Of a DNA stretch of 64,000 bases, positions 1-64,000 are shown piece by piece (the first letter of the stretch is position 1; each line of letters opens with the position of its first letter). The position numbers were made by a program, and so were the translations under genes. The DNA lies in the NCBI RefSeq assembly GCF_963667135.1, contig NZ_OY762974.1, positions 1,984,001 through 2,048,000 on the forward strand. The letters run 5' to 3'. Source of the DNA: an uncultured Macellibacteroides sp. GTDB taxonomy: Bacteria > Bacteroidota > Bacteroidia > Bacteroidales > Tannerellaceae. The notes beneath the pieces were generated by a model. That model made no database searches. It saw only the letters and a program-made list of their open reading frames with translations, and had not been told where the DNA came from.

Positions 1-1
1 T

Positions 2-436
2 GAAAAGTCTGATAGAAGAAAGGCTGCTGCTTTAAAGGCTGGCTTAAAATCTGGAGAAGTAAGAAGGCTTAAAGCAATATCAAACAGCGATTTGAACGAA
101 CGTTCAACTAACGTTAAACATGAGTTGAACGAAAATGAACAAAAAGAAAAGAAAAGAAAAGAAATTAAAGAAGAAACATATAAAGAAAAAGCTACCGCTT
201 TTGTTCCTCCTGTTGTCGGAGATGTATATGCTTATTGCAAGGAAAGAAATAATAAAATCGATGCCGCATACTTTGTTGACTTCTATGCCTCAAAAGGCTG
301 GATGGTTGGAAAAAATAAAATGAAAGATTGGCGGGCAGCTATAAGAACCTGGGAAAGAACTGAGAATACTAACATTAAATCTTCTAATAGAAATGAGCAA
401 ACAGAAAACCAAAGTAGTCGATACAAGCAGCTATAG
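2..436 (+). CDS. Phage replication protein, C-terminal part (partial)
   Basis: The reading frame is open from the first base, so only the C-terminal 144 residues are present. A very charged Lys/Glu-rich linker is followed by a compact domain with the motif GWMVGKNKMKDWRAAIRTWE. That motif is typical of the C-terminus of DnaD/DUF4373-like replication proteins of Bacteroidales phages and mobile elements, which sit next to a DnaB helicase and probably help load it at the origin. The last 44 bases overlap the start of dnaB, which supports coupled translation. The family call is from recall of the motif and the neighbour, so the precise role is inferred. Confidence 0.6.
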   Translation, partial: EKSDRRKAAALKAGLKSGEVRRLKAISNSDLNERSTNVKHELNENEQKEKKRKEIKEETYKEKATAFVPPVVGDVYAYCKERNNKIDAAYFVDFYASKGWMVGKNKMKDWRAAIRTWERTENTNIKSSNRNEQTENQSSRYKQL

Positions 437-1763
437 TCTTCCGCATAATCTGGCTGCCGAAAAAGCTGTAATAGGTATGATTCTGATGGAATCTACAGCC
501 ATCAACGAAGTAATGTCTATTCTTGATCCGGATATGTTTTATGATTCAAATCTTTCGGTGTTGTACAGTTCTATTAGGTCAATTACTGATAGAGGAGACA
601 AAATAGATATGCTATCTGTAACAAGGGAATTAATACGTGTTGGTAAGCTTGAAGAGGTTGGAGGTCCTTATTTCATTAGTGAGCTTACAATAAATGTGGC
701 ATCGTCTACTAATATTTCAGATCATGCAAAATATATACATCAGCTGTATTTAGCAAGGAAACTTGCTGTTGCCGGACATACTATTACGTCAAAGGCGCTT
801 GATCAGACAAACGACATTGAAGAGGTTATTTCTGAATCATTGACTGAGGTTGAAAATGTTGCTGCAAAAACATGCTACAACGTAAACTTTGTTAGTGTTG
901 GTGAAGCTGCCAGAAGATCTATAGAGCGGTATTCTGAAAGGGAGGAGCGGGTTAGAAAAGGTGTTAAATTAGGTGTTCCTACAGGGCTTGGTAGATTAGA
1001 TAAATGTACTGGTGGATTTAAGCCACAAGAGGTAATTGTATTGGCGGCCCGTCCTGCAATGGGAAAAACTGCCTACATGCTTCACATGGCAAAAACAGCG
1101 GCCTCTTACGGTACTCCTGTTGTTATCTTTTCTCTTGAAATGTCTGAAGAATCATTGACCGATAGACTTATGGTTTCTGAAATGGCTCTTAATCCGGATC
1201 GATTTAAAAATGGATATCTATCCAACGAAGAAAAGCCAATCATGTGTACGGCTGCCGATCGGTTAAACTCCCTTCCAATTTCAATAGATGATACGGCCGG
1301 ATTATCAATACAGCAAATAAAAGCAAGATCACGGAACCTTCAGAGAAAAGGTAAATGTGGTATGGTAATGATTGATTACCTGCAGTTAATTGAGATGGGT
1401 GGTGGTAAGGGATATACCCGCGAAAATGAAGTGAGAGATTGCAGTCAGGCTGTGAAAAGAATGGCTAAAGAGCTTGATATCCCTGTAGTGATACTTTCTC
1501 AGCTTTCCAGAAAGGTGGAGGATAGAGAAGATAAGATACCGAGGTTGGCCGATCTACGTGAGTCTGGAGCAATTGAACAAGATGCTGATATTGTCATTTT
1601 TCTTCACCGGCCTGAGTACTATGATATAAAAGAGGAAAAAGGAAAAGGAATTATCAGGCTGGCAAAGCAACGTAACGGTGATACGGGAGATTTCATCTTT
1701 AGATACAACGAAAATTTATCCCGGTTTGGCGATGATGGAGAATTATTAGAATTACCTTTTTAA
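393..1763 (+). CDS. dnaB: Replicative DNA helicase (DnaB family)
   Basis: A full-length 456-residue DnaB-type helicase that unwinds DNA at the phage replication fork. The N-terminal primase-interaction domain (about residues 15-120, starting LPHNLAAEKAVIGMIL) is followed by a linker and a RecA-like domain. The Walker A motif AARPAMGKT is at about residue 218 and Walker B is in VMIDYLQLIEM. The later motif LADLRESGAIEQDADIVIFL is diagnostic of DnaB. The ATG at 393 is chosen because it opens the conserved N-terminal domain, and it overlaps the upstream replication gene by 44 bases. The neighbours suggest a self-sufficient phage replication module. Confidence 0.95.
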   Translation: MSKQKTKVVDTSSYSLPHNLAAEKAVIGMILMESTAINEVMSILDPDMFYDSNLSVLYSSIRSITDRGDKIDMLSVTRELIRVGKLEEVGGPYFISELTINVASSTNISDHAKYIHQLYLARKLAVAGHTITSKALDQTNDIEEVISESLTEVENVAAKTCYNVNFVSVGEAARRSIERYSEREERVRKGVKLGVPTGLGRLDKCTGGFKPQEVIVLAARPAMGKTAYMLHMAKTAASYGTPVVIFSLEMSEESLTDRLMVSEMALNPDRFKNGYLSNEEKPIMCTAADRLNSLPISIDDTAGLSIQQIKARSRNLQRKGKCGMVMIDYLQLIEMGGGKGYTRENEVRDCSQAVKRMAKELDIPVVILSQLSRKVEDREDKIPRLADLRESGAIEQDADIVIFLHRPEYYDIKEEKGKGIIRLAKQRNGDTGDFIFRYNENLSRFGDDGELLELPF

Positions 1764-1774
1764 ATCAATTAATC

Positions 1775-1999
1775 ATGAATTTTAGTACATTGAAAATAGG
1801 AAGAGTATTTGATATTGACGGTGTAACATACATTGCAAAACAATGCAAAGAAGGAGTTTTCTGTGGTGATGAAAAATCTGTTTGTGTTGCCAAAGGAAGA
1901 AAAGGAGTTGTTAAATGCTTGTCGCTGCCAATGTGCACCAATAAGCGAGTTGAGATGTTTTTCGTAGAATGCGATAAAGATGGCAACGAGACCAGGTAA
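1775..1999 (+). CDS. Small hypothetical protein
   Basis: A 74-residue protein with no recognised family. It starts 11 bases after dnaB and overlaps the following HNH gene by 20 bases, which fits the tight packing of the early phage operon. The sequence is rich in Cys and Lys (about 6 Cys) with alternating hydrophobic residues suggesting a small beta fold (GRVFDIDGVTYIAKQC). The Cys are not arranged as obvious CxxC pairs. No function is assigned. Confidence 0.65.
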   Translation: MNFSTLKIGRVFDIDGVTYIAKQCKEGVFCGDEKSVCVAKGRKGVVKCLSLPMCTNKRVEMFFVECDKDGNETR

Positions 2000-2315
2000 A
2001 AGGGTAAGGCTTTACGGTGTGCCTTCAAAGAGTAAAGAACCGGGGTATGAGAGAAAGAGGTCAGATGATCTTTATCATACCTGGAGGTGGACCAAAGAAA
2101 GCCGGGCTTTTAGATTTTCAAATCCACTCTGCAAAGAGTGTGAAAAATACGGAATCATTAAAGCTTCTGAGGTTGTAGATCACATTGTCCCATATCCTGT
2201 TTGTAAAGATTTTTGGGATCAATATAATTGGCAGGCGCTATGCAGCAGATGCAACGCAGATAAAGGAAACAGAGATAAAAAATTAATTAATAACTATTTA
2301 AAGCAAAAACCATGA
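1980..2315 (+). CDS. HNH endonuclease
   Basis: A 111-residue HNH nuclease of the phage type. Structural zinc ligands are C51-x-x-C54 and C88-x-x-C91. The catalytic core is D67-H68 (VVDHIVPYP) with N83 and the downstream ALCSRCNADKGNRD. In many HK97-like phages such an enzyme works with the terminase to cut DNA at the packaging site. Here it lies about 5.7 kb upstream of the terminase genes, so that role is possible but not shown by position. The start overlaps the preceding small gene, and the stop overlaps the next start (ATGA at 2312-2315). Confidence 0.88.
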   Translation: MATRPGKRVRLYGVPSKSKEPGYERKRSDDLYHTWRWTKESRAFRFSNPLCKECEKYGIIKASEVVDHIVPYPVCKDFWDQYNWQALCSRCNADKGNRDKKLINNYLKQKP

Positions 2316-2677
2316 GTCCTATTTTGATTTCAAAGTCTTCAAAAAAAGACATCAAAACTACAGAAAGTTTTCTTGAAGCGGCTGAATTTATTCTTTCAGG
2401 TAGAGACGTGAAAGAATTGGATATAAAAGATCCAATCAGGGTATTGTATAATAAAATTATTTGGGATTCTGATTTTATCATATACCCAAAAGAGTCCGGA
2501 ATTGAAGTAAGATATAAGCTGCTACAGATATTATTCAGTAATTGTTCCGGACGCTGGGTTAAAGTTATTAATACCGCGTCTGCAATGGAATCAGAAATCT
2601 GCGATCCTTATAAGAGCTACCTGTCTTATAGCCCTGAAATAGCTAGAGCGCTTGATAATTTAATGTTGGGGGAGTAG
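2312..2677 (+). CDS. Hypothetical phage protein
   Basis: A 121-residue acidic, soluble protein with no family I recognise. It begins in an ATGA overlap with the HNH gene, so it is probably translated by coupling. No signal peptide, membrane segment or metal motif is visible. The mixed helix/strand pattern (DIKDPIRVLYNKIIWDSDF) suggests a small globular domain. It belongs to the early/accessory block. Confidence 0.65.
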   Translation: MSPILISKSSKKDIKTTESFLEAAEFILSGRDVKELDIKDPIRVLYNKIIWDSDFIIYPKESGIEVRYKLLQILFSNCSGRWVKVINTASAMESEICDPYKSYLSYSPEIARALDNLMLGE

Positions 2678-2681
2678 ACTT

Positions 2682-2831
2682 ATGGGGGCGCTAATCTATT
2701 TATTTGCCGCTATCCTGGCATTGGCCTTTATGTTTGTTATTAGACTCATTGTAAAAGAATTAAAGGCCATAAGACGGATTAAAAGAGATATTGAGGTAAG
2801 ATACAAGATGTTTAAACGTAATAATAATTGA
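2682..2831 (+). CDS. Small single-span membrane protein
   Basis: A 49-residue reading frame from ATG 2682 to TGA 2829-2831. It has one N-terminal transmembrane helix (about residues 3-24, LIYLFAAILALAFMFVIRL) followed by a strongly basic tail (KELKAIRRIKRD). It fits exactly between two same-strand genes, 4 bases after the one before and 3 bases before the next. Spacing and composition, not homology, support it. Function unknown; a phage membrane anchor or superinfection protein is only a guess. Confidence 0.55.
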   Translation: MGALIYLFAAILALAFMFVIRLIVKELKAIRRIKRDIEVRYKMFKRNNN

Positions 2832-2834
2832 ATT

Positions 2835-3044
2835 ATGGAAGTAAAATCACAAACACAGCTTATTCATGAACACCTTGAAAATGGTGGAACATTGACTCCT
2901 CTTGAAGCACTAAATTTATTCGGTTGCTTTAGATTATCTGGTAGAATACACGATCTGAGATCATCAGGTATTGATGTTAAAACAGAGATTGTTCAGATCG
3001 GTGGTAAAAACGTGGCAAAATATTCACTTGAAAAACATTGTTAA
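2835..3044 (+). CDS. Winged-helix DNA-binding protein
   Basis: A 69-residue protein with the layout of a small winged helix. Helix 1 is TQLIHEHLENGG; helix 2 is TPLEALNLFG; the recognition helix is FRLSGRIHDLRSSG; then a beta wing ends in KNVAKYSLE. Proteins of this size and pattern are common in Bacteroidales phages and are annotated as helix-turn-helix proteins. It may regulate the early operon or act in replication; its target is not visible from sequence. Confidence 0.72.
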   Translation: MEVKSQTQLIHEHLENGGTLTPLEALNLFGCFRLSGRIHDLRSSGIDVKTEIVQIGGKNVAKYSLEKHC

Positions 3045-3046
3045 CC

Positions 3047-3214
3047 ATGAAAAAGTACATAAAGAAGTTTTTTAAATCTCTTGTTGATTGGTTTGAGTAT
3101 ATGTCTTACCCGGAATGTCCTGAATGTGGTGGATCATTACGCCTTTCAAATGAAGGTGATAAAACAGTCGCAGCTTGTGATACTTGTAAAACTAAATACC
3201 CAATTGAGGGCTAA
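3047..3214 (+). CDS. Small zinc-ribbon protein
   Basis: A 55-residue frame from ATG 3047 to TAA 3212-3214. The N-terminus is basic and aromatic (KKYIKKFFKSLVDWFEY). The C-terminal half holds two CxxC knuckles, CPEC and CDTC, spaced as in a zinc ribbon. It starts 2 bases after the winged-helix gene and ends 4 bases before the PcfK-like gene. The zinc motif and tight spacing argue that it is real; the role is unknown. Confidence 0.6.
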   Translation: MKKYIKKFFKSLVDWFEYMSYPECPECGGSLRLSNEGDKTVAACDTCKTKYPIEG

Positions 3215-3218
3215 TCAT

Positions 3219-3581
3219 ATGGAATCATTTAAAAAAGCAATCCAGGCTTATCTGGATTCCAGGGCACAGCAAGACGAATTGTTTGCAGCAACATATGCAA
3301 AGAAAAATAAGAGTATTGACGGGTGCTGCAATTACATTATGAGTGAAGCTCGAAAGCTTGGAAATGCAGTATGCATGCGTGATGAAGATGTATTTGGCTT
3401 GGCAGTACATTATTATGACGAGGACAGCATAAAGGATGTGAAGCCTGTAAAACCATCTACAGTTGTAACATCTAATGTGGCTACTTCTCCTGTTCCTATG
3501 CCTATGCAACAGCCCGCACCTGTTATGCACGTTTCAAGAAGTAAAAAGGCTGTTGACAGCCGACAAATGTCACTCTTTTAA
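3219..3581 (+). CDS. PcfK-like protein
   Basis: A 120-residue protein whose first about 75 residues match the PcfK-like pattern (FKKAIQAYLDSRAQQDELFA, then a conserved IMSEARK and AVHYYDED). A Pro/Val-rich linker and a basic tail ending RQMSLF follow; such a tail resembles a clamp- or partner-binding peptide. PcfK was named from the enterococcal plasmid pCF10 and recurs next to PcfJ in Bacteroidales mobile elements and phages. Biochemical role unknown. The frame continues upstream, but ATG 3219 opens the conserved domain and sits just after the preceding stop. Confidence 0.75.
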   Translation: MESFKKAIQAYLDSRAQQDELFAATYAKKNKSIDGCCNYIMSEARKLGNAVCMRDEDVFGLAVHYYDEDSIKDVKPVKPSTVVTSNVATSPVPMPMQQPAPVMHVSRSKKAVDSRQMSLF

Positions 3582-3592
3582 ATAGTACAGCT

Positions 3593-4903
3593 ATGAAGCC
3601 ACGAAATAAAAGAGAAAGAGAAGTCGCTGAATTAAGCAGCAAGCTTCCACCGCTTGTAATAGAGGAGGAATGGGCTAAAAGTCATATTTTTTCGAACGAA
3701 GCATACAAATGTAAAGACGAATATTGGTGCAGCAATTGTAGCTACACATGGATTGACACATGCACGAGCGACTTGAGTGTTACTCTTGGAGTAGCCGATA
3801 AAGTTGAATGTCCGTATTGCCACGAAAAACTTAATGTGAAGGTCAGCAAAAAGCAGAAGAATGATGACGTTGAATATATGACTGTCGCAACCGTAAGTGG
3901 AGCTTATCAAGTTCTGAGACATGTGTATTGCAATAAGTTCACCCGTAAGAAAGATGCGTTCATACATTACTATTTTAACGAGGTTGTGCAGGAATGGATA
4001 AGTGAAGACGGTAGACGTACAATTATGGCCAGACCGATGAACATAGGTGGTACTGGATGGCTATATTCAGAACCATTGAGTATAAAGAATGAGTTCGGTA
4101 CATCATATTATTTCGGTGATGGTTATGCTTTTGATGGAGTGCTTTATCTAAAGGTTAAACTATTACCTATTCTTAAAAAGTATGGACTTAAAAAAAACTT
4201 TTTCGACTGTGTTCCTTCAAGATTGATCCGCGGGTTGCTTGGAAAAAGTGACTATGAGCTTTGCATTAAAACAAATCAAATATCAATGCTTAAGCATATG
4301 ATTAAAACAAGTTCTATGTTCATTAAGTACAAGCAATCATTTAACATCTGCAATCGGAATAATTATAAAATAAAAGATGCAAGTCTGTGGATTGATTATA
4401 TTGATTTGTTGTCACATTTTGAAAAAGACTTGCGTAATGCGCACTATGTATGCCCTAATAATTTGAAAAAGGCACATGATTACTATGCAGAGAAGAGACG
4501 CAAGCAGATAGATCGTGAGAATCGGGAAAGGGAGGAAAGAGCAATGCTATTGCAACGTAAAGAAATTGAAAAATTTGAAAAACGCATGGCTAGGTTTGCA
4601 GAACTTACCATATCAGAAAGCGGACTTACCATTTCTCCTCTTATGACAGTAGATCAATTTAGGCAGGAAGGCGAAGCAATGCATCATTGCGTATTCTCAG
4701 CCGGATATTGGAAGAGATCGGATTGCCTTATCCTGTCTGCAAAAATTGAGAACCAACGAATCGAAACCATCGAAGTGAACTTAAAGACGTTTGCCATTAT
4801 CCAATCCCGTGCGAAGCGTAACGAAACATCTGAGCATCACGATAAGATCGTTGGCCTTGTAAAGAATAATATTAATAATATCAAAAAATTAGCAACAGCA
4901 TAA
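3593..4903 (+). CDS. PcfJ-like protein
   Basis: A 436-residue PcfJ-family protein, the usual partner of PcfK. An N-terminal zinc-ribbon-like segment is formed by C46-x-x-C49 and C73-x-x-C76. A long basic/acidic helical region (about residues 300-345, rich in Arg/Glu) precedes the conserved C-terminal PcfJ signature QEGEAMHHCVFSAGYW. The family is widespread in plasmids, conjugative elements and phages but has no established activity. It ends in a TAATG overlap with the next gene, so the genes are co-transcribed. Confidence 0.8.
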   Translation: MKPRNKREREVAELSSKLPPLVIEEEWAKSHIFSNEAYKCKDEYWCSNCSYTWIDTCTSDLSVTLGVADKVECPYCHEKLNVKVSKKQKNDDVEYMTVATVSGAYQVLRHVYCNKFTRKKDAFIHYYFNEVVQEWISEDGRRTIMARPMNIGGTGWLYSEPLSIKNEFGTSYYFGDGYAFDGVLYLKVKLLPILKKYGLKKNFFDCVPSRLIRGLLGKSDYELCIKTNQISMLKHMIKTSSMFIKYKQSFNICNRNNYKIKDASLWIDYIDLLSHFEKDLRNAHYVCPNNLKKAHDYYAEKRRKQIDRENREREERAMLLQRKEIEKFEKRMARFAELTISESGLTISPLMTVDQFRQEGEAMHHCVFSAGYWKRSDCLILSAKIENQRIETIEVNLKTFAIIQSRAKRNETSEHHDKIVGLVKNNINNIKKLATA

Positions 4904-5397
4904 TGAAAACAATTGAAGTAACAGACGAAATATATTGTTTCCTTGAAAATTTATCAAAGGAAATAAAGTCTCAAGACAACCGTGCAACAGCTTCTCCATA
5001 TTTCTTTCAAGTACAGGAAGATAAAGAAATAGGGGTACCTGAAGGATGCGGTGAAGAAGTATGGATTTCTGATGGAGGAACTATTTTAAGGACAGAAGAT
5101 GAAGTAAAGGAGGCTGTTTTTGAATGGAAAGACTGGACTATTGGAAACGAATCCGATGAAAAGAACTATAAACAACTTGACAGTTTCGATATTGATAGTA
5201 TCATGCAGGAAAACTATAGACAAGTTAATATTGATGTAACTCAAGAATATTCAAACTGCTTTTTGACATACAAGGCATATGAGGAACATATTAGAGTAAA
5301 TGGACACAATTTAAGGAATCCTAAATCATTCCTATTTCATGCTTATCGAAATACAGAGATGGAGATGTTATTCAAGTTTTTACAAGAATCATTTTAA
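4903..5397 (+). CDS. Hypothetical protein linked to PcfJ
   Basis: A 164-residue acidic protein starting in a 1-base overlap with the PcfJ gene (TAATG). The N-terminus (IEVTDEIYCFLENLSKEIKSQ) looks like a helix that could bind a partner; the rest is mixed alpha/beta with no catalytic or membrane motif that I recognise. Small acidic proteins of this sort often follow PcfJ in Bacteroidales elements. Function unknown. Confidence 0.68.
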   Translation: MKTIEVTDEIYCFLENLSKEIKSQDNRATASPYFFQVQEDKEIGVPEGCGEEVWISDGGTILRTEDEVKEAVFEWKDWTIGNESDEKNYKQLDSFDIDSIMQENYRQVNIDVTQEYSNCFLTYKAYEEHIRVNGHNLRNPKSFLFHAYRNTEMEMLFKFLQESF

Positions 5398-5418
5398 ACA
5401 ATTTTAAACAACCATATT

Positions 5419-5592
5419 ATGAGTACTTTAATTATCATTTACATCATATTACTAATTTGCGTTGTGCTGTACTTAATATTCAGCGAAGAATCTGGGCATG
5501 TGCCAGGTGTAAAGTTCTTCATAGGATTACTGTTCTTTGCTTTTACAGTTATCTATTGGCTTACCATTCTCATTGTTTCATTGATTTTTTAA
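5419..5592 (+). CDS. Small two-span membrane protein
   Basis: A 57-residue frame from ATG 5419 to TAA 5590-5592. Two hydrophobic helices (about residues 3-20 and 33-56) flank a short polar loop containing SEESGHVPG. It lies alone in an otherwise empty gap between two clear genes on the same strand. No homology is recognised. A phage membrane protein is the best description. Confidence 0.55.
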   Translation: MSTLIIIYIILLICVVLYLIFSEESGHVPGVKFFIGLLFFAFTVIYWLTILIVSLIF

Positions 5593-5623
5593 ACATAGTT
5601 GAAACAATTTAAAATATAAATAT

Positions 5624-6040
5624 ATGTTCACACAAAGCTGTTTCATAAGAAAGAATAGTGATAAATTAAGAACGGACCTTGATCATATAAGGAAAAGGAA
5701 TTTATCACAAAAACGGATGCCAATATTGGTATCGACTTTTGATTATTTTTATAGTGTACGTAATTCAGCTGAAGGTATAGAAAACATGATTCTAAATGGG
5801 CTTACTGATTGCGGAACAAACGAGGAATTATTCCTTGCAATAGCTGCACTTCGGGATGATACGGATAAAGATCAGTGGTTCACAGATGGAGCAAACTGGG
5901 AACAATGCGATAGGAATGATTGGATTGACAATATAAGTTCTTTATGTGTTGGTGGTAGGTATAACTATGACAAGGACGGAGAACTGTCAGAGAGCTTCCA
6001 TAAGGCAACGGTTGAAGAGCTTATTGACCACTTCAAATAA
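5624..6040 (+). CDS. Hypothetical phage protein
   Basis: A 138-residue soluble protein with no recognised family. The N-terminal half is basic (RKNSDKLRTDLDHIRKRN) and the C-terminal half is acidic and aromatic (DQWFTDGANWEQCDRNDWID). It follows the small membrane protein by 31 bases and precedes a stable hairpin. It is part of the accessory region. Confidence 0.6.
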   Translation: MFTQSCFIRKNSDKLRTDLDHIRKRNLSQKRMPILVSTFDYFYSVRNSAEGIENMILNGLTDCGTNEELFLAIAALRDDTDKDQWFTDGANWEQCDRNDWIDNISSLCVGGRYNYDKDGELSESFHKATVEELIDHFK

Positions 6041-6066
6041 TAGTTCAAATACTACCAAAGTAAACC

Positions 6067-6093
6067 GATCTATCCGGATTTTCCGGATAGATC
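6067..6093 (+). promoter_or_regulatory. Stable intergenic hairpin
   Basis: A perfect 12-bp inverted repeat (GATCTATCCGGA / TCCGGATAGATC) around a TTT loop. It has no T-run on either side, so it does not look like an intrinsic terminator. It lies 15 bases upstream of the next start codon, where it could limit translation, mark an RNA processing site or bind a protein. Confidence 0.55.
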
Positions 6094-6108
6094 ACAATTG
6101 TAAGAAAT

Positions 6109-6306
6109 ATGAAGTTGATAGTATATTTTGGGCATGTTAGTACGGCTGCCAGTTTGATTAATGAAAAGGAAACTCTTAATGGTTTTCTTAAAGAGAGCCA
6201 TCAAGGGAATGTTTGGGATATTGAACCTGAACACGAGGAAAGGACAATTAGTGAAATAAAGTATTATTTCAGAATCTGGGATATTAAGTATAAGCTGGAG
6301 GATTGA
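6109..6306 (+). CDS. Small hypothetical protein
   Basis: A 65-residue protein starting with a beta-strand-like segment (MKLIVYFGHVSTAASLI) and then a polar, acidic region. It directly follows the stable hairpin and ends 1 base before the next gene. No family recognised. Confidence 0.55.
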   Translation: MKLIVYFGHVSTAASLINEKETLNGFLKESHQGNVWDIEPEHEERTISEIKYYFRIWDIKYKLED

Positions 6307-6307
6307 T

Positions 6308-6538
6308 ATGAGTAGCAAGAAATGTGTTGTTGAGATTTATCGCCCATTGTATGGACGAATGGCAGAAGCTTTTTCGGTTGATGGCTTTCAGTGTGACAGG
6401 TGTTCTGGCCGTGGATCATTTCAGCAAGAAGTTGGAGTTGATCAGTACGAAACTACACGTTGTTCTCAATGTGATGGATCTGGTATGTTGAAAGCGTTGG
6501 TAGCAATCAAATGGGTGCCTGGAGGGGATGCGAAATGA
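6308..6538 (+). CDS. DnaJ-type zinc-finger protein
   Basis: A 76-residue protein with two Cys-rich repeats, CDRCSGRG and CSQCDGSG, the CxxCxGxG pattern of the DnaJ central zinc finger. The J domain and the rest of DnaJ are absent. Small proteins with this finger are common in phages and may bind unfolded proteins or nucleic acid. Its stop overlaps the recombinase start in an ATGA (6535-6538), implying coupled translation. Confidence 0.68.
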   Translation: MSSKKCVVEIYRPLYGRMAEAFSVDGFQCDRCSGRGSFQQEVGVDQYETTRCSQCDGSGMLKALVAIKWVPGGDAK

Positions 6539-7440
6539 AACAATTATTTAGTAAGTTAAAGAAGGATTTTGTTGAGAACATTGATGTGAGAGAAAATAGC
6601 CGGGCTCTTTATCTTCGTATACTTAACCAGTTCGGAACCTGGGTTGTGATTGCAAATAGAAACGTTAAAGAGTTGAAGCGTTCAGATATCATCGAATATA
6701 AGTCACATTTATTACGTGAATGTAAAGCTGAGAATACGATTGATTCCTATCTTACTGTTGTAAGGCGGTTTTTTGAATGGTGTGAGGCAATCGGTGAGCA
6801 TGAAAACATAGCTGCCGGTATTAAACTGCACCACAAGAGAATCGGATTCAGGAAAGGGCATTTAAGCACTCAAGAGATTGCCAGGTTGTTTGATGTGATT
6901 GACAGATCAACAATCCATGGAATGCGTGATTATGCAATTATTAATCTCATGTTGCGCTCAGGTATTCGCTGTGTTGAAGTTTCCAGGCTTCGTGTTTGCG
7001 ATATCTACATATCTCCATCTCGTTGTAGCATTCTACTGCAGCGTAAAGGAGACAACTCACGAACTGAGCGTCTAGGATTAACTATCAAAGCACTTCAGCC
7101 GGTACATGATTACATTCAGTATAGAGGCGTATCGAATGAAGATGAACCTGTTTTCTTAACACATTGTTCCACATCGGATGCTGGCCTATCTCCTTCACGC
7201 ATAAGCAAGATTGTTGTTGCTTACATGAAAGCAGCCGGTGTTTACTCAAGCACTAAAACGGCGCATAGTCTGAGACATACAGCAGCCGTTCAGGCGATAA
7301 AGAACAAAGTGCCAATCAAGGAAGTACAGTTGATGTTGGGACACAGAAGAATTGAAACAACGGAAATCTATTTAAAGAGCGTAGACGACGAAATAAGGTT
7401 AGACAATCCAGCTGTTCGTGTGCTTGACGATGTGTTCTGA
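6535..7440 (+). CDS. Tyrosine recombinase (XerC/integrase type)
   Basis: A 301-residue tyrosine recombinase. A SAM-like core-binding domain (about residues 1-95) precedes the catalytic domain with all active-site residues: R145 (SGIRCVEVSRL), K171 (QRKGDN), H244-x-x-R247 (HSLRHT), H270 (LGHRR) and nucleophile Y279 (TEIYLK). ATG 6535 is preferred to the in-frame ATG 6511 because a purine-rich GGAGGGG lies just upstream and the ATGA overlap fits. It could integrate the phage, but it is about 24 kb from the attachment site and not adjacent to the other end, so resolution or another site-specific role is also possible. Confidence 0.9.
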   Translation: MKQLFSKLKKDFVENIDVRENSRALYLRILNQFGTWVVIANRNVKELKRSDIIEYKSHLLRECKAENTIDSYLTVVRRFFEWCEAIGEHENIAAGIKLHHKRIGFRKGHLSTQEIARLFDVIDRSTIHGMRDYAIINLMLRSGIRCVEVSRLRVCDIYISPSRCSILLQRKGDNSRTERLGLTIKALQPVHDYIQYRGVSNEDEPVFLTHCSTSDAGLSPSRISKIVVAYMKAAGVYSSTKTAHSLRHTAAVQAIKNKVPIKEVQLMLGHRRIETTEIYLKSVDDEIRLDNPAVRVLDDVF

Positions 7441-7741
7441 AATGAGGCTGAAATTGCCTAAAAACACACTTCAAATCGTTTTTAAAATAGTTCATGGGTG
7501 TGTAATGCAATAGATTATTTACCCAAGTATAGCAAGGTACTATGCAATGCAGCGTATTCGGTCTGTTCAGGGTTTGGAGGTGTGTTAATTGTGTCGTTAT
7601 CAGCATTTTAACATTTGAGGGGAGGGGGGGTGCAATCTCTGGGGCATCGTGTCGCAAGACCACAGCCTAACCCTCCCGTGCGTACGTGCAAAATTGGAGA
7701 AATTGAATAAATATAAGTAATAACGTTTAAACGAAAATATT
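7441..7741 (+). other. Non-coding region before terminase; candidate packaging site
   Basis: About 300 bases without a convincing gene between the recombinase and the small terminase. It holds a G-rich run at about 7617-7630, a GC-rich segment with a GCGTACG palindrome (about 7679-7688), and the palindrome CGTTTAAACG at 7724-7733. Cohesive-end or pac sites commonly sit just upstream of the small terminase gene, so this is the best candidate region; no cut site can be proved from sequence. Confidence 0.4.
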
Positions 7742-8236
7742 ATGTCAAAAGGTAGAAAGCCGATTCCAGATGAATTAAAGAAATTGAGGGGTACTGATCA
7801 GCCCTGCAGAATGTCTAATGTAGTTGAATATGCCGAAAAGGTTACAGATATAAAAAAAATAACATCGACTTCACGCCTTAAATTATTACCGACTAAACGG
7901 GCAAAGGATATTTTTAAGCAAAAAGCAAATCAGTTGATCTCCCTAGGGATATTGACGGTGTTGGATATTGAACACCTGGCAGTATATGCAAACTCGCTTG
8001 ATGTCCTCTTCTCCTGTATGGAAAGTATGAGAAACAAACCAACACCTAAATACAATAAAGACAATGAGCTTATTGGGTATGTGCCAGATCCTTCTATAAA
8101 CATGTATCGACAAATGGTGGAGCATGTAAACCGGATAGGGGCTGAGTTTGGGTTTACTCCTATATCAAGACAAAAGATAAATTACCAGGAGGAGGAAAAG
8201 AAAAATCCATTTCAGTTATTAAAAGATTCTATCTAA
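7742..8236 (+). CDS. terS: Terminase small subunit (P27 family)
   Basis: A 164-residue small terminase of the P27 type, which recognises phage DNA and feeds it to the large subunit. The N-terminal signature KGRKPIPDELKKLRGTDQP is characteristic. A helical middle (KDIFKQKANQLISLGIL) and the C-terminal VEHVNRIGAEFGFTP follow. It ends 1 base before the large subunit, the normal arrangement in HK97-like phages. Confidence 0.92.
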   Translation: MSKGRKPIPDELKKLRGTDQPCRMSNVVEYAEKVTDIKKITSTSRLKLLPTKRAKDIFKQKANQLISLGILTVLDIEHLAVYANSLDVLFSCMESMRNKPTPKYNKDNELIGYVPDPSINMYRQMVEHVNRIGAEFGFTPISRQKINYQEEEKKNPFQLLKDSI

Positions 8237-8237
8237 A

Positions 8238-9926
8238 ATGAAAAAATCTGAGATATACAAAAAAAAGGCTTTGTCTTATATTGACAGAGTTGTAAGCGGT
8301 GATAGAATTGCCGGCAAGCTTGAAATTAAAGCTGTTGAACGGCATTTAAGAGATTTAGAAAATGCTACAGAAATGGGCCTGTATTTTGACGAAAAAGCAG
8401 CCAAAACAGCATTGGCTTTTTTTTCTTTTTTACGACACTTTAAGGGCGAGTGGGCCGGCAAAGAGTTTGAACTAGAAGATTGGCAGTGTTTTATTGTCTG
8501 GTGTGTGTTTGGATGGAAAACGAAGGATGGCAAAAGGCGCTTCAACTATGCCGATGTGGAAGTATCTCGCAAAAATGGAAAGACCACTTTTGCCGCTGGA
8601 ATTGCCCTCTATATGCTTGTTATGGATGGCGAACAGGGAGCTGAAATATACAGCGCTGCTGTTGATAAAGAACAGGCTTCTATTTGCTGGAGTGCTGCAA
8701 AATCTATGGTAGAGCTTTCTCCGGAACTGAGCGCCTACCTTAAATTATGGACAACTTCTATTGCAATGGAATCTACCGGATCTAGTTACAAAATGCTTAG
8801 CAAGGAAACTAAAAACAAAGACGGACTTTCTCCTCATTGCGCAATTTGCGATGAAATGCACGCTTGGCCAACAGATGATATCTACAACTTAATTACGTCA
8901 GGGATGGGTGCACGCCGGCAGCCGTTGGTATTTTCTATTACCACTGCCGGATTTAACATGAGTTCTCCATATTATTCTATGCGTTGCCATTATATAGACA
9001 TTCTTATGGGGGTTAAGAAGGAGGAAAATACATTTGTGATTATATATTGTCTTGATAAAGAAGATGATTGGAAAGATCCAAACACCTGGTATAAAGCATC
9101 TCCTAATCTTGGAATATCCGTGTATATGAATTATATGGAGAAAGAATTTGAAAGAGCCATTAATAAGGGTGGCACGACTGAAGTCAACTTTAAAACTAAG
9201 AACCTAAACATGTGGGTTGATGCTCCTGATGTATGGATTCAGGATGAAAAGGTACTGAAGTGCGATTATGGTACAACTGATGATGAGCTGGAAGGCCAGG
9301 AATGTTATGCCGGGCTTGATTTGGCTTCTCATGTGGATATAAATTCTTTAAGCTTGTATTTTCCAAATCTTGAAATTCCTGCTTATAAATTTTTCTTCTG
9401 GATTCCTGAAGGGAAGGTACTTCAAAAAGAGGATAGAATTGATTACAGGCAGTGGAAACAGGAAAAATGGGTGAAAATAACACCAGGCGATGTGATTGAC
9501 ATTGATTACTTAGTGTCTGATATTGCTCATATCTTACATAAATACGATGTTCAAAATATAGCTTTTGACCCTGCAAAAGCCTATCATGGGGTGATACAGG
9601 GCCTACAAAAAGAGGGTTTTGATACAATTTTGGACGAATTTAGTCAATCTATGATGAATATGTCTGAACCAACAAAAAAGGTGGAAGCTGACGTTACTGC
9701 AGGAACAGTTGACTTAATGAAAAATCCAATCATACGATGGATGTTTCGGAATGTGGTTGTTTATCGTGATGCTAACGACAATATAAAGCTTGATAAGAGA
9801 AAAAGTATTGAGAAGATTGACGGTGTTGTAGCAATGGCTAATGCAATTGGCGGATTTATGTCAAAAGAAGATGAGTCAGCTTATAAATATAATGGGATGA
9901 AGTCTATAAATCTTCATAACAAATAG
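8238..9926 (+). CDS. terL: Terminase large subunit
   Basis: A 562-residue DNA-packaging motor of the Terminase_1/HK97 type. The ATPase domain has a Walker A-like motif VSRKNGKTT (about residues 109-117) and Walker B with D205-E206 (CAICDEMH). A coupling motif FSITTAG follows. The C-terminal nuclease domain carries acidic residues in AGLDLAS, AFDPAKA and KIDGVVAM. It is full length and paired with the P27 small subunit. Confidence 0.95.
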   Translation: MKKSEIYKKKALSYIDRVVSGDRIAGKLEIKAVERHLRDLENATEMGLYFDEKAAKTALAFFSFLRHFKGEWAGKEFELEDWQCFIVWCVFGWKTKDGKRRFNYADVEVSRKNGKTTFAAGIALYMLVMDGEQGAEIYSAAVDKEQASICWSAAKSMVELSPELSAYLKLWTTSIAMESTGSSYKMLSKETKNKDGLSPHCAICDEMHAWPTDDIYNLITSGMGARRQPLVFSITTAGFNMSSPYYSMRCHYIDILMGVKKEENTFVIIYCLDKEDDWKDPNTWYKASPNLGISVYMNYMEKEFERAINKGGTTEVNFKTKNLNMWVDAPDVWIQDEKVLKCDYGTTDDELEGQECYAGLDLASHVDINSLSLYFPNLEIPAYKFFFWIPEGKVLQKEDRIDYRQWKQEKWVKITPGDVIDIDYLVSDIAHILHKYDVQNIAFDPAKAYHGVIQGLQKEGFDTILDEFSQSMMNMSEPTKKVEADVTAGTVDLMKNPIIRWMFRNVVVYRDANDNIKLDKRKSIEKIDGVVAMANAIGGFMSKEDESAYKYNGMKSINLHNK

Positions 9927-9936
9927 CGTTTAAACG
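9927..9936. repeat. Palindrome CGTTTAAACG (second copy)
   Basis: A perfect 10-bp palindrome that directly follows the terL stop codon. The identical sequence occurs at 7724-7733, just upstream of terS, so the two copies flank the terminase pair. Possible protein-binding site; function not shown. Confidence 0.45.
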
Positions 9937-10045
9937 GTTAATTGTGATTGATAAAACTGGTTTACATTAAATCAAAAGAGTAAAAAAGTTAATAACTGAT
10001 TTTAATTAGTTACAAATAAATAAATACACAAAAATATGAGTGATT

Positions 10046-10085
10046 CGATAAGCATCGATAGGCATCGATAAGCATCGGAAAGCAT
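10046..10085. repeat. Four 10-bp tandem repeats
   Basis: Four head-to-tail 10-mers: CGATAAGCAT, CGATAGGCAT, CGATAAGCAT, CGGAAAGCAT. The period is close to one DNA turn, so all copies face the same side of the helix. They sit in the gap (9927-10183) between terL and the portal gene, which otherwise holds no gene. An operator for late genes is a reasonable guess. Confidence 0.6.
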
Positions 10086-10183
10086 TTTAATGAAAAATAT
10101 GTATTTAACAACATGTAACAAAGTGCAAAAATAGCCTATTGACAAGTCGTTTTATTGCAGCGAAATTTGTAAAAAAAAGGGCT

Positions 10184-11386
10184 ATGAAGTTTGATATTTC
10201 ATTCAACATTACAAATCCGTTCAAACGTTCAGTACAAGAGACGCAAACTCCTCCAACTGAGATAAGGTTTGACTCGATGACTCCTTTCGTTAATTCCGGA
10301 GCTTCAATACACCCTACTGCTGCCTTAAAATTTACTGCCGTTTTTGCTGCAATGAGGTTACGTGCCGAGAGCGTGGCTTCATTGCCAAAAATGGTAACAG
10401 AGATTACATCTAAAGGCCGTGTAGATGCTAAAAGTCATATTGTCTACAAATTATTGAAATATAAACCTAACGGATGGATGAATGTATTCAGCTTTTGGGA
10501 ATATCTTAACGCCTGCCTAGATGGATGGGGAAATTCATACTGTATAATTGTAAGATCAAATAATGGAAATCCTGCCGAACTTATCCCCATCCATCCTTCT
10601 TTAGTTTTTGTGTCTTTTTTATCCGGCAAAAAATGGTATCGCGTTTCGGGTAGCAAGTATTTTGATGGAGTATACTCTGATGATGATATGCTTCACTTTT
10701 TTTCCATGTCTCTTGATGGAATAACAGGCATTAATCCTATTTCTTATAATGCGGCCGCAATTAAGTCCGGGATTTCTGCTACAAATTTTGGCAATGAATT
10801 TTTTGATAAGGGTGGAAATATCAAAGGTGTTTTTGAGACAGATAAATTTTTACAGTCAAAAGACTATAAAAACATTATGGATCACCTTTCAACCTATGGA
10901 AATTATGATACTCCAATCCTGGAAGGAGGTTTAAAATACAGATCAATCGGCATAGAACCTCAGGCCGCTCAGATGCTTGAAACAAGAGCGTTTGCCCTTC
11001 AAGACATTGCCAGAATATTTAATATTCCACCTCATTTAATTGCCGATCTTTCTAGATCAACCTTTTCAAATATAGAACATCAGGATATTCAATTTGTGAA
11101 ATATTCAATTCGTCCGGCCGTGAAACGGTTTGAAACCGAATTGGATAAAAAGCTTTTGTTCGATGATGAAATGGGTGTGATAGAAACAAAATTTAATCTT
11201 GATGGCCTCCTCCGTGGAGATATGAAAACAAGAGCTGAATTTTATAACCGTGGAATACAATCCGGATGGCTTACGCGTAACGAAGTTCGTGAAATGGAGA
11301 ATCGAAATAGCATTGATGGGCTTGACGATCTGCTTTACCCGGCTAACATGAATATTGTTGGAAAAGATAATTCTGTTAAAAAATAA
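10184..11386 (+). CDS. Phage portal protein (HK97 family)
   Basis: A portal protein of about 400 residues that forms the ring through which DNA enters the head. Family features include AVFAAMRLRAESVASLP near the N-terminus, the LNACLDGWGNSYC segment, and the C-terminal IPPHLIADLSRSTFSNIE region. ATG 10184 is preferred over a TTG 45 bases upstream because it begins the normal N-terminus (MKFDISFNITNPFKR). It is followed 5 bases later by the prohead protease. Confidence 0.92.
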   Translation: MKFDISFNITNPFKRSVQETQTPPTEIRFDSMTPFVNSGASIHPTAALKFTAVFAAMRLRAESVASLPKMVTEITSKGRVDAKSHIVYKLLKYKPNGWMNVFSFWEYLNACLDGWGNSYCIIVRSNNGNPAELIPIHPSLVFVSFLSGKKWYRVSGSKYFDGVYSDDDMLHFFSMSLDGITGINPISYNAAAIKSGISATNFGNEFFDKGGNIKGVFETDKFLQSKDYKNIMDHLSTYGNYDTPILEGGLKYRSIGIEPQAAQMLETRAFALQDIARIFNIPPHLIADLSRSTFSNIEHQDIQFVKYSIRPAVKRFETELDKKLLFDDEMGVIETKFNLDGLLRGDMKTRAEFYNRGIQSGWLTRNEVREMENRNSIDGLDDLLYPANMNIVGKDNSVKK

Positions 11387-11391
11387 ATTAT

Positions 11392-12051
11392 ATGGGAATC
11401 ATCAGAGGATTTTCTAAAGATGTAGAAAAAACAAGAACGATTGAGTTTGTTTTTTCGGACGAAACAAGGGATTCGTACGGGACGGTTTTCAAGGCTAATG
11501 GATGGGATTTGGATAGATTTAATAAGAATAGCATTGCGTTTTTTAACCATGCTTCGTATTCGTCTGATCCTAACATGGCAATTGGATCTGGCAGGGCATG
11601 GGTGGAAGGAAATGAATTATTAGGTTCAATCACATTTGAGGACAAAGAGCTGAATCCATTAGCAGATACTGTATTTCGTAAGTATCTAGCCGGCACATAT
11701 AAAGGTGTTTCTATTCGTTTTTGGCCTTTAGAAAGTGGAAAATATGGAGTAGGGCAAGAGGCTGCAGACGGAGAAAACCCAACTTATTACATTGGTAAGC
11801 GTGAATTGGTTGAAATTTCATGCGTTCCTATTCCGTCAAACAAAAATGCACTTATTCGCTCAATTGGAGCAGAAAGTCTGCCTGAATTAAAAGAAGGTGA
11901 AGGGTATTACACAGAAGGGTCTGTTCGCCTTATTGAAGTTGATGAAGATGGAATTGGCGAAAATGGTACACCTAAAGATAAAGGTGATTCTAACGATGAA
12001 GCGTATACGCGAGCTATTGATAACGCGGTTCGCGCTTTAAATAACTATTAA
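11392..12051 (+). CDS. Prohead protease (HK97 family)
   Basis: A 219-residue capsid maturation protease. Candidate catalytic residues are H53 (FFNHAS) and S107 (TYKGVSIRFWP), matching the HK97/herpes-type serine protease pattern. The C-terminal about 70 residues are acidic and probably form the scaffold-interacting tail. It lies between portal and capsid, as expected, and would cleave the capsid N-terminal delta domain. Confidence 0.9.
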   Translation: MGIIRGFSKDVEKTRTIEFVFSDETRDSYGTVFKANGWDLDRFNKNSIAFFNHASYSSDPNMAIGSGRAWVEGNELLGSITFEDKELNPLADTVFRKYLAGTYKGVSIRFWPLESGKYGVGQEAADGENPTYYIGKRELVEISCVPIPSNKNALIRSIGAESLPELKEGEGYYTEGSVRLIEVDEDGIGENGTPKDKGDSNDEAYTRAIDNAVRALNNY

Positions 12052-12070
12052 TTTACTAAATCATTACAAA

Positions 12071-13315
12071 ATGTCAAGAAAAAGAAAAGATGTTCAGCGC
12101 GAACTTGATCAAAAGCTGCAGGAAATGCGATCTTTTAAAGATCAGAAGGACAAGGATGCCGAATTTCGCGCGTCTGTTTCATCCGTGGAAACTCTCACTG
12201 AAGAGTTGAATCAGATTAACATTGAAGATGCTGCAGCCAGGGCTATGGCTGCCAGCCAGATTTCAAGCGACGTAAAAGAAAAAGCAAGACAGTTTTCTTT
12301 TGCAAAATTCTTTCGTGAGCTTGGAACCCAGGAAGGCCTTACCGGTGTGGAAGCTGAAATGGCAGCTTTAGCAAGAGAAGAGGCATCTCGTTCCGGAATC
12401 ACCCTTAAAGGCGTTGGTATTCCTGCAGCTGTGTTATCAGCAAATCGCGTTTTTGCCGGAATGACTGCAGGAACTCCTGCTGATGGAGGTTACACTATTG
12501 CAACCGCACTGCAATATCAGGAGGCTTTGCGTAACAAACTTGTTTTGGTTGGCGCAGGGGCAAGAATGATAACAGGGCTTGTTGGAAACATCTCGGTAAC
12601 AGAGGGTGATGCGATCACTGTTAGTTGGGAAGGAGAAAACACAACAACGGATGATAAAAAGAAAACATTTACTCAGCGCTCTTTGTCTCCGAAACGTTGT
12701 AGCGTTAATGTTCCAATTTCAAAGCAGCTCATCAATCAATCATCCTGGGACGTTGAGAAGATGATTATGGATGATATTTTGAATGCTCATGCAGAAGCCC
12801 TTGAAATTGCCGCTATCAACGGTAGTGGAGTTGGCCAACCTAAGGGTGTTTTGAACACCGACGGTATTGGATCTGTAACTATCGGGGAAAATGGTGGAGC
12901 TGCCACATTCAAGTCAATGGTTGATTTGGAAACAGCAACCTCCATCAGAAATGCTGATCTGGGCTCATTGGCTTACGTAACAAACAGTAAGGTTCGTGGC
13001 GCTCTCAAAACGACTCTTAAGTCTAATGGTGTTTCTGGGTATATTTGGGAAAAGGATGAAGTGAATGGATACAAAGCCGTTGCTTCAAATATCGTTCCGG
13101 CAAACATCACAAAAGGCACTGGATCAAATCTTTCTGCAGCAATCTTTGGAAACTTCAACGATCTTTTGATTTGCCAATGGGGCGGACTGGATATCATTTC
13201 AGACCCGTTTACATTGAAAAAAGATGGGGCTATTGAGATTACCCTGAATGCGTATCATGACGTGTTTGTTCGTAGAACTGCCAGCTTTGCGGCAATTAAA
13301 GACATCGTTGCATAA
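12071..13315 (+). CDS. Major capsid protein (HK97 fold)
   Basis: A 414-residue HK97-type capsid protein. Residues 1-about 100 are charged and helical (coiled-coil delta/scaffold domain), followed by the capsid fold with typical elements such as TPADGGYTIAT, PISKQLINQSSWDVEKMI and the GSGVGQPKGVLN loop. The protease next door should remove the N-terminal domain. Its stop overlaps the next start in TAATG. Confidence 0.94.
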   Translation: MSRKRKDVQRELDQKLQEMRSFKDQKDKDAEFRASVSSVETLTEELNQINIEDAAARAMAASQISSDVKEKARQFSFAKFFRELGTQEGLTGVEAEMAALAREEASRSGITLKGVGIPAAVLSANRVFAGMTAGTPADGGYTIATALQYQEALRNKLVLVGAGARMITGLVGNISVTEGDAITVSWEGENTTTDDKKKTFTQRSLSPKRCSVNVPISKQLINQSSWDVEKMIMDDILNAHAEALEIAAINGSGVGQPKGVLNTDGIGSVTIGENGGAATFKSMVDLETATSIRNADLGSLAYVTNSKVRGALKTTLKSNGVSGYIWEKDEVNGYKAVASNIVPANITKGTGSNLSAAIFGNFNDLLICQWGGLDIISDPFTLKKDGAIEITLNAYHDVFVRRTASFAAIKDIVA

Positions 13316-13602
13316 TGCGAGTAGAAATTATTAAATCCCGGCAAGGTCTAGGCTACTTTGCCGGCGATAAACCGGATTTGCAGGAAGAAAAAGCAAGGGA
13401 ATTAATCGATTCTGGTTATGCAAAATCATGCGATGAAAAAATGGAGTCTGATTTGCCGGAAGAACTTCCTGGCAGAGCTGCTCTAATCAAGGCCGGACTT
13501 TTCACAAAGGATCAGGTGCTTGCTTCTAAGGAGTCTCTTGTGGACATTAAAGGTATTGGTGAAAAGCTTGCCGGTGAAATTATCGAATTTTTAACGGCTT
13601 AA
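13315..13602 (+). CDS. Small helix-hairpin-helix protein of the head module
   Basis: A 95-residue protein starting in a 1-base overlap with the capsid stop. The C-terminal part (about residues 71-89, LVDIKGIGEKLAGEIIEFL) is a helix-hairpin-helix motif, usually a DNA-backbone binder. The N-terminal part (VEIIKSRQGLGYFAGDKPDL) is beta-rich. Similar small proteins occur at this position in other HK97-type phages; a head or DNA-entry role is inferred from position. Confidence 0.65.
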   Translation: MRVEIIKSRQGLGYFAGDKPDLQEEKARELIDSGYAKSCDEKMESDLPEELPGRAALIKAGLFTKDQVLASKESLVDIKGIGEKLAGEIIEFLTA

Positions 13603-13612
13603 TACTACTTCT

Positions 13613-13921
13613 ATGGAATCAAATAATTGCCCGGTTTCTCTTGTGGAGTTGAAGCAGCATTTAAGGATATTGAGTGATGAAATGAATGATATGTTGACTT
13701 TGTCTTTATTGGCTGCTGCAGCATATGTTGAGAATTTTACGTTGATTGATTTTTCTGTTGATTATGCTGATGTTGAGATACCCTATCCTTTGAAAGCTGC
13801 AATTTTGATGACAGCCGGGCGATTGTTTGAAAATCCAACAGACTCTGTATTTAATCTTCCAACTGCAGCTCAACATTTGGCAAATCCTTACAAAAGATGG
13901 GACAAGATAAGACAATCGTAA
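13613..13921 (+). CDS. Head-tail connector (gp6-like)
   Basis: A 102-residue protein with the phage gp6/DUF connector pattern: CPVSLVELKQHLRI, a helical LSLLAAAAYVENFT, then KAAILMTAGRLFENP. These proteins form the ring below the portal. Position after the capsid and its overlap with the next gene (13897) support the call. Confidence 0.82.
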   Translation: MESNNCPVSLVELKQHLRILSDEMNDMLTLSLLAAAAYVENFTLIDFSVDYADVEIPYPLKAAILMTAGRLFENPTDSVFNLPTAAQHLANPYKRWDKIRQS

Positions 13922-14241
13922 AGGTTGGCCCTGGTCAGTTTACTGACGTTATGACCTGGCTGGTATATACGGAGGTAAAAAAACCTTCCGGCGCTATCGA
14001 AAAATCCTGGACTGATGGAAATAAGCTATTTGCTTCTGTTTTGGAGGATTCTCAGATTTCGGATGATGAAAAGTACCAGGACGTTAAAAGGCGAAAGTTA
14101 GTATTTATTACCTGGAATTCTGCCGCTAAGGTGGGGAGCAAGATGAGATACAACGGGATTGTGTATGTGATTGATACTATAGTGTTGAAAAAACGCGGCT
14201 TGTACGCCGAATATACTTGTACTACTGACAATGGAGATTAA
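13897..14241 (+). CDS. Head-tail adaptor / head closure protein
   Basis: A 114-residue beta-rich protein resembling SPP1 gp16-type head closure proteins (ending RYNGIVYVIDTIVLKKRGLY). It overlaps the connector gene by 25 bases and the next gene by 11, typical of the connector cluster. It should seal the portal and join the tail. Confidence 0.75.
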   Translation: MGQDKTIVKVGPGQFTDVMTWLVYTEVKKPSGAIEKSWTDGNKLFASVLEDSQISDDEKYQDVKRRKLVFITWNSAAKVGSKMRYNGIVYVIDTIVLKKRGLYAEYTCTTDNGD

Positions 14242-14677
14242 GGTAATAGATATTGAGCGAATCAAGCAGGCAGTTTCTCAGCTTGCTGATGTTGATAAAG
14301 ATAGAGCCGTAAGATCCGGACTTGGAGCTGCTGGTAATGTGTTTCGTGCTGGAGGTATGAGGAGACTCAAATCCAGGTCACTTGGAAGCACTGCTACAAC
14401 AAAGAAAAGAGCACCTGGCAATCTGCTTCGTAGTATGACAAAGCGAGTAAAAAAGAGAAAGCCGGGCGTTTTGATAGGGTTTGCTGCTCCGATTGGAAAC
14501 CATGCGCATTTGGTTGATATGGGAACAAAAGACCGGTACACAAGAAAAGGGAAATATTCCGGACGAATGCCGGCTAATCGCTTCTTTTCAGACACAAAGA
14601 TTCAGGACGAAGGAAAAGCATTTCAAATGTTAAACGAAGGCATACAGCGTGCCATAAATAGAATACAGAACAGATGA
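14231..14677 (+). CDS. HK97 gp10-like tail-completion protein
   Basis: A 148-residue basic protein of the HK97-gp10 family. The N-terminal helix IERIKQAVSQLADVDKDRAV is followed by the conserved HAHLVDMGTKDR segment and RMPANRFF. It acts at the neck to join head and tail. It overlaps both neighbours, supporting one transcript. Confidence 0.85.
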   Translation: MEIKVIDIERIKQAVSQLADVDKDRAVRSGLGAAGNVFRAGGMRRLKSRSLGSTATTKKRAPGNLLRSMTKRVKKRKPGVLIGFAAPIGNHAHLVDMGTKDRYTRKGKYSGRMPANRFFSDTKIQDEGKAFQMLNEGIQRAINRIQNR

Positions 14678-15042
14678 ATACAAAATTTTCCGTTGGCACA
14701 ACGGTAAGGAGCAGGTTTCTGGAGGATCAGGATATTGTAAGCATTATTGGCGATCGTATTTATCCTGTTGTTGCTCCAAAAGGGGCTTCCGGTGACTTCA
14801 TTGTATACGTTCGTGACAGCTATTCAAAGCAGCGCAACGGGATGGGACACACTGAAGAATGCGGGTTGTATGTTGTTTGTTGCTCAAAAAGCTATGACTC
14901 TTCTGTTGAATTGGCTGAAAGAGTGAATGCTATTTGCGAGGAATTTAGCGCTCCTGGAATACGCAGGATGGAGCTGGCTGATTCTTCTGAGGAATTTGAA
15001 TCTGATATTTATATGCAGATACTTCTATTCAATATTATTTAA
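14674..15042 (+). CDS. Tail terminator/completion protein
   Basis: A 122-residue protein with the DUF3168-like layout (V-RSRFLEDQDIVSIIGDRIYP, then IVYVRDSY). It begins in a 4-base overlap with the gp10-like gene and precedes the tail tube gene, the usual position of the tail terminator. The call rests on pattern and order. Confidence 0.72.
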   Translation: MNTKFSVGTTVRSRFLEDQDIVSIIGDRIYPVVAPKGASGDFIVYVRDSYSKQRNGMGHTEECGLYVVCCSKSYDSSVELAERVNAICEEFSAPGIRRMELADSSEEFESDIYMQILLFNII

Positions 15043-15061
15043 TAATTAAACAAAAATTAAA

Positions 15062-15529
15062 ATGGCTGAAAAGTATGTTACTACTGAAGATACCATCGTA
15101 GGTGATGAGCTATTTCTATTTGTAGACGAGGGAGGTACTAAGTCTCCTCTTGCTTTTGGAACATCATGTGGAATTGACCTTAGTGCTGACACAATTGATG
15201 CTTCATCTAAAATGTCCGGCCCATGGAAAGAGTCGCTGGTTGGCCAACTTGGCTATACTGTCTCTTGTGATTTTCTTATATCTCTCAAAGATGGGCACAT
15301 GTCTTTTAAAACACTGAAGGCTAAAATGGCCTCCCGTGAACCAATTCCTTTTGTAATGTCTAAACATTCAAAAACTGAATTGACAGGAGAATATACATCT
15401 ACTGGAGGGTTTGTAAAAGGGAGTGCAATAATTACAGCGTTGTCTGTAAAAGCTGACAATGGAGCTTTATGTACAAGTTCTATTTCCCTTCAGGGTACAG
15501 GCTCCCTGGACGATGATCCAGCGGCATAA
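15062..15529 (+). CDS. Major tail tube protein
   Basis: A 155-residue beta-rich protein (LFLFVDEGGTKSPLAFGTSC, then IDASSKMSGPWKES) with the size, Gly/Ser-rich character and position of a siphovirus tail tube subunit. It lies between the tail terminator and the tail chaperone/tape-measure genes. A single tube gene with no sheath gene nearby argues for a non-contractile tail. Confidence 0.8.
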   Translation: MAEKYVTTEDTIVGDELFLFVDEGGTKSPLAFGTSCGIDLSADTIDASSKMSGPWKESLVGQLGYTVSCDFLISLKDGHMSFKTLKAKMASREPIPFVMSKHSKTELTGEYTSTGGFVKGSAIITALSVKADNGALCTSSISLQGTGSLDDDPAA

Positions 15530-15548
15530 TTAAAATTTTATCAATAAC

Positions 15549-15573
15549 ATCCCGGAGGCAGCATCTCCGGGAT
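15549..15573 (+). terminator. Hairpin after tail tube gene
   Basis: A 9-bp GC-rich stem (ATCCCGGAG / CTCCGGGAT) with a 7-base loop, 20 bases after the tube gene. It is followed by TTAAAATTT, not a long T-run, so it is more likely a partial terminator or RNA-stabilising hairpin that raises tube protein over downstream tail genes. Confidence 0.55.
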
Positions 15574-15588
15574 TTAAAATTTATACAC

Positions 15589-16200
15589 ATGAAATTCAAA
15601 GCAGTACTAAATATAAAGTCTATTATACGATTCGAGCAACTTACAGGTAAGCCTTTTTCTGAAATAGACTATGAAAATAGCGAAGATACAGAGAATCTGT
15701 TATACGCTGCAGCTATATGTAGCAATGATGGGCCAATACATAAAGATGGGTTTATGACCATCATTAAGGATGAAAAAATCTTTGCTGACATGGTTAAATC
15801 TATGAAGAATCAAAATGAAATCATTGAGCAGTTCACGCATATTAGTAACAATGATCAGTGCGATAAAGATACTTCTAGCGACCATCTATTTGTTTATGAT
15901 GCCGCCGCGTCTCTTATTCTTGAAGGGGTTGATCCTGACTTTATTTATAACATGTGGTTGTGTGATTTTTCAATTTTAGTTAACGCTTACAATCGGAAAA
16001 AGAGAGAAAGCCTTGAAGACTCTAGGCTTTGGACGTATTTGACCATTTTGCCTCATATTGAAAGTAAAAAAATTAAAACTCCTACAGACTTATATCCTTT
16101 CCCATGGGAACAAAAAGATGTTGCAAACAGGATTCAGCAGCAGCAAGACTATAACGAGAAAATGCTTTACAAGTTTATTAATGGCGAGATAAAAGTATAA
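15589..16200 (+). CDS. Probable tail assembly chaperone
   Basis: A 203-residue protein between tube and tape measure, the position of the tail assembly chaperones (gpG/gpGT). The N-terminal half (KFKAVLNIKSIIRFEQLTGK, then YAAAICSNDG) resembles gpG-type proteins. The C-terminal half (SRLWTYLTILPHI, DLYPFPWEQ) resembles the T part. Both are in one uninterrupted frame, so no ribosomal frameshift is needed. Assigned mainly by order. Confidence 0.62.
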   Translation: MKFKAVLNIKSIIRFEQLTGKPFSEIDYENSEDTENLLYAAAICSNDGPIHKDGFMTIIKDEKIFADMVKSMKNQNEIIEQFTHISNNDQCDKDTSSDHLFVYDAAASLILEGVDPDFIYNMWLCDFSILVNAYNRKKRESLEDSRLWTYLTILPHIESKKIKTPTDLYPFPWEQKDVANRIQQQQDYNEKMLYKFINGEIKV

Positions 16201-16204
16201 TAAT

Positions 16205-19200
16205 ATGGCTGGAAGATTATCGTTTTCTATTGCACTAAACTTATTGACTGAAAACTTTAAGAAGGGTGCAAGTACGGTTCAAAATGGATTGCGCTCTATG
16301 CAAATGCAGGTGCTTACATTTGCGGCCGCTCTTGGATTTTCAGGCGTTGGTCTTACTGGTTTTATCTCTAAGTTGATAGAAACAGCGAGGGAAACAGGTC
16401 GCGTTACAACGGCTCTTAAAAATGTTTCAGGGAGCATGGCCCAATATGCTGCCAATCAAAAATTTGTTCTTTCCCTGGCTAAAAAATATGGAGTTGAAGT
16501 ATTGGCCCTTACTGGTAATTACGCAAAATTTACGGCCGCTGCCTCTAATGCGGGCGTTGCCATGTCTGATCAAAAAAAGATATTTGAAAGCGTATCGCGC
16601 GCCTCCGTTGCATTCGGGCTCACTGCTGATGATACAAACCTTACATTTTTAGCTATCACACAAATGATGAGTAAGGGAAAAATCTCATCTGAGGAATTGC
16701 GTAGGCAATTAGGAGAGAGATTGCCGATTGCCATGGCTGCAATGGCTAAAGCTGCAGGGGTTCCTATCAATAAATTAGATAAATTATTGCAACAAGGCAA
16801 GCTAATGTCTAATGAGGTTCTTCCAAAATTTGCAGATGCTCTGAATAAAATGATACCAGACGTCAATACTGATAATTTGGAAACCAGCCTTAATCGAATG
16901 AAAAACGCCTTTACCGCTATGGTGAAAGATACTGCAACGCAACAGGCGTATAAGGGGCTTATTGATAACATAACTAAGCTTATTGAAACTGCTGCATCCA
17001 ATGTAAAGACTTTATTGATTCAATTGGTATCTGTACTTACAGGCGTTATTTTTGGTAGGTTTTTCAAATGGTTTGTATCAGAAATAGCAATAGCAGAGAG
17101 GATTGCAATGTTGTCCGCCGCAAAAACAGCAAAAGCAGCAGGTGCTACATTTGATGTTGTTGCGTGGAAGGCTAGTCATGCCAGTTCTACCATGCAAACG
17201 ATGTTTACAAGATCAATAACGGCTATTAAAACGGCATTCTTCAGTATGCTGCCAGCCGCTATAGTTATGGGTATAGGATATGTCATTTCAAAAATGATAG
17301 CCGCGCGAGATGAAGCCAAACGAATAAGATCAATTTTTGACGACTACCAAAAAGAGTCTTATTCTATTGGAAAACCAGAAGAAGCGGATAGGCTTAATAG
17401 GCTTTATGCAATTGTAAAAGATACTAACAATAGCTATAACGTCAGAAAAAACGCGTTGATCAATATAAATGGTATACTCCAGTCTTCGTATTCAATAAAT
17501 AAAAATGCTCTAGAAATTAATGGAGACATTAATAGTAAAATATCAGAGCGAGTTAAGCTATTAAAAGATGCTGCAGCCGTTGAATTTTATCAAAAAAAGA
17601 AGTTGGAGGCAGAGGGTATTTTAAATGAAATATCTGGTAGGTATGGTGGGTTAGGAAATCTTGCATTCGCTGCAAATAATCCGGATAAAGGAAAATCTTC
17701 TTTAATTGATGGAATTAGCGCTTTATTTGGAGGTAAAAAAATGAGCACGGCCTATATAGATGCTTCGATTGTTTCGCAGCAGCAAAAGGTGATTACTGAC
17801 ACCAACAAACAGCTTGACATTCTTGAAAAGAGCATATTGGCGGCCTCTCCAACAGCTACTAACATCAATGACGACGGCGATAAAAAGAAGACGGACCTAC
17901 AAAAAGCAGAAGAGGAGTATGCTGAATCAATCAAGGAGCTCACTAATCAAAAGAAAAACGAGGCTATAACCGGAAAGGAATATCAGGAGGCTCTTGATAA
18001 GCTTAACGAAGCCTCATTTAAAAAGTTGTCAGGGCTATTGAGTCCTGAGCAAGCAGCCAAAAATAAAAGTTATCAACAGGCTAAGTCCGGGTATAACTCC
18101 TCTATTTCTGCTAAAATTGAAAAAGAATATTTTGATAGTCTAAATGAGCTGTCAGGTCAGTACAAAATAGGGGCTATTAACGAGCAAGACTACAAAGATT
18201 CCAAAATACAGCTTATTGAAAAAACTCTCAAAGAAATGGCCTCTGTTGAATCACTTACTGAGGCTAATTTTGATTTTATTGAAGATCTTAAATTAGCTGG
18301 TAGGGAGTTGAAAAAAGTAAAAGCTCCTACACTGGAAAAAAGAGAAAGTTTCTATGATTATAAAAAAAGCAAAGCGGATATCGCGGCTGAAGAGTTGGAC
18401 GTTGCAAAGAATAACCTTGACAAACTGAAGGAAGCCTATAAGGATATCGCTAAGGAAATGGAGAAAGAGCTTAATAGTTCAATGAGCAATGTAAAAACGC
18501 TTGAAGATGCTTTGAAGATTGCTCGCGTAAGACAAGATGTAAAAGACCTTGGAAAGGAGATGAATGAAACTCTGTACGGAGGCGTAAAGGATATAGCCTC
18601 AAGTGCAGATAGAGTTGTAAGTGCATTCTCTAATTTAAAGAGCGTATTTAGTGATGTAGATGCGTCAGGGTGGGAAAAAATAATGGCAGTATGGAATGCA
18701 TTAACAAGTACTGTCGATTCTTTTCTTTCAATACTTGAACTTATTAAGACAATGACAGAATTAATCAATAGGCTTGCTATAGCAAAACAGGCAGAATCAG
18801 ACATAGACTCTGCGGTTGCTGCAAAAAAAGTTTCGAATACAGCTGTAGAAATTGCGGCCGATCAGGCTGGCGTGGCAATTTCTAAGACCACAACAGCAAG
18901 CAAGGTTGCGGATGCAACTACAGAGGTTTCGGCAAATACGGCTGTAGCAGCAACAGCTGCAGGAAAATCTGTTGCTGGTATTCCGTTTGTAGGGATAGCT
19001 CTTGCGGCTGCTGCCATTGGTGGAATTATGGCTTTATTCTCAAGCATTCCTAAGTTTGCCGGTGGAGGAATTGTTCAGGGGGGGGCATCTTCAGGAGATA
19101 AAATACTTGCACGTGTAAATTCAGGCGAAATGATTCTAAATAAGATGCAGCAGTCATCTTTGTTTAACCTGCTTGACAGGGGTATAAATGTAAAAAATTC

Positions 19201-19288
19201 AAGCGGGGACGTACACTTTGTAATAGAAGGTGAAAAGCTGGTTGGGGTTTTAAATAGATATAATAAGAGACAGGGGAGAATCAGGTAA
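16205..19288 (+). CDS. Tape measure protein
   Basis: A 1027-residue tape measure protein that sets tail length and is ejected with the DNA. The N-terminal part carries the family segment KISSEELRRQLGERLPIAM. Hydrophobic segments lie at roughly residues 268-285, 342-360 and 919-940. Long Lys/Glu-rich coiled coils occupy about 560-780. By the usual rule of about 1.5 angstrom per residue the tail would be about 150 nm, an estimate only. The stop overlaps the next start by 1 base. Confidence 0.93.
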   Translation: MAGRLSFSIALNLLTENFKKGASTVQNGLRSMQMQVLTFAAALGFSGVGLTGFISKLIETARETGRVTTALKNVSGSMAQYAANQKFVLSLAKKYGVEVLALTGNYAKFTAAASNAGVAMSDQKKIFESVSRASVAFGLTADDTNLTFLAITQMMSKGKISSEELRRQLGERLPIAMAAMAKAAGVPINKLDKLLQQGKLMSNEVLPKFADALNKMIPDVNTDNLETSLNRMKNAFTAMVKDTATQQAYKGLIDNITKLIETAASNVKTLLIQLVSVLTGVIFGRFFKWFVSEIAIAERIAMLSAAKTAKAAGATFDVVAWKASHASSTMQTMFTRSITAIKTAFFSMLPAAIVMGIGYVISKMIAARDEAKRIRSIFDDYQKESYSIGKPEEADRLNRLYAIVKDTNNSYNVRKNALININGILQSSYSINKNALEINGDINSKISERVKLLKDAAAVEFYQKKKLEAEGILNEISGRYGGLGNLAFAANNPDKGKSSLIDGISALFGGKKMSTAYIDASIVSQQQKVITDTNKQLDILEKSILAASPTATNINDDGDKKKTDLQKAEEEYAESIKELTNQKKNEAITGKEYQEALDKLNEASFKKLSGLLSPEQAAKNKSYQQAKSGYNSSISAKIEKEYFDSLNELSGQYKIGAINEQDYKDSKIQLIEKTLKEMASVESLTEANFDFIEDLKLAGRELKKVKAPTLEKRESFYDYKKSKADIAAEELDVAKNNLDKLKEAYKDIAKEMEKELNSSMSNVKTLEDALKIARVRQDVKDLGKEMNETLYGGVKDIASSADRVVSAFSNLKSVFSDVDASGWEKIMAVWNALTSTVDSFLSILELIKTMTELINRLAIAKQAESDIDSAVAAKKVSNTAVEIAADQAGVAISKTTTASKVADATTEVSANTAVAATAAGKSVAGIPFVGIALAAAAIGGIMALFSSIPKFAGGGIVQGGASSGDKILARVNSGEMILNKMQQSSLFNLLDRGINVKNSSGDVHFVIEGEKLVGVLNRYNKRQGRIR

Positions 19289-21426
19289 TGAATATAAAAT
19301 ATTATCACGAATTTGTAGGTGTTGACGGTATTGCGTATCGATTTGAGATACTCACAAATAACGCTGTGTCTCCTTTAAAAATAGAGGCGGTAAGTTCTCC
19401 GTTTATCCTTGAGTACCCTGAGATTAAAAAATTGGAGGCTATCCAAAGCAGCGGGGCAAAGATAGGACTTATAAGTGATTCTATTTTTCAGTTTATTGAT
19501 CTTCATACGGATGATATGCAGGCCTACCTTGTAAGGTTTTACAGAGGAGGCGTACTTTGTTGGCTTGGCTGGCTAGACTCCGAACTGTATACAGAGAATC
19601 TTTCTGCAGTCCCTCCTTACGAGGTCGAGTTTTCCGGATCTGATTTTAATATTCTTGAGAGATTAAAATACAAACAGACATCCGGTGCAAAGTATTTGGA
19701 TATAGTAAATTTAATTACTTGTTTGCAGCGCTGTTTTTCGTTGTTAAGTATACCGTTCGAGAAACTATACATCGGATGCTCTACATCTGCAGAAGGAATA
19801 GCGCAAGCTGCAAGCGAAACGATACTTCATAAGCTGTTTATTCAATCTTCAAACTTTTACGATGAAGATGGAGAACCGATGGACTGTAGAGAGGTTATCG
19901 AAAGTATTTTAGAGCCTTTCGGGTTATCTATTGTGCAAAGAAATGGAAGCGTATTCATTTATGATTACAATACTATCAAGTCGGGAGGCGTAATGAAATG
20001 TTATAACTTCTCCACGCTAGACTACGTGGGTGATACGCTTGTTGACGTTGAATTTGGAGATATGTACGCGGCCGGCTTCGCTTCTACAGATTCATCTCTA
20101 TCATTTGAAGAAATGATCAACAACGTAGAAATAACAAGTAGTCCTTATATTGAGCTTCCTTTCGTTGAAAAAAAACTAGAGAAAAGCTCGTTTGCAGCCG
20201 AAAACATAACAGCAACAGTTGATGATCCGGACTATACTAAAACAACCTACAGCGAGGCAACCGGGTGGAGCTGGAATAACTTCGTATTATTCCAGGCAAA
20301 GAAACAAGATAGCAGTGTTATTGGTGCTAAGATTACTTATTACGGGCTACCTGTTAATAACAGCGCCGCCTGGGTTATTCCAAATAAGGTTTTAGAGTTT
20401 AACATGACAAGCGACTATATAGCCGGGTCTGATGCCGGTTACCAGCTCAACATTAAATTAGATGCCTATTTTAACGGAAAGGCAAATCTATTTGATGAAG
20501 ATGAAAAGCCGGATGACTCCGAAAGTACGCGTATGGGAATTATAAAGTGCAACCTGTATCTTGTTGATAACGCAGGGACTATTATTAAGTACTACAGCTC
20601 AATCGCTGACGAACTAGGAAACCAGCATCACGAGTGGAAAACAAAGTCTGGCGATGAGATGTCTGAACAAGGCGCTTTTAGACTTGTGTATGCTGAAAAA
20701 AACATTCGTAACAGCCGACTTCTCAACAAGTGGAATACTAACTCAAATTTTGATCAGCCTAGTAATATTGCTACATTTTACGGAACGATAGATGATAACA
20801 ATCTAGGTGCAGGAGCGAATATTCCTCTTCCAACAGGGATAAGCGGGTTTATAAGGCTTGAATTGCTTGATCACATCAAGTTATATAGTCCTTACGATCC
20901 GACTTCAGCGGCTTATGAAGTTGCAAAGATCAAAGACTTATTGATAAATAACCTGGCTGTTTCAATTGTAGACAAAAACGGGAATGACGTGAGCTCGTTG
21001 GACTATGAATTTAAGAGCTACATAAACAAGAATGTTTCATCTGATTATGAGAAAAAAGAACTAAAGGTTGTGTCATGCAACGAAGATCTGTTACCGGTTG
21101 GAAAAGGAAATCTTTTAAAAATGGTAGATAGTCACTACGAGTTTCAGCTTAACTATTTGCGGGCAAATCAAACTGCCATCTTGGAAAGGCTTCTCATGTG
21201 CTCAATCCATTCGAATTACACCAAAAAAAACAAGATGATTGAGGTTGATGTATTATCTACAGACACACCAATTATTAAAAAATGCACCTATACAGGCGTT
21301 GGATTCAGTTCCGACATGCTTATTATAGGGTGCAATATTGACTATCAAAAAGGGGTTGCAAAGCTTAATGTTGTTGATTTTTCTGAAGATGTTGAATCGC
21401 TAAGTGATATACCATACAATGAGTAG
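19288..21426 (+). CDS. Tail hub / distal tail protein
   Basis: A 712-residue protein directly after the tape measure, where the distal tail and hub proteins lie. The N-terminal third is beta-rich (YRFEILTNNAVSPLKIEAVS, then YLVRFYRGGVLCWLGWLDSE), consistent with a distal-tail-like beta sandwich; a hub-like middle follows. I know of no specific enzymatic motif. It overlaps the following fibre gene by 8 bases. The role is inferred from position and size. Confidence 0.68.
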   Translation: MNIKYYHEFVGVDGIAYRFEILTNNAVSPLKIEAVSSPFILEYPEIKKLEAIQSSGAKIGLISDSIFQFIDLHTDDMQAYLVRFYRGGVLCWLGWLDSELYTENLSAVPPYEVEFSGSDFNILERLKYKQTSGAKYLDIVNLITCLQRCFSLLSIPFEKLYIGCSTSAEGIAQAASETILHKLFIQSSNFYDEDGEPMDCREVIESILEPFGLSIVQRNGSVFIYDYNTIKSGGVMKCYNFSTLDYVGDTLVDVEFGDMYAAGFASTDSSLSFEEMINNVEITSSPYIELPFVEKKLEKSSFAAENITATVDDPDYTKTTYSEATGWSWNNFVLFQAKKQDSSVIGAKITYYGLPVNNSAAWVIPNKVLEFNMTSDYIAGSDAGYQLNIKLDAYFNGKANLFDEDEKPDDSESTRMGIIKCNLYLVDNAGTIIKYYSSIADELGNQHHEWKTKSGDEMSEQGAFRLVYAEKNIRNSRLLNKWNTNSNFDQPSNIATFYGTIDDNNLGAGANIPLPTGISGFIRLELLDHIKLYSPYDPTSAAYEVAKIKDLLINNLAVSIVDKNGNDVSSLDYEFKSYINKNVSSDYEKKELKVVSCNEDLLPVGKGNLLKMVDSHYEFQLNYLRANQTAILERLLMCSIHSNYTKKNKMIEVDVLSTDTPIIKKCTYTGVGFSSDMLIIGCNIDYQKGVAKLNVVDFSEDVESLSDIPYNE

Positions 21427-22813
21427 AGTAATTAATAAAACAATTAAAAAAACAGCGACTCCGCGAACCGGTCGGCTGATCGATGCTACTTCATCAAAAG
21501 GAGGAGCGGCTGCTTTATCTGGTGGAGGAGCGTTTTCACATAGCCATGTTAACAAGGCGCTTATTGATCTTATTAATCAGGGTCTTTCGACCGAATCGTC
21601 TGTGCAGTTCAAAGATGTAGTTGCATCCGGGGCAATAACCGCCGGCGCTACAAATGAGACTCCTGCTGATGACCTGCCTGCAGCTACTGATGGTGTGTTT
21701 GGCGTAGTGAAGATTGATGGAATAACAATTAAGATAGACCCTGTTACAGGTAAAATTTATGCCGAAGTATCTAGTGGTGGAGTATCCTCCTGGGATGAAT
21801 TAACCGATATCCCTCAAAATTTGATTGCCATTGCCGCACTCACAGGAGCCGGATTAATTAAAAGAAATACAGATGGAACATTTAACCTTGATACAACCGT
21901 GTATCAAACGTATGATTCCGATCTGGCTACTATTGCTGCAATTGCTGATGGTATTGGCTTTCTGAGAAGAACCGGACAAAATACCTGGATAATTGATACA
22001 AATACCTATTTGACTTCCATAACAAAAGCGATGGTGGAGGCCGTATTGACTGGGAATATAGCTACTCATACGCATAGTCAATATTTAACTGCTATCACAA
22101 AAGCGATGGTTGAAGCGGTTTTAACAGGAAGCATAACAACCCATACACATAGCCAGTATCTAACTGCCATAACAAAAGCAATGGTGGAGGCTGTGCTTAC
22201 CGGGATAATAACAAGTCATCAGCACAATTACATGCCGATATCTGGAGGAAACTTTACGAACCCGATTACTATTTTGAGTCAAACGGTTTGGTATGCAGGG
22301 AATAGCGGCTCAAAATTGTACGATTGGCTTGCTAAGGACATAAAGGCTGTAAACGGGTACTTTGATGGGGCTTGTACTGCTGGGGCTGCAAATGATACTC
22401 CTCCGGATGATTTACCAGTTGCAGCCCCATCATTATATGGTGTAATTAGAACTGGCTTATCATTACATAACAATGCAGGCATAACTAATATTAATGGTAG
22501 GCATTATACAACAACTAGTGTGTATACAGATACTGCAGTTAGAGAAATAACTGCAGAGATTGTGTTAGGTACGGGGTCTATGGCTAATGGTACATTGGAC
22601 CAGATACAGTTATCCTTTGCTCCGCTGACAACAACACGAGGGTTGACGGCTAATGTGATAGCAACCAATACGGGAGCAGGCATGAGTCTTAAATTGAGCT
22701 TCCGAAAGGATACAGGCACAGGCAGATGGTATATAATGGTATACAACGACTCTGGGGCAGCCATTACAAGAGACGGGATTTTATTATCGATTAGAGGTCA
22801 ACAAACTATTTAA
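21419..22813 (+). CDS. Tail fibre protein with repeats
   Basis: A 464-residue fibre-like protein. The N-terminal part is Gly/Ala-rich with HSH. The middle holds three near-identical 25-residue repeats (consensus core ITKAMVEAVLTG, ending HTHSQ). A second, about 30-residue motif (TAGAxNxTPxDDLP) occurs twice, near residues 75 and 320. ATG 21419 is preferred to the GTG at 21404. Repetitive trimeric shafts like this are typical of phage fibres; the C-terminal about 110 residues are probably the tip. Confidence 0.75.
   Translation: MSRVINKTIKKTATPRTGRLIDATSSKGGAAALSGGGAFSHSHVNKALIDLINQGLSTESSVQFKDVVASGAITAGATNETPADDLPAATDGVFGVVKIDGITIKIDPVTGKIYAEVSSGGVSSWDELTDIPQNLIAIAALTGAGLIKRNTDGTFNLDTTVYQTYDSDLATIAAIADGIGFLRRTGQNTWIIDTNTYLTSITKAMVEAVLTGNIATHTHSQYLTAITKAMVEAVLTGSITTHTHSQYLTAITKAMVEAVLTGIITSHQHNYMPISGGNFTNPITILSQTVWYAGNSGSKLYDWLAKDIKAVNGYFDGACTAGAANDTPPDDLPVAAPSLYGVIRTGLSLHNNAGITNINGRHYTTTSVYTDTAVREITAEIVLGTGSMANGTLDQIQLSFAPLTTTRGLTANVIATNTGAGMSLKLSFRKDTGTGRWYIMVYNDSGAAITRDGILLSIRGQQTI
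22007..22231 (+). repeat. Three 75-bp tandem repeats inside the fibre gene
   Basis: Three in-frame 75-bp units (22007-22081, 22082-22156, 22157-22231), each encoding 25 residues. Protein identity is high while third-codon positions have drifted, so the units are maintained by selection rather than being recent copies. Units 1 and 2 end HTHSQ; unit 3 ends SHQHN. Confidence 0.85.
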
Positions 22814-22815
22814 TT

Positions 22816-24234
22816 ATGGAAATACATAAAATATTACCTGGAAAAGTAAACCCTGTCATGGTGTGCAACACACTTAACATATTTGAAGGGCTTACATTTA
22901 AAACTACAGACGTTGGCACACTTTGCAAAAATGCAAAGAGCAAATGGAGCAAAAGAAAGCCTGTAAGCTATGCTCAGGCTACAGATATATATGGGGTTGA
23001 CGGTCTTAGCGAAACAGTGCTCCGATCGGTTAACTATGGCCTGCAAGCTACCAAAATAGACAGAAGCACTCTGGCCACAACGGAATGGACTTATATAAGG
23101 CCTACAGGAGGTATTACAATATCTCCGTACAGGCTTACTGACTTTAGAGCGTATAATGTAGATGCAAAACCATTTATGCGAATCGATGATGTATTGTGGA
23201 ATCCAAACACAACAAATGTTGATAGCCTGACTATCACTCCTACTTATAAATTTGGGACTAATAGCTACGATGGGAATGTGCAGGCAAACTCCGGGCAATC
23301 TACTGCCGGAATAGAAATATATCCTCAGGATTTGTTGGCTGTTCTATCTAATACCACTATTGCAAATATGTATTTAGGTATTGCCACTAAAGATGTTATT
23401 GGAGGAAATACTATTGAGGGCGTATTTTCACCTGCAAAGATAAATCAAGCTACGAGTCCGGCATTAATGACGATAACTCCAGCTTCCAACGCGAATATAA
23501 AAACACATCTTAATAACATGATGAACGGTGCAACGCTTGAGTTTACTCCTTTTTTCTGTCCGAATAATTTAATGGATAGCTGGACGGCCAATGACGATAA
23601 GTATTCATTACCGTTAGGTCTGAAATTCAAGATTAAAAAAGAGGTGCCGATATATTTTACATTTTATATGCAGTCACTCTCTTTTGTCTCTTCAAATCCT
23701 GGGCTTACCGGACTAGGAGGGCCGAATGTTTATAACGCTCCTGGAACATCACCTATTAGTGAAGGATCAATAACTCCAGTACTTTCCGGCAATTCAAGCG
23801 GAATGTTTAGGCCGTTATCAACAACAACCGCTTCATATAAGTATATTAAATTCAATGCAATTGTATTGTTTAGGAATTTGGGAAATACTGGAGGGCCAAT
23901 AATAATATCACGATCTGATTTTAAAATATCGGCTTTTGGATTTTCCGTACAAGCTGCAAGCTGGACAAATACAGAAGGAGGTTCTTCAGCCGATAATATA
24001 ACTATACCGAATGATGGAATGTATCACAGGGTGGTTATCAATGGTGAATTTACGACTACAGCCGAATGCTATGACGTATTAAGAAGTTTGACTCCTGCAT
24101 CTGTAAGTAATCCGGAATGGAATCAAACGGGGGCTGTACCTAGCAGCGCATTAAGAGCTGTAAGCGGTGGGCTGAAATACCAGGGAGTAGAAATGAATAC
24201 AGGTAATAGTGGAGTTGTATGGATAGACGATTAA
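22816..24234 (+). CDS. Probable tail or baseplate protein
   Basis: A 472-residue protein with no family I can name. It is polar, beta-rich, with many Thr/Asn/Gly turns (ITISPYRLTDFRAYNVDAKP). It starts 2 bases after the fibre gene and overlaps the secreted-protease gene by 16 bases. Its position among the receptor-contacting genes suggests a structural tail component. Confidence 0.62.
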   Translation: MEIHKILPGKVNPVMVCNTLNIFEGLTFKTTDVGTLCKNAKSKWSKRKPVSYAQATDIYGVDGLSETVLRSVNYGLQATKIDRSTLATTEWTYIRPTGGITISPYRLTDFRAYNVDAKPFMRIDDVLWNPNTTNVDSLTITPTYKFGTNSYDGNVQANSGQSTAGIEIYPQDLLAVLSNTTIANMYLGIATKDVIGGNTIEGVFSPAKINQATSPALMTITPASNANIKTHLNNMMNGATLEFTPFFCPNNLMDSWTANDDKYSLPLGLKFKIKKEVPIYFTFYMQSLSFVSSNPGLTGLGGPNVYNAPGTSPISEGSITPVLSGNSSGMFRPLSTTTASYKYIKFNAIVLFRNLGNTGGPIIISRSDFKISAFGFSVQAASWTNTEGGSSADNITIPNDGMYHRVVINGEFTTTAECYDVLRSLTPASVSNPEWNQTGAVPSSALRAVSGGLKYQGVEMNTGNSGVVWIDD

Positions 24235-24671
24235 TCATTATAGTAATGTTGCTGTGGTGCTTTTTAATTGCTAAGGCTCAAAACTACATAGCATTAGAGA
24301 GCAGCGAAAGGCCGATCGTAAAAGTAAACATAAACGGGTCTGAGGCCTATATGCTGATTGATACTGGTTCAAGCATTAATATTTTAACAATGAAAGCCGT
24401 AAAAGCACACAGGCTAAGAATCAGAACAATATATGCCGGTGGTGTTTATTCTGCAACAACAGAAATGCATGCAATTCATGTAGATAAGGCTAAAATAGAT
24501 ATCAGAGGAGCTTTGTTCTATCAATTCTTGACAATAGACATATCACTTATAACAAAAAATATTTTCGAGGAGACCGGAATAGAAATATCCGGGATAATTG
24601 GCACTCCAGCAATAATAAGCTTAGGAATGGTAGTAGACTTAAAGAGAGGAATTATAACTATAAATAAATAA
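24219..24671 (+). CDS. Secreted retropepsin-like aspartic protease
   Basis: A 150-residue protein with an N-terminal signal-peptide-like helix (IIIVMLLWCFLIAKA, then Q). The aspartic-protease motif is at D48-T49-G50 (MLIDTGSSINIL), with a later ISGIIGTPAI that matches the hydrophobic-hydrophobic-Gly element of retropepsins. One DTG implies that two chains form the active site. It lies within the tail genes, so cleavage of a phage or host-surface protein in the envelope is a reasonable inference; the substrate is unknown. Confidence 0.75.
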   Translation: MDRRLIIIVMLLWCFLIAKAQNYIALESSERPIVKVNINGSEAYMLIDTGSSINILTMKAVKAHRLRIRTIYAGGVYSATTEMHAIHVDKAKIDIRGALFYQFLTIDISLITKNIFEETGIEISGIIGTPAIISLGMVVDLKRGIITINK

Positions 24672-24674
24672 AAT

Positions 24675-26030
24675 ATGGCTTTACAAACTGTTTTACAAGG
24701 CGTGCATGTAGATGTTAGCATTCCGGTTACAAGGTTGGCCGGTGAGCCTGAAAATTTTGTGGATATTGAATTTATAAGTTTAAGGTTTAGGCATAGAATT
24801 CGCCCGGGCGTGTTTGTTGAGTTTTTGGGAGATTCAATAAAAATAGAAGCAAATGTACTCTCTCTAACAATCCCTGACACAAGTACAATATTGATGTCGA
24901 CAGGAGAGTACATGCTTGATCTGCTATACAGAAAAACAAATGTATTAAGGCCTAATAACTATGAGCCTTTTAGGCTTATCAAGCCGGTATTCGAAGTCGT
25001 GTCGGAAAGCAGTAAATTAAACAACACGGTTGATACTGAATTGAACATTCAGTCCATAGTGATACAGGGTGAGATTAATTTGCCTAAAGATGGCATTAAC
25101 GGAGCAAGCGCTTTTGACATCTGGAAGGCTTATTACGGAGAAGAAACAAGCACAATTGACGACTATTTTGCCTGGACACATCTTCCAGTGAATGAAGCCG
25201 CAAGCGACTTCGATTTGCTTGTAGTTTCATTTAACGAATTCAACACCTTTGCCAAAGCAGAAGAGCAGAATCGAAAAACGCATGAAACGGAAAGAGATGC
25301 CAGGGAGGGAACTCGAATCGTTGATGAGCAATTAAGAAAAACTGCTGAGATAGGTAGGGAAACTAAGGAAGGAATAAGAAATGAGAATGAGGGAATTAGA
25401 GAGCAGAATGAAGCAGATAGAAGTGAACTTTTCAACCAAAGTATTGAAGAGTCTGTTGCTGCTATAGCAGCCGCTTCAGCAGCCGCTAACGCGCAAAATT
25501 CGTACAATGTAACAACCGCAATTCCTCTTGCGGCCGGAACATATTACACGAAAGCAACCGCACGCGCTGCTATTCCAACTGCAAGCCGCAAGTTGGGATT
25601 AGTCAACACATTCGCTTTGTCCGCAATTTTATGGTATACTGAAAAATATATAGGCAGTACGCTTGCAGGCTGGGCTACTGAATCTAATTGGGAACAGGTT
25701 CCGGATAAGCTACGTGTTGACACTATTGAATCTAATTTAAAGTCAACAGAGCTTCCAATTTCGGAGGCATTAAACATGCTGTATAATAAAATAGTTGCCC
25801 TCGAGAGGCTTGTGTCGTCCGGAATTTTTGGGTCAATACAAGCTGAAAGTATTGATATCATAAAAGATTTAAAATATAGAGGCGCTTCGCTAGTCATTGA
25901 AGGCACTGCAGCCCCGGCTGTTGTCCCCGAATTTATCGGTCAAAAATATATTAATACATCTGGTGCCGGGGTTGTGTATGAAGCGAAAGGCATAACATCC
26001 GTATCAGACTGGAAACAAACAAGCAACTAA
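24675..26030 (+). CDS. Tail fibre / baseplate upper protein
   Basis: A 451-residue protein. The N-terminal about 140 residues form a beta-rich domain like those of baseplate upper (BppU-type) proteins. A short SAFDIWKAYYGEE segment follows, then a long Glu/Arg-rich helical coiled coil (about residues 195-265) and a beta-rich C-terminal part. It ends 1 base before the DGR target gene, so it may be the stalk on which the variable tip is mounted. Confidence 0.7.
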   Translation: MALQTVLQGVHVDVSIPVTRLAGEPENFVDIEFISLRFRHRIRPGVFVEFLGDSIKIEANVLSLTIPDTSTILMSTGEYMLDLLYRKTNVLRPNNYEPFRLIKPVFEVVSESSKLNNTVDTELNIQSIVIQGEINLPKDGINGASAFDIWKAYYGEETSTIDDYFAWTHLPVNEAASDFDLLVVSFNEFNTFAKAEEQNRKTHETERDAREGTRIVDEQLRKTAEIGRETKEGIRNENEGIREQNEADRSELFNQSIEESVAAIAAASAAANAQNSYNVTTAIPLAAGTYYTKATARAAIPTASRKLGLVNTFALSAILWYTEKYIGSTLAGWATESNWEQVPDKLRVDTIESNLKSTELPISEALNMLYNKIVALERLVSSGIFGSIQAESIDIIKDLKYRGASLVIEGTAAPAVVPEFIGQKYINTSGAGVVYEAKGITSVSDWKQTSN

Positions 26031-26031
26031 T

Positions 26032-27357
26032 ATGAAGTACATTAACAATTATGACAATCTGGCTACGTACACAGCAGACGGGAACAGGCCTGTTGATAAA
26101 AGTACCGTTAGTAACATTGCAGACGGAACAGGTTTAAAATTTGAAGGCAAAAATATTATTCTTGAAAAGGAAAGTGCCGAAATAGGGGATATCTGTGTCT
26201 ACGATAAAATAACAAGGAGAAAGATGTTTGTTAAATTTAGCACATTCGCATCCGCTCTACTGCCAGTTAATTTTATTGTCGTTGGGGTTGTTTATTATAG
26301 AACTACGGACAAAGTTCATATATTGTCCGGATGGCAGGATTCGGCACAGTGGGGAGCTCCGTACCAGGTTAAACTCACAGGATTTGATTTGTCTGTTGGA
26401 GGATCATTTACTATTACTATCAATGCTACAACTACAGCGGCGATTGAGTACGCAACAACAGACACGCTTGCAGCTATCGCGACTAAAATAATGACTGCAC
26501 TAACAGCGTCAGGTTTTACATCCGCTACAGGCTGGAGTGTTACAGCCGGTGCTGATTATATAGTCGTGCAACAGAACTGGTATACGCCAAATGTAACTAT
26601 TTTCAATGTCACCGATGCATCATTAAAAATAGCTAAAACAATCTTAACAGGTAATTACCAGACCTCTTTGTCCGGTATAGTTACAGCAAATAGCCAGATT
26701 TTCAGAAATGATAAATCAGTGAGTTCATACGCAGGTGCTAATTTTGCCCGTTTTCTGGCATATTACGAAGTTAACGGAGTTGCTGATGTAAATATCCCTG
26801 TTGGCTCTTCTTCGATCGGAATTATAAAAAGGAGCGTTTTTAATTCGATTGATAACCCTGTTTTATTTGCATACTACGCTAGCTACGAATCTTATATACA
26901 GGATAGGATGACTAAGTACCCATACTCGAAGGGTACTATATTTGCTGATAACGGCAAGTCTGATACGGATAAGCTTTCTGTATCTATGTATACGAATGCT
27001 GCTGGAGTTGTTTCTCCTGCTTATCCGGCCGCCTATAAAGCAAACCGTTACGGTATAAGCGTTGATGGTCATGTTACCGGATTTGAGCCTGGGAATTGGT
27101 GGTTGCCTAGTTCTCCTGAAATGCTTAGGCTAATAAGAAACATTACCTGGGGATTAGCGGGGGTTACGGCCGGGAATGAAGATATTGTAAACAGGGCATT
27201 GGTGTTGATCGGAGGTACAAGGATTAGTGCGACAAGCTACTACTGGTGTTCAGCGGAGTCCTCCAGCTACTACGCCTGGTACTCCAATGGCATCGGCAAC
27301 ATCGCTGCGAACTCCAAGTACGGTTCGTTTGGTGTTAGGCCGGTCACCGCTTTTTAA
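26032..27357 (+). CDS. DGR target: variable receptor-binding tail protein
   Basis: A 441-residue protein whose C-terminus is the variable part of a diversity-generating retroelement. The N-terminal half is beta-rich. The last about 90 residues have the C-type-lectin-like pattern of DGR targets (GNWWLPSSPEMLRLI, then YYWCSAES and FGVRPVTAF). The last 34 codons before the stop are the VR, copied from the TR downstream. Changed residues include S, Y, Y, S, I, A, S, Y, G, F at template Tyr/Asn codons. Retargeting of receptor binding is established for this class of phage protein; the receptor here is unknown. Confidence 0.93.
   Translation: MKYINNYDNLATYTADGNRPVDKSTVSNIADGTGLKFEGKNIILEKESAEIGDICVYDKITRRKMFVKFSTFASALLPVNFIVVGVVYYRTTDKVHILSGWQDSAQWGAPYQVKLTGFDLSVGGSFTITINATTTAAIEYATTDTLAAIATKIMTALTASGFTSATGWSVTAGADYIVVQQNWYTPNVTIFNVTDASLKIAKTILTGNYQTSLSGIVTANSQIFRNDKSVSSYAGANFARFLAYYEVNGVADVNIPVGSSSIGIIKRSVFNSIDNPVLFAYYASYESYIQDRMTKYPYSKGTIFADNGKSDTDKLSVSMYTNAAGVVSPAYPAAYKANRYGISVDGHVTGFEPGNWWLPSSPEMLRLIRNITWGLAGVTAGNEDIVNRALVLIGGTRISATSYYWCSAESSSYYAWYSNGIGNIAANSKYGSFGVRPVTAF
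27253..27354 (+). repeat. DGR variable repeat (VR)
   Basis: 102 bases at the 3' end of the target gene. Aligned codon by codon with the TR, there are 16 substitutions and every one is at an A in the TR (A to C, T or G). One AAC codon of the TR is missing here. The final invariant block, GGTGTTAGGCCGGTCACC (27331-27348), is the likely initiation-of-homing segment. Confidence 0.95.
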
Positions 27358-27378
27358 AATTACTTTAAACTTTATATT

Positions 27379-27389
27379 GCGCAACGCGC
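27379..27389 (+). promoter_or_regulatory. Short hairpin downstream of the VR
   Basis: GCGC-AAC-GCGC, 21 bases after the target stop codon. Several phage DGRs need a hairpin or cruciform shortly after the VR for efficient homing. This stem is only 4 bp, so the match is weak. Confidence 0.3.
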
Positions 27390-27399
27390 CCACTTTCTT

Positions 27400-27750
27400 A
27401 TGATTGAAAAATTACAGATCTATAAAGATACTTATGTGCTTACAAATAAAATGTATGCTGTTTTTACGCAAATGGAAAAATGTCACAGGCACGTTTTAGG
27501 GAGTAAAATGCTTGATTGTGCTCTTGATTTATTCAAGTGGATAGCACTTGCAAATAAGTCGAGAGACAAAGTTGAGCGGTTAAAGTATCTGGATGAGTTT
27601 CTTTCTCAATTTGAGTTATTGAGGGTGTATTTGCGAATATGTTCTGACAATAAGATGCTAAAGCTCAATACGCTTGCAGACTTACATATACTAATAGGAA
27701 ACATATCCCGTCAGCTATCTGGCTGGAAATCCGCCACAACGAGAATGTGA
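27400..27750 (+). CDS. avd: DGR accessory variability determinant (Avd)
   Basis: A 116-residue, basic, all-helical protein with the size and pattern of Avd (IYKDTYVLTNKMYAVFTQME, then FELLRVYLRICSDNKML and the typical ending IGNISRQLSGW). Avd forms a pentameric four-helix bundle that binds the reverse transcriptase and is needed for mutagenic retrohoming. It lies between target and TR, as in the Bordetella phage DGR. Confidence 0.9.
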   Translation: MIEKLQIYKDTYVLTNKMYAVFTQMEKCHRHVLGSKMLDCALDLFKWIALANKSRDKVERLKYLDEFLSQFELLRVYLRICSDNKMLKLNTLADLHILIGNISRQLSGWKSATTRM

Positions 27751-27839
27751 CTACAGAGCGAGTTGCAGAGAGTGATATTTTAATTAAAAGGGCCCTACGC
27801 TGTCATTTTACAGCTAAGAATAAGAAAGTTAGGGAATAT

Positions 27840-27944
27840 GCGGAGTACTCCAGCAACAACGCCTGGTACTACAATGGCAACAACGGCAACATCAATGCGA
27901 ACAACAAGAACAATTCGAATGGTGTTAGGCCGGTCACCGAATTT
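27840..27944 (+). repeat. DGR template repeat (TR)
   Basis: 105 bases between avd and the RT core. Read in the frame of the VR, it has 12 Asn codons (AAC/AAT), the codon that gives the widest amino-acid choice when A is randomised and cannot become a stop. The flanking constant segments match the VR exactly. It lies in an open frame continuous with the RT. Confidence 0.95.
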
Positions 27945-27968
27945 GATAATAATATTAAATTAGTAAAA

Positions 27969-29219
27969 ATGATAAGTATTGAAGATGTATTTGAAGCGTA
28001 CTATTCCTGTAGAAAAAACAAAAGAGGGACTGAGAACGCAATTGATTTTGAGGTTAACTATGAGGAGAATTGTATAAAGCTTTGGCTTGATATTAATGAT
28101 CGTTCTTATAAACCTTCTAAATCTATAGCTTTCATCGTGACAAAGCCTCGAAGACGTGAAATATTTGCGGCAAGTTTTAGAGATAGGATAGTACACCATC
28201 TTATTGACATGAAAATAAGGCCTCTTCTGGAAGCTGATTTTATAGAAAAGACATGCAACAATCGGATAGGCAAAGGAACATCGAAATGTGTTGAATATCT
28301 AAAGGAAGATATAATACTCGTTTCAGAAAATTACACAAAAGATTGCTGGGTGGCAAAAATGGATATGAAAGGCTTCTTTATGTCTATTAGAAAGGACATA
28401 TTAACAGAAAAAATATTGGATTATATTTCTGCCAACTACTTTGAAGAAGATAGGGATGATATAAAATGGCTTACAGACATAACAGTGAACGATCATCCTG
28501 AAAAGAATTGCGTATTAAAGTCTGCCTGGAGTGAATGGAGGCTTCTTGACAAAAACAAAAGTCTGTTTTATGTTGGCGACATTTGCGGGCTGCCAATAGG
28601 AAACCTTATATCTCAGTTATTGGCCAATTTCTATTTAAATGAGTTTGATCATTATGTGAGTGAATCGCTTGGATTTTCTAACTATGGAAGATATGTAGAT
28701 GACTTTTACATCGTACATAACAATAAGGATCATATCCTGAACAGTATTCCTCTTATGAGGGCAAAGCTTGAAGAAATTGGCATAGAACTGCATCCGGATA
28801 AGTTTTATATTCAATACTACACAAGGGGTATTGAGTTAGTTGGAACTGTTATAAAGCCCGAACGAAGTTACGTGCATAACAGGACTGTAAATAATGCTTT
28901 CATGGCTATTCGTGAGCTTAATAAAATTGAAGATATTGAAGCAAATACCGGACGTTTTATTTCGATTGTTAACTCATATTTGGGGTTTATGAAGGTTAAC
29001 TGCAGCTACGCAATACGCAGAAATCTACTGGTTGAGCTAGAAAAAAAATGGTGGGATATAATTTATGTTGATGCAAATTTCGGAAAGGTAGTACTCAGGA
29101 ACAGACACAAAGAAAAAATACAGGTTAAAGAAGAAATTATTATTAATCAAGTCAAAAACAAAAGAAAAGTAAATGGAAAATCGAAATCTGATAAACGAAA
29201 AAGAAGGGAAAATTCTTGA
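27969..29219 (+). CDS. DGR reverse transcriptase
   Basis: A 416-residue group-II-like reverse transcriptase. Motifs: RREIFAASFRDRIVHHLI; catalytic D132 (KMDMKGFF); I210-G-N-L-I-S-Q216, the variant of QGxxxSP that marks DGR enzymes; and Y242-V-D-D245. No maturase or endonuclease domain follows. It copies the TR RNA with errors at adenines to give cDNA for the VR. ATG 27969 starts the conserved RT N-terminus (MISIEDVFEAYYSC); the frame is open back to a GTG at 27747 through the whole TR. Confidence 0.95.
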   Translation: MISIEDVFEAYYSCRKNKRGTENAIDFEVNYEENCIKLWLDINDRSYKPSKSIAFIVTKPRRREIFAASFRDRIVHHLIDMKIRPLLEADFIEKTCNNRIGKGTSKCVEYLKEDIILVSENYTKDCWVAKMDMKGFFMSIRKDILTEKILDYISANYFEEDRDDIKWLTDITVNDHPEKNCVLKSAWSEWRLLDKNKSLFYVGDICGLPIGNLISQLLANFYLNEFDHYVSESLGFSNYGRYVDDFYIVHNNKDHILNSIPLMRAKLEEIGIELHPDKFYIQYYTRGIELVGTVIKPERSYVHNRTVNNAFMAIRELNKIEDIEANTGRFISIVNSYLGFMKVNCSYAIRRNLLVELEKKWWDIIYVDANFGKVVLRNRHKEKIQVKEEIIINQVKNKRKVNGKSKSDKRKRRENS

Positions 29220-29403
29220 GTATAAGTCTTTTTTGTACGCAACCGATTACGTAGTAATACGCAATCAGGAAACTGGGCAAACAATCCCTGAAGATATTAA
29301 AGAAGAAAGATCCCTCGCAAGAGCCGCTATTAATGCGCTTGAATTGGAACTTAACGATCTTGCCAATCAACTCGATGAAGATAATCAAGTTGATCTAGCC
29401 TAA
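29173..29403 (+). CDS. Small phage protein after the RT
   Basis: A 76-residue acidic, helical protein (ERSLARAAINALELELNDLA) overlapping the RT 3' end by 47 bases. Proteins of this type sit between tail and lysis genes in Bacteroidales phages, with no known function. A link to the DGR is not indicated beyond position. Confidence 0.6.
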   Translation: MENRNLINEKEGKILEYKSFLYATDYVVIRNQETGQTIPEDIKEERSLARAAINALELELNDLANQLDEDNQVDLA

Positions 29404-29430
29404 GTATTAACACATAAAAAATGATGATTT

Positions 29431-29892
29431 ATGGAGATGATGAAAATGTTTGGATTTGAGCAGGAGTCTGTTTATAGAGCCCTGGCTGTTTTAGCACTAA
29501 TCTATTTTGGCGTTATGTTTGCTGTTGGTTGCGATCTGGTATCAGGAATAAAGAAGGCAAAAAAAAGAGGTGAAATGAGACGTTCAAACCTACTAAGAAT
29601 GACAGTAAAAAAACTTTCTGAATATTGGAACGTACTTCTTGCCGGGCTTGCGCCTGATATTATATGTTATGCCGTTGGGTGGTATGATCTACCATTCGCA
29701 ACGGCAATAGTGGCTCTGTTCATTGTAGGAATAGAAATTAAGTCCATTTACGAAAAAGCGGAGAATAAGAAGAAATACAAAGAAGTGGCTGAAGTAGCTG
29801 GAAAAGTTGTTGTGAACAGGGATAATATAGAAGAAGTATCAAAAGCACTTAATGAATATTTTAATAATAAAGACGATGAAAAAGGAAAGTAA
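29431..29892 (+). CDS. Phage holin family protein
   Basis: A 153-residue membrane protein with the phage holin-4 pattern: helix about 17-36 (ALAVLALIYFGVMFAVGCDL), the conserved DLVSGIKKAKKRGE loop, and two further helices around LLAGLAPDIICYAVG and ATAIVALFIVGIEI, then a charged tail. It makes inner-membrane holes at lysis. It overlaps the next gene by 17 bases. Confidence 0.85.
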   Translation: MEMMKMFGFEQESVYRALAVLALIYFGVMFAVGCDLVSGIKKAKKRGEMRRSNLLRMTVKKLSEYWNVLLAGLAPDIICYAVGWYDLPFATAIVALFIVGIEIKSIYEKAENKKKYKEVAEVAGKVVVNRDNIEEVSKALNEYFNNKDDEKGK

Positions 29893-30298
29893 ACAGGCGC
29901 GAGGAGCGAGAAACAAAAATCATGGCAACATTCTTAACAGCCCAAAAACAAAATGGATGGGAGAAGTTGATGAAATTCAAAAAAAAGACTCGAAATTTGA
30001 AGAATTCAAAGAGTCTAAATTTGGTTACAGAGCGTTAATTAAAACGCTTCAAACATATCGGATCAAACATAATTGTCAGACAATTGAGGACTTCATAAAA
30101 AGATGGGCTCCACCCATCGAAAACAACACCTCAAACTATATTTCAAGAGTGTGCAAGGAAATGCAGGTTCCTAGTGTTTATATACCAGATATCAATGATC
30201 AGGCTACAATGGTTGCATTTGCGGCCGCCATAAGTATTGTTGAGAACGGCGATCGTCCCATAATGAAAGACATTATAGAAGGATGGAGGTTGTTATGA
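29876..30298 (+). CDS. Probable phage lysin / P5-like protein
   Basis: A 140-residue protein starting at ATG 29876 (MKKESKQARG). The N-terminal ARGARNKNHGNILNSPKTKW is the pattern (RGxRNxNxGNI) of a muramidase-like family in Bacteroidales phages often labelled structural protein P5. It lies directly after the holin and before an envelope protein, so cell-wall cleavage at lysis is likely. Enzyme activity is inferred, not shown. Confidence 0.7.
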   Translation: MKKESKQARGARNKNHGNILNSPKTKWMGEVDEIQKKDSKFEEFKESKFGYRALIKTLQTYRIKHNCQTIEDFIKRWAPPIENNTSNYISRVCKEMQVPSVYIPDINDQATMVAFAAAISIVENGDRPIMKDIIEGWRLL

Positions 30299-30840
30299 AA
30301 AAATGGAATTATTTAATCTTTTCCCTTTGTCTTCTTATTGGGTTTTACATAGGAAGAAAAACAGTAACAACTGAAGTTACGGCCTATATACCACAAAAAC
30401 CAATAACCGGACACCTGGAGCCGATTATTACAAGCGAATCGAAACCAGACACTCCAAATCTTCCAATGAGGGATACTGTTTATCTTCCAGGAGATCCGGT
30501 TGTTCAGGTTGTTGATACGGCAAAGATCATTGAAGAGTACCAGCTACTAAGGAAATACAGCGAAATGCTATTTGACAATGAATATGGATCATTAAAATTA
30601 AATTCTGAAGTACAATACAATAAGCTGCAGTCTCTTGATTATAGATTTGTTCCTATTCAAAAAGTTACAACTATAAATAAGAAGAAAGTATTTGTTCCTT
30701 ATGTTAGAGGGTCATATTCGACACTTGGTTTTTTTGGAGTAGGAGGAGGTACTTATTATTATGACGTTGGATTTGACATTCAGTATCAAACAGACTTAAC
30801 AAGGTCGGGATTTGAAGCAGGAGTAAGCTATAAATTTTAA
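30295..30840 (+). CDS. Envelope protein of the lysis module (possible spanin role)
   Basis: A 181-residue protein starting in an ATGA overlap at 30295. It has an N-terminal membrane anchor (about residues 4-21), a Pro/Thr-rich periplasmic stretch, a helical segment (IIEEYQLLRKYSEML) and a C-terminal beta-rich part ending in Phe (GFEAGVSYKF), a typical outer-membrane barrel ending. It could bridge both membranes as a spanin analogue. I do not recognise a firmly characterised family. Confidence 0.6.
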   Translation: MKKWNYLIFSLCLLIGFYIGRKTVTTEVTAYIPQKPITGHLEPIITSESKPDTPNLPMRDTVYLPGDPVVQVVDTAKIIEEYQLLRKYSEMLFDNEYGSLKLNSEVQYNKLQSLDYRFVPIQKVTTINKKKVFVPYVRGSYSTLGFFGVGGGTYYYDVGFDIQYQTDLTRSGFEAGVSYKF

Positions 30841-30841
30841 T

Positions 30842-30881
30842 GTGCAAATTTAGTGCAAATAGTTGCATTTAATGTTGCAAT
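30842..30881 (+). promoter_or_regulatory. Phased TTGCA-type repeats near the phage end
   Basis: Four related motifs, GTGCAAAT (30842), GTGCAAAT (30853), GTTGCATT (30862) and GTTGCAAT (30874), spaced 10-12 bases. They lie 40-75 bases inside the attachment core. Such phasing fits arm-type integrase-binding sites or an operator. Confidence 0.45.
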
Positions 30882-30916
30882 ATACTGTATATTAGTTTAA
30901 TACATTTATTTATTTC

Positions 30917-30961
30917 CGTCTGGGGGGCGCGTGGTCGGACGTTCGAATCGTCTCACCCCGA
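30917..30961 (+). other. Phage attachment site (attR): 3' half of tRNA-Pro(GGG)
   Basis: The sequence contains the 3' side of a tRNA: anticodon loop CTGGGGG with anticodon GGG; T-arm with stem GGACG/CGTCT and loop TTCGAAT (30937-30953); acceptor 3' strand CACCCCG (30954-30960); and discriminator A (30961). No D-arm or 5' acceptor strand is present, so this is not a functional gene. A 3' tRNA fragment at a prophage edge is the classic signature of integration into a tRNA gene; the intact tRNA should be at the unseen left end. Confidence 0.82.
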
Positions 30962-30975
30962 CTAACTGATAATTA

Positions 30976-31008
30976 AGCACTTACATTAAGTTGTAGGTGC
31001 TTTTTTTT
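30976..31008 (+). terminator. Intrinsic terminator of the tRNA locus
   Basis: A 10-bp stem, AGCACTTACA / TGTAGGTGCT (one G-T pair), with a short loop, followed by an 8-base T-run. It directly follows the tRNA fragment, so it is probably the original terminator of the host tRNA gene and now also ends phage right-end transcription. Confidence 0.85.
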
Positions 31009-31072
31009 GATTTACTACGTATCACGAAATCCTTTTTTGATCCTTATTCTGGATCAAGAACAAATTCTGGGT

Positions 31073-32068
31073 CTAAGCATAAATTTTGCATAATCTGTAG
31101 AGAAAAAATTTAATGTCTGTTACCCCTCTAAACTGTCTTCTGAACTCTTTTATCTTTGCATTAAACGATTCAGCAGCTGCGTTTGTGCTTCTGCTGTTAA
31201 AGTAGTTTATAATGGTATTGTGATGTGTCTCAAAAGTTTTTCTAACTGTAGAGAATGCATTAAATCCCGCTTCTTCTACCTGGCTGAACCATTGAGCCAG
31301 TTTTGCTCTGGCCACATCAGGCGATATTTGACGGTTATAGATTTTGTAAAGACTATAAGATAGCTCGTAGCCTTTTTTAATATCAGGATAAAGTTCAAAT
31401 AATATATGTGCTCTATGCCATTGCGAAAGGGTCCATTTTTCTTCTGGTTTAAATAGCAGATACCGACTTCTGGCCAGCAACTGTTTTCGGGTATCTCCAT
31501 TTGCTAATACCTCTGGTTGATATTCAATACCCTTTTCTTTGGCTTTTTTGTAAGCTGTATTTTCCGCGTCCAGAGTTTCCCACCGATGCTTAATCCGGAT
31601 GTCCTGTACGGCTTCATAAGCCAGCTTCTGTACATGAAAACGGTCCGTTACCCGTTTAGCCCGGGGAAAGCAACTTTTGACAATCAGGTTCATATTGGCA
31701 GCCATATCTAGAGTGACTTCACGGACTATTTTGCGTTGTTGTTCTGAATAATGCTTAAGTATAAGTCTTATGATTTCATTGGATTCGGTTCCTTCAAATA
31801 TACCAACAATAGAACCTTTCTGGCCTTTTCTGGCTTTATTGGTGATGATGGTATAAAGCTCACCGTTCGAGAGGGATGTTTCATCAATGGTCAGGTAAGG
31901 TCCTAGATTTTTGGGGTAAACGATGTATTTTTCCGCATGTGGACCTTGTCTCCAATGGCGAAAATCACTTAGCTTTTCTTTATATTGTCGCTGAAAGTTA
32001 CGCCCGTTAACTCCCAGATAGATTTCAATGCTTTGACAACTGATTGCGTTAGTATCGACTAATTTCTT
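31073..32068 (-). CDS. Transposase, catalytic frame (ORF B)
   Basis: About 330 residues of DDE transposase. The catalytic triad is visible: D in LTIDETSLSNGELYTII, D in EVTLDMAANMN, and E in NAAAESFNAKIKEF. The frame opens at 32068 but has no ATG before the second catalytic Asp (first ATG at 31705), so a complete enzyme needs expression from ORF A by a +1 (or -2) shift, or an unusual start. Family: DDE_Tnp_ISL3-like, as in ISAon1-type elements of Bacteroidetes. Confidence 0.85.
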   Translation of the reverse strand, partial: KKLVDTNAISCQSIEIYLGVNGRNFQRQYKEKLSDFRHWRQGPHAEKYIVYPKNLGPYLTIDETSLSNGELYTIITNKARKGQKGSIVGIFEGTESNEIIRLILKHYSEQQRKIVREVTLDMAANMNLIVKSCFPRAKRVTDRFHVQKLAYEAVQDIRIKHRWETLDAENTAYKKAKEKGIEYQPEVLANGDTRKQLLARSRYLLFKPEEKWTLSQWHRAHILFELYPDIKKGYELSYSLYKIYNRQISPDVARAKLAQWFSQVEEAGFNAFSTVRKTFETHHNTIINYFNSRSTNAAAESFNAKIKEFRRQFRGVTDIKFFLYRLCKIYA

Positions 32069-32435
32069 TTAAAAAAGAAGCATACTCTGCGCTCATGCGA
32101 GTACCCTGTGCAACTACATTCCAATCCCTGCTTATCTTTTTAACTTCGCCTTCTATTTCAACATCCCATCGCCGTCTTTTCACACTTAAAGTAACCAACA
32201 TATTCCGTATAGGATAATCATTTATCAGACGTGGATCCATAAAACCACTTGCCTTGAATTTATAATTTTTGTATTCCTTCGGAATTTGGTTTTTCTCTTC
32301 CAGATAAATGGTCAGTGTTTTGTCATAAACATACTTTCCACTATTCCCTTTATCAAAGCCTACTATGTCAAAATATTCAAGTATTCCTTCTGGTAATATT
32401 AACTCTAATAATGATTGGTTGATATCCTTGTCCAT
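32049..32435 (-). CDS. ISAon1-type transposase N-terminal protein (ORF A)
   Basis: A 128-residue protein that forms the N-terminal region of ISAon1-type transposases (NQSLLELILPEGILEYFDI, later VKRRRWDVEIEGEV), probably a DNA-binding part. It ends 20 bases inside ORF B. A T6A4 run sits at 32067-32076, just before the overlap, where slippage could join the two frames. Confidence 0.8.
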   Translation of the reverse strand: MDKDINQSLLELILPEGILEYFDIVGFDKGNSGKYVYDKTLTIYLEEKNQIPKEYKNYKFKASGFMDPRLINDYPIRNMLVTLSVKRRRWDVEIEGEVKKISRDWNVVAQGTRMSAEYASFLKEISRY

Positions 32436-32509
32436 GCGATCGTATTTATGAAGACAAAGATATACCTTTTTAATTTTTGACCCAACTTTTGTCGTTGATC
32501 CCTTATTCT

Positions 32510-33070
32510 GTTTCGTTCTCTCTTTTTGTGTGAAAATTTAGTGCAAATTAACTGCAAATTTTATTTTCTGACTGCCGTAAAACAGCATCCGTAAAGAGTT
32601 TTTATTAAAAACATCTGCCATCTGCCACTAATCTGCTCAAAACTCTTTGCTGAAGCGGGTTCTTGAAGTGAGGGATGGCTAGTGACGGATCCATTTCATC
32701 TGTCATCTGTCACCCTTTTGCCGTAAGTGTCTTAGTGATGCCATCTTCAAATCTTAAGCGAGAGCCTTTCCCTTTTTCCTATGTAGATTAGTCGTTTTCA
32801 CTTAACTCACCAACGCTTTTCATAACGACGATTAGTCGTTAACGTAAAGTCTATTCTTCGTCTCTCAGATGAGTGATCATCGTCCTCCAACTGTGTGACC
32901 ATTGTCCCTCAGCTGAGGGACAATGGTCACACAGTTGGAGGACGAGTAACTCTTGGAGTGAAAACAACTAATCTATGCCATGAGCGGAGCTAATGATGTA
33001 AGGGAAATTAGTTTTTATCCGCTATGTAATAGCAGCGTATTGTAGTCCGGATTCTACCAAGCTACTCTTC
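32510..33070. other. Non-coding, repeat-rich region
   Basis: About 560 bases with no plausible gene. It contains a copy of the phage-end motif AAATTTAGTGCAAAT (32534-32548), an inverted pair AAAGAGTTTT/AAAACTCTTT (32593 and 32639), short direct repeats (ATCTGCC, CATCTGTC), and an outer inverted repeat (32784-32803 with 32956-32975, 18 of 20 matching) enclosing a perfect 64-bp palindrome. It looks like remnants of non-autonomous elements. Confidence 0.6.
32881..32944. repeat. Perfect 64-bp palindrome
   Basis: Both strands read the same from 32881 to 32944, with the centre at CAGCTG and no spacer. Half-site begins CGTCCTCCAACTGTGTGACC. It could form a 32-bp cruciform or RNA hairpin. It lies downstream of the histidine kinase gene but has no T-run, so it is not a standard terminator. 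Confidence 0.9.
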
Positions 33071-34381
33071 CTATTTGAACGTAAGAATAAAGGATGTTTC
33101 CTTTTTGGAAGGAGAGCTTTTAAGGGTTAGGGTACCGCCATGCAATCGCATAATCTGGCGGGAGATACTTAATCCTATTCCTGAGCCACCCTCTTTGGTA
33201 GTAAAAAACGGAATAAAAATATGATCGGCCATTTCGGGCGAAATGCCAGGGCCATTATCCATTATCTCTAATGATACAGACTCGTCGGAATTACAGTATC
33301 CTTTTATTTGAATAAGTCCGTCCGATGCTTGTTCTACAGATTGCATCGCATTCTTCACAAGGTTAAGCATAACCTGCGTAATCAGTTTTTCATCGGCATA
33401 AATTATCAGATCGAGTGGTTCAATCGATAAAATAATCCGGGTACCAGGCTGTGTATTGTTGCTTTGAGTCAGATGCACGATACGCTCGGCTAAATTTGCT
33501 GCATAAAAAAGAGAAGGTTGCGGAGTAGGCAAATGTGTGAATTTCCGGTAAGATTCAACGAAGTCTATTAATCCTTTTCCGGTTGAGCTGATTACCTCTA
33601 GTCCGTTGCGTATGTCTTTGTCAGCATTTTTATGTAACGAAAGCAGCGTTTCACTTAGTGAAGTGATAGGCGTGACCGAATTCATTATTTCATGGGTAAG
33701 CACACGAGTAAGCCGTATCCAAGATTCAATTTCCTTATCATCAAGTTCGCTGTTTATATCGTTGATAGCAAAAATACGCATCCGAACGCTATTTATTGTC
33801 ATTTCTGAGGCCCTTATAGACATATGTACTGTTCCGCGCTCATTCGTGAACGACATTTGTTGTTTTTCACCTGATCGAACGTTTTGAAAAATCTCTGGTA
33901 AACCAAGTAAAATCTTGTCAAGTTGTTTAAGGTGGGTAAAAATTGTAAGTCCTAGTAACCGAAGTGCTTCGTTGTTTGTCTGTAAGATATTTCCATTTTC
34001 GTTTGCAACGATTACACCTGTATTTACTGAGTTGAGAATTAGTTCGTAATATTTTTCTTTCTGTACCGCATCTGCCTTAGCTTTTTGAATGATGGCAGTT
34101 ATTCTGTTTAGCGTCCGGTTTACTTGTATATCTGAACGCAAAGGACTATCCGAAGAAAATTTAAAACTAAAGTCATCATTTTCTATAGCATTTAGCATAA
34201 ACGTTACTTTCCTGGCATGCATTATGTATTGAAGATATACTCCCCTGCAGGAAGCAATAAATAAAATTCCTGCAGGAATAGCTATTGTAAAATTGCCCAA
34301 CAGGATGCTCCAGGTTAATACCACGCAAAATAGTAAGGTAATAACCATCCAAAAGATAACCGTATTTACTAGTCTTTTCAT
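33071..34381 (-). CDS. Sensor histidine kinase
   Basis: A 436-residue membrane histidine kinase. Two N-terminal membrane helices (about residues 6-28 and 32-50) have almost no periplasmic loop, so it probably senses within the membrane. A HAMP-like segment and a PAS domain (about 105-215) follow. The H-box is RVLTHEIMNSVTPI, N-box MLNLVKNAMQS, G1 MDNGPGIS, and F/G2 FFTTKEGGSGIGLS. Transcribed with the sigma-54 regulator 9 bases upstream; this pair should control the divergent export operon. Confidence 0.92.
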   Translation of the reverse strand: MKRLVNTVIFWMVITLLFCVVLTWSILLGNFTIAIPAGILFIASCRGVYLQYIMHARKVTFMLNAIENDDFSFKFSSDSPLRSDIQVNRTLNRITAIIQKAKADAVQKEKYYELILNSVNTGVIVANENGNILQTNNEALRLLGLTIFTHLKQLDKILLGLPEIFQNVRSGEKQQMSFTNERGTVHMSIRASEMTINSVRMRIFAINDINSELDDKEIESWIRLTRVLTHEIMNSVTPITSLSETLLSLHKNADKDIRNGLEVISSTGKGLIDFVESYRKFTHLPTPQPSLFYAANLAERIVHLTQSNNTQPGTRIILSIEPLDLIIYADEKLITQVMLNLVKNAMQSVEQASDGLIQIKGYCNSDESVSLEIMDNGPGISPEMADHIFIPFFTTKEGGSGIGLSISRQIMRLHGGTLTLKSSPSKKETSFILTFK

Positions 34382-34390
34382 TCAAAGAGG

Positions 34391-35728
34391 TTATATTTCG
34401 TATTTCTTCATTTTGTTATATAATGTCTGCCGGCTTATCCCTAATTCAGAGGCTACTGCCGAAAGATTCCCGTTTAGTTTTTCCATTGCTTTCTGAATCA
34501 TTATCTTTTCCATCTCCTCCAGGGTGGAAACCGAAGTAACGGCGGTAGATTCTTTTTTCCGGGTCAGCTGAAAATTATCTTCGTCCAGTTTATTCGAATC
34601 GCTAATAATAACCGCCTTTTCAATGGTATGTTCAAGTTCCCGGATATTACCATCCCAACTATGAGCGATTAGCTTGGCTTTTGCTTCCCTTGTTAACGTT
34701 TGAACATTTCTGTTGTATATTGCAGCATATTTCTTAATAAACTGTTCGGCTAGCGGTACAATATCTTTTGGACGTTCACGTAATGGAGGAATCTCAATAT
34801 GTATAGTATTGATCCGATAAAGAAGATCTTCACGAAAGAGTGATTTGCTTACCATATCCTGCAAGTTCTGATTGGTGGCACAAATCAAACGAGCCGAAAT
34901 CGGGATAGGTTGATTGCTGCCCACGCGGACAATGTAACGTTGCTGGATTGCAGTCAGTAATTTGGACTGAAGCTGGTAGGATAGGTTTCCTATCTCGTCC
35001 AGAAATAGCGATCCATTATTAGCTTCTTCAAACTTTCCGGTACGATCAGTCCTTGCATCGGTAAAAGCCCCTTTAACATGCCCGAATAACTCACTTTCAA
35101 ACAGTGTTTCCGTTATAGCCCCCATATCCACATGTATCATAGGGCCTTTGTTGCGTAAAGAAAGGCGGTGAATTTCGTTGGCAAGTATCCCTTTTCCGGT
35201 TCCGTTTTCGCCGGTGATCAAAATGGTTGCATCCGTTTTCGCCACCTTTTCAATAAAAGAACGGACGCGTTGCATGGCTGGACTATCACCCCAGAAAAGC
35301 CCATCGGGTTGTTTTACTTCTTCCCTTCGCCCGGTTACCAGCTTTCGTTTATTTAAAACCCCTGTTAAGGTAGCCAGTAATCTTTCATTATCCCAGGGTT
35401 TCACTACAAAATCGGTTGCGCCCTCTTTTATACCCCTTACGGCAAGATCAATATCTGCGTAAGCTGTAAATAATACCACTTGTATAGATGGATCATGTTT
35501 TTTTATTTCCTGCAACCAGAACAATCCTTCGTTTCCGTTATTAAGTCCAGAAGTAAAATTCATATCAAGCAATACCAAATCTATTTTTTCTTGCCGCAAG
35601 GTGTAAATCAAGCTATTGGGAGAGGGGAGAGTAATAATCGTACGGAACGTTGCGGAGAGCAGCATTTGCAAAGCAGCCAGTATTCCTTTATTATCATCAA
35701 CCACAACAATGGTTCCTTCTTTTGCCAT
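34391..35728 (-). CDS. Sigma-54-dependent response regulator (NtrC family)
   Basis: A response regulator of about 445 residues. Receiver: [13 protein letters not shown], phospho-acceptor in [11 protein letters not shown], and K in FVVKPWDN. The AAA+ domain has Walker [15 protein letters not shown] (a variant of the sigma-54-contacting GAFTGA) and Walker B LFLDEIGN. The Fis-type helix-turn-helix is at the C-terminus ([20 protein letters not shown]). A start 21 bases upstream is possible; MAKEGTIV is preferred because it begins the receiver as in relatives. It activates sigma-54 promoters by binding upstream sites, and such sites occur in the adjacent divergent region. Confidence 0.93.
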
Positions 35729-35828
35729 GACTATATCATTTACATCCAAAGATAGAAGTTATCTCCGATTTAGCCTAATATGTTGCTGATATCTTTTAAC
35801 TAACGCTATATGGATACCTTGAGGTATT

Positions 35829-35866
35829 TGTCTAAAATATGTACAGCATTGTCTAATTATTTGACA
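35829..35866 (+). promoter_or_regulatory. Pair of upstream activator-like sites
   Basis: Two related 17-mers, TGTCTAAAATATGTACA (35829-35845) and TGTCTAATTATTTGACA (35850-35866), both of the form TGTCTAA-N7-ACA. Starts are 21 bases apart, two helical turns. They lie 58-107 bases before the -24 element below, the right distance for NtrC-type enhancers. Confidence 0.6.
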
Positions 35867-35922
35867 CCTTGGAATTTATTTAATTTTATGTAAATTGCTG
35901 ATAATCTATTTGATATGCATTT

Positions 35923-35937
35923 TGGCATGTCTTTTGA
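35923..35937 (+). promoter_or_regulatory. Sigma-54 promoter of the export operon
   Basis: TGGCATGTCTTTTGA fits the -24/-12 consensus TGGCAC-N5-TTGC: GG at 35924-35925, exactly 10 bases, then GA at 35936-35937 (GC in the consensus). Transcription would start near 35949, 18 bases before the ATG at 35967. The neighbouring sigma-54 activator gene supports the call. Confidence 0.65.
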
Positions 35938-35966
35938 TATTATTGATACAGAATAAAAAGAATAAT

Positions 35967-37307
35967 ATGAAAAGATTTTTCCTACTATCTGTTCTAGTTC
36001 TCTCTTCCGGCAATTTAGCGAATGCGCAGGAGGGGGTGTGGAGTCTGGACGCTTGCATGCGCTACGCCGTGGAAAATAGTCCAAAAACTAAACAACAGGC
36101 TTTGATAATTATAAATAATAAGTACGATCAACAATCGGCCGTAGCATCCCTTTTTCCTTCTATTGGAGGATCGGTTGGTCTACAAACCAATTTTGGTCGT
36201 TCTATTGATCCGGAAACCAATACATATTCAAATAGTTCCAATTTGAGTAATGGATATGAATTAAGTGCCTCACTTCCACTTTTTGACTCAGGACAACTAA
36301 TTAATAAACTAAAAGTAAGTAAAATTGCCCGTATGAACGGAGTCGCAGAAGCTCAACGTATAGCCGATCAACAGGCCCTTTCAACTATGCAGGCTTATAC
36401 AGATGCAGTATATTACCGTAAAGCTATTGAGATGGCAAAACAAAAACTACAGGAAAGCAATAGTACTTTGCATAAGGCTCGTCGTATGGAAGAACTTGGA
36501 CTTAAAGGAAAAGCTGATGTCGCTCAAATAGAAGCGCAAATGGCAGAAGATGATTATAATCTTACACATATGAAAAATATGTACGATGCATCCGTGATCA
36601 CATTAAAGGATTTTATGAATTACCCTGTAGATCAAACGTTGGATGTTGATACTCTATTGGCAGAATCGGCACCGACGTATAATACTGATGAAGAAATGCC
36701 CGCTATTTATGAGGTAGCTTTAAAATTGAATCCGCAGGCTATTCAATCTGAGTATAAACTCCGCACATCGAAACTCGAACGCGTTATAGCCAGGGCTAAA
36801 TTATTTCCTTCCCTTAGCTTATTCGGCGGAATTAATACATACTATAATAAAACACTTACCGGCGAAAATAACATGCCGGCTTTTGGAACTCAATTCCGGA
36901 ATAACTTTGGACAATGGGTCGGAATAAGTATGAGTATCCCTATCTTCGATGGATTAACTAAACGTACTGCATTAAACAAAGCGCGTGTAAATAGTAAGAT
37001 AGCCGAATACCAGCGGGAAGAAACGCTCCGGCAATTACAAACGGAAATAGAGAAAGCGCTTCAGGATCGCGAAGGGTACGCCAAAGAAACCGTACAAATG
37101 GAAAAACAAGTTAAGGCAAACGAGGTGGCATATCAGGTTACCTTCCGCAAGTTTGAGAGTGGTTTATTAAGTGCGATTGATCTGCAGACAAGTGGAAATA
37201 AGCTACTTCAGTCTCAGGCAAATTTACTTCAAACAAAGCTAAAATATATTCTCAAATGTCGTTTGGTCGATTATTATAAAGGAATTCCGATCATTGAAAC
37301 AAAATAA
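35967..37307 (+). CDS. TolC-family outer membrane efflux protein
   Basis: A 446-residue TolC-like protein. It has a signal peptide (MKRFFLLSVLVLSSGNLANA) and then two repeats of the outer membrane efflux pattern (WSLDACMRYAVENSPKTKQ and later FESGLLSAIDLQTSGNKL). It forms the outer-membrane channel of the export system encoded with the next genes. ATG 35967 is chosen because the signal peptide starts there. Confidence 0.92.
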   Translation: MKRFFLLSVLVLSSGNLANAQEGVWSLDACMRYAVENSPKTKQQALIIINNKYDQQSAVASLFPSIGGSVGLQTNFGRSIDPETNTYSNSSNLSNGYELSASLPLFDSGQLINKLKVSKIARMNGVAEAQRIADQQALSTMQAYTDAVYYRKAIEMAKQKLQESNSTLHKARRMEELGLKGKADVAQIEAQMAEDDYNLTHMKNMYDASVITLKDFMNYPVDQTLDVDTLLAESAPTYNTDEEMPAIYEVALKLNPQAIQSEYKLRTSKLERVIARAKLFPSLSLFGGINTYYNKTLTGENNMPAFGTQFRNNFGQWVGISMSIPIFDGLTKRTALNKARVNSKIAEYQREETLRQLQTEIEKALQDREGYAKETVQMEKQVKANEVAYQVTFRKFESGLLSAIDLQTSGNKLLQSQANLLQTKLKYILKCRLVDYYKGIPIIETK

Positions 37308-37317
37308 AATTACGATA

Positions 37318-38568
37318 ATGGATATTCAACTAGAAAAGAAAAAAGGACTTAAGAAGAAGCATATTCCTTATGTAGCGGGTGGAATGCTATTTTTAGCTCT
37401 GGTGCTCTGGATTATATTTGGCAATCATGCTTCCTCATTAAAAGTCGATGCCCGCTCTCTGAGCATTGGTAAGGTTACGCATGAACAATTTAACGATTTT
37501 GTTCGTGTAAACGGACAAGTTCAACCAATTACGATTATTCAACTTAGTCCGGAAGAAGGCGGTATTGTTCAGGAAAGGCTAGTGGAAGAGGGAACGACTG
37601 TTCAAAAAGGTCAGATAATTATCCGCCTTAGCAACTCTAGTCTGGATCTTTCCATTCTGAACAGTGAGGCAGAGTTGGCAGAAAAACAAAACTTTTTGCG
37701 TAATACTCAGGTAACTATGGAGCAAGAGAAGCTTAGCATTCGTCAGGAAAAACTACAGCTTGATCTGGATATAAAACGTAAACTGCGCGCTTTTCAGCAA
37801 CAGGAACAACTTTACAAGGAAGAATTGATTGCTCGCGAAGAGTACTTGCAGGCAAAAGAAGATTATGAGTTGGCAAGAGAAAAAAGAACGTTGGTAATAG
37901 AACGTCAGAAGCAGGATTCATTGTATCGTTCGGTGCAGGTAGACCAAATGGAAGATAATTTGGCAAATATGCGTCGCAATGTATTATTAATCCGCGAACG
38001 GAAGGAAAATTTAAATATTAAGTCTCCTATTAACGGCGAGTTGGGCTTGCTGGATGTAGTACTCGGACAGAGTATTTCCATGGGACAGAAAATAGGACAG
38101 ATTAATGATTTGTCGGATTTTAAGATTGAAGCGTTGGTAGACGAACATTACATTGATCGGGTAAAACAGGGCTTGAGCGCTACGTTTGATCGCCAGGATG
38201 CACAATATGCTTTACGAGTACGGAAAGTCTTTCCCGAAGTTCGCGACGGAAAGTTCCGTACCGAATTTATTTTTGAAGGAACGCGGCCAGATAACATTCG
38301 AAGTGGTCAAACCTACTACATTAACCTTGAACTGGGCCAGCCATCAGATGCCATTCTTATTCCTAAGGGAAGCTTCTTCCAAAGTACCGGAGGTAGCTGG
38401 ATATTTGTGCTCGACCCCAGTGGAAAGAAGGCTTACCGTCGTAAAATAAAAATAGGTCGCCAGAATCCACAATATTATGAAGTAACCGAAGGCCTCGAAG
38501 CCGGAGAAAAAGTAGTTGTATCGAGTTACGAGAGTTATAAGGATAATGAAATCCTGATTCTTGAATAA
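37318..38568 (+). CDS. Membrane-fusion (HlyD/MacA-type) export subunit
   Basis: A 416-residue periplasmic adaptor. It has one N-terminal membrane helix (about residues 15-35), a lipoyl-like half-motif (EEGTTVQKGQIIIRLSNSS), a long coiled-coil hairpin (about 100-230) and the second half (INGELGLLDVVLGQSISMGQ). A beta-barrel and a membrane-proximal domain follow. It joins the FtsX-type permease to TolC. ATG 37318 begins the usual short cytoplasmic tail. Confidence 0.9.
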   Translation: MDIQLEKKKGLKKKHIPYVAGGMLFLALVLWIIFGNHASSLKVDARSLSIGKVTHEQFNDFVRVNGQVQPITIIQLSPEEGGIVQERLVEEGTTVQKGQIIIRLSNSSLDLSILNSEAELAEKQNFLRNTQVTMEQEKLSIRQEKLQLDLDIKRKLRAFQQQEQLYKEELIAREEYLQAKEDYELAREKRTLVIERQKQDSLYRSVQVDQMEDNLANMRRNVLLIRERKENLNIKSPINGELGLLDVVLGQSISMGQKIGQINDLSDFKIEALVDEHYIDRVKQGLSATFDRQDAQYALRVRKVFPEVRDGKFRTEFIFEGTRPDNIRSGQTYYINLELGQPSDAILIPKGSFFQSTGGSWIFVLDPSGKKAYRRKIKIGRQNPQYYEVTEGLEAGEKVVVSSYESYKDNEILILE

Positions 38569-38616
38569 ACTCTAAAATGATATGCATCAATAATATAATT
38601 TATAATTAAAAATAGG

Positions 38617-40983
38617 ATGAAGAATAGTATATTGGCTTTACGTTCCCTTTTAAAAAAGGGTCAGAATAACCACATTAAAATACTGTCACTTGGGGTAGGG
38701 TTGGCCATGGGTTTGGTACTTATTGCTAAAATATGTTTTGAGTACAGCTACGATAACTTTTATCCGGATAACAACCGCATTTATCAATTGCAGGAAAGTG
38801 TATCATTGAAAAATGAAGCAGACAAAGTGTACGGACAGGTAAGCGGAGGTGTAGCTCCCGGTATGAAAGCCGAAATACCAGAAGTTGAGGCGGCAACACG
38901 TGTGGATAATCAGCTGGGAGATTGTGTGTTTTTTGATAAAGACAAAAACAAATATAGTGCGCAATTTTTATTTGCCGATACGGCTTTTTACGATGTATTT
39001 CCCCGTCCGGTACTACTAGGTAATGTGCAAGAAACATTGGGACGCCCGGGCTATGCCATTGTTTCACGCACGATGGCCGAAACCATTGGTAAAGGAGAAA
39101 GTGTAATTGGTAAATCAATTCAGCTTGATAATTTTCCAGGAAGAATTATTACTATTGGGGCTGTTTTTGAGGATGTGCCGGAAAACACTCATCTGAAGTA
39201 TGACGTGGCAATTTCTATGGTCTCCTTTAAGTCATTTCATCAATTTGACAGTACAGAAGGATGGCTTGGAAGCGATCGATATCTGGGATACGTGAAGCTT
39301 GCGCAAGGAGTAACACCTGAAAAGATTGCCCCTTCATTACGTAGTATGCAGGAGCGCCATCAGGATTTGGTTGAAATGCAGAAATCAGGGGTTGATTTTT
39401 ATTATAGTTTATTGCCTCTGACGGAGGTACATAGTGGAAAACCGGAAGCTAAACGGATGTCTGTTCTACTGGGCCTATTAGCTTTTGCCCTTATGTTTAC
39501 AGCAGTTATGAATTATATTTTGATTGTTTTATCTTCGCTGGTAACCAGGAGTAAAGTAATAGCCATACATAAATGTTACGGAGCTACCGGAAAGAATATC
39601 AGAGGAATGGTACTGTCCGAAACGTTTTTACATTTATTGGTTTCCTTACTGCTTGCCATATTCATGTTGTTCCTGTTTCGCGGTACTGTCGAAGAAATAC
39701 TGGATACTTCACTTGGAGCCTTGTTAACATTTCAATCTTCACTGATACTTGCCGGAGTCTGTTTACTAGTGCTTGGCTTTACCGGCCTTGTACCTGCACA
39801 CTTTTTTATACGTATTCCGGTAGCTTCGGCATTTCGTAAATACAAAGAATCGCGGAGAAACTGGAAATTAGGTCTGCTGTTTATCCAGTTTCTGGCAACA
39901 GCTTTTCTTATAACACTTCTAGTGATTATAGGCCTGCAATATAATCTGATGGTAAATGATGATCCGGGTTATTCGTATGAAAATCTGCTTTACTCCTACA
40001 CCGGAGGCGTTTCAGATTCAGACAGACAAAAAGCGCTTGACGAACTTCGTGCGCTTCCCGAAGTAGAATCTGCAGCTTCATGTAATACACTCCCGGTTTA
40101 TTCCGGTTCAGGAAATAATGTTTTTATTCCGGGCAACGACCAGCAGTTATTTAATATAAATGATTTATATTTTGCCGACGAGAATTATCTGAAGCTAATG
40201 AACATAAAATTGGTTGCTGGTATAGATTTCAATAAAGAAACATCTCAACCAGATCACGTAATGGTTAGCCAGTCTTTTTCTGATAAGATTTCGGGGCTTC
40301 TTAACTGGAAAGATGGAGTATTAGGTAAAACATTCATTATAACAGAGCATGGCACGGTTACAGTTACAGGAATTTATGCTAATATTCGTGCCAGCTCTAT
40401 TAGCAATCCTGACAATCGGCCTACAGTGCTATTTTATAAAGATACACCTTCCGAATATTTATTAGTAAAGCTTCATCGGTTAAGTTCGGATAATATACAG
40501 AAAGTATCGGAAGTACTAGAAGAATCTATGCCCGGCAAGGATATTGTAGTTACACCATACAAAAGTAGTATGATAGATCTATATAAAGATGCCCGATTAT
40601 TCAGAAACTCGGTACTAATAGGTGGAATTGTTACATTATTAATTGCATTGATAGGTTTAATAGGGTATACAAACGATGAAATACATCGCAGAAGCGCCGA
40701 AATAGCTGTCCGTAAAATAAACGGAGCTACGATACAAAATATTCAGCGCCTCTTTCTAAAGGATATTCTGCGAATAGCTCTTCCTGCCATTGTATTGGGA
40801 GGAGGTGTCGCGGCCTATGCAGCCACGGAATGGATGGAAGACTTTTCAGAAAAGACTGAATTTTCGCCGCTTTTGTTCTTTGCCTGTGGGTTGGTCGTCT
40901 TACTGATTATACTTTCGATAGTGAGTATAAACAGTTTTAAGGCATCTGTCCAAAATCCAATTAAATGGTTGAGAAATTCGTAA
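38617..40983 (+). CDS. ABC transporter permease (FtsX/MacB-like)
   Basis: A 788-residue permease with two FtsX/MacB_PCD repeats. Each half has a membrane helix, a large periplasmic domain and further helices. A conserved coupling segment EIAVRKINGATIQNIQRLFL is near residue 690. Such double-length permeases are typical of Bacteroidetes and use the separate ATPase encoded 57 bases downstream. The substrate is unknown; export or envelope-stress roles are likely. Confidence 0.9.
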   Translation: MKNSILALRSLLKKGQNNHIKILSLGVGLAMGLVLIAKICFEYSYDNFYPDNNRIYQLQESVSLKNEADKVYGQVSGGVAPGMKAEIPEVEAATRVDNQLGDCVFFDKDKNKYSAQFLFADTAFYDVFPRPVLLGNVQETLGRPGYAIVSRTMAETIGKGESVIGKSIQLDNFPGRIITIGAVFEDVPENTHLKYDVAISMVSFKSFHQFDSTEGWLGSDRYLGYVKLAQGVTPEKIAPSLRSMQERHQDLVEMQKSGVDFYYSLLPLTEVHSGKPEAKRMSVLLGLLAFALMFTAVMNYILIVLSSLVTRSKVIAIHKCYGATGKNIRGMVLSETFLHLLVSLLLAIFMLFLFRGTVEEILDTSLGALLTFQSSLILAGVCLLVLGFTGLVPAHFFIRIPVASAFRKYKESRRNWKLGLLFIQFLATAFLITLLVIIGLQYNLMVNDDPGYSYENLLYSYTGGVSDSDRQKALDELRALPEVESAASCNTLPVYSGSGNNVFIPGNDQQLFNINDLYFADENYLKLMNIKLVAGIDFNKETSQPDHVMVSQSFSDKISGLLNWKDGVLGKTFIITEHGTVTVTGIYANIRASSISNPDNRPTVLFYKDTPSEYLLVKLHRLSSDNIQKVSEVLEESMPGKDIVVTPYKSSMIDLYKDARLFRNSVLIGGIVTLLIALIGLIGYTNDEIHRRSAEIAVRKINGATIQNIQRLFLKDILRIALPAIVLGGGVAAYAATEWMEDFSEKTEFSPLLFFACGLVVLLIILSIVSINSFKASVQNPIKWLRNS

Positions 40984-41040
40984 ATCAACCGGGATATTTT
41001 TCCAAATTAAGAAATAATAAAAACAATAAAAATAAAGATT

Positions 41041-41715
41041 ATGTTACGCATTGAAAATTTATGTAAAACGTTTTATACGGAAGAGGTTGAAACAATTGCA
41101 CTTAATCAAGTATCACTCGAAATTCAATCCGGAGAGTTTGTTGCTATTATGGGGCCTTCGGGTTGCGGTAAATCAACTTTACTTAATGTACTGGGTTTGT
41201 TAGATAATCCTACAGAAGGTAAGTATTATTTACTGGATAAAGAAGTAGGTCATTTAAGGGAAAAGGAACGAACTCAATTCCGGAAGGGAAACATCGGTTT
41301 TGTGTTCCAAAGTTTTAATCTTATTGACGAACTTAACGTATATGAAAATGTGGAATTACCGCTTACTTATTTGAAAATCAAATCTTCCGACCGGAAAGAA
41401 AAAGTGAACGAAATTCTGAAAAGAATGAATATAAGTCATCGTGCCAGTCACTTTCCTCAGCAACTATCCGGTGGCCAGCAGCAACGTGTTGCGATTGCCC
41501 GCGCAGTTGTAGCCTCACCGAAGTTAATTCTGGCAGACGAACCTACGGGTAATTTGGATAGTAAAAACGGAGCCGAGGTGATGGCGTTGCTTACGGAATT
41601 GAACAAAGAAGGCACTACCATCATTATGGTAACTCACTCTAAACACGATGCCTCTTTTGCTCACCGAACAATCAATCTGTTTGATGGAAGTATTGTAAAT
41701 AATCTTGAATTATAG
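41041..41715 (+). CDS. ABC transporter ATPase (MacB/LolD-like)
   Basis: A 224-residue ATPase with Walker [11 protein letters not shown]-loop FQSFNLI, signature [14 protein letters not shown], Walker [13 protein letters not shown] and switch His in VTHSK. It powers the FtsX-type permease encoded upstream. Complete and of normal length. Confidence 0.95.
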
Positions 41716-41717
41716 TC

Positions 41718-41903
41718 TTGAAAATGATTTTCAGAAATTTTATCAGCACATTGAATAGGTTTAAAACAGCCTGTGTACTAAATGTTTTGGGATTAAGCAT
41801 TGCTTTTGCCGCATTCTGCATTATTGGTTTAATAACCCTTGTAACGGTTACGTTTCAAACGAGGAGAACTGCAAACGAAAATTCGGACAACAGTTTTTCA
41901 TAA
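41718..41903 (+). pseudogene. FtsX-type permease, internally deleted remnant
   Basis: A 61-residue frame. The first about 38 residues match the N-terminus of a Bacteroidetes FtsX permease (RNFISTLNRFKTACVLNVLG, then LSIAFAAFCII). They are joined directly to the last about 23 residues of such a protein (LITLVTVTFQTRRTANEN). About 700 internal residues are missing, so this is a gene broken by an in-frame internal deletion. Operons of this type normally have several permease genes after the ATPase. Confidence 0.75.
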
Positions 41904-42039
41904 GGTTGAATCATCGGTTGGATACTTGGGTTATTAGCCTGTGTGGATAATGACTTCGGGTTTGATTCTTTTAATAATAAGACTTTCAGAGAGTCTTCTT
42001 TACCTATTTTTGAATTAAGATATTATAGGTCATATATTA

Positions 42040-42489
42040 TTATATAATTATCTCGTATATTCGTGATTGTTCACCCCAAGGATGATAACCATCCCCGATA
42101 TATTTGAACCCATATTTCTCATAATATCCAATGTGGTTGGTACACAGGTACAAGTTTGAAAATCCATACATTTTAGCATCTTCTTTGGCTTTTTCGATAA
42201 GTATCTGCCCATATCCGTTACCTCTTTGACTCTTCTCAATGAATAACGCACAGAGCCACGGGTACAAATCCATCCGACTGATAAAATCATTTGTAATTAA
42301 TCCTGCACATCCTAGAAATTCTCCTTCTTTTTCTAATACATACCACTGAGGTAGCGGATTTGAAGCATCTATACAGTGGCTTATACAGTCGCTATATATT
42401 ATTGGCGACACACTATTCCAGCACTTTTGCAGATATGTAATTATTTGCTCTGCATACTGGGGTTGTTTTCTTACTGATATTATGTTCAT
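42040..42489 (-). CDS. GNAT-family N-acetyltransferase
   Basis: A 149-residue acetyltransferase. The acetyl-CoA loop is QRGNGYGQILIEKAKEDA (variant R/Q-x-x-G-x-G/A), with WLCALFIEKSQRG before it and the usual C-terminal CTNHIGYYEKYGFKYIG. It transfers an acetyl group to a small molecule or protein; the substrate cannot be told. Alone on the minus strand; no operon partner. Confidence 0.88.
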   Translation of the reverse strand: MNIISVRKQPQYAEQIITYLQKCWNSVSPIIYSDCISHCIDASNPLPQWYVLEKEGEFLGCAGLITNDFISRMDLYPWLCALFIEKSQRGNGYGQILIEKAKEDAKMYGFSNLYLCTNHIGYYEKYGFKYIGDGYHPWGEQSRIYEIII

Positions 42490-42700
42490 ATTGTTGTATG
42501 TTATTTGTGTAAGCTTTATTTTTAAAACTCAGAGAACTTCTTCTATCATTCGTCAAATATATAATGAATTGTGCTATATAAAAACGGATAGGTACGTTTC
42601 TTGAAAAAAATATTTGGACAACTCATTGCTCCGTAATGTTTGCGCGATTCAATAAATTATCCCATTTTTGTAATCGTGTAAATTTACTTAGACCAACTGT

Positions 42701-44251
42701 ATGAGAAAACAAATTTGTTTATTGATTTGCTTTGTAGCATTGTGTTGTAATGTCGGCGCCCAAAAGTCGGCTTCTTTTAGTAACCCTGTTATAAAGGGCG
42801 ATTTAGCAGATCCTTCTGTTATTAGAGTTGGAAAGACCTATTACCTTTCGGCAACGTCTTCGGAGTGGGCGCCATTTTATCCGGTTTATTCATCGGACGA
42901 TCTGGTGAATTGGAAGCAGATCGGGCATGTTTTCCCTAAACTGCCGGAGTGGCTATCGTCTTCCTTTTGGGCTCCCGAATTGTATTATCACAACAATCAG
43001 TTTTACGCTTATTATACGGCCCGCAGAAAATCGGATGGTGTATCTGTTATCGGTGTTGCCACATCCAAAGATCCAGCCTCAGGATTCAAGGATCATGGAC
43101 TAATCATCGAGCATGGTAAAGAAGCGATTGATGCGTTTGTTTTTGAAGATAACGGACAGTTGTACATTTCGTGGAAGGCGTACGGGTTGGATAACAGACC
43201 CATCGAGTTGCTTTGCAGCAAGCTTTCAAATGATGGATTGCGTTTGGAAGGAAATCCTTTTATGTTGTTGAGAGACGACGACCATACCATGATGGAAGGA
43301 CAAAGTATATTTAAAAAGGACGGATACTATTACTTATTATATGCGGTTAATGGCTGTTGTGGTCCCAAAAGCGATTATGCTGTATATGCAGCGCGATCAA
43401 AGGAGTTAATGGGGCCTTATGAAAAGTGTCCAGCTAATCCAATACTTGCCGGGGGAGATGGATTTTTGTCTTGCGGGCATGGAACAATGACTACAACACC
43501 CGACGGCCGTATGTTTTATATCTGTCACGCTTATCTTTCCGGAGCAGAATTTTATGGTGGACGTCAGCCTATTTTGGAAGAAATGAAGGTTGGTGTTGAT
43601 GGGTGGATACACTTTTCTTCGGGGAATGTTCCGGCAAAAAAGCTTACGGTTCCCTTTTCCCAAACTGTGCAACAGCCTGTCTCCGACTTTGAAGATACCT
43701 TTGAAGGTAATAAGCTTGCTAACGAATGGACTTGGAATTACGCTATATCGGATGTGAAAGCCGAGATGAAAAATGGGAACCTGTTGCTGTCTGGTAAGTC
43801 AACGGCCGGTACTTCGGTTAGCTCCGCCTTATGTGTAAGACCTGTATCTCCGGATTATTCGATCGAAACACAAGTAATAAACCAAAATCAGAGTTTTAAA
43901 GGTCTTACATTTTACGGAGACGATAAGAACCTGATTGTTTATGGTTGTAAAGAAAATAAACTTGTACTAAAACAGGTTAAAGACGGTGCAGAAAGTACGG
44001 TAAGTGAGATTACGCTTCCTGCCGCAAAGTTATTCTTGAAAATGAAGGTTACCGAAGGTTGTCTTGCAACTTTTTTCTGGAGTAAAGACGGGTTTAACTG
44101 GAAATCCTTACCTGATACAATAAATTCCGCAGATTATAGCTATTTAGTAAGATGGGACAGAGTAGCTCGCCCAGGTCTTATCCATTACGGAGATTCAAAA
44201 GATCCTGCAAAGTTTTCATACTTCAAAATGAATGTAGATTCTCGTATATAA
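42701..44251 (+). CDS. Glycoside hydrolase family 43 protein, secreted
   Basis: A 516-residue GH43 enzyme with a signal peptide (about residues 1-20). The five-bladed propeller has the catalytic base D in KGDLADPSVIRVG, pKa-tuning D in EAIDAFVFED, and the acid E in MMEGQSIFKK. A C-terminal beta-sandwich like xylosidase_C2 follows (from about residue 330). It probably acts on arabinose- or xylose-containing plant glycans in the periplasm. No SusC/SusD pair is adjacent, so it is not in an obvious polysaccharide-utilisation locus. Confidence 0.92.
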   Translation: MRKQICLLICFVALCCNVGAQKSASFSNPVIKGDLADPSVIRVGKTYYLSATSSEWAPFYPVYSSDDLVNWKQIGHVFPKLPEWLSSSFWAPELYYHNNQFYAYYTARRKSDGVSVIGVATSKDPASGFKDHGLIIEHGKEAIDAFVFEDNGQLYISWKAYGLDNRPIELLCSKLSNDGLRLEGNPFMLLRDDDHTMMEGQSIFKKDGYYYLLYAVNGCCGPKSDYAVYAARSKELMGPYEKCPANPILAGGDGFLSCGHGTMTTTPDGRMFYICHAYLSGAEFYGGRQPILEEMKVGVDGWIHFSSGNVPAKKLTVPFSQTVQQPVSDFEDTFEGNKLANEWTWNYAISDVKAEMKNGNLLLSGKSTAGTSVSSALCVRPVSPDYSIETQVINQNQSFKGLTFYGDDKNLIVYGCKENKLVLKQVKDGAESTVSEITLPAAKLFLKMKVTEGCLATFFWSKDGFNWKSLPDTINSADYSYLVRWDRVARPGLIHYGDSKDPAKFSYFKMNVDSRI

Positions 44252-44279
44252 TGTAAAGATAGCTTTACATTATATACGA
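44242..44279 (+). promoter_or_regulatory. 17-bp inverted repeat over the GH43 stop codon
   Basis: A perfect stem TCGTATATAATGTAAAG / CTTTACATTATATACGA with an ATAG loop; the GH43 stop TAA lies in the left arm. A related, shorter palindrome ATGTAAA-N7-TTTACAT (about 44293-44313) follows. There is no T-run. Both share TGTAAA/TTTACA, so they may be operator sites for the XRE regulator encoded downstream, or the first may act as a transcript end. Confidence 0.55.
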
Positions 44280-44334
44280 AATAGTTGTTTATATGTAAAA
44301 TACACTTTACATTTGCTGCATATTTTAAATTAGT

Positions 44335-44814
44335 ATGCATATGAAAACAACAACTCTTTTTCCTGTATTGCTAAAGAAGATCGGTTGGATCTTATTTGTG
44401 CCGTTTTTTGCTTTATGTTTATATTGTTTGTTTGGAAATGGAACAGAAGTTTTTCCTGTAAAAGTATTCTCGATCATTTCCGAATTTCCTTTTCAAGATG
44501 AAAATTATAAATTTGGAGTGATTATTGAAAATTGTATTTTAGACGAAATAAGTATTGTGGGATTAACGATATCGTTGTTGTTCCTTACATTCTCAAAAGA
44601 AAAAGACGAAGATGAGTGCATAGCAGCAATCAGAATGCATTCTATTTTCTGGTCAATAATTGTAAATTACATTCTATTGATTTTGGTTACAATTTTTGTT
44701 TACGGACTTTCCTACATGATCTTCTCTTATTTTAGTTTACTATCTCTGCTTTTTATTTTTATGATAAAGTATAATATAGAGTTATATAAATTCAGGAGAT
44801 CTAACAATGAATAA
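44335..44814 (+). CDS. Four-span membrane protein
   Basis: A 159-residue membrane protein with four predicted helices (about residues 14-33, 70-86, 103-125 and 130-147). It overlaps the XRE regulator gene by 8 bases. Membrane protein plus small XRE regulator pairs (DUF2975-like) are common; the HTH protein normally represses the pair. No enzymatic motif; function unknown. MKTTT at 44341 is an equally possible start. Confidence 0.72.
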   Translation: MHMKTTTLFPVLLKKIGWILFVPFFALCLYCLFGNGTEVFPVKVFSIISEFPFQDENYKFGVIIENCILDEISIVGLTISLLFLTFSKEKDEDECIAAIRMHSIFWSIIVNYILLILVTIFVYGLSYMIFSYFSLLSLLFIFMIKYNIELYKFRRSNNE

Positions 44815-45013
44815 TACAATACGAATAGAACGAGCAATAAAAAAAATGACTCAACAACAATTAGCTGAATTGGTTCAGGTGAGCCGGCAGACAATAAATA
44901 CAGTTGAGTTGGGTAAATATATTCCATCAACTGTTTTGGCTCTTAAAATAGCGAAAGTGTTTGAAAAGAATGTGGATGATATCTTCCTGCTTGAGGAAAG
45001 TGACTGGGATTGA
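44807..45013 (+). CDS. XRE-family (YozG-like) regulator
   Basis: A 68-residue Cro/C1-type helix-turn-helix protein: MTQQQLAELVQVSRQTINTV is the DNA-binding motif and LALKIAKVFEKNVDDIFLLE the usual C-terminal helix. It is translated together with the membrane protein (8-base overlap). Likely autoregulator; the palindromes at 44242-44313 upstream of the pair are candidate operators. Confidence 0.88.
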   Translation: MNNTIRIERAIKKMTQQQLAELVQVSRQTINTVELGKYIPSTVLALKIAKVFEKNVDDIFLLEESDWD

Positions 45014-45157
45014 TAAACTATTTAAAACGAGTCTGAATAATTTCAATATCTTTTATTGAAGCTCAAAGTTTTTTTTTAAATGAGAAATATAGTGCAATCC
45101 TTAGTCTGGTTGTTCTTTATAGGGATTGTATTGAATTATTAAAAACCGTTATATATG

Positions 45158-45187
45158 TTTTGGGAATACAAAAAAAGTATATCTTTG
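45158..45187 (+). promoter_or_regulatory. Bacteroidetes promoter of the barrel gene
   Basis: -7 box TATCTTTG (45180-45187; consensus TAnnTTTG) with a -33-like TTTTG at 45158-45162. It lies 33 bases upstream of the ATG. The gap 45014-45219 otherwise holds no gene. Confidence 0.6.
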
Positions 45188-45219
45188 TTTCTCAGATGAT
45201 TTACTAAATCAAACATTAC

Positions 45220-45840
45220 ATGAAAAAAATACTGCTGCTTTGTATTGTGCTGCTGATGATGGTACCTGTTTATGCTCAGGTATCTTATGGATTAAGAGCT
45301 GGTATTGGATCGTCTGCTCTTGTTCAAAAGGTGGATGGTACTCCTACTTCTGGTGCCCGCTTGGGATTTAGTGTTGCTGGCATGGTGGATATACCTTTGT
45401 ACCGTCGTTTTTCTTTGCGTCCGGAAATTGCGTTGGTTAATCAGGGAGGATCTTATTCTTCTTTCGAAAGTGGTACTACTGCAACCAAACATTCTTGTTA
45501 TTACTACTCATTGCAGTTCCCGGTAAATGTAGTGTATACTATCCCTATTAATGAAGTAAAATTGGGAGTTGCTGTGGGACCTGTTCTAGACTTTTCTCTT
45601 TTTGGAAATATGAAGGCCGGTGAAACAGATTATGATATTAAATTCGGACAAGCCCAAGAGAGCGACTTGAAGCCCTTTGACCTGGGAGTTAATGTAGGGT
45701 TGAATGCAATTTATAAGAATGTTTTTTTTGGTATAAATTCTACTTGTGGAACATTAGACAGGCTAGCCGAAAAACCTCAGGGAGCCTCATCAGTTTTTCA
45801 GAATAATATAACCTTCTCTTTGGGCTATTTTTTTCGTTAG
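45220..45840 (+). CDS. Outer membrane beta-barrel protein (PorT-like)
   Basis: A 206-residue protein with a signal peptide (MKKILLLCIVLLMMVPVYAQ) and alternating amphipathic strands, ending in an aromatic-rich strand (ITFSLGYFFR). The GLRAGIGSSAL start and PEIALVNQGGSYS segment match the outer-membrane protein beta-barrel family common in Bacteroidetes. Probably a small non-specific membrane protein; no specific role visible. Confidence 0.85.
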   Translation: MKKILLLCIVLLMMVPVYAQVSYGLRAGIGSSALVQKVDGTPTSGARLGFSVAGMVDIPLYRRFSLRPEIALVNQGGSYSSFESGTTATKHSCYYYSLQFPVNVVYTIPINEVKLGVAVGPVLDFSLFGNMKAGETDYDIKFGQAQESDLKPFDLGVNVGLNAIYKNVFFGINSTCGTLDRLAEKPQGASSVFQNNITFSLGYFFR

Positions 45841-45906
45841 GCTTGATTTGCTTTATGTTGCCTGTTAAAAAGATAGATAAAAGTTTTTTTATTTAAAGAA
45901 AAGCCC

Positions 45907-45914
45907 TACCTTTG
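45907..45914 (+). promoter_or_regulatory. Bacteroidetes -7 box of rplM
   Basis: TACCTTTG matches TAnnTTTG. A transcript from here would carry about 120 bases of 5' leader before the GTG start at 46041, long enough for ribosomal protein feedback control, though no known structure is recognised. Confidence 0.6.
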
Positions 45915-46040
45915 CAAGCCGATTATTATCAAATTGTACTAAGAGTTTAATTCTTAGCGTGTTGTTACTTCATGTGTCCGAAGGAACTCATGCTAAAGAA
46001 TTTGTTTTTTGAGTTATTAATTAAATTAATTTTTAAGCAA

Positions 46041-46496
46041 GTGGATACTTTAAGTTTTAAGACCATTTCTGCAAACAAAGCAACTGTAAACAAAGAATGG
46101 GTGATCGTTGACGCAACAGGTCAGTCTTTGGGTCGTATTTGCGCGAAAGTAGCAAAGCTTTTGCGTGGTAAATACAAACCCAACTTTACTCCTCACGTTG
46201 ATTGTGGTGATAATGTAATTATTGTCAATGCAGACAAAGTCGTTCTAACTGGAAATAAGTGGAACGATCGTATTTATTTGAGATACACCGGATATCCGGG
46301 TGGACAAATTGCTTCAACTCCAGCTTCATTGATGAAGAAGGGTGAACGTCGTTTGTTTGAAAAAGTAGTGAAGGGTATGCTACCAAAGAATCGTCTTGGT
46401 GCTAAATTACTTGGCAACATGTATGTGTATGCAGGTACTGAGCATAAGCACGAAGCTCAACAGCCCAAAACAATTGATATAAACTCACTTAAATAA
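46041..46496 (+). CDS. rplM: 50S ribosomal protein L13
   Basis: A 151-residue L13, a large-subunit assembly protein. Family motifs: KEWVIVDATGQSLGRICAKV, GKYKPNFTPHVDCGDNV, and NRLGAKLLGNMYVYAG. The start is GTG 46041 (VDTLSFKTISANK), because Bacteroidales L13 begins DTLS; an upstream ATG at 45972 would add 23 residues with no counterpart. Ends 5 bases before rpsI. Confidence 0.96.
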   Translation: MDTLSFKTISANKATVNKEWVIVDATGQSLGRICAKVAKLLRGKYKPNFTPHVDCGDNVIIVNADKVVLTGNKWNDRIYLRYTGYPGGQIASTPASLMKKGERRLFEKVVKGMLPKNRLGAKLLGNMYVYAGTEHKHEAQQPKTIDINSLK

Positions 46497-46501
46497 CTAG
46501 T

Positions 46502-46888
46502 ATGGAAGTAGTAAATGCAATAGGAAGACGTAAAGCTGCAGTTGCTCGCGTATTCGTTAGCGAAGGAACAGGAAAGATTACAATCAATAAACGTGATCTT
46601 GGAACTTACTTCCCTTCAACTATTCTTCAGTTTATTGTTAAGCAGCCTTTGGCAAAATTGAACGTTGCAGAACAATATGACATTAGAATTAATCTTGATG
46701 GTGGTGGTTTTAAGGGTCAGTCTGAAGCAGCTCGTTTGGCAATTGCCCGCGCTTTGATTAAGATCAATCCAGAAGACAAGTCTGCTTTAAGATCTGAAGG
46801 CTTTGTTACCCGTGACCCACGTACAGTTGAACGTAAGAAACCGGGACAACCAAAAGCACGCAAGAGATTCCAGTTCAGCAAACGTTAA
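46502..46888 (+). CDS. rpsI: 30S ribosomal protein S9
   Basis: A 128-residue S9 with NAIGRRKAAVARVFVSEGTG at the start and the basic C-terminal tail KKPGQPKARKRFQFSKR that reaches the P-site tRNA. Co-transcribed with rplM (5-base gap), the conserved bacterial order. Confidence 0.97.
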   Translation: MEVVNAIGRRKAAVARVFVSEGTGKITINKRDLGTYFPSTILQFIVKQPLAKLNVAEQYDIRINLDGGGFKGQSEAARLAIARALIKINPEDKSALRSEGFVTRDPRTVERKKPGQPKARKRFQFSKR

Positions 46889-47024
46889 TGTTATTTGTGA
46901 GTTTCTTGCAAGTAAGAAGCGTTTAGTATCTAAATTATTAGGATTTCTTTTGCATGATGATTTGCCGGAGAACTACCTGATGATTGTGTGTTAAACAGAA
47001 TGTAAACGATTTAAAAACAAAACA

Positions 47025-47864
47025 ATGTCAAGAGTTAATTTTGATCAGTTATTAGAAGCCGGCGTTCACTTCGGACACTTAAAAAGAAAGTGGAACCCAG
47101 CTATGGCTCCTTATATTTTTATGGAGCGCAATGGTATTCATATCATTGATTTATATAAAACAGTTGCTAAAGTAGACGAAGCTGCCGAAATCTTAAAACA
47201 AATGGCTAAGGCCGGTAAGAAAGTACTTTTCGTTGCTACCAAAAAACAAGCTAAACAAACCGTTGCTGACAAGGCTGCTTCTGTAGGCATGCCTTATATT
47301 ATCGAAAGATGGGCTGGTGGTATGCTTACCAACTTCCCAACTATCCGTAAGGCCATCAAGAAGATGACCACGATCGATAAAATGACAAAGGACGGTACAT
47401 TTGATAATCTTTCAAAAAGAGAAAAACTTCAGATTAATCGTCAGCGTGCTAAGCTGGAAAAAACATTAGGTTCTATTGCAGACCTAACTCGTTTACCTTC
47501 TGCTTTGTTCGTTGTTGATGTAATGAAAGAACATATTGCTGTTCGTGAAGCTAACCGTTTGGGTATACCTGTATTCGCTATGGTGGATACAAACTCTAAC
47601 CCTAACAATATTGACTTCGTAATCCCTGCTAATGATGATGCTACAAAATCGGTAGAAGTTATTCTTGGCGCAATTTGCGAAGCAATGAACGAAGGTTTGC
47701 AGGAACGTAAGGCAGAAAAGATTGATACCGAAGCTGCAGGCGAAGGCGAAGCTCCTAAAAGAGAACGCAAAGCGAAGGCTGGTGTTAAGAGAACGAAAAA
47801 AGAAGACGAAGAAGCGTTGAATGCGCGGGTTGTTGGAAAGTTCGTTAAGGATATAGAAGAATAA
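47025..47864 (+). CDS. rpsB: 30S ribosomal protein S2
   Basis: A 279-residue S2: LLEAGVHFGHLKRKWNPAM, the IIDLYKTVAK segment, ERWAGGMLTNF, and VDTNSNPNNIDFVIPANDDA are all present. It has a Lys/Arg/Glu-rich C-terminal extension typical of Bacteroidetes. Follows rpsI by 136 bases with no gene between, then tsf. Confidence 0.97.
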   Translation: MSRVNFDQLLEAGVHFGHLKRKWNPAMAPYIFMERNGIHIIDLYKTVAKVDEAAEILKQMAKAGKKVLFVATKKQAKQTVADKAASVGMPYIIERWAGGMLTNFPTIRKAIKKMTTIDKMTKDGTFDNLSKREKLQINRQRAKLEKTLGSIADLTRLPSALFVVDVMKEHIAVREANRLGIPVFAMVDTNSNPNNIDFVIPANDDATKSVEVILGAICEAMNEGLQERKAEKIDTEAAGEGEAPKRERKAKAGVKRTKKEDEEALNARVVGKFVKDIEE

Positions 47865-47880
47865 TATATCAATAATACTT

Positions 47881-47946
47881 CAATGTGTCAATCCTGCCGC
47901 TTAATGATTTGCTTCGTTAATCTGCAAGTTGACACATTGTTTTTTT
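47881..47946 (+). terminator. Terminator/attenuator between rpsB and tsf
   Basis: An 11-bp stem CAATGTGTCAA / TTGACACATTG with a 37-base loop, followed by TTTTTTT. It lies between rpsB and tsf, so it should cut some transcripts after rpsB and lower tsf, unless tsf has its own promoter. E. coli has an attenuator in the same place. Confidence 0.75.
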
Positions 47947-47987
47947 AATAAAGAAGACGATTACAAAACAATATAAAATATAAGATT

Positions 47988-48812
47988 ATGGCAGTTACAA
48001 TGGCTGATATTTCTCACCTTCGCAAAATGAGCGGAGCGGGAATGATGGATTGCAAGAAAGCTTTGGAAGAAGCTGGAAGTGATTTCGACAAAGCAATGGA
48101 AATTATCCGTAAAAAAGGTCAGGCTGTTGCCGCTAAACGTTCAGATCGCGATGCTTCTGAAGGTTGTGTGTTAGCATCCGAAAACGCTGGATTTGCTGCG
48201 ATCGTAGCTTTGAAGTGTGAAACTGACTTTGTTGCAAAGAACGAACAATTTGTTGGCTTAACTCAGGATATCCTGAATGTGGCTATGGACAAAAAGCCCG
48301 AAACGCTTGAAGCTCTTTTGGCTTCTGCTTTAGCCGACGGACGTTCAATTCAAGAACACATCACAGACCGTATTGGTGTAACTGGCGAAAAGATGGAACT
48401 TGGTTTCTATCAATTCGTTAACGGCGAGAATGCTGTTGCTTATATTCACCCGGGAAACAAGTTGGCTACTATCGTTGCATTCAACGAAGTTGTAGACCAT
48501 CAGGTAGGTCGCGACGTTGCTATGCAGGTTGCTGCTATGAATCCTGTAGCTGTTCGTCCGGAAGAAGTTTCACAGAAAGTTCTTGATACTGAAATGGAAA
48601 TTGCCCGTGACAAAGCTCGTCAGTCAGGCAAACCAGAAAATCTACTGGATCGTATCGCTCAAGGTGCTTTACAGAAGTTTTACAAGGAAAACACTTTGTT
48701 ACAACAAGAATTTGTAAAGGATTCAAAGATGACTATTGACGAATATCTTCACAAACAGAGCAAAACGCTTACAGTTGTTGCTTTTAATCGCGTTACATTG
48801 AACGTAGATTAA
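47988..48812 (+). CDS. tsf: Translation elongation factor Ts
   Basis: A 274-residue EF-Ts that recharges EF-Tu with GTP. The N-terminal UBA-like domain (ADISHLRKMSGAGMMDCKKA) is followed by the conserved core ALKCETDFVAKNEQFV. The C-terminal part includes AYIHPGNKLATIVAF. Complete; follows rpsB as in most bacteria. Confidence 0.97.
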   Translation: MAVTMADISHLRKMSGAGMMDCKKALEEAGSDFDKAMEIIRKKGQAVAAKRSDRDASEGCVLASENAGFAAIVALKCETDFVAKNEQFVGLTQDILNVAMDKKPETLEALLASALADGRSIQEHITDRIGVTGEKMELGFYQFVNGENAVAYIHPGNKLATIVAFNEVVDHQVGRDVAMQVAAMNPVAVRPEEVSQKVLDTEMEIARDKARQSGKPENLLDRIAQGALQKFYKENTLLQQEFVKDSKMTIDEYLHKQSKTLTVVAFNRVTLNVD

Positions 48813-48832
48813 TCTGCAGTAAAATAATATTT

Positions 48833-48867
48833 AAAAGGGCTGCCCGTTAAACGGAGCAGCCCTTTTT
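48833..48867. terminator. Bidirectional terminator, tsf and TolC operon
   Basis: An 11-bp stem AAAAGGGCTGC / GCAGCCCTTTT with a 12-base loop. T-runs follow on both strands, so it ends tsf transcription on the + strand and the export operon (last gene 48888-50234) on the minus strand. Confidence 0.88.
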
Positions 48868-48887
48868 GCGTGTGTGTGCGTAATTAG

Positions 48888-50234
48888 TTAAAGTTTGATT
48901 GGAATGCCATTATAAAAGTCCAGAATTTTAGCTCTGAATATATAGTTGTACTTTGCTTGTATTTGTTCAGAAAGACTTTGTGAATATTTAGTTTTTGATT
49001 CACTGTATTCGTAAACTGTGCTTTTTCCTGCATTGTATTTATTCTCAGCGTATCCGAATGCTTCTTTACTTGCCAATACGGACTTTCCGGTTGCTTTGTA
49101 TTTTTCCTGGGCAGCTGTAGCATTAAAGTAAGCCTGCTGAATTTCCTTATAAAGCACTTTTTTACTGTTTTCCATCATTAACTCGCGGTTCAGAATGGCA
49201 ATTCGACTGCTTCTTACGTTGTTACGTGTCTGAAAGCGGTTAAATAGAGGGATACTGAGACTAAACCCGATCGTTTTTCTCCCATTCTGGTTCAGCTGAT
49301 CGTTAAAAGATGAATTTACAATATCAGTACCTCCGGAATAATGATAGTACCCATTGCTATAACTGGCGCTGAAATCAAGCTTTGGGAAATATCCTGCTTG
49401 CGCTACTTTAAGCATTTTTTTCTGGCTTTCCAGTAGATATTCCTGTTCTTTTATCTGAGGTTTTACTGCAACGGCATTGTTGTAAACCACATCCGGAGGC
49501 AGAATACTGGTCATGTATTTCTCAATTGCATCTTCAATTTCGGGTACACTTATGTCTAACGACTGACCAGTCCGTTCAAGTTCCAGCATTTGAGCAAGGT
49601 TGAGTAAGGACAGGTTTACATTGTTTTTAGCCTCAGTAAGTGATGCCTCGTCCTTTGCTTGCTGTGCTTTGATGTCGTACAGCTGAGATAAAGGCACTTT
49701 TCCTGCGTTTACAAGAGATTCTGTTCTTGTAACCTGCTCGGTACTTAACGCAGCCTGAAGTTCTGCAACGGTTAGTAGTTCCTTGTTATAAAGAGCTTCA
49801 ACAAAATAAGAAGCAACATTGATAGCAAGGTCTTCTTTTGCTTTATTCAGGTTCTCTGTGGCAGCCATTAAATCCAGCTTTCTTGCTTTGATGTCATTCG
49901 GAATTTTGAATCCATCAAAGATGGGCATAGACGTTTGCAGATAGAAAGAAGAGTTCGCCGAATTCTGGTCTACAATCACCCCGGTTTTAGAAGGTGAACG
50001 TCCAAAGTCGAAGTTTTGTCCAAGACTTGCGTTCAGACTTGGAAGCCAGCTGTTCTTACTGGTACTAAGATCTACTTTACGACTTTCCTGATCTTGTTCT
50101 TTCTGCTTTAGGTCGATGTTATGTTCAATTGCATATGTAATGCACTCTTCCAACGTCCACTTCTTGGCTGGGTTCTGTGCCTGCACACTCCAGCAAATCA
50201 GGAGTGCAGGCAAGTATAATATAATTCTTTTCAT
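48888..50234 (-). CDS. TolC-family outer membrane efflux protein
   Basis: A 448-residue TolC-like channel with signal peptide (KRIILYLPALLICWSVQA). It has the repeat pattern WTLEECITYAIEHNIDLKQ and YNAGKSTVYEYSESKTKYSQ. It is last in a minus-strand operon with an adaptor, two permeases and an ATPase, completing a tripartite MacAB-TolC-type exporter. Confidence 0.92.
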   Translation of the reverse strand: MKRIILYLPALLICWSVQAQNPAKKWTLEECITYAIEHNIDLKQKEQDQESRKVDLSTSKNSWLPSLNASLGQNFDFGRSPSKTGVIVDQNSANSSFYLQTSMPIFDGFKIPNDIKARKLDLMAATENLNKAKEDLAINVASYFVEALYNKELLTVAELQAALSTEQVTRTESLVNAGKVPLSQLYDIKAQQAKDEASLTEAKNNVNLSLLNLAQMLELERTGQSLDISVPEIEDAIEKYMTSILPPDVVYNNAVAVKPQIKEQEYLLESQKKMLKVAQAGYFPKLDFSASYSNGYYHYSGGTDIVNSSFNDQLNQNGRKTIGFSLSIPLFNRFQTRNNVRSSRIAILNRELMMENSKKVLYKEIQQAYFNATAAQEKYKATGKSVLASKEAFGYAENKYNAGKSTVYEYSESKTKYSQSLSEQIQAKYNYIFRAKILDFYNGIPIKL

Positions 50235-50252
50235 CTTTTGGAGGTTGTTAGA

Positions 50253-51374
50253 TTATTTCTTTTTTGGATCAATAGCCGCACCGCGAACCTTATCCTTTAC
50301 GGTCAGCCCTTCTTTAATCTCAATTTTGATACCATCACTAAGTCCAACCTTTACAAGGTGTTTTTCAAATACCTGTTCAGGTTTCTCCTTTTTTACTAAT
50401 TGAACAAAAGCAGAGTCTCCGCTGAATTCGATTGTGCTTTCCGGAACTGTGATAATATTTTCTGCTTTTTTAAGAACTATCTCGGCATTGGCACTATATC
50501 CAGCCCGTATAAACGCATCGCCCGGAATCGTTACAGCTGCCTTTATTTCAAATAATATGGCTCCGTTTGTTTCTACCCCTTTCGGTGATACATATTCGAG
50601 CATCGCATCAAATGTACGGCTTTCCATGGCTCCTACAGTAAGTTTGATAGGCATCCCTTCATGAATACGACCGATTTCAGTCTCATCTACAGTTCCCTTG
50701 AAAATCATATCGTTCATATTGGCAACAGAAGCAATTGTTGTTCCGTCATTAAAACTGTTTGATTGAATTACTGAGTTTCCTACCTTGATAGGGATATCCA
50801 GTATCATTCCGGTAATTGTACTACGTACTAATGTGGTACTTGCTACTTTCGAATTCTTGGCGATACCGTCACGTATAATTTCGAGCGCATCCTGCGCATT
50901 CTGAGCTTCTTCCTTTGCTTTCTTGTAATTGGCTTCTGATAGTTCAAAATCTTCTTTGGCAATTACCCCTTGATTATGTAATTGTTTATCTCGTTTGTAT
51001 GTTTCTTCAATCTGAGAAAGACTGATTTGAGCTAGCTTAACCCTGGATTCAGCACTGTTTAGCTGAACCATTTCGGGGATAACCTTGATCTTTGCTATAA
51101 TTTCACCTTCTTTCACCATCTCTCCGGCTTCCTTAGTAAGCTCTGAAATAATTCCACTTATCTGTGGTTTTATAAGAATCTCGAACCGTGGTTCCACATT
51201 TCCCGTAGCCACTGTTTTCGTAACAACAGTATCGCGGGTTGGTTTTACTATTTCATATACAGTTACAACCGGCTGTGACTTTTTCCATAAGAAGTAAAAT
51301 GTACCGAGAACGGCAACGCCTATCATCACAAGAAAGATGATGCGTAAGATCTTTTTCACATTGATTTTTTTCAT
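50253..51374 (-). CDS. MacA-like membrane-fusion protein
   Basis: A 373-residue periplasmic adaptor: N-terminal helix (ILRIIFLVMIGVAVLGTFYF), half-lipoyl motif KEAGEMVKEGEIIAKI, coiled-coil hairpin (about residues 105-180), VRSTITGMILDIPIKVGNSV, and a beta-barrel/C-terminal domain ending KKK. It links the MacB-type permeases to TolC; gap to TolC is 18 bases. Confidence 0.92.
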   Translation of the reverse strand: MKKINVKKILRIIFLVMIGVAVLGTFYFLWKKSQPVVTVYEIVKPTRDTVVTKTVATGNVEPRFEILIKPQISGIISELTKEAGEMVKEGEIIAKIKVIPEMVQLNSAESRVKLAQISLSQIEETYKRDKQLHNQGVIAKEDFELSEANYKKAKEEAQNAQDALEIIRDGIAKNSKVASTTLVRSTITGMILDIPIKVGNSVIQSNSFNDGTTIASVANMNDMIFKGTVDETEIGRIHEGMPIKLTVGAMESRTFDAMLEYVSPKGVETNGAILFEIKAAVTIPGDAFIRAGYSANAEIVLKKAENIITVPESTIEFSGDSAFVQLVKKEKPEQVFEKHLVKVGLSDGIKIEIKEGLTVKDKVRGAAIDPKKK

Positions 51375-51409
51375 ACTGCTAATTCTATTTTATTGTATTT
51401 GATTTTAAA

Positions 51410-52669
51410 CTATTCTTCTCTGATTGCATCTATTGCTTTGATCTGCATCGCTCTCCATGCAGGGATAAGTCCGGCTACCATACCACTTATTAGTAATACG
51501 CCTGATGCGTAAAGGGCGGTATCGATATCAACGCCAGGATTGATAAAAAAAGTTTCACGCGTAACTTCCTGGGTTGATAACATTTTATTTACAATGTCCA
51601 GAATAAACACCCCCAAGGTCAGACCTATAAGTCCTGCCATAGTTGTTAGTACCAGACTCTCACTCATGATTTGAGTAATGATATTAAAAGGCTTCGCTCC
51701 CAAAGCTCTTCGTACCCCAATCTCTTTTGTCCTTTCCTTTACGGTAACCATCATAATGTTACTGATTCCGATTACTCCTGCCAATAACGTACCCATTCCT
51801 ACAAGCCAAACCAGAAAGTCGATTCCAATAAACAGCATATTGAATGTGTCAAATTGTTTGGCCACGTTTATTACCTGTAAAGCCTGAGGGTCGGTAGGGG
51901 ATATTTCGTTTTGAGCCTGTAATATCTGCTTTGTATCTTCAATGACTTTCTCTACAGAATATCCTTGAATTGCACTGATGCAAAGAAAATGAAGAATGTC
52001 TCCCTGGTTTAACGTTTGCTGCATGGTTGAAAAAGGTATATAGATGCTTTCTTCGGATCGCCCACCCAGATTTAATCCGGAAGCTTTGCCTTTAATTACA
52101 CCAACTACCTGATAATATAGCCCGTTTACACGTACATACTTTCCACAGGGGTTTTGATTTTTGAACAGAACCTCATTCACGTTTTTTCCAATGAGACATA
52201 CCTTTCGCTTCCCTTGCAGGTCAATATCATTCAGCAACCTGCCGTAGAATATATCCTGACTTTCTATTTTAAAGTAATCGGGAAATATACCTTTTACGTT
52301 GTACGTACCCGACAGCTGTCCGTAAACAACATTTTTATCGGAGCTGTTGCCCCAAATAATGGGGGATATGGCATCTATACCCTTTACATTTTTCATAATG
52401 CTTTCAACATCCCTGTTACGCATATTCCAGTAACGACCTTTGTTGAATCCTTTGTAGGATTCGCTGGTCTGATTCGTGAAAATGAATATGGAGTTGGTTG
52501 AAAAACCACGAGTCCCTTCCATCATGCCATTTTTTAATCCGGTTCCGGAGCCTAATAGTAGTACAAGCATCAGGATACCCCAGAAAACACCAAAGCATGT
52601 AAGGAGACTTCTTGTCTTATTACGGGTGATGGTAACCCATATTTCTTGCCATCTGTCTAAATCAAACAT
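51410..52669 (-). CDS. MacB-like ABC permease 2
   Basis: A 419-residue single-repeat FtsX/MacB permease: N-terminal helix around SLLTCFGVFWGILMLVLLLG, periplasmic domain (about residues 45-270), then three helices with the coupling segment ERTKEIGVRRALGAKPFNI. It lacks an ATPase domain. It probably pairs with the permease encoded just upstream to form a heterodimer. Confidence 0.9.
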   Translation of the reverse strand: MFDLDRWQEIWVTITRNKTRSLLTCFGVFWGILMLVLLLGSGTGLKNGMMEGTRGFSTNSIFIFTNQTSESYKGFNKGRYWNMRNRDVESIMKNVKGIDAISPIIWGNSSDKNVVYGQLSGTYNVKGIFPDYFKIESQDIFYGRLLNDIDLQGKRKVCLIGKNVNEVLFKNQNPCGKYVRVNGLYYQVVGVIKGKASGLNLGGRSEESIYIPFSTMQQTLNQGDILHFLCISAIQGYSVEKVIEDTKQILQAQNEISPTDPQALQVINVAKQFDTFNMLFIGIDFLVWLVGMGTLLAGVIGISNIMMVTVKERTKEIGVRRALGAKPFNIITQIMSESLVLTTMAGLIGLTLGVFILDIVNKMLSTQEVTRETFFINPGVDIDTALYASGVLLISGMVAGLIPAWRAMQIKAIDAIREE

Positions 52670-52693
52670 ATTTTCTTTTGTGGTTTATATTAT

Positions 52694-53959
52694 TTATTCG
52701 GCTCTCATTGCTTCAATAGCTGTAATCTTTACTGCCTTTTGTGCGGGGAAATATCCGGCAAGAACTCCAGCTAAAATGAGTATCCCTGTAGATACAAGCG
52801 AAATTGTAAGACTAACTGTCGGGTCCCTGAACATCGAAATATCATCTTGTCCGGCAGCTTCACCCATGCCAGATGCTTGCATTCCATAATTTATTAATTC
52901 CGTTAGTCCAATTCCCAGAATCATCCCAATATAGCCGAAGATGGCCGTAATTATTATTGATTCAAAAATCACAAGTTTTAATATGGATAAAGGCGTTGCT
53001 CCAACAGCTTTGCGGATACCAAACTCCTTGGTCCGTTCCCTAACGCTGATAAGCATAATGTTACTTACCCCAACAATACCTGCAATTAAAGTTCCAATAC
53101 CTACAATCCATACAAATGCAAGAATCCCGTTCATCATACTGTTGAACATTCTGAATTCGTTCGCGGTATTCCACATACCTATTGCACTCTTGTCGGCCGG
53201 ATCAAACTGATGTCTGCGACCCATTCGTTGGCGGAAACGATCTTCAAATGAGGTATTTTCGTCTTCCGTATTAACACCTGTAATGGTAAAGGAAAGCTGA
53301 TTTAAACCATAGCCTGAGCTATAAAGGGATTGTCCGGTCGAAAAAGGAATATAGCAGGGAGCATCGTTGCTTTTATTATCGTCTTTGTATACACCAACAA
53401 CCTGATACATTACCGATCCAGCCCTTACATATTTTCCTAAAGCGCTTTCCTTTCTGAAAAGAACTTCCTCCATCCGGGGACTGATTACAACTACTTTTCG
53501 TTTTTGTTGTATATCCAGATCGTTAATAAAACGGCCTTTTCCTGCCTGCATCTCAACAAAATTGATCCCAGAGTAGGCGGGGAAAATACCGTTAAGCTGG
53601 CAGTTGTTATATTCTCTGCCATAAAACAACGTGTCGCTATGGTTGATGGTGGCCGATTTTAGATCTATTTCGGAGTGTTCACGGCTAATGGCTACATAGT
53701 CTTCTTCTTTGAAAGTAATAGGCCGGTTAGTCTGCATCCCTTTATAAGGCAACGTTGTAAAACGAGGCCATACCTCTACCTTGTTCATCGCCATGTTGCG
53801 GAAATTATACATAACTCCGTTGCGAAGTCCGTTACCGGCTCCAAGTAAAACAATCAGCATAAAAATTCCCCATGAAACAGAGAATCCCGTAAGAAAAGTC
53901 CGAAGTTTATTTTTCTTAATTGTGCCGAATATCTCTCTAAAATTATCAAAATCAAACAT
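52694..53959 (-). CDS. MacB-like ABC permease 1
   Basis: A 421-residue permease of the same type: helix SVSWGIFMLIVLLGAGNG, periplasmic domain, coupling segment ERTKEFGIRKAVGATPLSI, C-terminal YFPAQKAVKITAIEAMRAE. It resembles the neighbour, so the two probably arose by duplication and form a heterodimer. Its start overlaps the ATPase stop by 8 bases. Confidence 0.9.
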   Translation of the reverse strand: MFDFDNFREIFGTIKKNKLRTFLTGFSVSWGIFMLIVLLGAGNGLRNGVMYNFRNMAMNKVEVWPRFTTLPYKGMQTNRPITFKEEDYVAISREHSEIDLKSATINHSDTLFYGREYNNCQLNGIFPAYSGINFVEMQAGKGRFINDLDIQQKRKVVVISPRMEEVLFRKESALGKYVRAGSVMYQVVGVYKDDNKSNDAPCYIPFSTGQSLYSSGYGLNQLSFTITGVNTEDENTSFEDRFRQRMGRRHQFDPADKSAIGMWNTANEFRMFNSMMNGILAFVWIVGIGTLIAGIVGVSNIMLISVRERTKEFGIRKAVGATPLSILKLVIFESIIITAIFGYIGMILGIGLTELINYGMQASGMGEAAGQDDISMFRDPTVSLTISLVSTGILILAGVLAGYFPAQKAVKITAIEAMRAE

Positions 53960-54635
53960 GGCCGTTTCCTTTTTCGATAGATTCTATTTGTCCGTCGCAC
54001 AGACGAATGATCTTCTTTGTTACATCTGCAACAGATTGCTCATGTGTAACTATAATCATCGTCATTCCTTCCTGGTTAACATTCCGCAGCAGATCCATAA
54101 CTTCAAGTGTAGTATGGCTGTCTAGTGCTCCGGTAGGTTCATCTGCCAAAATTATTTGCGGTTTGGCAATTAGTGCACGGGCAATGGCTACACGTTGCTT
54201 TTGCCCTCCCGACAATTCGTTAGGCATATGGTCGGCCCATTCCCGTAAACCTACCATATCCAGGTATTCCATGGCTAATTCATTTCTCTTCTTTCTTTTC
54301 ATTCCCTGATAGTACAATGGGAGGGCTACATTTTCCATCGCGTTTTTGAATGAAATAAGATTAAATGATTGGAAAATGAAGCCTATCATTTGGTTCCTTA
54401 ATTCAGCCGCACGGGTTTCATTCAGATTTTGGATCAGCTGATTGTTGAGCATATAGGTACCCGTATCGTAGGTGTCTAAAATGCCAAGAATATTTAGTAA
54501 TGTGGACTTCCCTGAACCTGAAGCTCCCATGATGGAAACCATCTCACCTTTCTCTATATTCAGATCTATACCTTTCAATACGTGCAGAGGAGCACCGTTG
54601 TAATACGTTTTGTTTATTCCGTCAAGATGAATCAT
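53952..54635 (-). CDS. MacB/LolD-like ABC ATPase
   Basis: A 227-residue ATPase, first gene of the minus-strand export operon. Walker A GASGSGKST, Q-loop FQSFNLI, signature [14 protein letters not shown], Walker [12 protein letters not shown], switch His VTHEQ. It energises the two following permeases. The order ATPase, permease, permease, adaptor, TolC is a full tripartite exporter. Confidence 0.95.
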   Translation of the reverse strand: MIHLDGINKTYYNGAPLHVLKGIDLNIEKGEMVSIMGASGSGKSTLLNILGILDTYDTGTYMLNNQLIQNLNETRAAELRNQMIGFIFQSFNLISFKNAMENVALPLYYQGMKRKKRNELAMEYLDMVGLREWADHMPNELSGGQKQRVAIARALIAKPQIILADEPTGALDSHTTLEVMDLLRNVNQEGMTMIIVTHEQSVADVTKKIIRLCDGQIESIEKGNGHV

Positions 54636-55034
54636 AGTTTATTGCACTTTTTTATATTAGACGCATGGTTTTTCTCAGAAGTTGCAGAATACCAGTTATT
54701 TTTTTATTGCACAAATATAGGTACTGACTTAATACCTTGTATCGCATGGTACTTATAATTAAATAAATTTAACTAATTTATTTAACGTATTTGTATAGAA
54801 AATTATTGAAAAGCCTTTTAAAATAAATGGTTTTTATTCGTTTATATAACTAATGTTGGAATCATTAAAATACAAAAATATAATAAAAAATACATATTTT
54901 ACAAAAATGGTATGGGCTTTAAAGATAAATATTAGTTGTTTCTACTTTTTTAGTAGTTAAAGCATTGATGGTTTTACATATTCATCTTATATTTGCTTCC
55001 TATAAATTCATTATTAATCATATAAATATAAATC
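54636..55034. promoter_or_regulatory. Divergent AT-rich promoter region
   Basis: About 400 AT-rich bases without a gene. For the kinase (+): -7 box TATATTTG at 54988-54995, with TTG at 54965-54967, 20 bases before it. For the export operon (minus): the -7-like TATATTTG reads on the minus strand at 54719-54712, about 77 bases before the ATPase start. No other structure is clear. Confidence 0.6.
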
Positions 55035-56003
55035 ATGGAAAAACCTTATGTGGTAGGTATCGATATTGGCGGTACTAATTCTGTGTTTGGCGTTGTGGAT
55101 GCTAGAGGTACTATATTGTACAGTGGATCAATTAAGACTGGTAAATTTGCTGATGTAAATGATTACATTGCTGAGTTGGCTAAAGGGCTTGAAATGGTTA
55201 TTGCTCAGGCAGGTGGTCCCGATAAAATCAAAGGTGTTGGCGTAGGAGCTCCTAACGGAAACTACTTCAATGGCTGTATTGAATTCGCACCTAACCTTCC
55301 CTGGAAGGGCAAAATTCCTTTGGCTCAGCTAATCAGTGAAAAGCTAGGCGGTATTCCTGTTGCGCTTACTAACGATGCAAATGCGGCAGCTATTGGAGAA
55401 ATGACTTACGGTGTTGCCCGTGGAATGAAAGATTTTATTGTTATCACACTTGGAACAGGTGTTGGCAGCGGAATCGTTATTAACGGTAACCTTGTATATG
55501 GACATGATGGTTTTGCAGGCGAATTAGGACACGTGATTATGCGTCGTAATAATGGTCGTATGTGTGGTTGTGGCAGACAAGGTTGTCTGGAAGCTTATAC
55601 TTCAGCGACTGGTGTTGCCCGTACAGCACGCGAATACCTTGAGATTCGTAAGGACGAAAGCGTGTTGCGCGAACTTGATCCGGACGAGCTTACTTCAAAG
55701 GATGTTTATGATGCAGCCATGAAGAATGATCCTCTTGCAATTGAAATTTTTGAAGCTACCGGATCTATGTTAGGTGAAGCGTTTGCAGATTTCGTTGCAT
55801 TCTCTAGTCCTGAAGCAATTATTCTTTTTGGTGGTCTTACAAAGGCTGGCGATTTGATTATGAACCCTATTAAGCGTTCAATGGATAAAAATATGCTTAA
55901 AGTGTTTGAAGGAAAAACAAAACTTTTGTTCTCTCAATTAAAAGAAAGCGATGCTGCCGTTCTTGGTGCAAGTGCTTTGGGTTGGGAAGTGAAAGAATAT
56001 TGA
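55035..56003 (+). CDS. ROK-family sugar kinase (glucokinase-like)
   Basis: A 322-residue ROK protein. The ATP-binding N-terminal motif is GIDIGGTNSVFGVV. Sugar-binding/catalytic part: LTNDANAAAIGE; the ROK signature GELGHVIMRRNNGRMCGCGR continues with QGCLEAYTS, giving CxCGxxGC zinc ligands. No HTH domain, so an enzyme rather than a repressor. Most likely phosphorylates glucose or a related hexose; exact substrate uncertain. Confidence 0.9.
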   Translation: MEKPYVVGIDIGGTNSVFGVVDARGTILYSGSIKTGKFADVNDYIAELAKGLEMVIAQAGGPDKIKGVGVGAPNGNYFNGCIEFAPNLPWKGKIPLAQLISEKLGGIPVALTNDANAAAIGEMTYGVARGMKDFIVITLGTGVGSGIVINGNLVYGHDGFAGELGHVIMRRNNGRMCGCGRQGCLEAYTSATGVARTAREYLEIRKDESVLRELDPDELTSKDVYDAAMKNDPLAIEIFEATGSMLGEAFADFVAFSSPEAIILFGGLTKAGDLIMNPIKRSMDKNMLKVFEGKTKLLFSQLKESDAAVLGASALGWEVKEY

Positions 56004-56022
56004 TTATATTGCAATATATTAT

Positions 56023-56063
56023 AGAGGCAGAGAAGTTCCTTTTGGGTTTTCTCTGCCTCTTTT
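56023..56063 (+). terminator. Terminator of the ROK kinase gene
   Basis: An 11-bp stem AGAGGCAGAGA / TCTCTGCCTCT with a 16-base loop and a TTTT tail, 20 bases after the stop codon. Confidence 0.85.
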
Positions 56064-56131
56064 AATTTAATTTCATACCAATTTGCATTTCAACCACAAA
56101 AATAAAACCGTAAGTTTGCAAAAAAAACTGA

Positions 56132-57916
56132 ATGAAAGTTCTTCTGGTTACCCCGCCGCTTACTCAACTCAATACGTCATATCCTGCTACCTGTCATTTA
56201 TTGGGCTTTCTTCGCTCAAAAGGATTGAAAGCGGAACAAATGGATCTAAGTATCGAACTTATTCAACAATTGTTTACTCGAAAAAAATTAGAAGAGATTT
56301 TTCATGAAGCATCCAACCAGTCCGATCTTTCGAAGATAAATAAGCTGCGGCTGCAGCAATCGGATTTTTATCTTCGCACCATTGAACCGGTTATGCGATT
56401 TTTAGGAGGGAAAGATGCTAGTTTAGCTCAACGCTTCTGTGAACTCAGCTTTTGGCCGGACAGCAAACGACTTCCTTCGGATGATGATCTGGAATGGGGG
56501 TTCGGAATGATAGGCAACCATGACCGTGCCATTCATCTGTGCACACTGTTTCTGAAAGATCTTTGCGACTTTATCAATCAGACGATAGATCCTCGTTTTG
56601 AGTTGATTCGATATGCCGAATCACTTTGCCTGCGACTTCCTGAGTTCGGACCGCTGCAAAAAGAACTGGAAAAGCCGCATTCGCTCATCGACAAATTAAT
56701 GCTGGATATTTTTGCTCGTCGAATAGAAGAAAGTAAGCCAGATATTGTAGCCTTTACGATACCTTTTCCCGGGAATTTATATAGTGGATTACGATGTGCT
56801 CAGTGGATTAGGATTAACTTTCCCTCAGCTAAAATAGCAATGGGAGGCGGTTATGTGAATACCGAATTGCGCAGTCTTTCCGATCCTGCAATTTTCAATT
56901 ATACCGACTTTCTGCTCTACGATGATGGCGAATTACCTTTGTTTCGATTAGTAACCGGGGGTGAGCTAATCCGTACTCTGTATAGAAATGTTGAAGGAGA
57001 TATTGTTCGTGTAAATTTTGACAGCAAGGAAAATGTGCCTTTTGCTGAAATTGGAACGCCCAGTTATGATGGACTTTTGCATAATAACTATCTCAATCTG
57101 ATTGAACTAACCAATCCAATGCATGCCCTGTGGAGCAACGGACGATGGAATAAAATGATTTTGGCGCATGGTTGTTATTGGGGGAAATGTGCTTTTTGCG
57201 ATGGAAGTCTGGATTATATTCGACGCTTTGAACAAGCACCGATCGAGATGATTGTTGACAGAATGGAAAGCATTATGGAACAAACCGGACAATCAGGATT
57301 TCATTTTGTGGACGAAGCTGCACCTCCTGCTTTACTCAGGAAGCTGGCAGAAGAAATACTTCGTCGTAAGCTAACAGTCAGTTACTGGACTAATGTTCGT
57401 TTTGAGAAATCATACACAGCCGAGTTGTGCTATTTACTCGCACAATCGGGGTGTATTGCTATATCGGGAGGATTGGAAGTTGCTTCGCCGAGAATTCTGA
57501 AAATGATTAACAAAGGTATTACCATTGAGAGCGCTCGTGAGAGTATGCGTAATTTTACCGAAGCCGGTATTATGACTCATGCTTACCTGATGTACGGATT
57601 TCCAACTGAGACAGCTCAGGAAACCGTTGACTCTCTGGAGGTAGTTCGCGATTTATTTGCCAACGGCTGGATTCAGTCGGCTTTTTGGCATCGTTATGCT
57701 ATGACAATGCATAGCCCTTCCGGTATATGTCCCGAAAGTGTTGGAGCTAAGCATGTTCTCATTCCAACCGCCCCCTTTGCTAATAACGAGATTGCTTTTA
57801 CCACTCCGAACGAAATAGATTTGGAGTTTTATGGCAAAGGACTTAACCTCGCAACCTATAATTACATGCAGGGAGCTGGTTATGATGTGCCGGTGAAGAA
57901 GTGGTTTAAAAGATAA
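56132..57916 (+). CDS. B12-binding-domain radical SAM protein
   Basis: A 594-residue protein. The N-terminal part resembles a cobalamin-binding Rossmann domain (LLVTPPLTQLNTSYPA; later FPSAKIAMGGGYVNTEL). The radical SAM cluster motif is HGCYWGKCAFCDGS (C-x3-C... C-x2-C), and GFPTETAQETVDSL is typical of the SAM barrel. It should bind one 4Fe-4S cluster and SAM, perhaps with cobalamin; substrate unknown. No modified-substrate gene is adjacent. Confidence 0.85.
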   Translation: MKVLLVTPPLTQLNTSYPATCHLLGFLRSKGLKAEQMDLSIELIQQLFTRKKLEEIFHEASNQSDLSKINKLRLQQSDFYLRTIEPVMRFLGGKDASLAQRFCELSFWPDSKRLPSDDDLEWGFGMIGNHDRAIHLCTLFLKDLCDFINQTIDPRFELIRYAESLCLRLPEFGPLQKELEKPHSLIDKLMLDIFARRIEESKPDIVAFTIPFPGNLYSGLRCAQWIRINFPSAKIAMGGGYVNTELRSLSDPAIFNYTDFLLYDDGELPLFRLVTGGELIRTLYRNVEGDIVRVNFDSKENVPFAEIGTPSYDGLLHNNYLNLIELTNPMHALWSNGRWNKMILAHGCYWGKCAFCDGSLDYIRRFEQAPIEMIVDRMESIMEQTGQSGFHFVDEAAPPALLRKLAEEILRRKLTVSYWTNVRFEKSYTAELCYLLAQSGCIAISGGLEVASPRILKMINKGITIESARESMRNFTEAGIMTHAYLMYGFPTETAQETVDSLEVVRDLFANGWIQSAFWHRYAMTMHSPSGICPESVGAKHVLIPTAPFANNEIAFTTPNEIDLEFYGKGLNLATYNYMQGAGYDVPVKKWFKR

Positions 57917-57968
57917 ACTATCTTTCTTGCCATTTCAGGCTAACAGTTAGATGTAAAATATTTAATAC

Positions 57969-58016
57969 AAATAACCAATAGAAGTTTTCAATTCTCTATT
58001 GGTTATTTGTTTTTTA
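57969..58016 (+). terminator. Terminator after the radical SAM gene
   Basis: A 13-bp stem AAATAACCAATAG / CTATTGGTTATTT with a 14-base loop, then GTTTTTTATT. Strong hairpin plus T-run. Confidence 0.82.
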
Positions 58017-58088
58017 TTAATACCTTTAGGCGTAATATTACTTTGTTATTATTTGCAGGCTGACTAAACGTATAAAGATAAGAAGTCA

Positions 58089-58952
58089 ATGAATATAAAA
58101 CTAAACCATAGAATTATGACAGAACCAAATGAAATTTGTTACCCTAACATTAAACAAAGTTGGGGTATTTTAGGAATAGTAATACTTTTCTGTATATTGT
58201 TTGCACCGGCAAATCTATTACTTAATAAATTGGTTGGAAAGGAATTGACTTTTCTTATATACTATCTTTTTTCAATGGGGATTCCTTTTTGGATTTTTCA
58301 CCTGAGAAGAAAAAAAAGGACCGGAGTCAGTCATTATAACTTTGCTTCAAGTAATGTAATGATTTTAGCATTGGTTTCCATAGTTACAATTTCCATTCAA
58401 ATGGGTATTACAACTCCAATTATAAATCTGTTTCCGATGCCCGAATTTATAAAGAAAGCGTTTATCGAAATGGGACAGCAAAACGGAGTATTTGGATTTG
58501 TACTTATTGTAATTGCAGCACCAATAATTGAAGAACTGATTTTTAGAGGAATTATTCTGCATGGACTTTTGAAAAGATATAGTCCTGTTAAATCTATAAT
58601 TGTTTCCAGCATACTTTTTGGAATTGCACATTTAAATCCATGGCAGTTTATAGCAGCATTTATTATTGGCGTTTTTTCGGGGTGGGTATATTTTAAAACG
58701 AATAAGATTTTATTATCAATAATCATTCATTCGGTTAATAACTTAGTCGGCTTTCTCAGTATGTATATTATGGATACAGAAACACTAATGGATATTTCAT
58801 TAACTGATTTTTACGGCGGAAATTTAAACTTAATTCTGGTTATCGTCGTTTCTGTTATTCTTGCTTTATCCTGTATTTATCTACTTAATACTGAATTTGA
58901 AAAAGAAAAGGAAGACGGAATTACTCAAAACGAAACAGCGTTTAATGAATAG
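58089..58952 (+). CDS. CPBP-family intramembrane metalloprotease
   Basis: A 287-residue membrane protein with the CPBP (CAAX protease/bacteriocin-processing) motifs: EELIFRGIILHGL (EExxxR), FGIAHLNPWQF (FxxxH) and IIHSVNNLVGF (HxxxN). About 7-8 helices. These conserved Glu and His residues bind the catalytic metal. Target unknown. A start at MTEPN (58116) is also possible. Confidence 0.88.
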   Translation: MNIKLNHRIMTEPNEICYPNIKQSWGILGIVILFCILFAPANLLLNKLVGKELTFLIYYLFSMGIPFWIFHLRRKKRTGVSHYNFASSNVMILALVSIVTISIQMGITTPIINLFPMPEFIKKAFIEMGQQNGVFGFVLIVIAAPIIEELIFRGIILHGLLKRYSPVKSIIVSSILFGIAHLNPWQFIAAFIIGVFSGWVYFKTNKILLSIIIHSVNNLVGFLSMYIMDTETLMDISLTDFYGGNLNLILVIVVSVILALSCIYLLNTEFEKEKEDGITQNETAFNE

Positions 58953-58991
58953 TCCATGGATGAATGATAAATCAAAAATTGAAATAACTTT

Positions 58992-58999
58992 CTACCTTT
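58992..58999 (+). promoter_or_regulatory. Bacteroidetes -7 box of the Nudix gene
   Basis: TACCTTTG, matching TAnnTTTG, 17 bases upstream of ATG 59016. A transcript would have a leader of only about 10 bases. This also argues against the in-frame TTG at 58998 as a start, because it would lie in the promoter. Confidence 0.55.
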
Positions 59000-59015
59000 G
59001 CGAAAAATAGAAGCT

Positions 59016-59534
59016 ATGCATCCATTACATCAATTCAACTATTGCCCTAAATGCGGTTCCGGCGAATTTGCTGAAAATAACGAGAAGTCCAAGCGTTGTC
59101 ATTCTTGCGGATTTGTTTATTATTTCAATCCTTCGGCTGCTGTGGCCTGCTTTATACGTAATGAGAAAGGAGAACTGCTGTTTGTAAAACGCGCCAAAGA
59201 TCCGGCCAAGGGAACGTTGGATTTGCCCGGTGGATTTGTTGATTTGCATGAAACTGCCGAAGAAGCTGCGCGCAGGGAAGTGAAAGAGGAGACGGGGCTT
59301 GATATTGAATCTTGTTTGTACTTGTTTTCTATTCCTAACATTTATCCTTATTCCGGATTTGACGTCCATACAGAAGATTTGTTTTTTGAATGTAATGCGC
59401 ATTCGTTTGACGACCTTGCAGCTGCAGATGATGCCTCTGAAATTGTTATCCTCTCATTGAAAGATGTTAATGCCGATTTGTTTGGTCTTCAATCGATTAA
59501 GAAAGGGGTTGAAAGGTATTGTGCCCATTATTAA
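59016..59534 (+). CDS. Nudix hydrolase with zinc ribbon (NudC-like layout)
   Basis: A 172-residue protein. An N-terminal zinc ribbon (YCPKCGSGEF and RCHSCGFVYY) precedes the Nudix box GGFVDLHETAEEAARREVKE (continuing ETGLD; GX5EX7REUXEEXGU). It hydrolyses a nucleoside-diphosphate derivative. The zinc ribbon plus Nudix order resembles NADH pyrophosphatases but the protein is shorter, so the substrate is uncertain. Confidence 0.88.
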   Translation: MHPLHQFNYCPKCGSGEFAENNEKSKRCHSCGFVYYFNPSAAVACFIRNEKGELLFVKRAKDPAKGTLDLPGGFVDLHETAEEAARREVKEETGLDIESCLYLFSIPNIYPYSGFDVHTEDLFFECNAHSFDDLAAADDASEIVILSLKDVNADLFGLQSIKKGVERYCAHY

Positions 59535-59639
59535 TTCTTTTTACAAACTTCTTAGTTTTTTATTTGGGCTCTATTCTCTATCTTTGCCTATCAGAACTAT
59601 CAGGCACCATTCTGTGCCTGTACAAAAAGCAATGGAGTA

Positions 59640-62639
59640 ATGAAAAGAATACTAATTCCGCTGTGTATAGTTGTAGGCTCTCACGCGGCCACCGGGCAAC
59701 GATCTTATCAGTTTGAGTCGCCCGAACGACTTTTTATTGAAGGAAAAGAGATGTTCATTTTAAAGAACTATCCGGGTTGCATGGACAAGCTCGAAGCGTA
59801 CAAGAAACAGGCGAAGGATGCCGATCTGATTCAGGAATCCGATTATATGTTGGCTTGTGCCGCTTTTGAACAGGGAAAAGAAAATGCGCCGGATGTGTTG
59901 AAGGAATATATGGAAAAGTATCCGGATACACGTCATGGTGATGAGATGCATTACCTGATAGCATCATCTCATTTTGACCGTAAAGAGTACGAAAAGGCAG
60001 TATATTGGTTTAAGGAATCGACCATCGAGATGCTTAGTCCGGCTCAGCAGGAGACTTATAGTTTCAGATATGCCTATTCATTGCTTCAGACTGGAGAGAT
60101 GGAAAAAGCCCGCGGGTACTTTACTCGCCTGAAGCAAATAGGGGCAACCTATAATGATGCAGGAGCCTATTATGTTGCTTATATCGATTATGCTTCCGGA
60201 AAATATAATAATGCGCTTGTTGAGTTTAACCGTCTTAAAGACAAGCCCGAATATGCACTGCAGTCATCGTATTATATAACTCAGATCTATTTTATTCAGC
60301 GTAAGTACGAGAAGACGATTGCCGAAGGAGAAGTCCTTTTGCAGAATTATCCACACAGTGAAAATAATACGGAGGTGCACCGAATTTTGGGTAATTCATA
60401 CTATCATATGGGTAACCCGGATAAGGCAATTGCAAATTTAAGCAAATATGTTTCGGATGCGGAAGAACCTCTTCGCGCCGATTTGTATATATTGGGAGTT
60501 TGTTATTTTAATAAAGCCAGCTATAACAGTGCGGTAGATTGTTTTGGTCGGATTGTTCGCGAGCCAGATGCGCTTACTCAGAATGCCTATCTGTATCTTG
60601 GGCAGTCTTACTTAAAATTGAACGACAGGAATAATGCCCGTATGGCATTTGAAGCAGCGGCTACAACTTCGTTCGACAAACAGGTGAAGGAGGCGGCCAT
60701 GTATAATTATGCCTTGCTTATTCATCAAACTTCGTTTACAGGTTTTGGAGAGTCGGTAACCATTTTTGAAAACTTCCTGAATGAATTTCCCAACTCGTCC
60801 TACTCGGATAAAGTAAACGATTATCTGGTTGAAGTATACCTTACTACCAAAGATTATCGCTCTGCACTTGCTTCCATCGAAAAGATTAAGCGTCCAAGTA
60901 CCCGGATTCTGGAAGCCAAGCAGGATATTCTTTTTCAATTGGGTACACAATCGTTTACAAATGTAAAATTGGATGAGGCTGTCGATTTGTTTAACCGTGC
61001 TATTTCGCTAGGTTCCTATAACCTTGAAGCACGGAATGATGCTTATTTCTGGCGGGGTGAATGTTACTATCGCCAGGGTGAATATACCAAAGCTGAATCC
61101 GATTACAGAACTTATTTGAATAATACCCAGCAGAAAAATACAGACATGTATGCGCTGGCTCAGTATAACCTGGGTTACTGCTACTTTAAAGAAAAGCAAT
61201 ATGCGGATGCGTTAAGTCGATTCAGGCAGTATGTGCAACAGGAAAGCAACAGTCAGCTTCCATCTTATGCCGATGCTTACAACCGTATAGGAGACTGTCT
61301 ATTCCAAAGCCGTCAGTTTGCCCAGGCAGAGGAGAGTTACAGCCGTGCGGCAACTCTGCAGCCTTCAGCTGCCGATTATGCTGTATATCAGAAAGGATTC
61401 CTATTGGGACTTCAGAAAGATTATAAGGGGAAAATCAGTTCAATGGATCGTCTTGTGCGCGAATTCCCCGAATCCCCCTACGTGGACGACGCGTTGTTTG
61501 AAAAAGGACGTGCCTATGTGATGCTTGATAATAGTAATGGGGCTGCTGATGCTTTTGAACAAGTTATCAGTAAGTTTCCGCAAAGCACCCAGGCCCGTAA
61601 AGCAGGTATTCAGTTAGGATTACTCTATTTTAATGCGAATCAGCCCGAGAAAGCATCTGCAGCTTACAAGTCAGTTATAGATAATTATCCGGGAAGCGAC
61701 GAAGCAAAAGTTGCTTTGCAAGATTTGAAATCGGTATATCTGGATCTAAATGATATCAGTTCGTACGCTGCTTATGTAAATTCATTGGGTGGCAATGTCC
61801 GTTTTGATGTGAGTGAGCAAGATTCGCTGACCTATCTGGCCGCCGAAAAACTTTTCATGAAGGGAGATAATTCCGGAGCCAAAAAGAGTCTTACTAATTA
61901 CTTGCAATCGTTCCCTGATGGAGCTTTCAGCACCAATGCCAATTATTATTTGGGAAGCGTTGCTTTTAACAATAAAGAATACGATGAGGCAAAGCAACTA
62001 TTTAAGGTTGTGCTTGCCAGCGGAGATACTAAGTTCGCCGAATCTGCTTCTGCCCGTAAGGCAGAGATCGAATATATGCAGGAAGATTACGTGGCTGCAC
62101 TCGAAAGTTTTAAACATTTAAAGGCTGTTGCAGAAAGTAAGGATAATAAGGATGCGGCTAAACTAGGTATAATGCGTTGTGCCCAATATACGGGCAAACA
62201 TCAGGATGCTCTTTCAGGAGCCGAGGAATTGCTGAAGGATCCGAAGCTATCACCCGAACTGAGTGCGGAAGCCCGTTATATTCGTGCAAAGGCAAACATT
62301 GCATTGAAGCAACCGGCAAAAGCGATGACCGATTTGCAGACAATCAGCAAAGATACCCGTACGGTCCATGGAGCCGAAGCCAAATATTTGTTGTCTCAAT
62401 TGTATTTCAATAATAAGGAAAATGCCAAGGCTGAGAAGGAACTGATGAATTTTATCGAGAATGGAACGCCTCATCAGTATTGGCTGGCACGTGGCTTTAT
62501 ATTATTGGCGGATATATATATTAGTCAGAATGATGACTTCCAGGCTCGTCAGTATCTGACCAGTTTGCAGAATAATTATAAGGGTACGGATGATATTGCC
62601 GGAATGATCGAGAACAGATTGAGTAAATTAAAGAAATAA
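59640..62639 (+). CDS. Large TPR-repeat protein
   Basis: A 999-residue protein with a signal-peptide-like N-terminus (RILIPLCIVVGSHAATG) and TPR-type helical repeats along nearly all its length (e.g. PDVLKEYMEKYPDTRHGDEM, QAKKLF-like repeats, PQSTQARKAGIQLGLLYFNA). Such periplasmic TPR scaffolds are conserved in Bacteroidales and precede the barrel gene here by 8 bases. Probably a scaffold for envelope assembly or transport; no catalytic motif. A -7 box TATCTTTG is at 59579-59586. Confidence 0.88.
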   Translation: MKRILIPLCIVVGSHAATGQRSYQFESPERLFIEGKEMFILKNYPGCMDKLEAYKKQAKDADLIQESDYMLACAAFEQGKENAPDVLKEYMEKYPDTRHGDEMHYLIASSHFDRKEYEKAVYWFKESTIEMLSPAQQETYSFRYAYSLLQTGEMEKARGYFTRLKQIGATYNDAGAYYVAYIDYASGKYNNALVEFNRLKDKPEYALQSSYYITQIYFIQRKYEKTIAEGEVLLQNYPHSENNTEVHRILGNSYYHMGNPDKAIANLSKYVSDAEEPLRADLYILGVCYFNKASYNSAVDCFGRIVREPDALTQNAYLYLGQSYLKLNDRNNARMAFEAAATTSFDKQVKEAAMYNYALLIHQTSFTGFGESVTIFENFLNEFPNSSYSDKVNDYLVEVYLTTKDYRSALASIEKIKRPSTRILEAKQDILFQLGTQSFTNVKLDEAVDLFNRAISLGSYNLEARNDAYFWRGECYYRQGEYTKAESDYRTYLNNTQQKNTDMYALAQYNLGYCYFKEKQYADALSRFRQYVQQESNSQLPSYADAYNRIGDCLFQSRQFAQAEESYSRAATLQPSAADYAVYQKGFLLGLQKDYKGKISSMDRLVREFPESPYVDDALFEKGRAYVMLDNSNGAADAFEQVISKFPQSTQARKAGIQLGLLYFNANQPEKASAAYKSVIDNYPGSDEAKVALQDLKSVYLDLNDISSYAAYVNSLGGNVRFDVSEQDSLTYLAAEKLFMKGDNSGAKKSLTNYLQSFPDGAFSTNANYYLGSVAFNNKEYDEAKQLFKVVLASGDTKFAESASARKAEIEYMQEDYVAALESFKHLKAVAESKDNKDAAKLGIMRCAQYTGKHQDALSGAEELLKDPKLSPELSAEARYIRAKANIALKQPAKAMTDLQTISKDTRTVHGAEAKYLLSQLYFNNKENAKAEKELMNFIENGTPHQYWLARGFILLADIYISQNDDFQARQYLTSLQNNYKGTDDIAGMIENRLSKLKK

Positions 62640-62647
62640 GAATAGGG

Positions 62648-64000
62648 ATGAAAGCTATATATAATGTAAAAGCCCTCTGCCTTGTGGTAGCATTAAGTAC
62701 TGCAGCAACGGGATATGCGCAGGAAGATAAGACGAAAGCTAATGATGTGAACCGTGAAATGACCCTCGAACGGGAATACGATCCATCGGTTCAGGATGCA
62801 TCTAAGGTGAATACCTTGCCGAAGGTAAAAGAGCCAGTTGTAAAAAAGATGCCGATCGATTACAGTTCTTTTGCTGTAGCCACTGATCCTCAGCAGGAGA
62901 TTTCTTTGTTGGGATCAGGCAATATTATGACTGAGATTCCTTTTAGTAAAAAGCGTGGTTATTTGAATCTCGGTGTAGGAAACTATATGAACCTGAATGG
63001 AGATCTGGGATATCATATACTTAGTACCGAAAAAGATAAACTAAATTTCTTTGTATCTCATCGATCCACGAATGGTGAGATTAAATACCTCCAAAATGAG
63101 GAGAAGCAGAAAGCGAAGCTGAATAGTAACCTCGGAGGAATTAACTTCGAACATGAGTACGAAAAGCTTGCATTAAAGCTTGGCTTTGGAGTGGATTTTA
63201 CAAGGTTTAACTACTATGGGTATTTTGAACCTTATTTTTCTGATGGAGTTTTCTACCCGGATATAGCATACGGGTCACTTGTGGACTACGATAAAAATCA
63301 GTCAAATACAACTGTAGGAGGTATGATTGGATTTGAATCCAAAGGACATGGACCTTTTGAGTATGCCCTGGACCTGGATTTCAAACGTTTTTCTAATAAG
63401 TATGGCATGACTGGAGGTTTCGGTGGTATTAAAGAAAATACATTTGGAGCTGAGTTCGATGTTAACAGCGAATTTAACGGGGGAATGAAGATTGGAGTAG
63501 AGGGTAAGCTTGAGTATTTTAATTATGGTGAAACAGATGCAGAAACTACTGAGCCGTTTGAAAGGAATAATCATGCAGAAGCCACGCTGAGTCCTTATTT
63601 GAAAACTGACGGAGAAAACTGGAATCTGCGTCTGGGCGCCAATACAATGATCATTACTGGTGAGGAAAAAAAGATATTCTTTTCTCCTAATATTACAGCC
63701 GATGTGGAGTTGGCTCCTAAGACCGTTTTATATGCTTCTGCCACAGGAGAGGCTCGGGCAAACAGTGCTTACGAAATATCTCGTATAAACCGTTACATCA
63801 ATCCTGATTTGGTTCTTGAAGCATCCCGTACCTGGATGGATGGAATCGTTGGAATCAAAAGCGGAGCAGGTCCCGGCTTTTGGTTTGATGTATTTGGCGG
63901 TTATAAAATAACAGACAACGAACATTTTTTCATACCTCAAAATACCTTGTATGCTAAGTTCGGAAATGTCAGCAATGTAGCTTATTACGATGCGAAATTG
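62648..64000 (+). CDS. Outer-membrane beta-barrel protein (3' end cut by window)
   Basis: The frame from ATG 62648 is open to the last base (451 codons). It has a signal peptide (KALCLVVALSTAATGYA, then Q), an acidic segment (DVNREMTLEREYDPSVQDAS), then alternating amphipathic strands (KRGYLNLGVGNYMNLNGDLG) like a large TonB-dependent-receptor-sized barrel; no clear TonB plug is visible in this part. It directly follows the TPR gene and is probably co-expressed, suggesting a joint envelope function. Confidence 0.8.
   Translation, partial: MKAIYNVKALCLVVALSTAATGYAQEDKTKANDVNREMTLEREYDPSVQDASKVNTLPKVKEPVVKKMPIDYSSFAVATDPQQEISLLGSGNIMTEIPFSKKRGYLNLGVGNYMNLNGDLGYHILSTEKDKLNFFVSHRSTNGEIKYLQNEEKQKAKLNSNLGGINFEHEYEKLALKLGFGVDFTRFNYYGYFEPYFSDGVFYPDIAYGSLVDYDKNQSNTTVGGMIGFESKGHGPFEYALDLDFKRFSNKYGMTGGFGGIKENTFGAEFDVNSEFNGGMKIGVEGKLEYFNYGETDAETTEPFERNNHAEATLSPYLKTDGENWNLRLGANTMIITGEEKKIFFSPNITADVELAPKTVLYASATGEARANSAYEISRINRYINPDLVLEASRTWMDGIVGIKSGAGPGFWFDVFGGYKITDNEHFFIPQNTLYAKFGNVSNVAYYDAKL

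Follow-up and report, generated by a model that had tools for sequence, protein, structure and literature searches.

The closest named phages to the locus described here are the Bacteroides uniformis siphophages F1, F2, and F4 (the "Bacuni phages"), whose diversity-generating retroelement (DGR) has the order target, Avd, template repeat (TR), and reverse transcriptase (RT), shows adenine differences, and has a variable repeat (VR) that covers the final ~35 codons of a DUF1566-type target (PMC8143477). Hankyphage of Bacteroides dorei is a temperate Bacteroides phage with an Avd-like small ORF, and its DGR has 117-bp repeats that differ at 14 adenine positions (PMC6199706). The DGR of Bordetella phage BPP-1 combines an IMH-like 3′ block with adenine mutagenesis (PMC3240598). 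A locus resembling these systems lies at positions 26032–29219 of the window, that is, the whole stretch of 64,000 nt that was analyzed. The best explanation for this locus, in which we have high confidence, is a complete phage DGR whose VR is rewritten from TR via mutagenic retrohoming.

Gene content and prophage context

The region 26032–29219 contains, in this order, a target gene with a 3′-terminal VR, bAvd (accessory variability determinant), TR, and a DGR-type RT; the places and order that a sequence-only reading had assigned to these four parts all match. Its description of the DGR as complete also holds, given that RT, bAvd, TR, VR, adenine-only differences, and a conserved 3′ block are all present. 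bAvd (27400–27750, + strand, 116 aa) matches PF22296 (E 2.7e-18, over the family cut-off) and phrog_3206, "Avd protein of DGR" (E 1.9e-18). RT (27969–29219, + strand, 416 aa) matches RVT_1 (E 7.7e-17) and phrog_1423 (E 2.5e-80). By profile, its closest match among solved RTs is 8ub7 (E 3.4e-31), which we take to be the RT of BPP-1, and the best relative in viral contigs is 58% identical. The RT relatives are located at TR/VR pairs. Both motifs named in the sequence-only reading, IGNLISQ and YVDD, were found in RT, and SQ after IGN is a mark of DGR-type RTs (PMC3521204).

The start of RT, the ATG at 27969, was placed by alignment with relatives; a longer ORF (27747–29219) runs through TR into RT. 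We rejected a translated TR as an N-terminal extension that RTs of this kind share, as TR is in frame in 27 of the 131 loci that could be classed, below the third expected by chance (20 more loci were unclassable, and loci without an aligned pair, such as L003 and L039, were left out).

The target gene (26032–27357, + strand) lies behind tail genes and encodes 441 aa, with VR at the end of its C-terminal domain. Pfam and PHROG scans of the target protein itself gave no match; however, 64 of the 69 members in an alignment of the C-terminal domain match Pfam Lcl_C (PF07603), and a profile of this domain retrieves, among solved structures, 8q4e (E 4.7e-15) and 4eps (E 1.9e-7). The same two structures are the top two fold matches when a model of the C-terminal domain is searched with Foldseek, where 8q4e is a weak match (E 3.9e-3, probability 1.00) and no fold match is found at E ≤ 0.001. 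Modeling of the entire target gave a poor result (mean pLDDT 53.7), and the model of the C-terminal 237 residues is usable only from about residue 96 onward. The VR-bearing, Lcl_C-like domain is C-terminal in the target, and the earlier designation of the protein as C-type-lectin-like is supported by the Lcl_C matches of its relatives and the weak fold match but not by its own Pfam scan. In tblastn searches, the target has homologs in L003 (40% identity, residues 1–441), L041 (32%, residues 1–441), and L040 (43%, residues 221–441), each of which lies next to a related RT. The whole target had no match among phage records at E 1e-5, and as a query against viral contigs it confirmed no relative, L003 having come from the RT search. 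Its most likely role would be host-receptor binding, judging by its position behind tail genes and by published precedents.

The locus is part of a 37.4-kb prophage, as had been proposed, for which both att ends were found at a tRNA-Pro gene: attR (30917–30989, + strand) repeats exactly, over 73 bp, the tRNA-Pro gene end and the bases behind it at the opposite end of the prophage. The assignment to Bacteroidales, likewise proposed earlier, has indirect support. The gene adjoining the target upstream (24675–26030, + strand, 451 aa), an ORF that also lies behind the tail genes, has only weak PHROG matches. A retropepsin-like gene at 24219–24668 did not match the phage F2 gene of like length and place. 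Holin-like and lysis-like genes (29431–30298, + strand) follow soon after the DGR, with matches to Phage_holin_4_1 (E 3.2e-5) and to phrog_873, described as endolysin (E 3.7e-41), and a small ORF (29173–29403) lies between them and the DGR.

The template and variable repeats

VR (27253–27354, + strand) comprises the last 34 codons of the target, followed by the stop codon at 27355–27357, and TR (27840–27944, + strand; 105 nt, 36 adenines) lies 587–590 nt away. A global alignment of the two contains 16 substitutions (8 A>T, 5 A>C, and 3 A>G), all of them at TR adenines, whereas none of the 68 non-adenine aligned bases differs. This confirms the number and the sites of the substitutions counted by hand in the sequence-only reading, which had left a 3-nt gap unmentioned. 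The chance of 16 out of 16 falling on the 34 aligned adenines among 102 columns is 1.2e-9. Because two of the 16 (the terminal GAATTT/GCTTTT) are a fixed 3′-end mark common to relatives, the remaining 14 are likely mutagenic; the corresponding chance of 14 out of 14 on 32 adenines among 100 columns is 1.1e-8. A whole-genome DNA search with TR (E ≤ 0.001) returned TR itself and one VR, and a second VR was not found.

The concept of IMH and IMH* is that of an invariant 3′ block with a fixed difference between VR and TR. The IMH-like 3′ end of VR consists of 20 nt (27330–27349, + strand) that are identical to their TR counterpart (27920–27939) and are followed by GCT in VR versus GAA in TR. The GAATT/GCTTT difference is present in 15 of the 17 cases in which TR has GAATT no more than 45 columns from its 3′ end, counted in the 158-row set that preceded a correction for wrong-strand pairs and that includes some loci twice.

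Alignable adenine-biased TR/VR pairs were obtained from 147 of the 177 loci scanned (window included, with a few duplicates). From the 180 aligned pairs in these 147 loci we removed four (TR taken as VR, wrong strand), and the remaining 176 pairs correspond to 163 VRs, resulting in 154 non-redundant VRs from 139 loci. In these 154 rows, 2,679 of the 6,486 TR adenines differ, compared with 178 of the 12,348 other bases. The 158-row set was used for the tests of identical-TR pairs, hairpins, and the 3′-end mark.

In ten relatives, two to four copies of TR lie close to a single RT, and two of these relatives have VRs that look mosaic. Our literature search on several TRs per DGR found no mosaic VRs; one paper mentions a DGR with two TRs (PMC6642488), and another has a single mention of "multiple TRs" (PMC4891356). 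If confirmed, these TR arrays of distant relatives would be of greater importance.

By analogy with known DGRs, from which the cDNA step, homing, the receptor role, and present activity are all extrapolated, RT and its bAvd partner would copy a TR-containing RNA into cDNA while misreading adenines, this cDNA would take the place of the 3′-terminal VR of the target gene, beginning from the 3′ block that both repeats share, and the target would gain a new C-terminal surface loop. It is unlikely, though worth weighing, that the DGR was recently silenced, so that the repeats carry the marks of past homing in an element that is now inactive, for example, through a small hairpin or in an unexpressed prophage. 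A short GC hairpin (27379–27389, + strand; 4-bp stem, AAC loop) lies 24 nt past VR and possibly, if weakly, represents the target-recognition hairpin; its DNA fold has a z of −1.98, with 10 of 200 shuffles folding equally well or better. The 4-bp stem is consistent with silencing, as GC hairpins of at least 6 bp (at least half G/C, loop of 3–8) were found beside VR, between 10 nt ahead of and 70 nt past the end of the row, in 86 of the 144 VR rows examined (out of 158, the skipped rows being on the other strand or having too little sequence) in a test that used single-base shuffles, and hairpins of 7–10 bp after VR are described for phage DGRs (PMC3240598). Current variation is likewise not displayed by any sister-phage sequence: VR variation is unseen because no second copy of the phage was found, the same-species genome G027 being without a match. 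Against silencing, the reading frames of RT and Avd are open, both att ends are present, and the absence of non-adenine differences would point to a recent last homing event. Because the host genome is a single contig with known prophage ends, the activity of the DGR is directly testable. That TR and VR are merely repeat copies kept similar by gene conversion without involvement of RT would fit two similar copies 587–590 nt apart, but this is refuted in practice by the adenine-only difference (chance 1e-9), by RT and Avd alongside, and by the like pattern in the scanned loci.

A codon missing from the variable repeat

The gap in the TR/VR alignment leaves VR without one codon of the AAC-AAC in TR. 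Gaps of 3 or 6 nt, 24 in total, occur in 22 of the 139 loci, and 21 of them are at tandem AAY runs (AAC/AAT twice in tandem, whatever the register, no more than 9 nt away) versus 12.0 ± 2.4 expected; the other three are in L164, L166, and L184. Gaps near the ends of a pair or adjoining more than one non-adenine mismatch were left uncounted. Ten further gaps, of 1, 2, 4, 8, or 15 nt (L004, L069, L071, L103, L193, and L194) are off this codon pattern, three of them from L193 and three from L103. The L068 row compares one TR copy with another, without an identified VR, and L034, L064 (with two gaps), and L106 each carry several TRs, so that a different template may account for their gaps. Excluding these four loci leaves 19 gaps in 18 loci, 16 of which are at AAY runs.

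Slippage at AAC repeats has already been published (PMC12875486, citing Wu 2018). We lean slightly toward the view that this DGR and its relatives diversify the receptor loop in length as well, with RT slippage on tandem AAC adding or removing whole codons; as slippage would proceed in codon units, length variants would be in frame. The missing codon in the window most likely originated on the VR side, through RT or cDNA slipping in the AAC-AAC run. A less probable but credible alternative is that an AAC was gained in TR by microsatellite slippage after homing or that the VR codon was lost by replication slippage. TR copies within the L068 and L106 arrays differ in their number of AAC, demonstrating that TRs can alter their length unaided, and in the window pair alone the side of the change is not distinguishable. 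However, four pairs of loci (L047/L128, L121/L122, L165/L178, and L026/L158) have letter-identical TRs and VRs that differ in length or in the place of the gap, and therefore the change was on the VR side in those loci. Moreover, the gaps prefer AAY runs in TR, and a mutated VR, in which such a run is broken, would be less prone to replication slippage later on. If RT slippage is correct, tandem AAC codons in TR would serve both residue and length diversity. The pairs with identical TRs would supply comparative evidence for the published idea of AAC slippage; together with the codon gap, they are natural evidence that DGRs may alter loop length and with it the achievable variety.

Comparison with known systems

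The DGR type is already known, and this locus is a good new example of it with a small twist, the lost VR codon. BPP-1 has the order target, avd, TR, and RT, as in the window, and its target is Mtd, a different protein from the window target. The BPP-1 hairpin after VR is larger than that of the window (PMC3240598), and the BPP-1 RT is distant. Hankyphage carries a Mu-like transposase, and its target exceeds 2,000 residues (PMC6199706), whereas the window has a tRNA-Pro prophage with a 441-aa target. The Bacuni phages share with the window the fimbrial tip protein 4eps (bacova_04982) as a structure match but have two target genes (PMC8143477), compared with one VR in the window genome, and their RTs are 41.5–43.6% identical to that of the window.

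The nearest relative found for both RT (58%) and the full-length target (40%) is L003 (IMG/VR 3300029823_000001, a contig shared with L119), which has the gene order and the GAA/GCT end mark of the window. Unlike in the window, TR and VR of L003 disagree at about ten non-adenine positions as well, and L003 therefore gave no pair in the TR/VR pair scan. The locus described here adds a clean, complete DGR, with whole-length target relatives that adjoin other DGRs.

The DGR cassette and its prophage

The diversity-generating retroelement (DGR) of the window is composed of four parts, all on the forward strand: a target ORF of 441 aa (26032–27357) whose last 34 codons form the variable repeat (VR, 27253–27354); an accessory ORF of 116 aa (27400–27750) that matches bAvd in Pfam (E 2.7e-18) and PHROGs (E 1.9e-18); the template repeat (TR, 27840–27944); and a reverse transcriptase (RT) gene from an ATG at 27969 to a stop at 29219 that matches RVT_1 (E 7.7e-17) and phrog_1423 (E 2.5e-80). 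The ORF positions and the Pfam and PHROG names agree with the sequence-only reading, which had claimed a complete DGR with target, Avd, TR, and RT in 26032–29219. When the whole genome, a single contig of 4.46 Mb, was searched with the TR (E ≤ 0.001), only the TR itself and this VR matched. Setting the hairpin and the target fold apart, the testable features that define a DGR are present.

The location in a prophage, likewise claimed, is supported by the flanking repeats. After a tRNA-Pro(GGG) gene at genome positions 1977444–1977519 (13444–13519 of L199, a further piece of the same genome) comes an ORF of 412 aa, by eye a candidate tyrosine recombinase. The 3' part of this tRNA gene plus 27 bases beyond forms a 73-bp exact repeat, the second copy of which lies at 30917–30989 of the window. 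The 37,443 bp separating both copies encode a helicase, a second integrase-like protein, terminase, portal, head, connector, major-tail, and tape-measure proteins, the DGR, holin- and lysis-like proteins, and proteins without a clear family match. All matches of the terminase in phage records are less than 60% identical, and the best among the ten matches listed is 38.6%. After the tail genes and ahead of the DGR lies a 150-aa ORF (24219–24668) in which Pfam recognises PF13650 (E 1.7e-6), a retropepsin-like aspartyl protease domain; it has a weak match in one phage record, annotated as aspartyl protease. Just beyond attR, a 210-aa ORF (31073–31705) resembles by eye a piece of a transposase.

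Adenine-biased change in the window and its relatives

Alignment of VR and TR by computer reproduced the 16 substitutions noted earlier, all at TR adenines (chance 1.2e-9), and revealed one additional 3-nt gap, in which GGC-AAC-AAC-GGC in the TR lies opposite GGC-ATC-GGC in the VR. Two of the 16 are probably not random mutations: the 20-nt block of identity is directly followed by GAATTT in the TR and by GCTTTT in the VR, exact GCTTT is found in 15 of the 17 VR rows whose TR has GAATT at most 45 columns from the 3' end (counted in a 158-row file before removal of wrong-strand pairs, with some loci present twice), and the GAA/GCT change also occurs in the related loci L003 (IMG/VR 3300029823_000001) and L028. 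Known DGRs have a fixed difference between the 3' ends of VR and TR, termed IMH and IMH* in the BPP-1 literature, which the GAATTT/GCTTTT difference resembles. Because the two terminal substitutions are probably such a fixed mark, the mutagenised core would comprise 14 adenine substitutions (chance 1.1e-8).

RT relatives were collected from four sources: viral contigs (two in a first fetch, then 80 retained out of 127), genome contigs (80 retained out of 125), phage records (three fetched out of 105 that matched), and same-family genomes (nine out of 123, counting that of the window). Scanning 177 loci for adenine-biased repeats, a few of the loci being duplicates (L003/L119 and L028/L091), yielded alignable TR/VR pairs in 147. 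In 154 nonredundant rows, 2,679 of 6,486 TR adenines were changed versus 178 of 12,348 other bases; judged by this bias across its relatives, the RT family of the window is a DGR family. No sister copy of the phage was found among the viral contigs, genome contigs, phage records, and same-family genomes searched, so no variety of its VR was observed. In L003, the window's nearest relative, TR (5889–5993) and VR (5316–5420) have about as many non-adenine as adenine differences, and it looks as if this TR has itself been rewritten.

Codon gaps and multiple TR-like copies

Across the 154 rows, which represent 139 loci, gaps of 3 or 6 nt number 24 and affect 22 loci, the window among them; a further ten gaps have other lengths. 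Tandem AAC/AAT runs hold 21 of the 24, versus 12.0 (sd 2.4) by random placement in the same TRs, and none of 2,000 placements reached 21. Five of the 24 come from loci that have multiple TRs, including the L068 gap, which is between two TRs; 16 of the other 19 lie at such runs. In four locus pairs the TRs are letter-identical over 108–115 nt and the VRs differ, placing the change on the VR side in those pairs: one codon is missing from each of the VRs of L047 and L128, though not at the same place, and those of L121, L165, and L158 are one codon longer than those of L122, L178, and L026 (Bacteroides phage F2), respectively. Slippage in multiples of three has been posited for indels in AAC repeats (PMC12875486, citing Wu 2018). 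The gap in the window fits such slippage, and as a single pair it does not fix whether TR or VR changed. The L103 VRs at 1928, 6029, and 10001 have 1- or 2-nt gaps relative to the TR, which would shift the target frame.

In ten related loci, adenine content and bias point to two or more TR-like copies near a single RT. Five are from same-family genomes (two copies in L034, three in L035 and L036, four in L037 and L038), four from MAGs labelled Alphaproteobacteria, proteobacterium, or Azospirillum (two in L064, three in L045 and L065, four in L068, in which no VR was identified), and one from a Prevotella MAG (two in L106); most have repeat units of approximately 255–375 nt. In the L064 VR, the 5' half matches the TR at 6787 and the 3' half that at 6518, and the 5' and 3' parts of the L036 VR likewise fit different TRs. 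Inspection suggests that both VRs are mosaics assembled from several templates, possibly in consecutive rounds of incomplete homing. A DGR that has two TRs is mentioned in PMC6642488; among the matches listed in a literature search on several TRs per DGR, no paper concerned mosaic VRs.

Hairpin, target fold, and nearest described systems

Phage DGR hairpins have stems of 7–10 bp and 4-nt loops, and the hairpin matters for BPP-1 homing (PMC3240598). Of the 144 rows examined, 86 have a GC hairpin of 6 bp or more after the VR, versus 3.2 expected from shuffles; in the window the stem is only 4 bp.

The full-length target has relatives in L003 and L041, and L040 encodes a partial relative; all three lie next to a related RT gene. 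The C-type-lectin-like character claimed for the target is supported through relatives but not through a Pfam match of its own: 64 of the 69 members of the C-terminal-domain alignment match Lcl_C, whereas the window's protein gave no Lcl_C match in the Pfam scan. Judged by its relatives, the domain would belong to Lcl_C. A profile of the 69 matched the PDB entries 8q4e, named Lcl C-terminal domain (E 4.7e-15), and 4eps, a B. ovatus fimbrial protein (E 1.9e-7). The AlphaFold model of the domain has block means mostly of 66–87 from residue 101 of the piece, with one block at 56, and its best Foldseek matches, both weak, are again 8q4e (E 3.9e-3) and 4eps (E 6.1e-2).

Of the DGRs already described, those of Bacteroides uniformis phages F1, F2, and F4 (PMC8143477) and of the hankyphage (PMC6199706) are the nearest. 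The RT of phage F4 (L027, 9001–10128) lacks 19 residues relative to that of F2 (L026, 9001–10185), described as an insertion in F2 (PMC8143477). These residues are present in F2, the window, L003, and L025, which suggests a deletion in F4 instead, and the F4 RT may consequently be inactive. An unannotated faecal phage record, MT836212.1, encodes an RT 48.0% identical to that of the window, nearer than those of F1, F2, and F4 (41.5–43.6%). The window element is another example of a known sort of DGR, and the F1, F2, and F4 DGRs, as described in PMC8143477, are like it in the order of parts, the kind of target, and the fimbrial-tip match.
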